The notes beneath the pieces were generated by a model. It saw only the letters and a list, made by a program, of their open reading frames with translations. It was not told where the DNA came from and made no database searches. 41,327 bases of DNA from Phormidesmis priestleyi BC1401 (GTDB taxonomy: Bacteria; Cyanobacteriota; Cyanobacteriia; Leptolyngbyales; Leptolyngbyaceae): assembly GCF_001650195.1 (NCBI RefSeq), contig NZ_LXYR01000046.1:1-41327 (forward strand). Direction: 5' to 3'. This document shows positions 1-41,327 of the stretch, piece by piece (the first letter of the stretch is position 1; each line of letters begins with the position of its first letter). A program made the position numbers and the translations under genes.

Positions 1-47
1 GTTGAGTAGCGTAGGAGTTTGCTCGTTAACTCGCACGGCTTTCACCG

Positions 48-75
48 CCACACCAAATTAAAAATTATGGTGTGG
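48..75. repeat. Short inverted repeat at the DUF4058 stop codon
   Basis: CCACACCA at 48-55 is matched by TGGTGTGG at 68-75 across an A/T-only loop. It overlaps the last codons and stop of the DUF4058 gene. It may act as a hairpin terminator or may mark the junction where the gene lost its 3' end. There is no T-run beyond it on the minus strand, so the terminator reading is weak. Confidence 0.5.
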
Positions 76-631
76 GGACTCCCGCCTGCCTAGCTAGGAT
101 TCGGTAAAGGGATCGAGACACTGACCCTCGCATCGCCATCGGCACCCCTGCCCGCAATAAATCAATCTCGACTAAATGAGACAGACTCTTCAAGACTTGC
201 TGCCGCTTTTTCTCATAGGCGGTTCTGCCTTGACCCTTGCGCTTATTTTTGGGCGATAGCAATTCCACCACTGTGACGACGGCATCGGTTCCAACTTCTC
301 GCACCTCCAGATAGCGCTCTCTCACCGATTCCGGCATCGGCAGAGTGACCTGGACAGGACGAGATTGAACAGCTACAGCTATTGAGCTTGAGGGCACCGG
401 ATCGCTCACCGCCGGAGTCGAGGAGAGTATCAGAGCATCCGGGACTCCGACCAGTAGTTCCTCATCCGCTTCGTCATCTAAATAGGTTCGAGTTTCGACC
501 GCTACATAATACTTGGGGCGCAACTCAGGCGTGAGGGCATCCGAAATCGCCACAATCAGACGGTTGTGAAATTCTGACCAAAACACAGGCGGTTCTAGAT
601 ACGGATTCATTCCCGGAAACGGCGACGGCAT
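65..631 (-). CDS. DUF4058 family protein, 3'-shortened
   Basis: The product is 188 aa and begins MPSPFPGMNPYLE, the hallmark start of cyanobacterial DUF4058 proteins. Other family signatures follow: RLIVAISDAL, LRPKYYVAVE, VTVVELLSPKNKR, GRTAYEKKRQQVL and HLVEIDLLR. The family's function is unknown; it is multicopy in cyanobacteria. A strong AGGAGG lies just upstream of the ATG, so this start is secure. Family members are usually about 250 aa. This one stops at SLYRILARQAGVPTP, where the family normally continues with a further C-terminal segment. The stop falls inside a hairpin (48-75), so the gene was probably shortened by an insertion or deletion. It may be non-functional. Confidence 0.85.
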   Translation of the reverse strand: MPSPFPGMNPYLEPPVFWSEFHNRLIVAISDALTPELRPKYYVAVETRTYLDDEADEELLVGVPDALILSSTPAVSDPVPSSSIAVAVQSRPVQVTLPMPESVRERYLEVREVGTDAVVTVVELLSPKNKRKGQGRTAYEKKRQQVLKSLSHLVEIDLLRAGVPMAMRGSVSRSLYRILARQAGVPTP

Positions 632-1288
632 GAAGTCCTCCTCAGCCCTGAAGTTGCTTTGATTTTACCGTACTTCTGATTTCGCTTCTCAATCCATATC
701 GTATGCTAGTCATGTTCCAGCTAATGGTGATCGTCTGTAGGCAGAAAGGAGACAATCTTGAAACCGAAGCTCAGAGTGATTCCAGAAATTCAGATTATTC
801 TGGTCGATCGGGCGCACCCCAAACCGCCACTCTAGTTTTTTGGCGGATCGAAGCGAGGGCGCAAACCCTGAGGAATCTGTTGAACACCAGAACCTGTACA
901 AATGAATAGTTTCAAGGATCTCCTAAACATCGCAGCGAAAAGGTTTTGGCTAAAACTGACGTTTCAGTCGAGGTTCGCCAAAATAGACTGTAAAATTTCC
1001 TCATAGAGTAGAGTTCCAAAGGACGGGGTTTCACAACCACTAATCCCGGCAACAGAACTGAAACATATTGAAACTCGATCGGACTCATGACCACAAATCA
1101 GCCAAACCGCGAGCACAAACGTGTGAAATATTAGCTGAGGAAAGCACCCTGCTTACTCTAGCGGTTAGCTTTGTGTAGATCGGTCAGAACTGTCGCTGAT
1201 TGGCGACAGAACCACTAGAATTATGACTACACACCCCCGATCGAGCGGCTAAAACGTTGCCCACACCAATTTTGGTTTAGGAGATTAT
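632..1288. other. Non-coding stretch between DUF4058 and Rieske genes
   Basis: There is no convincing gene here. Short open frames on both strands lack ribosome-binding sites and family signatures. A 7-bp-stem hairpin (CTGTCGC/GCGACAG, 1190-1209) lies about 80 bases upstream of the Rieske start and could be part of its leader. Nothing else stands out. Confidence 0.5.
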
Positions 1289-1876
1289 ATGGTGATTCGC
1301 CCCTCTCATGTTCAGCTTCATCACACTTCTCAGCTTGGGAGACGACACTTTTTTCGATACTTGGCGGGTGGTGCAACGGCAGCACTTGCACTTGGACAAC
1401 TCCGACCTGCGGAGAGCCTTGAACCAACCTTAGAAGAACTTTGCTCCGCCTCGCCGCTCAATTCGCGCTGTCAAAACTACTTACCTGGCGTACAAGCTAA
1501 AGACGAGCAGGGGCAGCTCATTCAAGCCAACCAACTTTTGTCAACCCCCCAATCGGGCAATCGGATCGCTGTGAAAGGACTCGCTGACCCCGCGATCGTC
1601 TATCTCGTCATCACTAGCCCCCCCCAAATTGCCGAGTATGCTATTAGTTCGGTCTGCACTCATTTGGGCTGTACTGTAGCTTGGAAGGCAGATCAAAAGC
1701 AGTTTGTTTGCCCTTGTCATGGGTCGCGCTATGACGACCAAGGTCGAGTGGTTCAGGGACCTGCTCGGCGCAGTCTAGGACTGGTCACGGTAGTGGTTAA
1801 GCAAAATCAGGTTCGCCTAGTTGCCCGTCCACCTGCCTTCGACCCCAGAAGTAAGACTCTCGGATTCCCCAGATAG
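1289..1876 (+). CDS. Rieske [2Fe-2S] protein with Tat-like signal (PetC-like)
   Basis: This is a 195-aa exported Rieske iron-sulfur protein. Both cluster-binding boxes are intact: CTHLGC (residues 123-128) and CPCHGS (141-146), giving the two Cys and two His ligands. RRHFF at 18-22 followed by a small hydrophobic stretch is a twin-arginine type signal or anchor, as in the Rieske subunit of cytochrome b6f. After the signal comes a Cys-containing segment with SPLNSRC, a motif seen in other exported cyanobacterial proteins. The start is supported by TAGGAG seven bases upstream. It stands alone, with no petA, petB or petD beside it. It is therefore probably a divergent accessory Rieske protein rather than the main PetC; the electron partner is unknown. 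Confidence 0.85.
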   Translation: MVIRPSHVQLHHTSQLGRRHFFRYLAGGATAALALGQLRPAESLEPTLEELCSASPLNSRCQNYLPGVQAKDEQGQLIQANQLLSTPQSGNRIAVKGLADPAIVYLVITSPPQIAEYAISSVCTHLGCTVAWKADQKQFVCPCHGSRYDDQGRVVQGPARRSLGLVTVVVKQNQVRLVARPPAFDPRSKTLGFPR

Positions 1877-2055
1877 TTCGGTACTCAGTCTCTCGTGGGC
1901 AGCAGTGCATCTCTAACCGCACATTACTAGCTGATGCAACTGAACCAAAATTCTAAGCGCTTCTGGCTCGCCCAAGCTGTTGAGAAAGCGACTGAGATTT
2001 TAACAGGGGCGCAGGTCGTCGTCGAATCTCTTCCGCGATGGTTGCTATTTGGGTC

Positions 2056-2225
2056 TGTCGTTGCTGAGTGCAGGTATGAAATGCCCTCCTCACGAAGTGG
2101 GGCAAGCCCTCGTCAACCCTTCTCCCTGGGGAGGAAGAAGCCAGAAATCCTGTCCCCTCTCCTTTTGGGAGAGAGCTAGGGTGAGGGTAAAATCTATGCT
2201 TCATCGATCGATTCAGCAACGCCCA
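2056..2225. mobile_element. MITE-like element, GTTGCTGA-ended type, copy 1
   Basis: The ends are inverted: GTTGCTGAGTG near 2060 and the complement of TGGGCGTTGCTGAAT at about 2211-2225. Between them is a core containing GCCCTCCTCACGAAGTGGGG, CCCTTCTCCCTGG and GAGCTAGGGTGAGGG. The same core recurs at 22.1 kb with these ends, and at 4.8, 25.5, 30.0 and 39.8 kb with different ends. It has no open frame of its own and would need a transposase in trans. Confidence 0.7.
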
Positions 2226-2288
2226 ATGTTCTATTGTGACATTCCTTCACCTAGTCAAAGGCGATCGCGCTGTCACCGCAGCTACTTA

Positions 2289-2359
2289 AACACCGCAAAT
2301 TTTCTTGTGTAATAAATCCTTTGTTTGGCTAGTTCTTACACAAGAAAATTTGCGATGTT
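2289..2359. repeat. CTTGTGTAA inverted-repeat pair 1
   Basis: A 19-base arm CGCAAATTTTCTTGTGTAA (2294-2312) is perfectly inverted at 2336-2354 across a 23-base spacer. With one mismatch the arms extend to 2289 and 2359. The arm core CTTGTGTAA recurs as inverted pairs at 7621-7662, 7833-7876 (CTTGTGT) and 7956-8001. This copy lies at the opposite edge of the replication module from the other three. It may be a protein-binding site, a recombination site or an RNA hairpin; the sequence does not decide. Confidence 0.8.
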
Positions 2360-2563
2360 CAAAAGACCAACTCCTCGCTGCCCAACTTAGCTCAAGACAT
2401 CACTCATCTTTAGATTGAACTGCATCCAACAATCTGCTCAGTCGTGAGTCTCAAGCTGGGAAAGGTTCTACCCGCACGCGTTCCGTGCATTAGTGAAGCA
2501 GCAATACTTTTCCTGTCTCTGCCCCAATCGGACTCGCCCACCGTCTCATACAGTTCATCAATC

Positions 2564-2583
2564 AATTCATCAATTGATGAATT
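2564..2583. repeat. Perfect 20-bp palindrome
   Basis: AATTCATCAATTGATGAATT reads the same on both strands. A further TTCATCAAT lies just upstream (2554-2562), giving two direct half-sites and one inverted. It sits about 180 bases past the end of the primase-like gene. The layout resembles an operator or replication-protein site, but no nearby promoter can be assigned. Confidence 0.4.
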
Positions 2584-2764
2584 TCGGTCGTCACCAATGC
2601 CACGATCGTGTCACGACGCATCAGTCATAAGCGCTCTTGAGATAGATGCTGTTAGATATCAGCACTGAGAATTGAGTCTGCCATAGCTCTATGAATCAGC
2701 AAAAAAGTGTTGAGTCAACTGTAGTGCGAGCTGGGTAAATTCAGTGGAAGCATCATAGCCTGAC

Positions 2765-4423
2765 TCAGCCGCGCTGGCACACTTCTGAACTCCTAGCGGG
2801 ATGGAATTGGAGATAGAACCAAGCTGTCGCTTCTGCCACCAAAATGGGATCGCCAGACTCCAAGAATTGTTGCATTCGTGCCAGTTGCTTCAAGCTGCGC
2901 GGCTGCGTTTGCGGTTGTGCCATTTGAATGGCTTCTTGATGCACAGCTTGCCATGCATCATCGCTGATCAACAACGCTTCAGGAATCACAGGAGTGTCAC
3001 GAACCGAATCGGTTTTCTCTACAGACTGATGCTCATCCGTTGATGGTTGGATAGACCCTTTAGAATTGCTAGAACCATCACTAGAAGTATCATTACCGCC
3101 ATTACCAGGTAATAAGCTTGGATGACATCTAGGCTCTATTGTAAGACAGACTTCCTCACTGATGCTATTTGTCTCACAGTCTTCAATCCTCAAATAGTTA
3201 GGATGCCAGAGATCTTTATGGCGATACAGTGATCCTCCGCCAATTCGATAGTCGAGCAAAAGTTTAAATCGGTGAGTTGCAGAACTAGGAAGTATTCCTT
3301 TCTCAAGCAAGTCCACGATCGCGCTTCTGATCTTTTCTCTAGCAGACTTCGACTGCTGCTCATTCCAATCTGGTAGGTTCTTGATCGGACTCTCCATTTC
3401 CTTCGACTGAGCTTTGTATTTCCCTAAAGCACTCCCATAGTGAAAGTAGTGACTTGACTCAACACATCGCGCCCATTCCTCCGCTCGATGATCAATCTCA
3501 TGTTGGTGCCTACACCAGTCTGAGTATCCCGGCAGTGATTTTGCTACTCGCACCACTTCGTTTACTAAGGCTGCTCCTGTGAGAGGAGTCCCACTGGTCA
3601 GGATGTGATGAAAGACATACGATCGCATCGTGATGCGTCCCAACAGTCGATTGGTTTGTCCGGCACCCGTCCAGCCTATCTCGACTTCAGCATTCAGATC
3701 GTTGAGGTATTTGTCTGCTTTACCCGAAATGCGAAACGGATGTCGTTTGAATTGTTTGATGACACGCCTGATGGTCTTCGCGTTAACATCATTGCGCGAT
3801 TTCACAACGTTCCAGTAACGCAGAAAGGTGTGACGATCACTCCAGACGGGCTGAAAGTCATCATCGAGCAGATAGGAGCCAATCTGAAGCGGGAGCCGAT
3901 GCGCGTTGAACAAGCTAAAGGTGCCGTCACCGCGATAGGGTTTAGGGTTGGGAAAGATTTCTAGCTGTCCTGGTTTAAGAATAAATCCTGCGTTTTCGAG
4001 CAAGGTTGAAATGGCGATCGACAGTTGCCAAGAGCTTTGAGAGTCTTCAAACGGCAAATAGAGATGAATCCCCCTGCTATAGCTCGACGTGCAGGCAAGG
4101 TAGCTGGCGATGCCCATCGGTTCTAAAGCAGCGATGATTCGCTGGATGGCGAATGGGTCACGTTGAGGGTGATACAGACTTCCTGCGTCGATATCGAGCA
4201 GGCTGTACTGGGTTTTAGAACCAAAGCGCACCCCATAGAGCGTGCTGCCTTGATCGATGAGGCGATCGCTGAGAGGATAGCGTCGCTCAGTCTGCCACTC
4301 AACAGTTTCTCCAAAATTGGAGTGATTTGCCCAAATAAAATCGTACCGATGGGGAAAGAGGGTAAGAAATTCTTCACGTTGGTCGCGGACATTCTCAAAA
4401 AGCACTTTATCGAGGTCTCTCAT
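2765..4423 (-). CDS. Primase-like (archaeo-eukaryotic primase fold) replication protein
   Basis: The product is 552 aa. It has features of the archaeo-eukaryotic primase/PrimPol superfamily. LLDIDAG carries a DxD metal pair (D77, D79), SRGIHLYLPF carries the SxH-type motif (H120), and LEIFP follows at 154-158, which fits the third motif region. The middle is helical; the region around residues 365-430 (REKIRSAIVDLLEKGIL, then YRIGGGSLYRHKDLW) resembles a winged-helix segment. A Ser/Asn-rich linker precedes the C-terminus. Such proteins are common on cyanobacterial plasmids and probably prime or start replication. It diverges from the candidate initiator at 5629 across the probable origin. The superfamily call is from motifs only; the exact enzymatic activity is inferred. 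Confidence 0.7.
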   Translation of the reverse strand: MRDLDKVLFENVRDQREEFLTLFPHRYDFIWANHSNFGETVEWQTERRYPLSDRLIDQGSTLYGVRFGSKTQYSLLDIDAGSLYHPQRDPFAIQRIIAALEPMGIASYLACTSSYSRGIHLYLPFEDSQSSWQLSIAISTLLENAGFILKPGQLEIFPNPKPYRGDGTFSLFNAHRLPLQIGSYLLDDDFQPVWSDRHTFLRYWNVVKSRNDVNAKTIRRVIKQFKRHPFRISGKADKYLNDLNAEVEIGWTGAGQTNRLLGRITMRSYVFHHILTSGTPLTGAALVNEVVRVAKSLPGYSDWCRHQHEIDHRAEEWARCVESSHYFHYGSALGKYKAQSKEMESPIKNLPDWNEQQSKSAREKIRSAIVDLLEKGILPSSATHRFKLLLDYRIGGGSLYRHKDLWHPNYLRIEDCETNSISEEVCLTIEPRCHPSLLPGNGGNDTSSDGSSNSKGSIQPSTDEHQSVEKTDSVRDTPVIPEALLISDDAWQAVHQEAIQMAQPQTQPRSLKQLARMQQFLESGDPILVAEATAWFYLQFHPARSSEVCQRG

Positions 4424-5628
4424 GCTGGCTTCCTAGTGATTCCAGCTCTCGGCTACTTCTGCCTACTCTCTAAACTCAAGTTGCAGAACAAGCACGTCTC
4501 CACAATTTTTCGCAGAGATTAAGCTGTGTTGTTGACGGTCTGCGCTTTCACAGGATGATGGTTGAACGCACTTGAGCATTAAACAACCCGTTTCTGCCTG
4601 TTTTGAGTTGAGTCAACAAAAATTGCTAAGATTGCCTTTAGAGTTGGCAATAGATGCTGAAAGGGCTTGTTTGCCTGAGTTACAAGGATTCTTTTGTTAG
4701 TAGATTCTAGACTTCAAGAGCTATCAGTATTTTTTTTTCGTAGCGCCATTCTAGAGTGCTAGCAGGAGTCAAATTTGTTTTGTTGCGGGATGCTAGTGAG
4801 TTTGGCAATCTTGTCAACGCAGCCCGTTAGGACAATCCACAGATAGTAGACTTCCTGCGTGAATCTGGACAGCCCTCCTCACGCAGTGGGGCAAGCCCTC
4901 GCCAACCCTTCTCCCCACAGCGAAGAGAGCTAGAACCTCTTGTTCCCTCTCCCTAGGGTGAGGGCAAAGGATTCGTGCAGGAGGTCTAATGTGTTGGGAT
5001 GCTATGAATTAGCCAACTCTGGCAACCTCTTCCATTAAATGTTGCCGCATCCTAGAGCCTGATGTCAATTTGTCAACCCACTCTTTTTAGGTCAAGCTTT
5101 GTTTCTCTAATCTAGTTCAGGAGGCAATTCTGTCAACACCGCCGCTAGATTAGGTGTGCCTTCTTCTCAGAAAGACAGACGGATTATGGGGCGACAAGTC
5201 TCTGCTTTCAGGCTAGATTACGCACAGCCGAGAATGGAATGGCTATTTAACGTTGTAGCTAGATTCTAGAGATGTTGTCAATTCTGTCAATTGTTACAGC
5301 ACATTAACTTTTGTACGGGATCATCTAATGCCTGTGGTTATTGCTTCTAATCTCTAAGATGACTGCCAGTTAAGAGATTGAACCTGAAGAAGCAGTCAAT
5401 CAAGTTGCACTATTGCCGCATAAACTCGCGGTATGTTGGTAGATCCTAGAGGCGAAGTTGCAAGATTCTAGTCTCCCTTGGCAAGACAAACCCATCTGAG
5501 CGACCTCTAGATATACGCATCTGATTACACTCTAGACTTTTTAAGCTCTGAACCTGCTTAACCATTTAGGGAAAAGCTGAGGTAAATTGACAAGATCAAG
5601 CTGCCGTATCCCAGTTCTGTGCTCGTAA
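4424..5628. other. Candidate replication origin region with iterated motifs
   Basis: This 1.2-kb non-coding stretch lies between the divergent primase-like and HTH initiator genes. It holds about eleven copies of a TAGATTCTAGA-like motif, at 4701, 4748, 5049, 5109, 5145, 5213, 5260, 5440, 5463, 5506 and 5531. Two copies are perfect (4701-4711, 5260-5270) and one is TAGATCCTAGA (5440-5450). TGTCAA recurs several times (about 4812, 5064, 5072, 5131, 5277, 5286). A MITE is inserted at 4847-4988. Iterated sites next to a rep gene fit an iteron-type plasmid origin. Which protein binds them is unknown. Confidence 0.55.
4847..4988. mobile_element. MITE-like element, GACCTCCTGC-ended type, copy 1
   Basis: The left end GACTTCCTGCGTGAATC is inverted as GATTCGTGCAGGAGGTC at the right end. 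The dinucleotide TA stands on both sides (4847-4848 and 4987-4988), which suggests TA target duplication. The core carries GCCCTCCTCACGCAGTGGGG and CTAGGGTGAGGG. It is about 140 bp with no coding capacity and is inserted inside the candidate origin. Full copies recur at 30000 and 39781. Confidence 0.75.
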
Positions 5629-7578
5629 ATGTATACTGCTTTGACGTACATGGGCTTTAACGGGACTCCTGTGACTCAAATCAAAGACATTGCTTCCGAT
5701 CCATCTCTTTTGACGAACCTACCTTCATCTGATCCTGTGCTGGTTTCATCGGATCAATTCCGAGTGCAGTCCTATGTCACAAAGTTGAAAGGGAGTAAGT
5801 CATTCTTGAACCTGGTGCTGGTTAATGTCGCGATGGGAATTAACCAGTTCAAACTGCATCTGGCACAAACACAGTCAAACGATGATGTCGATGTGATCAA
5901 TCTCTATGACGAGACCGAAAAGATCGGCGCTTTGCATAAGCAGACCATGCTGCGACTTGAGCGGAGGTTTCGCTCAGTGTTGAAAACGGATGAGTTTTGG
6001 AATCAAACGGCGACCTGGATCTTAGTGCGACTTGAGCAGTGGCAACAAGAGAGTCTTATGCCGTCGGATTGCTCTGTGGTCGGAATGCTATCGGTTAAAT
6101 CTGGGAGCAACCCAGCCCACAGTGATGAGTGGCGCGAGTCTTTGGTGACGAGTGCCTGTGCCTTTCACACAGCTAGCCAGTGGCTTCGGCATCTAGACTT
6201 ATCAGGATACAGCGCTGCCGAGATTGATAAGCTATTAGGGATTAAGTCTCTTAATGCTGCGGCAACACGAGAACCTCTGTTTCAGGATACAGAGATTGAG
6301 CGGATTGCTACTGGCTACCCAATTCTCACAGGCGCTCAAGCGCTTATTAATTCTCAGTGGGAAGATGGAGAATATCCCTATTGGAAGAAACTGGTTGGAG
6401 AAGGGTTTATTCAGCACCAAATCGTGCGCCAAACCCCTTCAAACCAACAGATTGAACTGGTGCCCGGTAAAGCGGCATGGGAAATTATTCAGCAGTTTGG
6501 TCCTGAAGCAGCCTATGTCTTTTTAATCTTCTCCTCGTATGCCACTGATTCAGAGGAACCTTGGGCGGAGCAAATTCGATTGAAAGGGACTGATTTGATT
6601 CGGCTCTTTGGTTGGGATAAGCGGACTGACATCACGATCGCTCAAAAGCTCAAGAAGATCGGGCATTTGGTAGAGCTAGTCTGTAGCCTTTCCGTTTTGG
6701 TGAGTAATATCAACATTGGCGCAAAGCGTTACAACGTTGAGCGAGGTGCAATGTGGAATTTAGAGGGTCTAGGGTATGCGGGTCAGCTAGCGCTGACGAT
6801 GGATCTCAAGAAACTTGACTCTCCGACCTATGAAGCGGGAGAACCCGATGAGCTATATATCAAAGTACGTCCTGGTGTTTGGACGGAAAAGTTTCTAAAT
6901 GCAGGTGACATCCATGCAAAGGAGGCGCTGTTTCAATATGGCTATTTAGCGAAAAGCACGCTTCAAATCAATCCCTACCGTCAACGATTAGCTTCAAAAC
7001 TTGCCATTTTTCTGACTATTATGAGTCGGATTCGAGAGGATGGTCGCTATGAGGTGCGAACCTTGCTAGAGCGACTAGAGCCGAAAGAACTTTTGGAGGG
7101 AGTTCAGGACGATCGCTTACGCCGCGTGAAATTGATCAATCAATGGGATAGCGCTCTGTTGACTCTTAAAGAACTGGGATGGGAAATCGATTTTGATCAG
7201 GCAACTTATCCAGAGAGCATCCGACCGGATTGGTCGGTGAGTGATGATTTTGATTCTGGATATCGCCCCCGCAACTGGCTAGCAACCTGGCTCAAAGCGA
7301 TCGTGATTATCAAGCCCTCTGTGAAAATTCAGGAAAAGCTAGGCGGTCAGGCACCTGTAGCACTGAAGCCTGCGCGGGTGCCTATTCAAACGTCTCTGCT
7401 AACAGGTGATGCAATTCAAGCAGCGCTTGACGTGAAAGGTATGACCAAAGCGCAACTAGCAGATACATTAAAGGTTGACCGATCGTTAGTCACTCGCTGG
7501 CTTAAAGGGCAAAGAACAATTCAGCCGAAACATCAGGCTCAAATTAAAGCGCTGCTAGGAGAGCTTGATAAAAGCTGA
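5629..7578 (+). CDS. Candidate plasmid replication initiator with C-terminal HTH
   Basis: The product is 649 aa. I do not recognise a named domain in the first 580 residues, which look like a soluble, mostly helical protein. The last 60 residues form a Cro/CI-type helix-turn-helix: MTKAQLADTLKVDRSLVTRW is a clear HTH, with WLKGQRTI as the following turn. It is encoded beside iterated motifs and divergent from a primase-like gene, which fits a replication initiator or copy-number controller. No good ribosome-binding site precedes the ATG at 5629. A second in-frame ATG at 5650 (MGFNGTPV) is possible. The initiator role is inferred from context. Confidence 0.6.
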   Translation: MYTALTYMGFNGTPVTQIKDIASDPSLLTNLPSSDPVLVSSDQFRVQSYVTKLKGSKSFLNLVLVNVAMGINQFKLHLAQTQSNDDVDVINLYDETEKIGALHKQTMLRLERRFRSVLKTDEFWNQTATWILVRLEQWQQESLMPSDCSVVGMLSVKSGSNPAHSDEWRESLVTSACAFHTASQWLRHLDLSGYSAAEIDKLLGIKSLNAAATREPLFQDTEIERIATGYPILTGAQALINSQWEDGEYPYWKKLVGEGFIQHQIVRQTPSNQQIELVPGKAAWEIIQQFGPEAAYVFLIFSSYATDSEEPWAEQIRLKGTDLIRLFGWDKRTDITIAQKLKKIGHLVELVCSLSVLVSNINIGAKRYNVERGAMWNLEGLGYAGQLALTMDLKKLDSPTYEAGEPDELYIKVRPGVWTEKFLNAGDIHAKEALFQYGYLAKSTLQINPYRQRLASKLAIFLTIMSRIREDGRYEVRTLLERLEPKELLEGVQDDRLRRVKLINQWDSALLTLKELGWEIDFDQATYPESIRPDWSVSDDFDSGYRPRNWLATWLKAIVIIKPSVKIQEKLGGQAPVALKPARVPIQTSLLTGDAIQAALDVKGMTKAQLADTLKVDRSLVTRWLKGQRTIQPKHQAQIKALLGELDKS

Positions 7579-7620
7579 GGTTCATTGCGAAATCAAACAA
7601 CTGTATTAGATTAAATTTTT

Positions 7621-7662
7621 CTTGTGTAAGAGATCGTGAAAAGACTCATTATATTACACAAG
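7621..7662. repeat. CTTGTGTAA inverted-repeat pair 2
   Basis: Nine-base arms CTTGTGTAA and TTACACAAG are separated by 24 bases. The pair lies 43 bases after the rep stop codon and could also act as a hairpin at the end of the rep transcript. Confidence 0.75.
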
Positions 7663-7832
7663 ATACTGAATCTTTCCTTTTTGCAACTGAAGTCAAAGGG
7701 TTGAAAAATGGGCTGTGACTGCGACTGGAGCCAGCAAAAGGAGTTAGGCTACGCTATGAGTTGAGGTAGAGCAAATCGTGCAAGTCCGATCGTGACAGTG
7801 TAAATTCTATTCGTCAGGACTGGCATTCAATT

Positions 7833-7876
7833 TTCTTGTGTGAACTGGGTGCTGTTTCGCAAGACCTACACAAGAA
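7833..7876. repeat. CTTGTGTAA inverted-repeat pair 3
   Basis: TTCTTGTGT is inverted as ACACAAGAA across 26 bases. The arms differ from the other pairs just inside this core (TGA and CCT in place of AA and TT), so this copy is the most diverged. Confidence 0.7.
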
Positions 7877-7955
7877 TCGAACGCTCTATTGAGTTTTCTA
7901 TATCTCGTCAAGGATCGACCGCCGTATCAATACGGCTGACTGAAAGCTGTGAGAC

Positions 7956-8001
7956 TTCTTGTGTAATCAGCGGTAGAATGAAACGGCTTATTACACAAGA
8001 A
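7956..8001. repeat. CTTGTGTAA inverted-repeat pair 4, abutting a start codon
   Basis: Twelve-base arms TTCTTGTGTAAT and ATTACACAAGAA enclose 22 bases. The right arm supplies the A-rich sequence directly before the ATG at 8005, where a ribosome-binding site would be. Pairing of the arms in RNA would hide that region. Confidence 0.75.
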
Positions 8002-8004
8002 AAA

Positions 8005-8376
8005 ATGCCGAGACGATCGTCGATCAGTTCGCTTCAGACCTCTATTTATTGCCTCAGTGTAGATGAACAGAAGCAGCTTCACGAATGGTTGGGCAAGCAC
8101 TTGGAGGAACAAGCGTTTGCGGAGGTTGGAGTTCACAGAAGTGAGGCAGAACCCCGCAATTACGAAGGCAGAACTTACGTTCTTCAGAAGAGACGCTGTG
8201 GTAAGCTTCACTGCTCATGTATGGACGGAGAGATTTTAGAAGTTGGGCATGGACCGTATTGGTATGCTTATTGGAACGATAATGGAAAAACCAAAAATAA
8301 GTACGTCGGCAAGCGTGCGCCGTGGCAGAACAATCAATTGAAGAAGACTTCATGGAACCAGACAAAAGATACTTGA
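8005..8376 (+). CDS. DUF6788-like small cysteine-rich protein
   Basis: The product is 123 aa. The C-terminal half carries KRRCGKLHCSC, then GHGPYWYAYWNDNGKTKNKYVGK, a pattern matching the DUF6788-type family found on cyanobacterial and other bacterial mobile DNA (recognised from memory, not searched). The three closely spaced Cys plus following His could bind a metal. The N-terminal half is polar and helical (SVDEQKQLHEWLGKHLEEQAF). The frame is open upstream to 7840, but that part is made of the inverted repeats; the ATG at 8005 directly after repeat pair 4 is preferred. The function of the family is unknown. Proximity suggests that the protein acts on, or is controlled by, the repeats. Confidence 0.65.
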   Translation: MPRRSSISSLQTSIYCLSVDEQKQLHEWLGKHLEEQAFAEVGVHRSEAEPRNYEGRTYVLQKRRCGKLHCSCMDGEILEVGHGPYWYAYWNDNGKTKNKYVGKRAPWQNNQLKKTSWNQTKDT

Positions 8377-8649
8377 ATAAGGCATAAAGTCAACGACGAT
8401 CTGCTTCAGAAGTAAGGTCAGACTGCTTTCACTATTCTTTCCTAAATGGCATTATCCTCAGTGAAACTGACTGTGGCGATCGGCGATCACTGCATTGTGT
8501 ACACCAATCACGATCCCGTCCTAGATATCCCCTAAGAGTTTAAGTCGCGATCGCACTCGAACAACCCGGTTTGCAGCAAAGGCTCAGGTACTCAGCTAGA
8601 GTCTGTTCATATCGCGTCTGTTCAAAAAATGTGTAGCGACCTGGATAGA

Positions 8650-8743
8650 CTGAGATCTTGCACCTGATTAAAACCCCCCATTAGCCCGAACTTCAGTTCA
8701 GGGCGGGTTGTCGGGCTGACTGAGAATGCTGCAAGACATCAGC
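8650..8743. mobile_element. MITE-like element, CTGAGATCTTGCA-ended type, short copy
   Basis: The left end CTGAGATCTTGCACC and right end (complement CTGATGTCTTGCAGC) are imperfect inverted repeats. Inside is TTAGCCCGAACTTCAGTTCA followed by GGGCGGGTTGTCGGGCTGA. A longer copy with the same ends and the same internal block lies at 29610-29822. There is no open frame. Confidence 0.6.
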
Positions 8744-8769
8744 AGGTGGTCTCGATCGAGACCACCTGC
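8742..8769. terminator. Perfect 28-bp palindrome, possible hairpin terminator
   Basis: GCAGGTGGTCTC and GAGACCACCTGC form a 12-bp stem around a GATC loop. It is followed by AATCTTTC rather than a T-run. It could end the DUF6788-like transcript or be a binding site. It overlaps the right edge of the MITE-like repeat by two bases. Confidence 0.4.
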
Positions 8770-8923
8770 AATCTTTCATAGGGTTCAACAAAGATGGGGA
8801 GGCAGCTACAGTGCAGCTCATTAGTTTTCCATCGTCAATGAGACCCCAGAAAATAGGTCTTTGACGAATAGATCATAGAGGGCAACGCAGCCCGAAGGGA
8901 GTCTTTTTTAAGATGGTATTCCG

Positions 8924-9006
8924 ACCAAACCCACAAGCGCGAATACCAGTATTCGCGCTTGTGGGTTTGGTGAAGCAGGGGAAGTGTGAATACCAGTATT
9001 CACGCT
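8924..9006. promoter_or_regulatory. Candidate parS/centromere: two palindromes sharing GAATACCAGTATTC
   Basis: A 48-bp palindrome (8924-8971) has perfect 23-bp arms around a CA centre. A second, 24-bp palindrome (8983-9006, one mismatch) has the same CA centre. Both share GAATACCAGTATTC flanked by GC or GT and their complements. Centres are 47 bases apart. A further half-site GTATTC lies at 8916-8921. The pair sits about 200 bases upstream of parA, where plasmid parS or parA operator sites are commonly found. ParB binding is inferred. Confidence 0.6.
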
Positions 9007-9199
9007 CCTGAATCTGAAAAAGTTTGTAAGCTTGCTGCTTAAACTTTGCGATTTGCGAGTATCATTCTCTCATCACTTCGGAGCGCGCCTTCTGAGATCA
9101 TCTTTGCTTACTGGCAATAAAGGGTATGAACCAGCGTAAATCAAACGCACCCTAGTAACGCGACGACATTGAACTTTGAAATTGTCCCTTCACTAAATT

Positions 9200-9883
9200 A
9201 TGACCGTCCTAACTGCGTCCCAAAAGAAAACTTTCGCTAAACCATCTGTTTCTCAACCCATCAAACCTCTGTTGATCTCAATTCTGAATCAAAAAGGAGG
9301 TGTTGGAAAAACCACGATCGCGGTGAATCTCTCCTACGCGCTAGCGAAACGCGGCATTGAGACAATTTTAATCGATGGAGACCCAAACCGCAGTACCTTA
9401 GTCGGGGCACGATCGATTGTTTATAGTGAAAGCGTCCCCCTGCGAGTCATGAGCGAAACCGCCTCGGTCGGGCAAACTGGAAACTGTCGCCACTTCTTCA
9501 TTGACACAAAAGCCCGACCAGAACCCCTTGATCTTGAAGAGATTGTACATCGCTCTACCTTGATTCTGATTCCTAGCTCAACGAAGCAGGATGAGCTGCG
9601 CGTGACCTGTTCTACGGTAAAACTTTTAGATTCCGTGAGCAGTAAAAAGCACCGAGTGGTGCTGAACCGCATTCATCCAAACACTGGGGAGGAAACGCTA
9701 TCAGCGTTCAAATCAGGATTGAGATCGCAGGGCATTCCGGTGTTTGAATCTGTGATTCGAGACTATGCAGTTTATGATGAAGCTTTTGGTCGAGGGCTAT
9801 CCGTTAGTCAACTTCGAGGCAAGACGGTCGAAAAAGCCTGGTCAGATATTCAGCAACTGCTAGAGGAGATTCTCAATGGCTAA
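9200..9883 (+). CDS. parA: ParA-type partition ATPase
   Basis: The product is 227 aa. It has the deviant Walker A box [10 protein letters not shown] (about residues 30-39) typical of ParA/Soj ATPases, a Walker A' segment [11 protein letters not shown], and [12 protein letters not shown] as the Walker B region. ParA uses ATP-dependent non-specific DNA binding to position plasmid or chromosome copies with ParB. There is no N-terminal HTH, as in type Ib ParA, so operator binding may rest with ParB. The stop codon overlaps the parB start by eight bases, indicating translational coupling. The candidate parS lies upstream. Confidence 0.92.
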
Positions 9884-10865
9884 TCGGCTTGCAGCGGCTC
9901 TTCAAAACATCGGCTCAATGATGCCTACCGCAGATCTAGACAACTTGCCTGCTCCAAAAACTGAGCAGGGCAGGGAAGTCGTTGTTCGATTGCAGCTATC
10001 TGAGATCGAAATTAGCGATCGAGTTCGGCAATCTCATGATGAAGCATTGGTTCGCTCCTTTGTTGAGACATTCCGCACCTCTGGCTTTCGAGGCGTTCTT
10101 TGGGTGCGTCCGACCAACGCGGGACGCTATAGACTGATTGCGGGTGGAACTCGCTATTTGGCGTGTCAACAGGCAAAGATTGAATATGTCAACGCTTTAG
10201 TCTTCGAGGTGGACGCAGTTGAAGCCCTAGATCTTGAGCTTGAGGAAAACCTTAAGCGGCGAGACTTTAATGATTTAGAAACCGTTCACGGCATTTTGCG
10301 TTCGCTAGAGCTTGAGTTGTCACTGTCTCGCGAGCAAATCATTGTCCTGTTTAGCTGGAACTCGCGAAATCGCCAACCCGATGGCACCCATCGCTCTCCT
10401 CGGAAAGACAGCGTGCTGGCTGAGATCCCCTTAGAACAGCTTGAAGCCTACTGGTCAATCATTAAGCTCAAGTTTGAGCGGTTAGGTCGCTACAGCCCTG
10501 AAGGATTTCGGGTTAACTTTTTGCCCCTGATTAACCTGCCCGAATCGGTTCAGAGTGCGATTAGGCAGGGGCACTTAGAAGGTTCAAAAGCACGTTTATT
10601 TGCCCGAATCACCGACGACGAAATGCGGGATACCTTGCTCGATCAAGCCATTGCAGACGATTGGTCACGGGATCAAATTACAGAAGCCGTCAAAAGCTGG
10701 GTTGGTAACCACGCTCCGAAAATCATAAACCAATCTGAAGAAGTACAGTTCTCAAGCCGCGTCAAATCAGTTTTAAAGCGCCTCTCAAAAGCGTCTTTGA
10801 CTGGACGATCTCGCACAAAAGCAGAACGTCTCTTGAAGGAACTAGAGTCGCTGTTAGAGTCATAA
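9876..10865 (+). CDS. parB: ParB-type partition protein
   Basis: The product is 329 aa. The ParB/Srx N-terminal domain is visible: [17 protein letters not shown] (the family GERR box here reads GGTRY) and [17 protein letters not shown] central helical region (residues ~140-180) includes [13 protein letters not shown], an HTH-like KorB/ParB segment. The C-terminal part ends in a basic then acidic helix ([19 protein letters not shown]) suited to dimerisation. The gene starts inside parA. Partner site and ATPase are present, so the partition cassette looks complete. The GGTRY variant of the CTP-binding motif is notable, but I cannot judge its effect. Confidence 0.88.
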
Positions 10866-11069
10866 CCCATCGTCTATTGGGTCGTCGATTATGCTGGGCT
10901 GGGAGGGGTGCGATTCATTGGTAAACCAAAGCAACCTACGCTTACGGTTTATCAGTTGATTGACGGAGAGTATCAGCCTCAGCAGTTCCGAGGAGATGAC
11001 CCAATTGAATCCTCTGTCCTGCAAAACTTAAATCTCACAGCTAATCAAGTCTTTGCAGCAGGAAGCTAG
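10866..11069 (+). pseudogene. C-terminal remnant of a Uma2-family protein
   Basis: Directly after the parB stop, a frame without a start codon reads YWVVDYAGLGGVRFIGKPKQ, then TLTVYQLIDGEYQPQQFRG and LNLTANQVFAAGS before TAG at 11067. This is the C-terminal third of the Uma2 (DUF820) PD-(D/E)XK-like family, widespread in cyanobacteria. The N-terminal nuclease-like part is missing, so it is a fragment. It may mark the junction between the partition module and the stress-gene island. Confidence 0.7.
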
Positions 11070-11215
11070 GACAGTGGCTGTGTATCTAGATGAATCATCT
11101 CTGAAACCAATGGAAATAGAAGCTCTGAGAGGACTGTCAAAGAACCAAAACTTAGAGCTGAAAGTTAAAGATTACGCATGATCTTGGTGTAGAAGCTCGC
11201 AGTCAGTTGAGAGCC
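11070..11215. other. Short spacer between Uma2 remnant and H+-ATPase
   Basis: A 35-codon GTG-started frame (11074-11181, plus strand, reading VAVYLDESSLKPMEIEAL) has no ribosome-binding site and no recognised family. It is probably another gene fragment. No terminator with a T-run is visible for the H+-ATPase operon, which ends at 11216 on the other strand. Confidence 0.3.
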
Positions 11216-13705
11216 TCAAGCCGTTTGTGTAGCACCCTTTTGGCTTGATAGTCGCGGTATTAAAAGCCGATACGCGAGCAGTTTTACGCGATCGTTCACC
11301 AGAAACCACGCCAGCGCATAGCCCCAAACAAACAGTGCCCAACCCCAGCCGAGGGGTGTCATAAAGAGACCATACACTGCGATCAACGTTGCCACTGTTT
11401 GCGTCCCGAATACTGCCATCAATAAAATCCGTGCGGGACGAATCGACCAGAACGGACCGCGTGTGCGCGTCAGGAAGATCGTCAGATGTCCCGCTACCGA
11501 TAGCTTCAAATACATCAGGGTTTGAATGTGATCGCGATCGAGATGAAAGATACGTTCCCCCAGATAGAACAAGCCGAACGCGGCAACGACCCCGATCACC
11601 CCCAGGACTGTAGAAATCGCTAACACTAGGCGCATGTTCCAAGCTTCAGGCTGATTGCGGTATTGCACATTGTCATAGGCGATCGACAAGATCGCACCAT
11701 CGTTGAGCAATGCCAGCATCACGATCATCACTGCGGTCACAGGGTAAAAGTTAAACACCAAAATCGCCAGCGTCATTAGCAACAAGACACGCAGCGTCTC
11801 GGCAATGCGATAGATTGAGTAGCTGTTCATCCGCTGGAAAATGCGGCGACTCTCCTTGATCGCAGCAATAATCACAGACAGTCCGGGCGTTGTCAGCACA
11901 ATCGAAGCCGCTGCCCGTGCCGCGTCTGTTGCACCCGAAACGGCAATGCCGCAGTCAGCCTTTTTTAACGCAGGGGCATCATTGACTCCATCGCCCGTCA
12001 TGCCCACAATGTGATGATGTTTTTGTAGAACATCGATAATGTGAAACTTATGTTCAGGAAACACTTGGGCGAAACCATCCGCTTGTTCGATCGACTGCGT
12101 GACTGCCGCAGTTTCTTGCTGCTTTGAATCGCCTAGCGCACTCGCATCGAGGATGTTTGTGCCAAGTCCCAGCTTCTTAGCGGTTTCTTGGGCGATCGCA
12201 ATGGCATCGCCTGTCACCATCTTGATTTTGATGCCCATCTTGACGGCGCTGGCGATCGTGGACGCGGCATCGTCCCAAGGTGGATCAAACAGGGGTAATA
12301 CACCCATAAATTGCCATTGATCATCCTTCTCCGATCGCGCCACACCTAATGAACGGAATCCTCGCGTTGCAAATTCGTTGACCGCTTTTTCGACATCAGG
12401 CTTCACCTGGTCAACATTCTTTGACAGTGCCAGAATTACCTGTGGCGCGCCTTTCGTCACTTTAAACGTTTTACCATCCGCGTCCTTCACCGTTGCCTCT
12501 GTGCGTTTATGCACCGGATCGAAGGGGGTGAAGTGAACGATTTTATAAGTTTTTAACGAATCCTGATCTTTCACGCCGTCGAGAACAGCGAGATCGATCG
12601 TGTCGTCGTTATCTGCGCTAGATGCCAATGCCCCATTCAAAATCACTTGATCGGCGGGAATCTTGTTGACGCTGAACGGATCGCCCAAGGTCAGCTTGTT
12701 CTGGGTTAGCGTACCAGTCTTGTCCGCGCACAGCACGTCTACACCCGCTAATTCCTCGATCGCGACTAGACGACTGACGATCGCTTTTTTCTGAGAAAGT
12801 TTCTGTGCGCCGACTGCCATCGTCACGGATAACACCGTTGGCATCGCAACAGGAATCGAGGCAACCGTCAGCACCAAAGCAAACTGCAACGTTTCGAGGA
12901 GCGGGTCACGCCGGAAGAGCGCAACAATAATAATCAACGTCACCAGTACGAGCGCGAGGACGATCAGGTAGTTGCCAATCTTCAGCACTGCCTTTTGGAA
13001 ATGGCTGTCTGTATGAGCTTCCTGCACCAGTTGCGCCGTCTTGCCGAAGTAGGTTTTGGTACCTGTGGCATAGACCAGCGCATTGCTCTCACCCCGACGC
13101 ACGATCGAGCCAGAGAATACTGCGTCGCCAGCGTTGCGGGTAGCAGGCAGAGATTCGCCCGTCAGCGTAGACTCATCGATCGACATCGAATCGCCATCTA
13201 ACAAGCGGGCATCGGCGGGCACAATGTTGCCTAACCGAAGCCGAATCACATCGCCTGACACCAGTTCACGCGCGGGTAAAGTCACCCATTTTCCATCTCG
13301 TTTTACCTGAGTCTGAGTCGCAAGTTTAGCCTTTAGAGCCGCGATCGCGTTGCCCGCCTGACGCTCCTCCCAAAAGCCGACTACCGCATTAGTCAACAGT
13401 AAAACGAGAATGATAAAGAAATCTGCCCAGTGTCGCACCACGCCTGACAAAATCACGGCGACTTCGATCATCCACGGAATCGGACCCCAGAAATAGCTGA
13501 GAAATTTTAGGAGTGGGTTAGTCTTCTTTTCCTCAATCTCGTTCGGTCCATTTTCAGTCAGGCGCTTTTTTGCTTCTGCTTGCCGGAGACCATCGGGTGA
13601 CGACTCTAATCTTTTCTGCACTTCTGGCAGCGGCAGAGTTTTCAAATCATCCTTGGCATCGGGCTGCGCTTTAGGAGCTTTGGAGCGATCGGTACTGGAT
13701 TTCAT
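11216..13705 (-). CDS. Plasma-membrane H+-ATPase (P3A-type)
   Basis: The product is 829 aa, close in size to bacterial and archaeal PMA1-type pumps. P-type landmarks are all present: LTGES (181-185), PVAMP in the transmembrane region (285-289), CADKTGTLTQ with the phosphorylated Asp at 328, KGAP (418-421), VTGD (497-500) and TGDGVNDAP (570-578). The N-terminal LRQAEAKKRLTENGPNEI and SYFWGPIPWMIEVAVILS match P3A proton pumps. About ten membrane segments are expected. It uses ATP to expel protons from the cytoplasm. A long soluble C-terminal regulatory tail, as in plants, is absent. AGGA precedes the ATG. It is the last gene of the long minus-strand run, 56 bases after ppk2. Confidence 0.93.
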   Translation of the reverse strand: MKSSTDRSKAPKAQPDAKDDLKTLPLPEVQKRLESSPDGLRQAEAKKRLTENGPNEIEEKKTNPLLKFLSYFWGPIPWMIEVAVILSGVVRHWADFFIILVLLLTNAVVGFWEERQAGNAIAALKAKLATQTQVKRDGKWVTLPARELVSGDVIRLRLGNIVPADARLLDGDSMSIDESTLTGESLPATRNAGDAVFSGSIVRRGESNALVYATGTKTYFGKTAQLVQEAHTDSHFQKAVLKIGNYLIVLALVLVTLIIIVALFRRDPLLETLQFALVLTVASIPVAMPTVLSVTMAVGAQKLSQKKAIVSRLVAIEELAGVDVLCADKTGTLTQNKLTLGDPFSVNKIPADQVILNGALASSADNDDTIDLAVLDGVKDQDSLKTYKIVHFTPFDPVHKRTEATVKDADGKTFKVTKGAPQVILALSKNVDQVKPDVEKAVNEFATRGFRSLGVARSEKDDQWQFMGVLPLFDPPWDDAASTIASAVKMGIKIKMVTGDAIAIAQETAKKLGLGTNILDASALGDSKQQETAAVTQSIEQADGFAQVFPEHKFHIIDVLQKHHHIVGMTGDGVNDAPALKKADCGIAVSGATDAARAAASIVLTTPGLSVIIAAIKESRRIFQRMNSYSIYRIAETLRVLLLMTLAILVFNFYPVTAVMIVMLALLNDGAILSIAYDNVQYRNQPEAWNMRLVLAISTVLGVIGVVAAFGLFYLGERIFHLDRDHIQTLMYLKLSVAGHLTIFLTRTRGPFWSIRPARILLMAVFGTQTVATLIAVYGLFMTPLGWGWALFVWGYALAWFLVNDRVKLLAYRLLIPRLSSQKGATQTA

Positions 13706-13761
13706 GATAGATCTTCCTTTTGTTTTTACTACCGTCAGCTTTATTGAAAGGCTTGCCGTCT

Positions 13762-14694
13762 TCAGCTCTCGCTCTCAAGCATTACCTTTGCTTGCAAAAG
13801 TTCCTGGTGTTGTGCCTCACTGACCTTGGGGTAGTGAAGATTGAGCTTCTTTAGTTGGGCGTAAATGATGCCTGCGACAGCAAGACGAGTAAACCATTTA
13901 TGATCGGCTGAGATGATGTGCCAGGGTGCTGACTCTGTGCTGGTGTGATTGAACATATCTTCGTAAACAGTCATGTAGGCATCCCAAAAGGTGCGCTCCT
14001 TCGCATCATTGGTGGAGAATTTCCAGTTTTTCTCAGGTCGATCGATGCGTTCTAAGAAGCGTTGCTTTTGTTCTTCTTTGGAGACATTCAGGAAAAACTT
14101 TAGGATTACTGTCCCGTTCTTGACAAGATAGTTCTCGAAGTTGTTGATCTCCTCAAAGCGCTGCTTCCAAAGGTGTGGGTCGATGAGACTAGGTGGAAGG
14201 TTCCGCTGCTCGATGATTTCTGGATGGACTCGTGTTACTAAGATTTCCTCGTAATAAGAGCGGTTAAAAATGCCAATTTTTCCTCGTTCCGGTAGCGCTT
14301 TAGAACATCGCCATAGATAGTCGTGATTCAACTCTTCTGTAGACGGAGCTTTAAAGCTATGCACTTGGCACCCCTGGGGATTGATACCAGACATGACGTG
14401 CTTGATGGTACTATCTTTACCCGCCGCGTCCATCGCCTGGAGAATGATCAGCAACGAGTACGTATTTTGGGCATAAAGCATATCTTGGTAATGCTTTAAA
14501 GCCTCAATGACTTCCTGTAAGTCACTTTTAGAGTCCGACTTCTTCAGATAATGGGCTTTGTAATCTGGGTCGTAGTCTTTGGCAAGGGAAATTTTCTGCC
14601 CCGGCGGAACCATAAAGGGACGCATAAATTCGGTGTGACTTTTGCTGTCAAATAGATTTAACGATGAATCTTTCTGTTTATGGTGTTTGGTCAT
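13762..14694 (-). CDS. ppk2: Polyphosphate kinase 2 family phosphotransferase
   Basis: The product is 310 aa and typical of single-domain PPK2. Walker A is AMDAAGKDST (87-96). The Walker B/lid neighbourhood is IGIFNRSYYEE (140-150), and the downstream lid helix is rich in Arg and Lys (KEEQKQRFLERIDRPEKNWKF). These enzymes move phosphate between polyphosphate and nucleotides, with many members regenerating ADP or ATP from AMP. FMVPPGQKISL and the YDPDYKAHY segment fit the AMP/ADP-using group, but the subclass is a guess. The first 24 residues resemble the CopB leader and a remnant peptide at 17375-17452. AGGAG lies about 12 bases before the ATG. Confidence 0.92.
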   Translation of the reverse strand: MTKHHKQKDSSLNLFDSKSHTEFMRPFMVPPGQKISLAKDYDPDYKAHYLKKSDSKSDLQEVIEALKHYQDMLYAQNTYSLLIILQAMDAAGKDSTIKHVMSGINPQGCQVHSFKAPSTEELNHDYLWRCSKALPERGKIGIFNRSYYEEILVTRVHPEIIEQRNLPPSLIDPHLWKQRFEEINNFENYLVKNGTVILKFFLNVSKEEQKQRFLERIDRPEKNWKFSTNDAKERTFWDAYMTVYEDMFNHTSTESAPWHIISADHKWFTRLAVAGIIYAQLKKLNLHYPKVSEAQHQELLQAKVMLESES

Positions 14695-14712
14695 CTTTTT
14701 GCGCCTCTCCTG

Positions 14713-14824
14713 TCAAGGTAATGTGTTGAGATATGCGATCAAGTTAGCCAGATCATCATTGCCGATGTTGCATTGGGGCATATCTCGATGATTTCTGCGT
14801 CTCCACAACGTAATACATGGGTTT
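14713..14824 (-). pseudogene. C-terminal remnant of a cytochrome c
   Basis: A start-less frame on the minus strand reads NHRDMPQCNIGNDDLANLIA then YLNTLP before a stop at 14713. MPQ followed by a helix of the type DLANLIAYLNTL is the axial-Met loop and C-terminal helix of class I cytochromes c. The CxxCH haem site is absent. It fills the gap between copB and ppk2, so an intact cytochrome gene once stood here or was carried in. Short length limits certainty. Confidence 0.55.
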
Positions 14825-14827
14825 ACC

Positions 14828-16906
14828 TCAACTTTTCATGCGTCGAAGCAGCATGGCGTTAATTGAGACAACGACCGTGGAGATCGTCATAAACAACGCA
14901 CCAACAGCGGGGGAAAGTACAATTCCCAACGGGTAAGCAATACCTGCCGCTAAGGGAATGCCAATCACGTTATACCCAGTTGCCCAGCACAAGTTTTGGA
15001 TCATCTTGTTATAGGCGGCGGTTGCCAATTTGAGGGCATAAGCCACATCTAATAAATCGCTCTTGACCAGTACCAGATCGGCGGATTCGATCGCCACATT
15101 TGTACCCGCACCGATCGCAATGCCTAAATCCGACTCAGATAGAGCAGGAGCATCATTGATCCCATCGCCGACAAAGGCAGTAGGTTTATCGGCTTTTAAC
15201 CGGCGAATCAGAGCCGCTTTGTCTTGGGGTAAAACCCGCGCATAGTAGCGATCGATCTTCAAATCTGCGGCTACCGTTTTGGCGACGACTTCCGCATCGC
15301 CTGTGATCATCACGGTTTCAATTCCCATCTCGTGCAACTTGTCGATCGCTTTCCGTGCATTCTCACGCACTTGATCGGCTAACCCAAATACTGCCAGAGC
15401 TTGTCGATCATTGAAAAGAACGATCGCACTTTCGCCACGCGATTCGATTTCTTTGAGTCCAGCTTGGAGAGTTGCCGCAAACTGTAATTTCAACTCCGCT
15501 ACCCACTCTGGTCTACCGACTCGATAATGTTGCCCATCGAGCGAGCCTTCGACCCCTTGCCCTGGCACAGCCTTAAACTCAGTGACTTTCTTCAACTGGC
15601 TCTTGCGGTGACTGGCTTCTGTGACGATCGATTTGCCTAACGGATGCTCTGATAGAGATTCTAGGGAAGCCGCGATCGTTAGCGCGTCTGTTTCACTGAT
15701 CCCTTCGGCATAAGTATGTTGGACTCCAAACTGACCTTCGGTGAGCGTACCTGTCTTATCAAAGGCGATCGTTTTGATGTTTTTCGCCCGTTCAAAAGCT
15801 TCGCGGTTCTTTACTAACACGCCATGTTTAGCAGACATTGATGTGGCATTAATAATCACCAAAGGAATCGCCAAACCTAAAGCATGAGGACAGGTAATGA
15901 CGAGTACCGAAACAGCGCGATTAATTGCAAAGGTCAGACCCCCAATACCGACAGAAAGCCAAACCACAAACGTCAATGCCGATACACCGATCGCAATCAA
16001 GGTCAACCAGTAGGCTAGTCGATCGGCCAGGTTCTGATACTGACTTTTAGATGCCTGCGCTTCCTCCACTAGCCGCATAATCTGGCTGAGGGTGGTGTTG
16101 TCACCTGTGCGAGTAACGGTAATCGTTAATGCACCTTCCCCATTAACGGAACCTGCCACCGTTTCGTCGTGTTCTCGCTTGGTCACAGGGCGCGATTCTC
16201 CGGTCAAAAAGGCTTCGTTGACGCTAGAGACTCCTTCGATGACTTCACCATCGATCGGCATTTGTTCGCCGGGACGGATGATAATTCGATCGCCCTCAAC
16301 CAATGCACTCACCGCGACATCTTCGATCTGTCCATTTACTTGTTTATGCGCGATCGACGGTACTAAATCTGCCAAACTCTCTAAGGCACGGCTGGCTCCC
16401 TGCACCGAAGCCATTTCAATCCAGTGACCGAGCAGCATCACATCAACTAATGTTGCCAGTTCCCAGTAGAAAGAATCTCCTTTTAAGCCGAGCGTGACTG
16501 CCACACTGTAAATGAAGGCAACACTGATTGCTAACGCAACCAGCGTCATCATGCCGATTTTGCTGCGAAATTCGTACCAGGCTCCTTTGAGAAATACCCA
16601 ACCGCCATAGAAATAGATAATCGTGGCGATAATCGGTGTAATCCAGTTGGAACCAGGAAACTGAATGGCTTGATAGCCAAGCAAATTCTCGATTATCGGA
16701 GCTAGATAGAGAATGGGCAATGTTAGCCCCAGACAGATATAAAATCGCCGTCTAAACATGGCGGGGCTGTGTCCGGCGTGTTTGTCGTGCCCAGCGTGTT
16801 TACCATTACCACCATTTCCATGCTGACCATTTTCACCGTGCTGACTATGGGAAGCCCCATCCAATAGCTTCAAAGTTGAATCAGTTTTGCTGTGTCGATC
16901 GCTCAT
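14828..16906 (-). CDS. copB: CopB-type (P1B) heavy-metal-exporting ATPase
   Basis: The product is 692 aa. The transmembrane metal motif is TCPHALGLAIP with CPH at 339-341, the mark of the P1B-3/CopB group (copper or silver export). DKTGT has its phosphorylated Asp at 383, SEHPLG has the family His at 421, and LTGES and GDGINDAP are present. The N-terminus (residues 20-47) is a Gly/His-rich metal-binding tail rather than a CxxC HMA domain. The ATG overlaps the stop of the upstream 128-aa gene (TAATG), so the two are probably translated together. Residues 3-20 copy a leader found in PPK2. Substrate specificity is inferred from the CPH class. Confidence 0.92.
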   Translation of the reverse strand: MSDRHSKTDSTLKLLDGASHSQHGENGQHGNGGNGKHAGHDKHAGHSPAMFRRRFYICLGLTLPILYLAPIIENLLGYQAIQFPGSNWITPIIATIIYFYGGWVFLKGAWYEFRSKIGMMTLVALAISVAFIYSVAVTLGLKGDSFYWELATLVDVMLLGHWIEMASVQGASRALESLADLVPSIAHKQVNGQIEDVAVSALVEGDRIIIRPGEQMPIDGEVIEGVSSVNEAFLTGESRPVTKREHDETVAGSVNGEGALTITVTRTGDNTTLSQIMRLVEEAQASKSQYQNLADRLAYWLTLIAIGVSALTFVVWLSVGIGGLTFAINRAVSVLVITCPHALGLAIPLVIINATSMSAKHGVLVKNREAFERAKNIKTIAFDKTGTLTEGQFGVQHTYAEGISETDALTIAASLESLSEHPLGKSIVTEASHRKSQLKKVTEFKAVPGQGVEGSLDGQHYRVGRPEWVAELKLQFAATLQAGLKEIESRGESAIVLFNDRQALAVFGLADQVRENARKAIDKLHEMGIETVMITGDAEVVAKTVAADLKIDRYYARVLPQDKAALIRRLKADKPTAFVGDGINDAPALSESDLGIAIGAGTNVAIESADLVLVKSDLLDVAYALKLATAAYNKMIQNLCWATGYNVIGIPLAAGIAYPLGIVLSPAVGALFMTISTVVVSINAMLLRRMKS

Positions 16907-17292
16907 TATTTTCTTGCTCCCTGGAGGTTGAATGATGTGATTGGTTTCACCTTGAAATAGGTGACTGCGCCGATGACTTTAGCAGAAGTGTTTGAGCATT
17001 TTGTCGCTGAAAGTTCGCTAGCGGTGATGAATCTAATGAGTTTGGTGGTGTGCGGCATCAGCCTAAATAAGAAATCCCAGCTTTCTACCGTAATAGCGCT
17101 AGAAAGAGTTGACGCTAAAAGACCTCCAACACCAAGAACTAACGCGAGGAGAAGGAATGGACTAGCGGTGTAATTTGGGACGGAGGCTGCCACAGATAAG
17201 GAGGAATCTCTCATGCTTTGGGACGTAATCGCGATAGGATTTCCCGCGTTAAGCTGAGAGCCAAAGAATGGATGAGAGCTGATTGTTTTCAT
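16906..17292 (-). CDS. Small single-span membrane protein coupled to copB
   Basis: The product is 128 aa and not recognised. One clear membrane segment (SPFLLLALVLGVGGLLAST, about residues 44-62) separates a polar N-terminus from a C-terminal part with one Cys. GAGG lies seven bases before the ATG, a good ribosome-binding site. The stop shares one base with the copB start, which argues that it is genuinely translated. It may assist copper handling or simply drive copB translation. No metal-binding cluster of His, Met or Cys is visible, so a direct metal role is unsupported. Confidence 0.55.
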   Translation of the reverse strand: MKTISSHPFFGSQLNAGNPIAITSQSMRDSSLSVAASVPNYTASPFLLLALVLGVGGLLASTLSSAITVESWDFLFRLMPHTTKLIRFITASELSATKCSNTSAKVIGAVTYFKVKPITSFNLQGARK

Positions 17293-17374
17293 TTCAAGAC
17301 CTCAATGAGTTAGACGGTTGAATTTGATAGCCATGACTTTTTCTGAACTAGCTTTTCAATTTGCAATCCTCTAT

Positions 17375-17452
17375 TCAGGACATAAATTTATCCCGTCCCT
17401 TACTGGAAGATAGATTCAAAGTTGAATCAGTTTTGCTGTGGTGCTTTGTCAT
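17375..17452 (-). pseudogene. N-terminal remnant of a PPK2-like gene
   Basis: A 25-codon frame reads MTKHHSKTDSTLNLSSSKGR then DKFMS before TGA. It aligns without gaps to the first 25 residues of the intact PPK2 (MTKHHKQKDSSLNLFDSKSH, then TEFMR). Its ATG overlaps the GH65 stop (ATGA), so it was once the next gene of that operon. At DNA level it shares a 26-base identical run with the copB 5' end. It is too short to be functional. Confidence 0.7.
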
Positions 17453-20358
17453 ACTTTTAACGTTTGGTCTAACTTGGTTTGCAGATCGGTCAGGTGAACC
17501 CCAATTAGGTTGGGTAGAACAATGTTGGCAGCACCAACCCGACTGGGAGAACCAATTCCAATTGACCCCATACCAGCAGCGATCGCGGCGGCAACACCGA
17601 CGGGGGCATCTTCCACCACCACACAGTGAGCCGGGGCAAGCCCTAACAGAGTTGCGGCATACAGAAAAATATCAGGGGCTGGCTTGGGTTTATCGACGCT
17701 GTAGCCATCGGCGATCGCATCTACGTGCTCGGCAAGCCCTAACTTTTCAATCACAGTTTTGGCATTCTTGCTGGCAGAGCCGATCGCAATTTTCATGCCC
17801 GCTTGCCTCAGTTCGTCCAACAGCGCGATCGCTCCGGGTAAAAGATTCTGCGGGGTAATGGTTTGGATCGATGCCACATAGTAGCGATTTTTGCGCTCCA
17901 TCATTTCCTGGATCTGGGCCTCTGAGTAGGGACGATCGCCCACAATGAGCATCAAAGATTTGCGTCGAGCGACACCTCGCAGTGCCTCATTTGCCTGTCG
18001 ATCGAAGGGCAAGTGTTCTTCGTCTGCTAGTTTCTGCCAAGCACGGTAATGAAATTCAGCCGTGTCTGTAAGAACTCCGTCAAGGTCGAAAATGAACCCC
18101 TGAATGTCAAGTGCGTGAGCAGGCGAGGGCACTAGATCGAAGCTGTGCCAGGTGCCGCGCCAGTTCAGCTTGAATTTGAGACGAGTCCAGGTGGGTGGGA
18201 GGTGCGGTGTGGCAACAGGTGCGCTGTCTTTGAGTTGAATGCCGCCAAAGCCAAACACCACAGCTTGCCAGACTCCGCCTGCTGAAGCCGCATGAATACC
18301 GTCGGTTGTGTTGCCACGATTATCGTCGAGATCGACCATCGCAGCCTGCATGAACTTCTTGTAGGCATCTGCTGCGTCACCTAAATTGGCGGCGAGGCTC
18401 GCGTGAATGGCGGGTGTCAGGGACGATCCGTAGGTGCTGTCGGTGCGGGGCGCGTAGTAGTCCCAGTTTTGTTGCAGCACATGATGGTGTTCATGGGTTG
18501 CTTGCGTGTCTCGCATCAAGTAGAGGAGCATCAACACGTCGGGTTGTTTGAGTACCTGCCGCTGATTGGTTTCGTCAATGCCGAGAACTGCTTGCATCGA
18601 GCGATCGCGGGGTTCATACTCGCTTAAATCGATATCCTGAAGCTGGAAAAACCCCTCAAACTGCTCGATTAGACCTGTTTTAGCATCGTGAGGAATATAC
18701 AGCTTGTCAATCATAGTTTGCCACAGCCGCAGATTTTCTGTGGTGAGTTGTAGTTGTTGTGCCAGTCCAGTCGCCCGATCGGGAAACGTCTGCTGTAGCC
18801 ACTCGTAGACCGCTACAGCCTTTTCGAGATGCCACTGCACCATCCGATTGGTGAAGGCATTGTTGTTGACCCGCTCATGGTATTCATCGGCTCCAATCAC
18901 CCCGCATAGTTCATACCGTTCCTGCTCGGCGTGCCACTCCAATCGGCTCATCCAGAACAGCGCCGTGTCGAGGATGATTTCAGCCCCATAGTCGCGCAGC
19001 CAGTGATCGTCGCCCGTTGCCTGCCAGTAGTGCCAGACCGCATAAGCAATGTCAGCACTCAGATGAATTTCGCGATCGCGACACCAGATGCGGACTACTT
19101 CGGCGTAAGGGTCGGTCGAAATCGCCGTTTGGGGCGTTACCTCATCGCCAGTGGCGGCACTTTCCCAGGAAAACATTGCCCCCTGGTAGCCGCTATGGGC
19201 GGCTTTGCGACGTGCGCCCTCCAGGGTGTGATACCGATAGGTGAGCAAGCTACGGGCGATCGCAGGCTGCGTAAAAGTAAAAAAGGGCAGAATGAAAATT
19301 TCGGTGTCCCAAAAAATATGCCCCCGATAGCCAAACCCCGACAGCGTTTTGGCAGGAATGCTGACTCGATCGTTGTCTGCTGAAGCGCTGATAATGAGTT
19401 GAAATAGGTTGTAGCGCACGGACAACTGAGCAGTGCGATCGCCCTCAATGACGATATCGCTGTGCTGCCAAACTGCATTCCACGCCTGCTGATGTGCCTC
19501 GATCAGCAGCGCATAGGAGGACAGAGCCGCCAATTTGTCTTGAGCCGCCTGCACTGGACGTTCCGTCTCCTGGGACGTGAACACCGTCACCACCTTTTCC
19601 ACGCTGATGGTTTGCCCCGCTGCTGCCATGAAGGTGGTCGTCAAGGTGTGATAGCCAGGAGGACTCGCCACCTGGAAGGATGCCTCGGTGCCGATTACAG
19701 CGATTTTAGCTGCCATGACGAGTTCAATGTGGGAAGTGCGGGTACGCACCTGTAGCCAAATTCCTTGCTCAATTCCCTGTTCAAGCTCGCCTTGATCGAG
19801 CTGCTCCCAGTGGTCAAAGCCTTGATTTTCGGGATACCCATTGAGGCTGGATTGTACCTCGATTTTCCAGGGAAACGGCTCCGCCAATGTGCCGCTGCAA
19901 TCGATCGGTGTAATCTGGCAGCGCAATCCCAACATATGTCGATCGGCTAAACTGGCGAACCGCTCAAACCGGAACTCTAAGGTCTTACCCGTGGGGCTAC
20001 GCCAGCGCACGAAGCGGCTCAGCACTCCATAATGTAAATCGAGCTGTCGTTCGTAGTGGAGGATTTCGCCGCGATCGAGCCGAAAGCGTTCTCCGTTGAT
20101 GATGATCATCAACGACAGCCAGTCAGGACAATTTGCCAGTTCGGTATAGATCACGGGCACATCGTCATAAACCCCATGAATTAAGGTGGCTGGCAGCGCC
20201 TCTGGGAAGCCTTCCTCAAAACTGCCCCGCGTCCCCAAATAACCGTTGCCGATCGTAAAAACGGTTTCTCTAGCACGCAACTGCTCTGGATCGAAGTTCG
20301 TTTCACTCAACGTCCAATCTGTGTAAATCAAATCACGAGAGTGTTTTGGAATGTTCAT
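17449..20358 (-). CDS. GH65 glycoside phosphorylase fused to beta-phosphoglucomutase
   Basis: The product is about 969 aa with two enzymes in one chain. The N-terminal ~740 residues are a glycoside hydrolase family 65 phosphorylase (maltose, trehalose or kojibiose type). GYRGHIFWDTEIF and GADEYHERVNNNAFTN are present, the latter with the catalytic acid Glu at residue 492. GGVWQAVVFGFGG contributes to the phosphate pocket. From residue 755 a HAD beta-phosphoglucomutase domain starts with FDLDGVLTDTAEFHYRAW and has SASKNAK, KPAPDIF and VVEDAPVGV. Together they turn a disaccharide plus phosphate into glucose and glucose 6-phosphate. The ATG at 20358 overlaps the upstream stop (ATGA) and is preferred over one 30 bases earlier. 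Exact sugar unknown. Confidence 0.92.
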   Translation of the reverse strand: MNIPKHSRDLIYTDWTLSETNFDPEQLRARETVFTIGNGYLGTRGSFEEGFPEALPATLIHGVYDDVPVIYTELANCPDWLSLMIIINGERFRLDRGEILHYERQLDLHYGVLSRFVRWRSPTGKTLEFRFERFASLADRHMLGLRCQITPIDCSGTLAEPFPWKIEVQSSLNGYPENQGFDHWEQLDQGELEQGIEQGIWLQVRTRTSHIELVMAAKIAVIGTEASFQVASPPGYHTLTTTFMAAAGQTISVEKVVTVFTSQETERPVQAAQDKLAALSSYALLIEAHQQAWNAVWQHSDIVIEGDRTAQLSVRYNLFQLIISASADNDRVSIPAKTLSGFGYRGHIFWDTEIFILPFFTFTQPAIARSLLTYRYHTLEGARRKAAHSGYQGAMFSWESAATGDEVTPQTAISTDPYAEVVRIWCRDREIHLSADIAYAVWHYWQATGDDHWLRDYGAEIILDTALFWMSRLEWHAEQERYELCGVIGADEYHERVNNNAFTNRMVQWHLEKAVAVYEWLQQTFPDRATGLAQQLQLTTENLRLWQTMIDKLYIPHDAKTGLIEQFEGFFQLQDIDLSEYEPRDRSMQAVLGIDETNQRQVLKQPDVLMLLYLMRDTQATHEHHHVLQQNWDYYAPRTDSTYGSSLTPAIHASLAANLGDAADAYKKFMQAAMVDLDDNRGNTTDGIHAASAGGVWQAVVFGFGGIQLKDSAPVATPHLPPTWTRLKFKLNWRGTWHSFDLVPSPAHALDIQGFIFDLDGVLTDTAEFHYRAWQKLADEEHLPFDRQANEALRGVARRKSLMLIVGDRPYSEAQIQEMMERKNRYYVASIQTITPQNLLPGAIALLDELRQAGMKIAIGSASKNAKTVIEKLGLAEHVDAIADGYSVDKPKPAPDIFLYAATLLGLAPAHCVVVEDAPVGVAAAIAAGMGSIGIGSPSRVGAANIVLPNLIGVHLTDLQTKLDQTLKV

Positions 20359-20978
20359 AAGTTTAGGGAGTGAGGAGTAGCATTCCACAACGCGATGACG
20401 GGCACTGTGGGGTGATGGGAGTCGAAGCTAAAAATGCTGACCGACGCTGTGCCAAGTGGGAAATGCTGCGCTTCGATCACCGCTAATTTGATCCAGCGTG
20501 TAGCCAGAACGCCCCCAATCTGACCGTGGGAGAAAAGGGCGATATTGCCATCCAGCTTGGACAGACGAGCGAACAGTCGATCGGCACGGGCAGAAATTTG
20601 GTCGGGCATTTCACCGTGAGGACAGCCGTCCCGAAAAATAGTCCAGTCCGGGCGTTCTTGACGAATATCTACAGAGCGCTTGCCTTCATAATCCCCGTAC
20701 TCCCATTCGATCAGATCCGGTTCGATCTCCGGGGCTTGATTCAGTCCGACCAGGGCACAAGTTTGTTGGGCACGCTGAAGCGGGCTGGTCAGCACTTGGG
20801 CAAACTGGATATCCCTCAAGTGCTTGCCCAGTTCTCGTGCCTCGTCCTCACCGTTTGGGGTCAACGGTACGTCCGTGCGACCTGTGTGCCGCCCAGAGAG
20901 CGCCCACTCAGTTTCGCCGTGCCGAATCAGGTAAAGGCGTAGGGTGGTAAAGCGATCGGTGTTCAAACTTTTGTCCAT
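20355..20978 (-). CDS. Histidine phosphatase superfamily protein (phosphoglycerate mutase-like)
   Basis: The product is 207 aa. LIRHGETEWALSGRHTGRTD is the catalytic RHG region, with the phosphorylated His. EWEYGDYEG carries the usual acidic residue, and ALFSHGQIGG holds the second catalytic His. TSPLQRAQQTC is the Arg-containing loop. The family includes cofactor-dependent phosphoglycerate mutases and sugar-phosphate phosphatases; the substrate cannot be read from the sequence. It overlaps aldolase by 16 bases and the GH65 gene by four. These overlaps point to one operon and a sugar-phosphate role. Confidence 0.88.
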   Translation of the reverse strand: MDKSLNTDRFTTLRLYLIRHGETEWALSGRHTGRTDVPLTPNGEDEARELGKHLRDIQFAQVLTSPLQRAQQTCALVGLNQAPEIEPDLIEWEYGDYEGKRSVDIRQERPDWTIFRDGCPHGEMPDQISARADRLFARLSKLDGNIALFSHGQIGGVLATRWIKLAVIEAQHFPLGTASVSIFSFDSHHPTVPVIALWNATPHSLNL

Positions 20979-21991
20979 TCCATCTCTGCCTTATATTCGC
21001 CCTGGCGCGCCGATCCATTACACTTGGCTCGATGCAGCAGCACCTGTTGTGCCGCCGACACGTTCGACTCCTTGCCCTGCCAGAGTTCCAGCGCGGGTTG
21101 CTGAATGGCGCGACCAAAGGAAAACGTCAATGCCCAGGGCAATCGCGCTTTGAATCTCAGATTCATGGCATTTAAATGAGCCGATGCCAGTTCACCGGAT
21201 TGACCGCCCGACAGAAATGCGATCCCCGGAACAGCAGCGGGAACCGATCGCAACAAACATTGCACCGTAGCATCAGCAACTTCCTCCACCGTTGCTTGCT
21301 GAGGACAAGCCAATCCCGGCAGCACCATATTGGGCTTGAGGATCATGCCCTCCAGCATCACCCGCTGGGTGTAAAGCTGTTGGAAGACCGTTTGCAGAAC
21401 TTTCGCCGTGACTTCGCCACATTGCTCCAGGGTATGATTACCCGTCATCAGCACTTCCGGCTCGACAATAGGAACCAGTCCCGCTTCCTGACACAACGCC
21501 GCATAGCGAGCTAATGCCTGCGCGTTTGCTTCAATGCTCCCCACGCTGGGAATGTTGGTATTGATCGTCAGCACCGCCCGCCACTTGGCAAAACGAGCGC
21601 CCATTTGAGCATATTCCTGGAGGCGATCGCGCAAGCCATCCAGACCCTCGGTAATGGTTTCGCCGGGATGACCTGCCATATCCTTAGCTCCAATATCCAC
21701 TTTGATGCCAGGAATGATTTCCGCCTCAGTGATCACTTGCACAAAGGGCGTACCGTCTTTTTTTTGCTGACGGATCGTTTCGTCGTAGAGGATCACGCCA
21801 CTGATAAACTTGCAAAGACTGGGCGTAGTGATGATCAACTCCCGATAGACACGTCGGCACTCCTCTGTTTGAGGAATCCCCAGTTTGGCAAAGCGTTTGT
21901 TGCAGGTGGGACTGCTCTCATCTATTGCCAGTAGTCCCTTATCGCTGGCAACCAGCGTCTTGGCAGTATCTATCAGCTTTTGGACATTCAT
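20963..21991 (-). CDS. fda: Class I fructose-bisphosphate aldolase
   Basis: The product is about 342 aa from the chosen ATG. Class I markers are KGLLAIDES near the N-terminus, RFAKWRAVL, EPEVL, MILKPNMV (a conserved active-site Lys region) and AFLSGGQS. It splits fructose 1,6-bisphosphate through a Schiff base and needs no metal. The frame is open to a TTG at 22045, but GGAG nine bases before the ATG at 21991 makes MNVQKLIDTAK the likely N-terminus; an ATG at 22006 is also possible. It heads the aldolase, phosphatase and GH65 overlap group. An MITE lies directly upstream (22073-22223) and may influence its promoter. Confidence 0.93.
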   Translation of the reverse strand: MNVQKLIDTAKTLVASDKGLLAIDESSPTCNKRFAKLGIPQTEECRRVYRELIITTPSLCKFISGVILYDETIRQQKKDGTPFVQVITEAEIIPGIKVDIGAKDMAGHPGETITEGLDGLRDRLQEYAQMGARFAKWRAVLTINTNIPSVGSIEANAQALARYAALCQEAGLVPIVEPEVLMTGNHTLEQCGEVTAKVLQTVFQQLYTQRVMLEGMILKPNMVLPGLACPQQATVEEVADATVQCLLRSVPAAVPGIAFLSGGQSGELASAHLNAMNLRFKARLPWALTFSFGRAIQQPALELWQGKESNVSAAQQVLLHRAKCNGSARQGEYKAEMEWTKV

Positions 21992-22341
21992 TTTGGGTTG
22001 CTCCATCTTCAGTTGCAGATTTTTCGCTGCTGTTTGCCCAACCAATGCCGTGCGTCCGTAGTACAGCTAAATTGGGCGTTGCTGAATTGATATATGATTT
22101 GCCCTCATCCCCAACTCTTCTCCCTAGGGAGAAGGGAGCCAGAAATCTTGTCCCCTCTCCTTTTGGGAGAGGGCTAGGGTGAGGGCGGATTTAGGAATTC
22201 ATACTTGCATTCAGCAATGCCTTAAATTGCAGTAGTGAATCGTCGCTTTTGTAAACGGCTTGCAGAACGTTGCCATACCTTGCTGCCATTTAGTTTATTC
22301 AGGACTCCTTTGTGCGCCTAACTCGATCGGCTTTCCGAGTG
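21992..22341. other. Intergenic region upstream of the aldolase operon
   Basis: The stretch holds the second GTTGCTGA-ended MITE (22073-22223) and no gene. The aldolase promoter must lie between the MITE and 22050, or within the MITE itself. Confidence 0.45.
22073..22223. mobile_element. MITE-like element, GTTGCTGA-ended type, copy 2
   Basis: TTGGGCGTTGCTGAATT at the left is inverted as TTCAGCAATGCCTTAA at the right, with a few mismatches. The core CTCTTCTCCCTAGGGAGAAG is followed by TCCCCTCTCCTTTTGGGAGA and GGGCTAGGGTGAGGGC. It is close in sequence to the copy at 2056 and is non-coding. Confidence 0.7.
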
Positions 22342-22746
22342 CTATGCGGCAAAGTGCTGTCGAACCTTGGCTACGAGCTGAGGTTCGGTCAGATTATCAA
22401 CCGTTTCAACTCCGACCACCTTAGCTCCAAGCTGATTTTTTTCCATCCGCTTTTGCAGTTCATGCTTGGCTACACCGGGTCCCATAATCAGAATCGAGTC
22501 GGCATCGCGAATCTGCGAAATAACCTCGTCATAGTAAGCGTTGAGTTCTCCTGTACGTGCCCTCTGACGGCTATCGTCGGCGGGCACCTGAAGCGCTTCA
22601 TAAGACCCTTTCATGGGTGAATCGCCCGATCGTCGTAGCTGTTTTTCCACGTCCGAGAGAATCTCGCTAGTCTCTTCTCCTTTCTCCGTCACAGATACGA
22701 TCGTAGCCCTGCGATGGTCAATCCATAGTCCTATTTGTATACTCAT
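22342..22746 (-). CDS. eRF1/Dom34-like domain protein
   Basis: The product is 134 aa. It opens with GLWIDHRRATIVSV and contains SILIMGPGVAKHELQKRM followed by VGVETVDNLTEPQLVAKVR. This is the pattern of small bacterial proteins related to the third domain of eRF1/Dom34 (ribosome-associated or 'host attachment' annotations). AGGAG sits six bases before the ATG. It is immediately followed in genome order by an HPF-like gene on the same strand, so a role at stalled or resting ribosomes is plausible. The family has no settled function, and the ribosome link is inference from fold and neighbours. Confidence 0.65.
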   Translation of the reverse strand: MSIQIGLWIDHRRATIVSVTEKGEETSEILSDVEKQLRRSGDSPMKGSYEALQVPADDSRQRARTGELNAYYDEVISQIRDADSILIMGPGVAKHELQKRMEKNQLGAKVVGVETVDNLTEPQLVAKVRQHFAA

Positions 22747-22877
22747 TGATATCTCCTTTGTTCATTCAAGTTATCTAAAAAGCTGAGTGTCACTGAAATA
22801 AGCCATTTTGAATCACTCAAAGCCTGGAATTATCCAGGCTGGGCAACGTCTAGCAGACTTATTCGGGACTAGGACGA

Positions 22878-23225
22878 TCAAGACAGAGGTGGGTCAGTCC
22901 GGTGACTGGCTTGATGCTCTATCCGTCCCAGAGTGTGATCGATCAGGTTAATCAATTTGTCTGTAGCACCGTCAACGGCTTGGTCAAGAGTAGCGGCTTG
23001 ATCAGTGACCGCAATGGGCTGATGTCCTTCGAGGCGGGCTTCGATCATGCAGCGCATACTGTCATTGCCAGCCTCGTGTTCGCTATTCTGATTGCTCAGG
23101 TGCACATCAACCGAGGTGATGCGATCGCTGACTCGGCTCAGAGCATCCTTGACGACGCTACTAACTTGCTGTGCCAGTGCCTCATGACCTTCGATGTTGT
23201 GGTCAGTTCTGATTTGAACTTGCAT
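22878..23225 (-). CDS. HPF/RaiA-like ribosome hibernation protein
   Basis: The product is 115 aa. Features of the ribosome-associated inhibitor/sigma-54 modulation family are ITSVDVHLSNQN, then MRCMIEARLEGHQPIAVTDQ and a C-terminal helix DQAVDGATDKLINLIDHTLGR. It is the short form, with no long C-terminal dimerisation domain. Such proteins bind the 30S subunit and silence ribosomes during energy stress. AGGAGAG precedes the ATG by about seven bases. Context with a universal stress protein, PPK2 and phosphoketolase supports the stress role. It is shorter and more divergent than the cyanobacterial light-repressed protein LrtA, so it is probably an accessory copy. Confidence 0.78.
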   Translation of the reverse strand: MQVQIRTDHNIEGHEALAQQVSSVVKDALSRVSDRITSVDVHLSNQNSEHEAGNDSMRCMIEARLEGHQPIAVTDQAATLDQAVDGATDKLINLIDHTLGRIEHQASHRTDPPLS

Positions 23226-23307
23226 GGTGCTCTCCTAATGTGAGGGTGATTGGCTCAATTATAGTGCTGTACTTTGTCTAATCACTGCCGCGCCGCCGTG
23301 GTGCCAG

Positions 23308-23336
23308 CACGATCGAAGTCGTCGATCGTGTTTTTT
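23308..23336 (+). terminator. Hairpin plus T-run reading on the plus strand
   Basis: CACGATCGA (23308-23316) pairs with TCGATCGTG (23322-23330) and is followed by six T. On the plus strand this is a textbook intrinsic terminator, but neighbouring genes all run on the minus strand. It might stop an antisense or small RNA. Confidence 0.45.
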
Positions 23337-23378
23337 GTACAACAATAGCGACCTCTTTTGTTTAACGGTTTGTCCACT

Positions 23379-24149
23379 TTAACGGGCAAGTTCCTTAGCG
23401 GTCGATTCCCAGTAACCTGGGCGATTGTAATGCTGATGCAGATGGGTCTCATAATCCCGCGATCGCAGCGACTCCTCTGTATAGTCTGGTGCTTGCTTGA
23501 TGGTTTCGCGGGGAAGGTTGACGAAGACTTTTGACTCGCTCCAACTCACGCGATCGATCCACTGCGGTGACAGCAGGATCTTTCTTCCAGGCAACCAATT
23601 GCGGGTATCGACGATGAGATACCGAATCGCCCACGTCTGCTCATCTATGATGAAATCCTCAATGTGACCCAGTCCTCCGTCTGTGGCTTGGATGTGATAG
23701 CCAGTCACCTCACGGGTGCTACGCAAATGAGGGTCCCACCCTTTCTCTTCGGGGTTAGCTTCAGGCCATTTTTCGCGGTCAGGCTCCAGGTAAGGGTAGG
23801 GATACGCTCCCCACATAGAGGAACTGCTCCAATACCTCGGCAATCCGTAATACCCGTAGTAATCTAGCTCGAATTGTCGAGAGACTGGTTTGTCACTGCT
23901 CAAGGAAGGACTGCTCTCGATCTGCTGTTTGGTCAAATTGATGGTGATGTGATGCTGTTCTTTTACCACAGCAGCCAGCGCATAGGGAGAGATTAGCACC
24001 TGCCTGCCCGTCAGCCAGTTCCCGGTGTCAGCAACCAAATAGCGAATAGTCCAGTAATGGTCATCAAAGTAGAATCCTTTAACCGTCCCGATCGTCTCAT
24101 CGAGGTTTGCCAGCTTGTAACCTTCCAGGGTCTTAGCTTTACTTAGCAT
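23379..24149 (-). CDS. Double PRC-barrel domain protein
   Basis: The product is about 256 aa from the chosen ATG. Two PRC-barrel repeats are evident. The first has LEGYKLANLDETIGTVKGFY then TIRYLVADTGNWL..RQVLISP. The second has VTGYHIQATDGGLGHIEDFI then AIRYLIVDTRNWLPGRKILL. A Tyr/Trp/Pro-rich linker (YYGYYGLPRYW, MWGAYPYPYLEP) joins them. PRC barrels bind proteins or small ligands; family members of this two-barrel form often occur in stress gene clusters. The frame opens at a TTG at 24173, but ATG at 24149 after GCAGGAAAA fits better. The function is unknown beyond the fold. Confidence 0.82.
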   Translation of the reverse strand: MLSKAKTLEGYKLANLDETIGTVKGFYFDDHYWTIRYLVADTGNWLTGRQVLISPYALAAVVKEQHHITINLTKQQIESSPSLSSDKPVSRQFELDYYGYYGLPRYWSSSSMWGAYPYPYLEPDREKWPEANPEEKGWDPHLRSTREVTGYHIQATDGGLGHIEDFIIDEQTWAIRYLIVDTRNWLPGRKILLSPQWIDRVSWSESKVFVNLPRETIKQAPDYTEESLRSRDYETHLHQHYNRPGYWESTAKELAR

Positions 24150-24169
24150 AGAGATGTTTTCCTGCATGA

Positions 24170-24511
24170 TCAATGTTTACTTAGAGGGCGATAGTCAGAG
24201 CAATCGAGTGCTTGCTTAGTGAGAACGCAAGAGGGGCGTACGGTACAGCGTAGATAATGGTTGTTTGTAAAGAAATGACAGTTCCTACAGGGAAGCGTAG
24301 GGGAGCAGTTGAACGTTACATCTTTTGCTCTGACCACTTTCCAAACTTTTTCCAGCATCAGAATGGAAATGACCAGAACCATCGGGGAGATGAAGAGAAT
24401 GAGAGACAATCCGTCTCCAGCTCTAATCGCTCTCTCCTGGTTTGTTTGAGCTGGCTGAGTTGCAACTGAGTGAACAGCAGTCTGTTTTACCTTCAGGTCA
24501 TATTCCTTCAT
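24170..24511 (-). CDS. Cysteine-rich single-span membrane protein (conserved hypothetical)
   Basis: The product is 113 aa. One membrane segment (LSLILFISPMVLVISILMLE, residues ~35-54) is followed by a basic turn. Next comes a cytoplasmic or periplasmic module CRNCHFFTNNHYLRCTVRPS, then CVLTKQALDCSDYRP. This C-x2-C...C...C...C-x-DY pattern is a conserved cyanobacterial module I have seen as 'CxNCxFF..NxYLxCAVHP', of unknown function. The spaced Cys residues could hold a metal or Fe-S cluster. It ends 20 bases before the PRC-barrel start, so the two are probably co-transcribed. Redox sensing is a possibility but not shown. Confidence 0.65.
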   Translation of the reverse strand: MKEYDLKVKQTAVHSVATQPAQTNQERAIRAGDGLSLILFISPMVLVISILMLEKVWKVVRAKDVTFNCSPTLPCRNCHFFTNNHYLRCTVRPSCVLTKQALDCSDYRPLSKH

Positions 24512-24546
24512 GACTCAATTCAAATCTACATAGGATGGACGCTTAA

Positions 24547-24645
24547 TGTGATAGTGACAGGGAACCATTTCATTTCTGGTATAAGTTGATTAAGTTGATT
24601 GACTACGATACAAATTGTGATTCAAAAGCCTGGTTCACGAAACTT
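24547..24645. repeat. Direct repeat D, copy 1
   Basis: About 99 bases starting TGTGATAGTGACAGGGAACC recur almost unchanged at 25336-25433, in the same orientation. The two copies bracket the VOC gene. They contain AAGTTGATT twice in tandem. No protein is encoded. Confidence 0.8.
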
Positions 24646-24711
24646 GAGCCGAGAGCATTCTAGAAATTGCTAATCTAGCTTCACCAACATCTTGCCGTAT
24701 GCACGCGCTTG

Positions 24712-25266
24712 TTAGCCTTGTCCATGCCTTGAGGGCAACTTCCGCATCGCTTCTTTCCAGGGCGGTGCTTTCCATTCAGGATGCCTTCGCCAGATATCCT
24801 TCAGCGTCCGAATCCACACGCAATAGCTGGAAATAGAAGGTAGCATCGGCGTGTGACTCAGCTCGAAGTGAATCCCCGTTATCGGGTCATCAAAGAACAC
24901 GGCATAGTAGCCCGGCGTATAGGTCGGATACTCACGGGGTGGATCGGTCACATCAATGTTGTTTTTCAGCAAGAAGCTCGCGTAGAAGTCGTTAACCTCC
25001 TTTCTGTTCCTCGCCCAGAGCGCGACATGATGTATTCCAGTGGCACGATCGACATGAGCCAGCTTGCTTCCGGTCTTGGCTGGCTGGATGCCGATGTAGC
25101 TGTGGAAGAAGGGAAAGCGCGCCATGTAGTAGGTCGATCTATAGCCGATGTCCAGGGTCCAGAAACTCTTGTATCCAAGCCAGCCGAACATCCGATCGAA
25201 GAATCCGATCGACTCCTCGTAGTTGAGTACCGAAAGCTCAATGTGGTGAATGCCTTTAAGTCTCAT
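24712..25266 (-). CDS. VOC (glyoxalase/dioxygenase) superfamily protein
   Basis: The product is 184 aa with two beta-alpha-beta-beta-beta modules. The first starts GIHHIELSVLNYEESIGFFD, the second GIHHVALWARNRKEVNDFY. The usual metal ligands of this fold are available: His in GIHHIEL, His in GIHHVAL and Glu in GIHFELSH. The fold serves glyoxalases, extradiol dioxygenases and antibiotic-resistance proteins, so the substrate cannot be assigned. The C-terminal 40 residues are rich in Trp, Pro and basic residues. It is flanked by two ~99-bp direct repeats, unlike its neighbours, which suggests that it was added to the cluster separately. Confidence 0.82.
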   Translation of the reverse strand: MRLKGIHHIELSVLNYEESIGFFDRMFGWLGYKSFWTLDIGYRSTYYMARFPFFHSYIGIQPAKTGSKLAHVDRATGIHHVALWARNRKEVNDFYASFLLKNNIDVTDPPREYPTYTPGYYAVFFDDPITGIHFELSHTPMLPSISSYCVWIRTLKDIWRRHPEWKAPPWKEAMRKLPSRHGQG

Positions 25267-25335
25267 ATTGCACAGATGATTGAACTAACGACTGAGTTGA
25301 GGGAGGCGGAACGCAACTAAACAAAAAGTAACTCT

Positions 25336-25433
25336 TGTGATAGTGACAGGGAACCATTTCATTTCTGGTATAAGTTGATTAAGTTGATTGATTGCGATAC
25401 AAATTGTGATTCAAAAGCCTGATTCACGAAACC
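25336..25433. repeat. Direct repeat D, copy 2
   Basis: Same orientation and about 90% or more identical, by eye, to 24547-24645, beginning TGTGATAGTGACAGGGAACC. It is followed closely by the MITE remnant. Recombination between the two copies would delete the VOC gene. Confidence 0.8.
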
Positions 25434-25482
25434 TGATCTGAGGACGAGGGCTGCTCTAGACGGTTAGCAATCCAGAAGGAAA

Positions 25483-25580
25483 TCCCTTCTCCCTGGGGAG
25501 AAGGGAGCTAAAACCTCTTGTTCCCTCTCCTTGGGGAGAGAGGGCTAGGGTGAGGGCGAAGGATTCGTGCAGGAGATCTA
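25483..25580. mobile_element. MITE-like element, GACCTCCTGC-ended type, left-degenerate copy
   Basis: The right end GATTCGTGCAGGAGATC followed by TA matches the intact copies. The core CCCTTCTCCCTGGGGAGAAG and CTAGGGTGAGGGCGAAGG is present. The left end (GACCTCCTGCGTGAATC) cannot be found; only TAGAC at 25457 hints at it. Confidence 0.65.
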
Positions 25581-25589
25581 ACGACTCGT

Positions 25590-25949
25590 CTAACCATCCA
25601 ACCACCGTCGCGCTTCCGTAGTATCAGACTGATTGAAGTAGTGGATCGTCGCTTTAGTGAACGGTTTAGCGAACAAGGTTAGGACTTTCTGCCACTGATT
25701 GTCTCCGACGATCGCGAGTCGCTCAATATCGGCAAAGTGGGCAACATCAAACTTGATGTCCTCCCACAGGGCATCGATTTCCCAACCTTGGAGGGCGGTC
25801 ACATCAATCAGTACATGCAACGCTCCGTACAGTTGGACAAGGCGATCGATCTCAGGTAGAAAGAACTCGTAATCTGCCTTAGTCAGCTTGTCGATCGCGT
25901 GAACAAGCAGAACCTTGCCGCTGTTTTCTTCCCTGAATTGAATAGGCAT
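25590..25949 (-). CDS. SpoIIAA-like (STAS/SEC14-type) protein
   Basis: The product is 119 aa. VLLVHAIDKLTKADYEFFLP, ALHVLIDVTALQGWE and ALWEDIKFDVAHFADIERLA follow the SpoIIAA-like family that carries a STAS/SEC14-like fold. It ends with FFNQSDTTEARRWL-type sequence (HYFNQSDTTEARRWLDG), a typical finish for the family. AGGAG is six bases before the ATG. It starts 35 bases past the phosphoketolase stop on the same strand and is probably co-transcribed with it. Members are thought to bind small or lipid ligands. No clear role is known here. Confidence 0.85.
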   Translation of the reverse strand: MPIQFREENSGKVLLVHAIDKLTKADYEFFLPEIDRLVQLYGALHVLIDVTALQGWEIDALWEDIKFDVAHFADIERLAIVGDNQWQKVLTLFAKPFTKATIHYFNQSDTTEARRWLDG

Positions 25950-25983
25950 CTGGGACTCCTTGCTTCACCAACGGTTCCTCTTT

Positions 25984-28377
25984 CTACGTTGTCTCCGTAT
26001 GCCATTTCCAGTGGCGGATTTCTGGCAGATCTTCACCGTGCTGGTCAATATAAAGTGTGTGTTCAATCAGCTTGTCCTGCATCATTTGCTTCAGGTAAGA
26101 CCCCTTCGCGCCTAAATGGGGTAGACGATCGATCACGTCTTGCACTAGATGGAAGCGATCGAGGTCATTTTGCACCCGCATATCAAATGCCGTTGTGATC
26201 GTGCCCTCTTCCTTGTAGCCCCGGACGTGAAGGTTGCGATTGGTGCGGCGATAGGTCAGTCGATGTACCAACTGTGGATAGCCATGAAAGCCAAAGATGA
26301 TGTGCTTGTCTTTGGTGAAGAGCGAGTCGTAGTCCGTTTCGTTCAGACCGTGGGGGTGTTCGCTGGCAGACTGCAACTTCATCAAATCGACCACATTCAC
26401 AACCCGGATTTTCAGATCGGGGAGATGGTTGCGCAGAATCGAAACCGCCGCCAAAATCTCTAGCGTCGGCGTATCGCCACAGCAAGCCATCACTACGTCC
26501 GGTTCAGAGTCCTGATCATTGCTTGCCCATTGCCAAATCCCGATGCCTTCTGTGCAATGGATCACGGCGGCATCCATTGTGAGCCACTGGGGTAGGGCGT
26601 GTTTACCTGCTACCACCACATTGACATAGTGTCGGCTCCGCAGGCAGTGGTCAAAGACCGACAGCAAGCAGTTCGCATCGGCTGGCAGATATACTCGCAC
26701 AATGTCCGCTTTTTTGTTGATCACATGGTCGATAAAACCGGGATCTTGGTGCGTGAATCCGTTGTGATCCTGCTGCCAGACGTGGGAGGCGAGCAGATAG
26801 TTGAGCGAGGCGATCGGTCGTCTCCAGGGCAGTTCCGCCGTCACCTTCAGCCATTTAGCGTGCTGGCTGAACATCGAATCCACAATGCGGATGAAGGCTT
26901 CATAGCTATTGAATAGCCCGTGTCGTCCGGTCAGCAGATAGCCTTCTAACCAACCCTCGCACTGATGCTCACTCAGCATTGAGTCCAGCACTTGTCCATC
27001 GGGCGCGAGGAACTCATCGTTGTGTTCTTCTCGTGCGTCCCACTGTCGATCGGTGACTTCAAACACTGCACCTAGAAGATTTGAGAGCGTTTCATCGGGA
27101 CCGAAGATGCGAAAATTCCGCTGTTCCTGATTCAGCTTGACCACATCTCGCAAGAACTTGCCCAGCACGAGCGTATCCTGACCGTCAACAGCACCCGGCG
27201 CAGGCACCGTCACCGCGTAGTTACGGAAGTCTGGCAGGTGCAGGTCACGCAGCAATAAACCCCCGTTGGCGTGAGGATTTGCGCCCATGCGTCGATCGCC
27301 TTTCGGAGCCAACTCTGCCAATTCGGGGAGGAGGCAGCCTTTTTCGTCGAACAGTTCTTCTGCCCTGTAGCTTTTCATCCAGCTTTCTAGCAGTTGGACA
27401 TGATCGGGATGCTCGGCATTCACCAACAATGGCACTTGATGCGCCCGGAATGTGCCTTCAATTTTCAAACCATCGACCACTTTCGGTCCCGTCCAGCCTT
27501 TAGGGGACTTGAGGACAATCATCGGCGATCGGGGGCGAGTTGCATCGTTGTTGTTTTGCGCATTGCTTTGGTTTTGCTGGATGTCCTCGATCGCCCGATC
27601 CAAGGTGCTTGCCATCAGTTCGTGCATTGTTTCAGGATCGTCGCCTTCCACAAAGTAGGGTGTCCAGCCGCAGCCTCGGAGAAATTGCTCCAACTCTTCA
27701 GGCTCAATGCGTGCCAGGACGGTGGGGTTGCTGATTTTGTAGCCATTCAGGTGCAGAATCGGCAGAACCGCCCCATCGGTGATCGGATTGAGCAACTTGT
27801 TGGATTGCCAAGCGGTCGCCAGAGGACCCGTCTCCGCTTCACCATCGCCAATGACGCAGGCGACAATGAGACCGGGATTATCGAAGGCGGCTCCGAAAGC
27901 ATGACTGAGCGAGTATCCTAGTTCACCGCCTTCGTGAATTGATCCGGGTGTGGTGGGTGCGACATGGCTGGAAATCCCGCCGGGAAACGAGAATTGTTTG
28001 AACAGCTTTTTCAGACCCGCTTCATCCTGGGTAACGTTTGGATAGACCTCGCTCCAGGTGCCTTCGAGGTAAACATTGCCCACGATCGCCGGACCTCCGT
28101 GACCAGGACCCGCGATATAGAACATATCCAAGTCATACTTCTTGATCACTCGATTCAAATGCACATAGATGAAGTTCTGCCCCGGTGTCGTCCCCCAATG
28201 TCCAACCACCAGCGGTTTGACGTGTGAAAGTTTCAGCGGCTCCTTTAGCAATGGGTTGTCGTAGAGGTAGATTTGCCCAACAGACAAATAGTTAGCGGCG
28301 CGCCAGTAGGCATCCATTTTGTGGAGCAGTTCTGGACTCAGCGTGTTGTTTTTTGTGGTCAGCGTATTGGCTATCAT
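25984..28377 (-). CDS. xfp: Phosphoketolase (xylulose 5-phosphate/fructose 6-phosphate)
   Basis: The product is 797 aa, the normal length for Xfp. Family stretches include [70 protein letters not shown], and [18 protein letters not shown] for thiamine diphosphate and magnesium binding. It cleaves xylulose 5-phosphate or fructose 6-phosphate to acetyl phosphate plus a shorter sugar phosphate, without losing carbon. No acetate kinase or phosphotransacetylase gene lies in the window, so acetyl phosphate must be used elsewhere. It starts 11 bases after the universal stress protein stop, with AGGA overlapping that region, indicating a shared transcript. Confidence 0.95.
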
Positions 28378-28388
28378 GGTTTAAGTTC

Positions 28389-28934
28389 CTAATGTAGGGG
28401 AGTGACTTGAGGGGGTTCCAATTCCAGTTGCGGCTCGACGACGAGGCTATAGCTATCTTTTTTGATCACTAAGACAGAACAATTCGCATGATGCAACACA
28501 TGGTTACTGACGCTACCTGTGAAAAACTCTGCGATCGCAGCGTGATCGTGCCGACCTAAGATGATCAGATCGGCGTTCCACTGTTGAGCGGCGCTGCAAA
28601 TGGTTGTCCCTGGATCACCAAAATGGTATTGATGTTCTACTGGCACATTCAGAGCCGTTGCCTGCTGGCAGTATTCTTGTAGCCAAGATTCTGCCTCATG
28701 ATTCTCGGACTGAATCGTTTCGGTGTTGAGGAGTCGAGAAAATGCGGTGTTGTTCGGATAGAGTCCATACATACTCGCTGATTCGATCCCTTGGCTGAAT
28801 TCAGCAGTATCTGCAACACAGTGGAGAATCATTAAATGAGCTTTCTCCTGGTGTGCTAAATAGAGTGCTTGATCGAATACGGTGGATGTTAGCGGAGAAT
28901 GATTAATGGCGACCAGAATTCGTTTAAAGTTCAT
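28389..28934 (-). CDS. Universal stress protein (UspA family)
   Basis: The product is about 181 aa from the chosen ATG. RILVAINHSPLTSTVFDQAL opens the fold. The C-terminal ADLIILGRHDHAAIAEFFTG followed by SVSNHVLHHANCSVLVIK matches the UspA ATP-binding G-x2-G-x9-G-S/T region in outline, though the first glycines are altered (GRHDHAAIAEFFTGS). A longer frame begins at 28955, but GAGG nine bases before the ATG at 28934 and the normal N-terminus MNFKRILVAI favour the shorter form. It leads directly into phosphoketolase and probably shares its promoter. The role is protection under starvation or oxygen stress, by family inference. Confidence 0.88.
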   Translation of the reverse strand: MNFKRILVAINHSPLTSTVFDQALYLAHQEKAHLMILHCVADTAEFSQGIESASMYGLYPNNTAFSRLLNTETIQSENHEAESWLQEYCQQATALNVPVEHQYHFGDPGTTICSAAQQWNADLIILGRHDHAAIAEFFTGSVSNHVLHHANCSVLVIKKDSYSLVVEPQLELEPPQVTPLH

Positions 28935-28957
28935 TACTTTGAGCCTCTGTGTCATGC

Positions 28958-29044
28958 TTATTTGAGTCGGGCAGCAAGCATTGAGATCGCAACGACCACG
29001 ATGCTGAGAAGAACAGCCGCTCCAACATAATCAATCAATTGCAT
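28958..29044 (-). CDS. Possible 28-residue membrane peptide
   Basis: The frame encodes MQLIDYVGAAVLLSIVVVAI then SMLAARLK. It is a nearly ideal single membrane helix with a positive C-terminus. The stop lies only a few bases before the universal stress protein region on the same strand. AGG stands unusually close to the ATG, so the ribosome-binding site is poor. It is too short to assign to a family. Small helices of this kind sometimes regulate membrane pumps, but that is speculation here. Confidence 0.35.
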   Translation of the reverse strand: MQLIDYVGAAVLLSIVVVAISMLAARLK

Positions 29045-29609
29045 CCTGTGATTGACCATTGAGTCATTGAACGGCTTCTGGTTAGGCGGTCTCTGAGTCT
29101 CGACTGCTATCACTAGCTCCAGTGTTTGCTTCACCTTGAACCTACATTTTTGCTAGTTTGAGCAACAGTTCGCCTGCTTTAGATTTCTCTGTTCAATTCA
29201 ATCCCGATTCGATCGTGCGCCTCCCCACGGTGTTCTAAGCGACTTGCAAGCCAAAATGGAATTGCGATCCCCACAAATTCAGCCACGATCGTGCTGATAT
29301 TTGCGGTACGACAAAAACGTCGATCAGCTCAATTAGTCGTCCTGTGCGATAGCAAGGGGGTCGTTTGATTGAGGTCGATCGGACTAGATTGCAGCCTCTT
29401 TCTGACGATGCGATCGCGGCGATGTCAGACAGAAAAATCAAGATAGTGTTGCTCATCGACTCCTACCCTAAAGGTCGAGTGTTTGATTTGGTGTGTGAAT
29501 CGATTGATTACGAGATAAATTGTGATGTACAGCTTTCTGGCAAGTTTTGCTCTCTGGGCAATTTGTCTGCAATCCTCTATCGACTTGGATTTCCATCGAT
29601 TTAAGCTAA

Positions 29610-29822
29610 CTGAGATCTTGCAGCATTCTCAGTTAGCCCGATAACCCGCCCTGAACTGAAGTTCGGGCTAATGGTAAAAAGTCCGTTAAAACGGACTCAA
29701 GAGCAGACTAGAGTTGACTTTCAGTCCGTTTCAATAGACCTCCCCCTGATTAGCCCGAACTTCAGTTCAGGGCGGTTGAATGCTACGAATGAGGGGCTTT
29801 AATCAGGTGCAAGACCTCAGCT
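29610..29822. mobile_element. MITE-like element, CTGAGATCTTGCA-ended type, long copy
   Basis: CTGAGATCTTGCAGCATTCT at the left is inverted in part as GTGCAAGACCTCAG at the right. Two inverted internal blocks (CCGCCCTGAACTGAAGTTCG and TAGCCCGAACTTCAGTTCAG) surround a centre with AGTCCGTTAAAACGGACT. The whole unit of about 213 bp could fold on itself. The shorter copy at 8650 has one of the blocks only. Confidence 0.65.
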
Positions 29823-29999
29823 AAGGTAACTCCAGGCATCTCGAAAAATTAGATTAAACCTAGAAGGTTGTGGGGAAAAGAATCGATATATTCAAAAATT
29901 AAATAGGACAACAAAAAGACGGTGGAACGGAGTTTTAACCGTCCGCCATCGCCTGAAAGAGTTACTTGATTATGAAGCCGTAGAATTCTCGATCATCAG

Positions 30000-30140
30000 T
30001 AGATCTCCTGTGTGAATCTAGACAGCCCTCCTCACGCAGTGGAGCAAGCCCTCGCCAACCTTCTCCCCAGAGAGAAGGGAGCTAGAACCTCTTGTTCCCT
30101 CTCCTTAGGGCGAGGGCAAAGGATTCATGCAGGAGGTCTA
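30000..30140. mobile_element. MITE-like element, GACCTCCTGC-ended type, copy 2
   Basis: GATCTCCTGTGTGAATC at the left and GATTCATGCAGGAGGTC at the right are inverted ends, each bordered by TA (30000-30001, 30139-30140). The core matches the 4847 and 39781 copies (GCCCTCCTCACGCAGTGG, AGAAGGGAGCTAGAACCTC). Confidence 0.75.
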
Positions 30141-30518
30141 GTGAAGTTTCAGCCTCAGTTTTGGGCAATTGAATGACTTTACTGTGTGCGATCGAGATCG
30201 AAGTGGTGATCAACAGGAATAAGCTGCAACCAAAACGTTCACCTTCAATCGATTGATCTTATCTAACCGATCAACCTGCACGAAATTCGATTTGCCGTTT
30301 TGTCTTGAGCGGAACCGCTCTAGAAATTGAGAGCAACGATCGCTTCTGACCAATGGAAAAGACAAAAGCGATCATGCGACTGAATCCAAATTTATGTTAG
30401 TTTCACTTTTGTCCGCTGATTGAGCAAGACAAGATCTCAAGGAGTTTGACGATAATCGATGGAGAACTCACTAAACACGCTCTTTTGATGATGCAATTGT
30501 AAAAAAGGAGAGACAGCT

Positions 30519-31529
30519 TTGTTCAGCAATGTTCGCGATCGCTTATACAAATTCAGGCGACTTCAGGCAGAACCTGACCAACAACACAAGCTTCAGACCG
30601 AGTTTTTGGATGAAGCAACCCCGAATCTGACTTATTTAACGCTAGTTATTGGGTCTTGTATCATCGCTACACTGGGACTTCTCTCTAACAGTGTTGCGGT
30701 CATCATCGGAGCAATGATCATCGCACCTCTCATGCTGCCGATCCGAGCCTTGGCGTTCAGCGCTCTCACCGCAAACATTCAACTCCTTCGACAAAGCCTA
30801 ATTGCCCTCAGTGTCGGAACTTTGCTAGCAGTTGGAATTGCTTACAGTCTCGGTCTTGTTTCCGGTTTATCTAGTTTTGGAAGTGAAATCCTCTCTCGGA
30901 CTAAACCTACCTTGTTAGATCTGGGTATTGCGATCGCGGCGGGAGGAATTAGCGGATATGCAAAGCTTCAGCCCAAAATTTCGGCTAGTTTGGCGGGAAC
31001 TGCGATCGCGGTTGCTCTGATGCCGCCGATTTGCGTGGTTGGGTTGGGAGTGTCTCATGCAAATTGGTCACTCAGCTTAGGAGCAACCTTACTGTATTTG
31101 ACGAACTTGCTCGGCATCATTCTTGCCTGTATGATCGCTTTCTTGATCACAGGTTGCTCTCCGCTAGAACGAGTGCGGAAGCCTTTAATGATCACTCTCG
31201 TTTTAACAGGTTTGCTGGTCGTCCCGCTTAGTGTAAGTTTTGTGAGGTTGATCCGTCAGTCTCGGCTGGAAGCAAGTTTGGAATCCGTACTGCTCAATCG
31301 AACCGTCACCTTTCAGCGCTTAGAGCTAGTCAATATTGATACCAATTGGTTGACCAATCCACCCGAAGTTCGTTTGAATGTGCAAGCAACAGATCCGATT
31401 ACTCCCAAACAAGTCCGACTGTTAGAAGCTTTTCTAAAACGAGAAACAGGACAGCAGTTCAGATTGATTTTTCAAGTAGGTAAAATCACAGAGGTCAGAG
31501 CCGATTCTAATACGAATCCGCAGCCGTGA
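30519..31529 (+). CDS. DUF389 family membrane protein
   Basis: The product is 336 aa. LGLLSNSVAVIIGAMIIAPL, then MLPIRALAFSAL, is the DUF389 signature (TIGR00341-type), followed by SGYAKLQPKISASLAGTAIA and VALMPPICVVG. Five or six membrane segments span residues ~35-235, and a soluble C-terminal domain follows. The start is TTG at 30519, with AAGGAGAG about seven bases upstream. The family has no settled function; an ion or small-molecule transport role has been suggested. It leads a plus-strand group with other membrane proteins. Confidence 0.85.
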   Translation: MFSNVRDRLYKFRRLQAEPDQQHKLQTEFLDEATPNLTYLTLVIGSCIIATLGLLSNSVAVIIGAMIIAPLMLPIRALAFSALTANIQLLRQSLIALSVGTLLAVGIAYSLGLVSGLSSFGSEILSRTKPTLLDLGIAIAAGGISGYAKLQPKISASLAGTAIAVALMPPICVVGLGVSHANWSLSLGATLLYLTNLLGIILACMIAFLITGCSPLERVRKPLMITLVLTGLLVVPLSVSFVRLIRQSRLEASLESVLLNRTVTFQRLELVNIDTNWLTNPPEVRLNVQATDPITPKQVRLLEAFLKRETGQQFRLIFQVGKITEVRADSNTNPQP

Positions 31530-31687
31530 TCTTCTTCTAGGTCAAACCGCAACTTAAAAACCCGTTTTTTGAACGTACTCCAAACCCTCTATCGTTTGAT
31601 GGAGGGAAGCCAGCGATATGAAAGGTAACCTGAGAGCGTTCAAAACAAAGTTAATCAAGCTTCGGAAATACGTTCGGGAGAAGCATT

Positions 31688-32668
31688 ATGTCTTACATTT
31701 TTCAAAAAACTCTTCTTAGTGGAGCAATCTTATCGGGATTAAGCGTAGGGACGATCTCCGCGATCGCAGTACCAACCTCAACTCCAGCGACTGCCGCATC
31801 TAACACCGCTTTTCTAGATACCCAAAACTACTGGGCACAACCCTTCATTCAATCGCTGGCGCAGCGGAATATCGTGAGTGGCTATCCCGATGGAACCTAC
31901 CGCCCCAAACAAGCCGTCGATCGCGACGAGTTTGCTGCCATTATTCGGGATGCCTTTAACCAAAAGAAAGAACGACAGATTGCGAGTGGTAGCGTTTACA
32001 AAGATGTTCCGAAAGGTAACTGGGCGGCTCCAGCGATCGAGTCTGCTTATGAAATGGGGTTCATGAATGGATATCCTGGTGGATATTTTCGCCCTCAGCA
32101 GCCCGTCACGAAAGTTGAAGCGATCGCATCACTTGCCAGAAATCTGAACCTGCGAGGCGCAAACCAACCTGTTGCGGCTGTTCTCAACTCAACGAATCAA
32201 GCTCCTGCTGCACAAGCGAATGCTGCACAACCTGTTCGTCCTCAAGCCACGAGAAGAACAAGGGTAATCCCGATGGCGATGCTTGCGTTAATGCAGCCCT
32301 TTGTCAGTCGTCCTGCGCCTGCTAATGCGGCTTCTACTCCTTTAGGAACCTCTTCCCAAGCCACTCAGCCAACTGCGACTGCTCCATTGAAAGCAGCCCA
32401 GCCAGCAACGCAAAGATCTGCTTCTAGTTTGCTGCGGGATTACTATCTGGACGCTGACAAGATTCCTCAGTATGCAGTGGACGATGTTGCTGCCGCGACA
32501 AGAGCCGGAATTGTGGTCAATCATCCCAATCTCAGCCTGCTGAATCCGAATCAGCCTGCCACTCGTGGAGAAATTGCCGCGTTGATTTATCAGGCACTGG
32601 TCAGCCAGGGTAGGGCGACACCGATCGCGGAGCAGACGGCAAATCAATACGTTGTTGGTCAGCGTTAG
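31688..32668 (+). CDS. Secreted SLH-domain protein
   Basis: The product is 326 aa. Residues 1-37 are a signal peptide (hydrophobic core ending SAIAVPTSTPATA). Three S-layer homology units follow. Unit one is NYWAQPFIQSLAQRNIVSGY with PDGTYRPKQAVDRDEFAAII (43-90). Unit two contains GNWAAPAIESAYEMGFMNGY with PGGYFRPQQPVTKVEAIASL (~104-150). Unit three, more divergent, is at ~255-307 (AVDDVAAATRAGIV). An Ala/Pro/Gln-rich linker lies between units two and three. SLH domains anchor proteins to peptidoglycan-linked polymers in the cyanobacterial envelope. GGGAG lies a few bases before the ATG. It has no porin barrel, so a structural or tethering role is likely. Confidence 0.88.
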   Translation: MSYIFQKTLLSGAILSGLSVGTISAIAVPTSTPATAASNTAFLDTQNYWAQPFIQSLAQRNIVSGYPDGTYRPKQAVDRDEFAAIIRDAFNQKKERQIASGSVYKDVPKGNWAAPAIESAYEMGFMNGYPGGYFRPQQPVTKVEAIASLARNLNLRGANQPVAAVLNSTNQAPAAQANAAQPVRPQATRRTRVIPMAMLALMQPFVSRPAPANAASTPLGTSSQATQPTATAPLKAAQPATQRSASSLLRDYYLDADKIPQYAVDDVAAATRAGIVVNHPNLSLLNPNQPATRGEIAALIYQALVSQGRATPIAEQTANQYVVGQR

Positions 32669-32754
32669 TCAGCCGGATTGAGCCTGATCAGCGCCGAGCG
32701 CAGCCCTGAAGGACTCGTAAAACCTAAAACCACACTAAGCAATGGAGTAATTTT

Positions 32755-33360
32755 ATGCAGATGGCTGAAAAGCAATCACTTGAGGCAAAGCTCGAAAGAA
32801 TAGGCAACGTTTTACGATTGACCGGATGGGTTGGTCTCTCTCTTCAAATTGGCTTTGGAGCGATTTCTGTACTGCTGCTGATGTTTGCGATCGCAGGTCG
32901 TAGTTTTAGCCAGAATACAGCAGTTTTACCCAGTGTTGGGGTCAATGTGAATCCAGGAACGGCTCCCGGCATCGGTGTCGGGATTTTTTGGGCAGTTTGT
33001 GGAATTTTAGCGCTCTTAGGTGGAATTTATCTTGCCTTTCTACAGACGCGATTTTCAAAACGTTTGCGTCATGCAGACACCATGAAACATCCTGCGAAAT
33101 CAGAGGTGATGAACGTGTTGCGCTTGGGTGCGATCGTGGGCTTAGTTGGAATGTTGCTAACCATTTTAGGCGGTGGAGCCACGCTGGGAGTCTTGCTCTC
33201 AAAGGCGATCTCTCAACCGCAAGGTGTTGCTATCTACGACCCGACTCGCATGATTCGGTCAATCGATATCATGGTCGCGATGGCAAATATGAGCGGAATT
33301 GCAGCAAATTTCGTAGGCGCTGTTGCTTCTCTGAGCGTATTTGAATGGCTCCATCGTTAG
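32755..33360 (+). CDS. DUF3611-like membrane protein
   Basis: The product is 201 aa with four membrane segments: LSLQIGFGAISVLLLMFAI, GIGVGIFWAVCGILALLGGI, VLRLGAIVGLVGMLLTILGG and a C-terminal one near MSGIAANFVGAVASLSV. The layout, with an N-terminal RIGNVLRLTGWVGLSLQ and the conserved QTRFSKRLRHAD loop, fits the DUF3611 family of cyanobacteria and chloroplasts, whose function is unknown. GGAG lies seven bases before the ATG at 32755; an ATG two codons later is also possible. It sits between an SLH protein and MscS. Confidence 0.75.
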   Translation: MQMAEKQSLEAKLERIGNVLRLTGWVGLSLQIGFGAISVLLLMFAIAGRSFSQNTAVLPSVGVNVNPGTAPGIGVGIFWAVCGILALLGGIYLAFLQTRFSKRLRHADTMKHPAKSEVMNVLRLGAIVGLVGMLLTILGGGATLGVLLSKAISQPQGVAIYDPTRMIRSIDIMVAMANMSGIAANFVGAVASLSVFEWLHR

Positions 33361-33441
33361 AGTTACAAATTAACCTCTGTAGGTAGAAGATTATTTTGTT
33401 GACGTTGACTAGAGTGAGTCACCTTCTCAATTGATAGCGTT

Positions 33442-34422
33442 ATGAATACAGGAGTATCGGAGCTTTGGGCTAAGGTACAGTCGATGGTGAATGACTTCAT
33501 TGTCTTACTGCCTAACCTTGTCTTGGCGCTGGTTGTTTTTGCGATTTTCTTTTTCGTCGCCAGGGCAATCAAGCGAGTTGTTAGAGATTTAACCCGCGAT
33601 CGCCGCAATGCTCGTAATTTAGGGCTGGTGCTAGGACGATTGGCGCAAGGTGCAACCATTCTCACGGGACTGTTCATTTCTCTCTCGATCGTGATTCCTT
33701 CACTCAAAGCAGGAGACCTAGTTCAACTATTAGGAATCAGTGGAGTAGCCATTGGTTTTGCGTTTCGAGACATCCTACAAAACTTCCTATCAGGCATTTT
33801 GATTTTGTTAACTGAGCCGTTTGAAATCGATGATCAGATTGTCTTCAAGAATTTTGAGGGCACAGTCGAAAGTATTCAAACGCGGGCAACCACGATTCGC
33901 ACCTATGATGGTCGTCGCATTGTGATTCCAAATTCGGAGCTATTTACAAACTCGGTGACGGTCAATACAGCATTCGAGCACCGACGCTTGCAGTATGACA
34001 TTGGAATTGGCTATGGCGATGATATTGATGAAGCAAAGCGATCGATTTTAGAGGCGATGCGTGAAACTGATGGAGTGTTAGAGCAACCTGCTCCCGATGC
34101 GATCGTGATGGAGTTAGCAGGAAGTTCGGTAAACATCCGTGCCCGTTGGTGGATTAAACCGCCGCGCCGCGCTGAAACTCTCGAACTGCAAGATCGCGTT
34201 CTTACAGCCATTAAAAATAAGCTAACAGCGAACGGAATTGACCTGCCTTTCCCAACCCAGCAGATTCTCTTTCATGACCAGACTGAGGAAACGGATGGCG
34301 ATCGCGCTCGTCAGCGTGAAGGGTGGCCCGTGGGTCAAGGGAATGCCCCAAAGCCTCGCAGTATCGGAGGTTCTTTGAGGGCGCTTGCTGAGGCACGAAC
34401 TCACCAAAACGGTAAAGAGTAA
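33442..34422 (+). CDS. mscS: MscS-type small-conductance mechanosensitive channel
   Basis: The product is 326 aa. Three membrane segments are followed by the pore-lining and vestibule sequence GISGVAIGFAFRDILQNFLS, then GILILLTEPFEIDDQI, VESIQTRATTIRTYDGRRIV and IPNSELFTNSV, the classic MscS signature. The C-terminal part has IGIGYGDDIDEAKRSILEAM and an Arg-rich region. It opens under membrane tension to release solutes after hypo-osmotic shock. The last ~50 residues (from HDQTEETDGDRARQREGW) are a variable polar tail. No strong ribosome-binding site is visible before the ATG. The small frame that follows at 34431 may be co-transcribed. Confidence 0.93.
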   Translation: MNTGVSELWAKVQSMVNDFIVLLPNLVLALVVFAIFFFVARAIKRVVRDLTRDRRNARNLGLVLGRLAQGATILTGLFISLSIVIPSLKAGDLVQLLGISGVAIGFAFRDILQNFLSGILILLTEPFEIDDQIVFKNFEGTVESIQTRATTIRTYDGRRIVIPNSELFTNSVTVNTAFEHRRLQYDIGIGYGDDIDEAKRSILEAMRETDGVLEQPAPDAIVMELAGSSVNIRARWWIKPPRRAETLELQDRVLTAIKNKLTANGIDLPFPTQQILFHDQTEETDGDRARQREGWPVGQGNAPKPRSIGGSLRALAEARTHQNGKE

Positions 34423-35177
34423 TTAGAGCAATGTTTGGAGCAATGTTAAGTGCAAGATGGTCAGGATACCGGACTGCGGCTTATGTGGGACAGGGACTGC
34501 TCAGCGCTGCTGTGATTGCTGCCGTTGTTCAAGGAAAGTGGCAGAACGCATTCGCACTTGCATTGTTTCTGGTTGCGTCGTGACACGCTCGTAGTTTGCG
34601 TGAGATGTTCAGTGGAGGGCGCGCTTACCCAGTCCCCTTCGGGGGGAAGCCATCCTCCAAAGCTGGGCGCTAGATCGTTCGTGCAGAAGGAGCTTGGCGA
34701 TTGGTGCCCCATGACTTGCCGCCGGGGGCGGGGACAACGGTTAGTCGTTCCAGCAGAAAGCTCTGTAACCGCTTCGGAAGACGAAGAATAGCTTTTCTCC
34801 TAAAGAGAAGGACAGTTAAAGAATCATCAAAGCATTCCCGTCAACGGCTAGTTTCGTCGTACCGCGAGAGTATGAAAGAGATTGAAGATTTAACTCAAAG
34901 GGTCAGAATGCTTATCGATCGCCAGCTTCTGAAAGGAACCTGTGTTAATTTATCTACAATGTACAGATGTGACGGCTCGATCGCTTGCTCCCAGTCAGCA
35001 ATAATCAATTTGCTTCATGCTATCAACGCCTGTGCAAGCCGCTCCTTGTCTATCGCTCTGTGCTCTCTTTGCTGTGGACAAATTATTCCACTGCCCATCC
35101 GGTTACACATCACAAAGTGCATTCGTTTCGTCACTTCTAAGACGAAAAAACGGTTCAGCTAACTCCAAATCATCTCT
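34423..35177. other. Gap with possible 50-residue membrane ORF and GC-rich stretch
   Basis: A plus-strand frame at 34431-34583 reads MFGAMLSARWSGYRTAAYVG, then QGLLSAAVIAAVVQ, ending FALALFLVAS; it could be a small membrane protein or a fragment. Next, 34615-34745 is unusually G+C rich with hairpin-forming CCCCTTCGGGG and CCGCCGGGGGCGG. It may be a structured RNA or an insertion-element end, but I recognise no family. Nothing certain lies between there and 35177. Confidence 0.35.
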
Positions 35178-36791
35178 ATGTTTCTTGATGCCACAACGCT
35201 GCTCATTCAACAAACTTCATCTGAAGCTGTACAGCTAAACCCACATGAAATTGCGGTCAACTTGAAGCAATTTCTTTTAGTGCTTGCGGTCTCTCTCGGC
35301 GTTGCCACGCTACCCCAGATTATAAGCTGGCTCCATCGGATTCCCTACACCCTTTTATTGGTCATCGTCGGGTTAGGTTTAGCCTTCGTCGATATTCGGT
35401 TAGTGGAACTCTCGCCAGGGCTAATTCTATCAATTTTTTTGCCGCCACTGCTGTTTGAAGCAGCTTGGAACTTGCAGTGGTCAGACTTAAAACGTGACTT
35501 CTTTCCTATTTGTCTCTATGCGATCGGGGGTGTTGTCATTACGGTTGCAGGAGTTGCGATCGGACTTAACCAGCTTGCAAACGTCGCACTGCCGATTGCC
35601 TTATTGATCGGGGCGTGTCTGTCTGCTACTGACCCGGTTTCTGTCACCGCCTTGTTTCGAGAACTGGGTGCAGATAAACGACTGAGAACGGTCATGGAAG
35701 GCGAGAGTTTATTTAATGATGGCATGGCGGTTGTTGCGTTTAGCGCTTTGTCGGCAATGGCGTATGGAGCGAGTGAGCTAACGCCGCAATCTATTTTGCT
35801 TGAGTTTGTTCAGGTAGTTGGAATTGGGATCGGGATCGGCAGCACGATCGGGTTTGGAATTTCCTACATCACGCAGCGGTTTGATTTGCCCTTAGTCGAG
35901 CAATCATTAACGCTCGTTTCTGCCTATGGAGTATATCTACTTGCTGAAGATTTGGGAGGATCGGGGGTGATTGCGGTGGTTGCCACTGGGTTAATTTTGG
36001 GCAACTTCGGCTCTCAGATTGGCATGAGTCCTCGGACAAGAGTGATTGTGACGGCATTTTGGGAGTTTTTATCGTTTTTTGTCAACTCGATCGTGTTTCT
36101 GTTGATTGGAGATCAGATTCACTTTACGAGTCTGGGAAAGAACTTGGGTATTATCGCGGTGACTGTGGGGATGATGTTTCTGACTCGTGCGATCGCGATC
36201 TATGGATTGGGATGGTTTAGCAATCGCCTGATTAAAATTCGGATTCCGATCAAAGAGCAAACGGTGCTCTGGTGGGGCGGAGTACGCGGCTCGGTTTCGA
36301 TCGCGCTTGCTCTGAGCGTTTCGAGAAGTTTGGGCGATCGAGATGCGATCATTGCAGCCGTTTTTGGTGCGGTTTTGTTTACGCTACTCGTTCAAGGACT
36401 GAGCATTCAACCGTTGATGATGGCGTTAAAGCTGCTCGGTAGCCAGCCGCTGCGTCAGAAGTATGTAGAAGCGATCGCTCGACATATGGCATTGAGTCGA
36501 GTGTTGCAACACTTGGATGAAGTTGAGTTGCGTCCTAATATTGAGCCAGAAATTTATCGTGACTCAAAAGCTGTAATTCAGGAAGAATTACAGCTTTTAC
36601 AAACAGAAATCAGTCGATTTGAAGTAGAAAATCCGGCGATCCGAGACTGGATTACCCAACAATTACACAGCGAACTGATTGCGATCGAAGCCGACACCTA
36701 CGCAGATTTAGTCCGAACAGGGCTACTGAATCAAGAACTCTCTTCGTTCCTCTACAAAAGGTTTCAAGATGAGAACAAATTCCCAGAGTAG
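35178..36791 (+). CDS. CPA1-family Na+/H+ antiporter
   Basis: The product is 537 aa. LIGACLSATDPVSVTALFRE holds the conserved ATDP ion-binding motif, and MEGESLFNDGMAVVAF has the ESLFND motif of NhaP/NHE exchangers. FLPPLLFEAAWNL and WWGGVRGSVSIALALSVSR are further family marks. About twelve membrane segments precede a cytoplasmic tail with ALSRVLQHLDEVELRPNIEP. It exchanges sodium or potassium for protons. No ribosome-binding site is seen before the ATG. It converges on the ClC gene with 36 bases between the stops. Confidence 0.92.
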   Translation: MFLDATTLLIQQTSSEAVQLNPHEIAVNLKQFLLVLAVSLGVATLPQIISWLHRIPYTLLLVIVGLGLAFVDIRLVELSPGLILSIFLPPLLFEAAWNLQWSDLKRDFFPICLYAIGGVVITVAGVAIGLNQLANVALPIALLIGACLSATDPVSVTALFRELGADKRLRTVMEGESLFNDGMAVVAFSALSAMAYGASELTPQSILLEFVQVVGIGIGIGSTIGFGISYITQRFDLPLVEQSLTLVSAYGVYLLAEDLGGSGVIAVVATGLILGNFGSQIGMSPRTRVIVTAFWEFLSFFVNSIVFLLIGDQIHFTSLGKNLGIIAVTVGMMFLTRAIAIYGLGWFSNRLIKIRIPIKEQTVLWWGGVRGSVSIALALSVSRSLGDRDAIIAAVFGAVLFTLLVQGLSIQPLMMALKLLGSQPLRQKYVEAIARHMALSRVLQHLDEVELRPNIEPEIYRDSKAVIQEELQLLQTEISRFEVENPAIRDWITQQLHSELIAIEADTYADLVRTGLLNQELSSFLYKRFQDENKFPE

Positions 36792-36827
36792 CATCGCCCT
36801 ACAATTTACTTTTGTCTCTTTTCAGCT

Positions 36828-39461
36828 TCATGACGCTCTCACCAAAATCACAGTGCAGGTGCTTTGGCGAGAAATCACGGCGGGAATATTTCCCTGCTGC
36901 ATTTGTTGCAGCAAGCCCTCTCGACTCGCACCCAAAACAATGACATCGCTTTGATCTTGTTTGGCATAACTCAGCACTGCCGCAGGCACAGAATCAGCGC
37001 AGACCGAAGTTGTCAAGATAGAAGCATTCGTATGAGGCTTGAGGAACTGAGCGGCGGCTGCCAAAACTGCCTCAGTGTCCAACCCCGCATCATCGGTTTT
37101 GCGCTCTTCTGAAGCATCATATACGTGAAATAATCGGATTTGTGCGGCTTTACTCAGAGACATCAATGCAGGCAGCAATCGAACCGCTTCTTGGGCATTA
37201 GGTCCGCCTGCCATCGGCACCAACCATCGTTCAAGGCTAGGTCGATTCGCACTTTGTGCAACTTCAAAGGAATCACTTAGCTTCACCAAGACTACTTCAC
37301 AAGCAGCTTGTCGAATCATGGTATCGACCACGCGACTAAATACCCGCCCCGGCGTAGTTGTACTGCCTTTCCAACCCATGACGACGAGATCAATGTGTCG
37401 CTCTTTGAGCGTTTCTAGAATGGCACCTGACAAATCATGCGCTACTCGAATCTGAGTATGCATCGGAACTCGCCATGCCTGACTCAAACGGCTTGCCTGC
37501 TTTAGTAGTTTTTGACTTTCTGCTGTTTTCACTGGCGTTTCTGCAAGCGCATGATGTTTTGGTACAACAATCACCTGCAAACATTCGATTTCATAGTTGC
37601 GATCGTGGGCAATTGCCACTGCCATTTCTAGGAGCATCAGCGATGTTTTTGGGTTACTCAACGGCACGAGGATGCGCCCTTGTCCGGTTTCTGGCGAGCG
37701 CGTTTGGTAAATCAGGTGTGAGCGTTCTGCATTGGGTTCCGTGAGGCTTTCGTTGTTGAGATACGCTGCTTCAACGCGAATGATGTCGCTGCGGGTGATA
37801 ATTCCAATCAATCGCCGTCCTTCTACAACGGGTAAGCTGCTGAGATCGTGTCGATCGAGTAAATGCAGCACGTAGGCAAGCGTATCTTCTGGGTCAATGC
37901 GGACGGGATCGGGGGTCATCAGATCGCTCACCAGATTCTCGCCGTTCAATCCGCGTACAGAAAGGTTAGCAATATCCTTTTGAGTGAGAATGCCAACTAG
38001 CTTGCCGCTTTCGACGATCGGAAATGTGCGATGCGAAGACTGAGAAAACGCCTGTAGTGCTTCTTCGAGCCGCATTCGACTAGGAAGCGTTTCGACTCTG
38101 GGCTGCATGACGTCCGATGCGGTTAGATCGGTCCAAGGATCTTGGGCGGTCGTTTCTTTGGTCAGATGAATGCCTTTAAATTCAAGCAGATCGTCATAGA
38201 GTGAACCTTCTTCAAACAATTCTGCAATCAGATAAGAAGTTACAGAGACAATCATCAACGGCAATACTAAATTAAAGTCAGCGGTCATTTCAAACACGAT
38301 GATGACCGCTGTGATCGGAGTCCGAGCAACTGCACAGAAAAAGGCTGCCATTCCCACTCGTGCATAAGTAGTGGCTAGACTTAACCCCAAAATTTGGTGT
38401 TCTCCAACGCCAACGAGGTAGCCGAGCGCCGCACCTAGCACCATACTGGGAATCAGCAATCCTCCCGGTGCGCCAGAACCATAGGTAGCGACGATCAGAA
38501 AAAATTGGACGCAAAAGACGATCGCGACGAGCTGCCAGTCTGCATTCCCCGTTAAGAGCAGTTCCCTCAGTCCCGCATTGTCTCGAAAAAGATCGGGTAA
38601 GGCAGCAAAGGCAATTCCGGTCATGAGTCCCGCAAATCCGACTCGCCAGGGCAAGCTCACATTGAGACGGCGGTACAAGGTCAAACTCGTCAGAATTGAG
38701 CGATTGAACAGCACACCGAGACCGCCTGCCAGCACTCCAAGCAGCAGATAAAAGGGAATCTCAGGAGCAGAAAAGCTGGTATTGGAGACGACCAGATGCA
38801 AATCTAAATCGAGATTGTGCGAACCACTAATGCGAGCGACAACCGACGCGATGAACGAAGCCAGGATCGCGGTTCCTAACGTGATGCCAGACACGTCTTG
38901 CAGCAGTTCTTCGACGACAAATAAAACACCTGCGATCGGCGCATTAAACGCAGCAGCAAGTCCCGCTCCCGCTCCGGCGGCGAGAATTTGACGACGATGA
39001 TCGGGTGACGTGGGAAACCATCGAGTCAATTGACTCGCCAACGCTGCCCCAATTTGTACGGTTGGTCCTTCTCGTCCAAGGGGCATTCCAGCCGCCAGGA
39101 CGAGCGTGGCGCTGACCAACTTCACCAGCGCGATTCGTAGATTTAGGGGCATCGGAACATTCGCGAGTACCGCCTTTACTTCGGTCATGCCGCTGCCACT
39201 TGCGGCTGGAGCTAGACGATCGACGATCAATCCAGACAAGAATCCACCCAGCGACCCAATCAGGGGTAAAGCAATATACGCTGGGATTAAATGTGCTGCC
39301 TGTTGCCGCCATCCACCGAGCCAACCAACGCTTTGTGCAAGTAGGAGCGCCGCCAGTCCTGACACTAATCCAATCAGGCAAGCTTCAAAAATTGCCAATC
39401 GCTTCGGACGCAACAGCAGACGCAAAAAGCGGTTCCAGATCGATTTTCCGATGCGTACCAT
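36828..39461 (-). CDS. ClC chloride transporter with CBS pair and two USP domains
   Basis: The product is 877 aa. The ClC core has GSGMTEVK (89-96, family GSGIPE), GREGPTVQIG with the gating Glu at 131, and GSGAPGGLLIPSMVLG (329-344). FVVEELL (181-187) has Glu at the position that marks H+/Cl- exchangers. A CBS pair follows (about 450-565: DVMQPRVETLP and DLMTPDPVRI), then two universal stress domains starting near 596 (RILVPLSNPKTSL) and 740 (RWLVPMAGGPNAQE). CBS and USP parts bind adenine nucleotides, so transport may answer to energy state. Chloride/proton exchange is inferred from the motifs. Confidence 0.92.
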   Translation of the reverse strand: MVRIGKSIWNRFLRLLLRPKRLAIFEACLIGLVSGLAALLLAQSVGWLGGWRQQAAHLIPAYIALPLIGSLGGFLSGLIVDRLAPAASGSGMTEVKAVLANVPMPLNLRIALVKLVSATLVLAAGMPLGREGPTVQIGAALASQLTRWFPTSPDHRRQILAAGAGAGLAAAFNAPIAGVLFVVEELLQDVSGITLGTAILASFIASVVARISGSHNLDLDLHLVVSNTSFSAPEIPFYLLLGVLAGGLGVLFNRSILTSLTLYRRLNVSLPWRVGFAGLMTGIAFAALPDLFRDNAGLRELLLTGNADWQLVAIVFCVQFFLIVATYGSGAPGGLLIPSMVLGAALGYLVGVGEHQILGLSLATTYARVGMAAFFCAVARTPITAVIIVFEMTADFNLVLPLMIVSVTSYLIAELFEEGSLYDDLLEFKGIHLTKETTAQDPWTDLTASDVMQPRVETLPSRMRLEEALQAFSQSSHRTFPIVESGKLVGILTQKDIANLSVRGLNGENLVSDLMTPDPVRIDPEDTLAYVLHLLDRHDLSSLPVVEGRRLIGIITRSDIIRVEAAYLNNESLTEPNAERSHLIYQTRSPETGQGRILVPLSNPKTSLMLLEMAVAIAHDRNYEIECLQVIVVPKHHALAETPVKTAESQKLLKQASRLSQAWRVPMHTQIRVAHDLSGAILETLKERHIDLVVMGWKGSTTTPGRVFSRVVDTMIRQAACEVVLVKLSDSFEVAQSANRPSLERWLVPMAGGPNAQEAVRLLPALMSLSKAAQIRLFHVYDASEERKTDDAGLDTEAVLAAAAQFLKPHTNASILTTSVCADSVPAAVLSYAKQDQSDVIVLGASREGLLQQMQQGNIPAVISRQSTCTVILVRAS

Positions 39462-39497
39462 GATGTCTTTGGGGAGAGTGCAGACACAGCAATCTGG

Positions 39498-39740
39498 TTA
39501 GAGCAGCAATTTTGGAGATGCTGGATGGACATCTGAAGGCTGCTCAGTCGGCGATCGCCAAGACTGCTGTGGTTGATGATTAAACCAAGAGTCTATCGCA
39601 ACGCCACCCCCAAACAACAGCTTCAGCAGATATAACTCCGTTCGCCCAAAAGTAAGGTTTGAGCAATCTCGGAGAGATATCTGCTGAAGCAGATGGACAG
39701 AACGGAGACTTCTATCTGGGTCTTCAAATGAATGTTTCAT
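39498..39740 (-). CDS. Small hypothetical protein upstream of ClC
   Basis: The frame of 80 aa begins MKHSFEDPDRSLRSVHLLQQ and has GGAGGG about five bases before the ATG, a strong ribosome-binding site. It ends 36 bases before the ClC start on the same strand. No family is recognised and no membrane helix is clear. The DNA includes a 14-bp inverted repeat (39620-39633 and 39677-39690), which might instead reflect an RNA structure in the ClC leader. Confidence 0.4.
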   Translation of the reverse strand: MKHSFEDPDRSLRSVHLLQQISLRDCSNLTFGRTELYLLKLLFGGGVAIDSWFNHQPQQSWRSPTEQPSDVHPASPKLLL

Positions 39741-39780
39741 ATTTCCCTCCACAAAATGATAAAAGTGCTTAATCTTGATC

Positions 39781-39926
39781 AGACCTCCTGCGTGAATCTG
39801 GACAGCCCTCCTCACGAAGTGGGGCAAGCCCTCGCCAACCCTTCTCCCCAGGGAGCTAGAATCTCTTGTTCCCTCTCCTCAGGGAGAGGGCTAGGGTGAG
39901 GGCGAAGGATTCGTGCAGGAGGTCTA
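39781..39926. mobile_element. MITE-like element, GACCTCCTGC-ended type, copy 3
   Basis: GACCTCCTGCGTGAATC at the left and GATTCGTGCAGGAGGTC at the right are near-perfect inverted ends; the right is followed by TA, the left preceded by CA. The core GCCCTCCTCACGAAGTGGGG, then GCTAGAATCTCTTGTTCC and GGGCTAGGGTGAGGGC, matches the other copies. Confidence 0.75.
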
Positions 39927-40128
39927 TTGAAGCGGCTGTTCATCTCTATTCTGGAGGGTCGCCACAAAAACGAACGTTGTAATCGAATGACGATCGTGTG
40001 TTGAGCGATCGTCGAATGGGAGGCAACGATTGGTAAACGATTCAGTGAGCTGAAGGCAGTGATACGATAAGTTTGGGTAACGATGTTTCTAACACCCCTA
40101 TTTTCTGACACTCCTAGAGAAGAACATT

Positions 40129-40372
40129 GTGAAACTGTTAACGATTTTGGCGCTGCTGATTGCGATCGTCCCAGTGGTCTTTGCAACTCAAAATGCTGCA
40201 CCCGTCGCGATTCATTTTCTGGGCTGGAGCTACGAAGCGTCGATGGAAAATTTAGGAGTTGGAGCAGAAATTAGCAGTCAGCAGTCCTGCTCGACCCGCA
40301 GAACTGCCACCGTCTGAGAGCGATCGGCAAAACTACCCTCCTACACAATTTTCAAACTTTCCGATTCAGTAA
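40129..40372 (+). pseudogene. lapA-domain (DUF1049) pseudogene
   Basis: The first frame starts at GTG and reads VKLLTILALLIAIVPVVFAT, then QNAAPVAIHFLGWSYEAS, the N-terminal half of LapA-domain membrane proteins. The family's second membrane helix is missing. One base out of frame, the typical tail LEQKLAVSSPARPAELPPSE, then SDRQNYPPTQFSNF, runs to a stop at 40370. An internal deletion with frame change has therefore broken the gene. The frame as it stands would give a 62-aa truncated product. Confidence 0.7.
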
Positions 40373-40387
40373 TCTAAGGCTCAGGAC

Positions 40388-41041
40388 ATGAAATTCAACG
40401 TTCGTAAACAGTTAGAGTGGTTTTTAACGATCGCCCTAGCTGTTTTTTTGCTGACGATCTCCGTTCCCTTCGCGATCGCTCAAACCAGTTCCGCAAACTC
40501 GATCGACAATCCAATCGATAATCGAGTCAAGGAGACTCCTGTCTTACTAGCGGGTGAACAGCTATTTGTAGTACAAGCACAAGTCGGCTCCTTCTCAGCA
40601 GCAGAACGAGCGCGGGCTGTGACTCAAAGAGTGGAAGCGATCGCGGCTGATGTTGCTATTCCAATCGATACAATCAAAGTAAAAGACCAACAATACGCGA
40701 CGACGATCGAGGCAGGCGACCAGCTACTGTTTAGCATTACAGATGCCGATGCTCAATTCGCAGGTAAAACGCGATCGTAGCTTGCCGATGCATATGTCGC
40801 TAAACTCCGAACTGCGATCGGGCAATATCGACAAGAACATAGCGCTCAAAGTCTCTTATTCGGGGCGCTCTACACGGTGATTGCCACGATCGTGTTATTT
40901 GTTTTGCTGAAGCTGTTAGGGAGAGGGTTCGCTCGAATTTTGACGCAGCGAACGTCTCCCGAAGCATCTGCGCTCAGACCGTTGAGAATTCAGAACTTTG
41001 AGCTGCTTGAGGTGGAACCCAAAAACTGGACAGGTGAATAA
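40388..41041 (+). pseudogene. MscS-family N-terminal pseudogene with in-frame stop
   Basis: The frame begins MKFNVRKQLEWFLTIALAVF with a signal peptide ending FAIAQ. It continues through RARAVTQRVEAIAADVAIPI and ITDADAQFAGKTRS to TAG at 40778. The same frame continues after that stop as LADAYVAKLRTAIGQYRQEH, then SLLFGALYTVIATIVLFVLL and LLGRGFARI, to TAA at 41039. This is the N-terminal extension and first membrane segment of large cyanobacterial MscS-like channels. The channel domain is missing because the IS3 element begins at about 41027. A single nonsense codon plus truncation makes it non-functional as a channel. Confidence 0.75.
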
Positions 41042-41327
41042 GCTCTAAACTTCCCACCCATGATAGGAATGGTTATGAGCAAAAACAAACGCAAACAGTA
41101 CAGTTCTCAATTCAAAGCAAAAGTTGCGATTGAAGCGGTGAAAGGAGAGAAAACCATTGCTGAAATTGCGAGTCAATATAGCGTGCATCCGACGATGATT
41201 CACGGTTGGAAACGGCATCTTCTAGCGGGCATGAGTGAGGTGTTTGAGCGCGGTTCCAGCGCCAGCAAAGTAGAGCCAGAAGGGCAAGCCCACCTCGATG
41301 AGTTGTATCGACAGATTGGACAGTTGA
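41027..41327 (+). mobile_element. Left part of an IS3-family insertion sequence
   Basis: TGGACAGGTGAATAAG at about 41027 looks like the left inverted end of an IS3-family element, placed about 48 bases before the transposase ORF A start, as is usual. The preceding MscS-like sequence is cut at this point. The right end lies beyond the window, so the end assignment is not confirmed. Confidence 0.6.
41075..41327 (+). CDS. IS3-family transposase OrfA (partial at window end)
   Basis: The visible 84 residues begin MSKNKRKQYSSQFKAKVAIE. They carry the HTH of OrfA-type proteins: TIAEIASQYSVHPTMIHGWK with the family Trp at its end. A polar segment with ELYRQIGQL begins the leucine-zipper-like part. 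AGGA stands about six bases before the ATG; an in-frame ATG at 41060 is less likely. OrfA binds the IS ends, and a frameshift product with OrfB would be the active transposase. OrfB is outside the window. Confidence 0.85.
   Translation, partial: MSKNKRKQYSSQFKAKVAIEAVKGEKTIAEIASQYSVHPTMIHGWKRHLLAGMSEVFERGSSASKVEPEGQAHLDELYRQIGQL

Follow-up and report, generated by a model that had tools for sequence, protein, structure and literature searches.

DUF6788 (PF20586) is likely to be a family of autoregulated proteins, predicted to bind specific DNA sequences at paired half-sites and at extra sites scattered elsewhere, in both bacteria and archaea. The starting material was a stretch of 41,327 bp from Phormidesmis priestleyi BC1401 (contig NZ_LXYR01000046.1; hereafter the window), in which inverted pairs of the arm word CTTGTGTAA precede a DUF6788 gene. 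The protein probably controls itself, because the same kind of mirrored pair usually stands just before the gene; the sequences show directly that the pairs exist, that they go with the gene in two domains of life and that arm type agrees with protein clade. Of the three options that a preliminary description of the window had offered for the pairs, a self-controlled protein/DNA site is favoured here, an RNA hairpin is disfavoured, and recombination sites gained little support.

Features of the window

The following features are referred to in the text (strand given where one applies):

2304..2344, no strand: distal pair, offset 32, outside the larger ORFs
5629..7578, + strand: upstream neighbour of 649 aa, rep-like according to the preliminary description; weak C-terminal HTH match
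7621..7662, no strand: first pair, offset 33, 42 bases beyond the rep-like stop codon
7835..7874, no strand: second pair, one mismatch per arm, offset 31
7958..7999, no strand: start-proximal inverted pair, offset 33
7974..7979, + strand: TAGAAT, -10-like candidate promoter inside the spacer, 31 bases before the ATG (suggestive only)
8005..8376, + strand: DUF6788 protein of 123 aa (Pfam PF20586 match), with the hairpin GPYWYAYWNDNGKTKNKYVGK
9200..9883, + strand: parA, downstream neighbour
9876..10865, + strand: parB, downstream neighbour

The preliminary description was correct in that four inverted CTTGTGTAA pairs are present in the contig (at 2304, 7621, 7835 and 7958), three of them ahead of the DUF6788 gene, and in that the final 11-base arm ends at 8001, three bases 5' of the ATG at 8005. 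The arms CTTGTGTAA/TTACACAAG are located at 2304/2336, 7621/7654 and 7958/7991, and the arms at 7835/7866 contain one mismatch each. The start-to-start offsets are 32 (2304), 33 (7621), 33 (7958) and 31 (7835), and the spacers between 9-base arms comprise 23, 24, 24 and 22 bases, respectively. These spacers had been called unrelated; their near-constant length stands, but their content is not wholly unrelated, as many of the 22-24-base cyanobacterial spacers have in common an A-rich centre between runs of G and C (judged by eye, with no statistic). Furthermore, the tenth base is common to both arms in 20 of 28 pairs, compared with 11.5 by permutation. With at most one mismatch, the single arm word occurs 10 times in the window against 7.4 expected by chance, and is thus not rarer than chance; the exact pair occurs three times in the 5.55-Mb genome, each time inside the window, and not at all in the backward-read control. 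The arms of the distal pair extend to 30 bases at 90% complementarity (extended stem 2286-2362), and this pair aligns with a distal pair of a related locus (L112) with 79% over 63 bp.

The protein encoded at 8005-8376 is the sole DUF6788 relative found in the host genome at E up to 0.01; it scores above the curated Pfam cut-off (33.4 bits versus 27.2), and it has no Pfam match other than DUF6788, i.e. none to a recombinase family. The conserved C, C, C, H and HGPYxY core, invariant in 23 cyanobacterial proteins, is present, and C65, C70, C72 and H82 are predicted as probable zinc ligands. Fold models (mean pLDDT 72.8 for the first and 84.9 for the second) place two N-terminal helices ahead of a beta-sheet with C-x4-C-x-C...H and GPYxY. 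The Pfam line for DUF6788 gives no described function, and no paper naming DUF6788 or PF20586 was found in the literature searched; texts found with the arm words look unrelated from titles and abstract starts, and nothing on related topics was judged relevant from titles.

Neighbour clustering yielded no universal partner gene beside DUF6788. The 649-aa rep-like protein is not consistently found beside the pairs: a relative adjoins DUF6788 in L112/L005, and other genes are present in L006. Upstream of parA, at 8924-9006, lies a perfect 23-base inverted repeat whose core recurs 47 bases on (GAATACCAGTATTC palindromes), a candidate centromere of the parAB system. The minus strand encodes at 2765-4423 a 552-aa protein without Pfam match, which may be a replication protein because a relative of it (assigned by eye; L007, 2323-3996) directly precedes DUF6788 on NIES-3755 plasmid 3.

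Co-occurrence in Cyanobacteria

Two samples were searched, 386 genomes drawn over the cyanobacterial phylum and 42 genomes of the host order, and neither outcome that, by the preliminary description, would refute the link between pair and gene was obtained. The exact pair is not widespread without the gene: it was found in two of the 386 genomes, the same two that contain DUF6788. In the host order, DUF6788 is present in 15 genomes with 28 matches, one of them under the curated cut-off; this number is a lower bound, as decayed copies in L119 and L120 were missed and were found by tblastn. The exact CTTGTGTAA pair is present in eight of the 42 genomes and the exact CTTATGTAC pair in six, together 11, and DUF6788 is present in 10 of these 11 versus 5 of the 31 others (Fisher 1.9e-5, a value that ignores kinship). 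The exception, G413, contains a pair and no DUF6788 match. Five genomes have DUF6788 and neither exact pair: three (G390, G392, G393) carry the arm word CTTGTACTA, one (G420) has CTTATGTAC arms at offset 51, beyond the pattern, and in the fifth, G386 (L017), no pair was seen near DUF6788.

Nor are the DUF6788 genes of the host order consistently without a pair. Within 440 bp upstream and 500 bp downstream, the pair rule detected a pair at 24 of the 28 matches, upstream at 21, downstream at eight and on both sides at five, compared with 4 of 106 control stretches of the same loci (440 bp each). The four matches without a pair by this rule are L017, L031, L025, for which a pair is present with arms too different for the rule, and L041, a decayed copy; pairs downstream only are found at L024, L029 and L037. 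Two pairs located away from the 28 matches (G408:C173 and G406:C97; L119, L120) adjoin the start of decayed copies of the gene.

Several side observations were made at these loci. Decayed DUF6788 copies that keep their upstream arms were found in L119, L120, L020, L034, L040 and L041, as if the sites outlive the gene. Locus L122 (G413:C115:9711-9751) is a perfect CTTGTGTAA pair in a congeneric genome that lacks any DUF6788 match. When L115 is compared with L120, and the window with L112, the break in homology falls at the outer arm of the start-proximal pair; the non-homologous stretch of the window is filled by the two extra pairs. Beside the outermost inverted pair of the CTTATGTAC loci L107, L125, L126, L128 and L129 are arrays of arms with a near-constant step of 69-71 bp.

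Two scans of viral contigs and a search of 50,697 phage records (E up to 0.01) detected no DUF6788 relative. Among viral sequences, 21 stretches contain the exact CTTGTGTAA pair at offsets of 20-48, several of these stretches being near-identical to each other, and tblastn revealed no DUF6788 relative encoded in these stretches; such pairs without the gene weigh against exclusiveness, and they are taken as unrelated.

Haloarchaeal loci

DUF6788 genes are found on cyanobacterial plasmids and in haloarchaea; two Chloroflexota genes were also found, and neither of these two loci has a pair. In nine haloarchaeal plasmid records of PLSDB, a pair is located just ahead of the start codon in all nine (one place per record was read, and two records hold more places). 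Seven of these places conform to the exact 8-base rule and two (L131, L136) have one mismatch between the arms; the arm words are CCTTGTGTAACA, CCTTATGTA, CTTATGTAA, CCTTGTGCAACA and CCTTGTACAACA.

An independent set of haloarchaeal loci was fetched by protein alone. Scanning of genome contigs gave no match with the window protein as query and 64 loci with the haloarchaeal alignment as query, of which four were dropped (N-terminus or upstream DNA missing) and 60 evaluated. A CTTRTRY pair at offsets of 36-40 is present within 150 bp upstream in 55 of these 60 loci, many of which are close relatives (56 distinct sequences among the 60 upstream regions; the 55 spacers thin to 23). No pair was found in 50 rounds of shuffled stretches, and other stretches of the same loci contain a pair in 17 of 1,936 cases, nine of these just 3' of DUF6788. 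Among the five misses, an inverted pair at a similar position is spelled differently (CTTACCWAAC, CTTAACCAAGG) in three (L186, L201, L190); a single arm was seen at L187 and none at L191. In 24 loci of L140-L172 and L192, the same convergent protein is encoded downstream of DUF6788; by eye, it is the TRAM-domain protein annotated in L134 and L136.

Arm words and protein clades

Four arm words are found upstream of cyanobacterial DUF6788 genes, i.e. CTTGTGTAAY, CTTATGTACA, CTTATGTAAG and CTTGTACTA. Differences between arm words correlate with protein distance (r 0.65 for 19 cyanobacterial loci, r 0.59 for 52 haloarchaeal loci; reached by 0 of 5,000 permutations), a correlation that is confounded by kinship. 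It also favours the regular cases, because 12 of 64 haloarchaeal loci and 9 of 28 cyanobacterial matches were left out (the protein was incomplete or decayed, or the arms were missing or did not fit the rule). Paralogues of different clades within one genome have each their own arm word in G403, G404, G408 and G409; in G185, G390 and G406, two counted paralogues have the same arm type.

Distal pairs

Nineteen haloarchaeal genomes, chosen as holders of DUF6788, were scanned for the exact CTTATGTA pair with offsets of 32-42 allowed. The pair was found in 18 of the 19 genomes, with 64 pairs (gene-side pairs and some repeated copies included) at offsets of 34-40, and the backward control was zero in all 19. 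Within 20 hand-picked stretches that hold 22 distal pairs, no DUF6788 relative was detected. Relative to mechanical ORFs of at least 60 aa, many of which are not genes in GC-rich haloarchaeal DNA, 12 of these 22 pairs are outside, three partly overlapping and seven inside. Annotated plasmid stretches of Leptolyngbya contain 16 clusters of exact arms; 15 of these fall between genes, in some cases convergent ones, according to a PLSDB gene table that is incomplete. As the distal pairs are scattered and often intergenic, the sites cannot be operators of the DUF6788 gene alone, and since many are not at gene starts, autoregulation alone leaves them unexplained. Candidate roles for the distal sites are copy control, partition, nucleoid organisation and silencing.

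Proposed mode of action

We infer that DUF6788 itself is the binder of the arms, with each protein recognising one half-site CTTRTRY(AA) of about 10 bp in double-stranded DNA. Two inverted half-sites would flank the promoter of its own gene, and binding at both arms would close the promoter and cover the start region, i.e. negative autoregulation. The spacer would carry the promoter and other sequence and hence vary in content, and its length would be set by the distance between the two bound subunits. The scattered pairs would be extra binding sites, through which the same protein would probably help to organise or maintain the DNA in the manner of UBP, a nucleoid-associated protein of Sulfolobus.

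Judged from their position, the arms likely flank the promoter. The haloarchaeal pair spans about -48 to -2, a region in which genes with short leaders are expected to have their core promoter; a sharp TATA peak was not found in haloarchaea. Inside the spacer, TANNNT is present 30-34 bases 5' of the ATG in four of the eight CTTGTGTAA-type loci listed (L010, which is the window, L027, L028 and L036). The offsets of 28 CTTGTGTAA pairs are only 20-23 (seven pairs) and 29-33 (21 pairs), about two and three helical turns; no general phasing rule is claimed, because 15 CTTATGTAC pairs (18, 25-28, 33-37, 45) and the haloarchaeal pairs (34-40) use other offsets.

Alternative explanations

Perfect inverted repeats beside an ATG, and single sites with long extended stems such as 2286-2362, would also be expected if the arms paired in the mRNA and masked the start codon and ribosome site, whether or not the protein took part, but this explanation is highly improbable. 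A compensatory stem past the arms is absent save at positions 1 and 2 in the CTTGTGTAA class: outside the arms, complementarity shows no excess over permutation past position 2 (position 2, p 0.0045, CTTGTGTAA pairs), and inside the spacer it is raised only at positions 1-2 of CTTGTGTAA pairs and nowhere in CTTATGTAC pairs. Within a haloarchaeal pair the 10-base arms are usually unequal (40 of 55 pairs), mostly at positions 8-10; part of these differences could be G-U pairing in RNA, but at position 9 two T face each other in 14 pairs. There are also tandem direct arms 18-22 bp apart (20-22 bp in the CTTATGTAC class), and some pairs lie between convergent genes. Since the arms are often unequal, complementarity hardly passes beyond them and tandem direct arms exist, independent double-stranded half-sites are favoured over RNA hairpins. 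Iterons or a centromere, i.e. arms bound by a neighbouring Rep or ParB with DUF6788 as a passenger, are suggested by the location of the window pairs between the rep-like gene and parAB, by several relatives near Rep, ParA or Orc1/Cdc6 genes, and by the tandem arms 20-22 bp apart, which recall iterons. An origin of the iteron type would have direct repeats to which the adjacent Rep binds, whereas the window pairs are inverted and the neighbours vary between loci; no Rep or ParB is common to all loci (L006 adjoins other genes), the commonest haloarchaeal neighbours are, by eye, the TRAM-domain protein and a small zinc-ribbon ORF, and the arm word follows the DUF6788 clade. We regard this passenger role as very improbable.

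Sites for recombination or transposition, in which DUF6788 would be a partner or a mobile cassette, are quite improbable as well: the protein matches no recombinase family, the proteins keep their own arm type, and homology runs through the upstream pair in six of eight pairwise comparisons between loci, although in the other two (L115/L120 and window/L112) it breaks off no more than 3 bp from an outer arm, and pairs are found on both sides of the gene in 5 of 28 cyanobacterial loci and just 3' of it in 9 of 60 haloarchaeal loci. Lastly, some other host regulator, itself widespread, could control DUF6788 with the arms as its operators, which is conceivable in that autoregulation by DUF6788 is what we infer. 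It is improbable in view of closely similar arm words beside the gene in Cyanobacteria and Halobacteria, with no other shared gene noticed there, and of paralogues of different clades with different arms in one genome.

Comparison with known systems

UBP of Sulfolobus (structures PDB 9efd, 9efe and 9eff) binds double-stranded ucm DNA with beta-hairpins in the major groove, its DNA binding is abolished when K63, K67 and K69 are changed together, and its sites are many, dispersed and enriched between genes (PMC12141716). UBP and DUF6788 are both on a scale of about 110 aa (UBP about 110, the window protein 123). The UBP hairpin GKYWYKLEKIGGKLKWIYLGK aligns with DUF6788 GPYWYaYwresgklksrYvGk at E 0.31 (cyanobacterial C-terminal profile), so that, provided the chain is numbered as in PMC12141716, UBP K67 and K69 would correspond to both K of GKxK in the DUF6788 hairpin GPYWY..GKxK..YVGK (K95 and K97 of the window protein). 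The ucm word ATTATACAAAC of the published oligonucleotides fits, on the other strand, the arm consensus CTTRTRYAAY at nine of 10 positions, with a chance of 0.001-0.006 by base composition (PMC12141716). In contrast to the reading of DUF6788, the UBP gene is essential and a single UBP monomer occupies each site, and paired inverted sites ahead of its own gene are not described in the sections of PMC12141716 consulted; the motif C-x4-C-x-C...H is present in DUF6788, and the word 'zinc' is absent from the UBP text (PMC12141716).

Matches of DUF6788 profiles to UBP had E values of 0.31-1.1, which is not significant, and two profiles that include haloarchaeal proteins did not list UBP (A2, E up to 1; A5, E up to 10). 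Foldseek with the second fold model placed three UBP chains in the top rows (E 0.28-0.67, not significant), and with the first model gave weak rows only, with UBP second; the VIA fold comparison placed UBP tenth of 34 rows (53 residues, 28% identity, rmsd 3.1, Z 2.6). Haemagglutinin, H-NS and ribosomal L12 rows, which the profile searches returned as well, were rejected as helix-composition matches, and a viral structure library gave no row at E up to 0.001. Distant homology of DUF6788 and UBP is weakly supported by these comparisons, i.e. a good lead and not a proof.

A broader proposal is put forward tentatively: DUF6788 and UBP may belong together in a single, ancient class of beta-hairpin DNA-binding proteins, carried mostly by plasmids across the divide between bacteria and archaea, in which DUF6788 members would autoregulate via paired CTTRTRYAA half-sites and the scattered pairs would organise, silence or partition the replicon. 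If true, this would be a plasmid-encoded, sequence-specific nucleoid or centromere system working in both domains. A family without known function gains a testable role and a predicted site, conserved jointly in Cyanobacteria and Halobacteria, and may be connected to the recently described Sulfolobus origin-binding protein; the natural pairs of diverged protein and arm word represent a ready set for a recognition code of beta-hairpin DNA binding.

The iterons of theta plasmids resemble the CTTATGTAC loci in their direct tandem arms 20-22 bp apart, and differ from the window, where the arms form inverted pairs, and in that no Rep gene is common to all loci. CopG, ParG and StbA are small autoregulated plasmid DNA-binding proteins. 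DUF6788 is unlike these in that only DUF6788 was matched in Pfam and in that recognition is predicted via a beta-hairpin; it is like them, in the reading preferred here, as a small protein that would use its own promoter as operator and several short sites on the plasmid.
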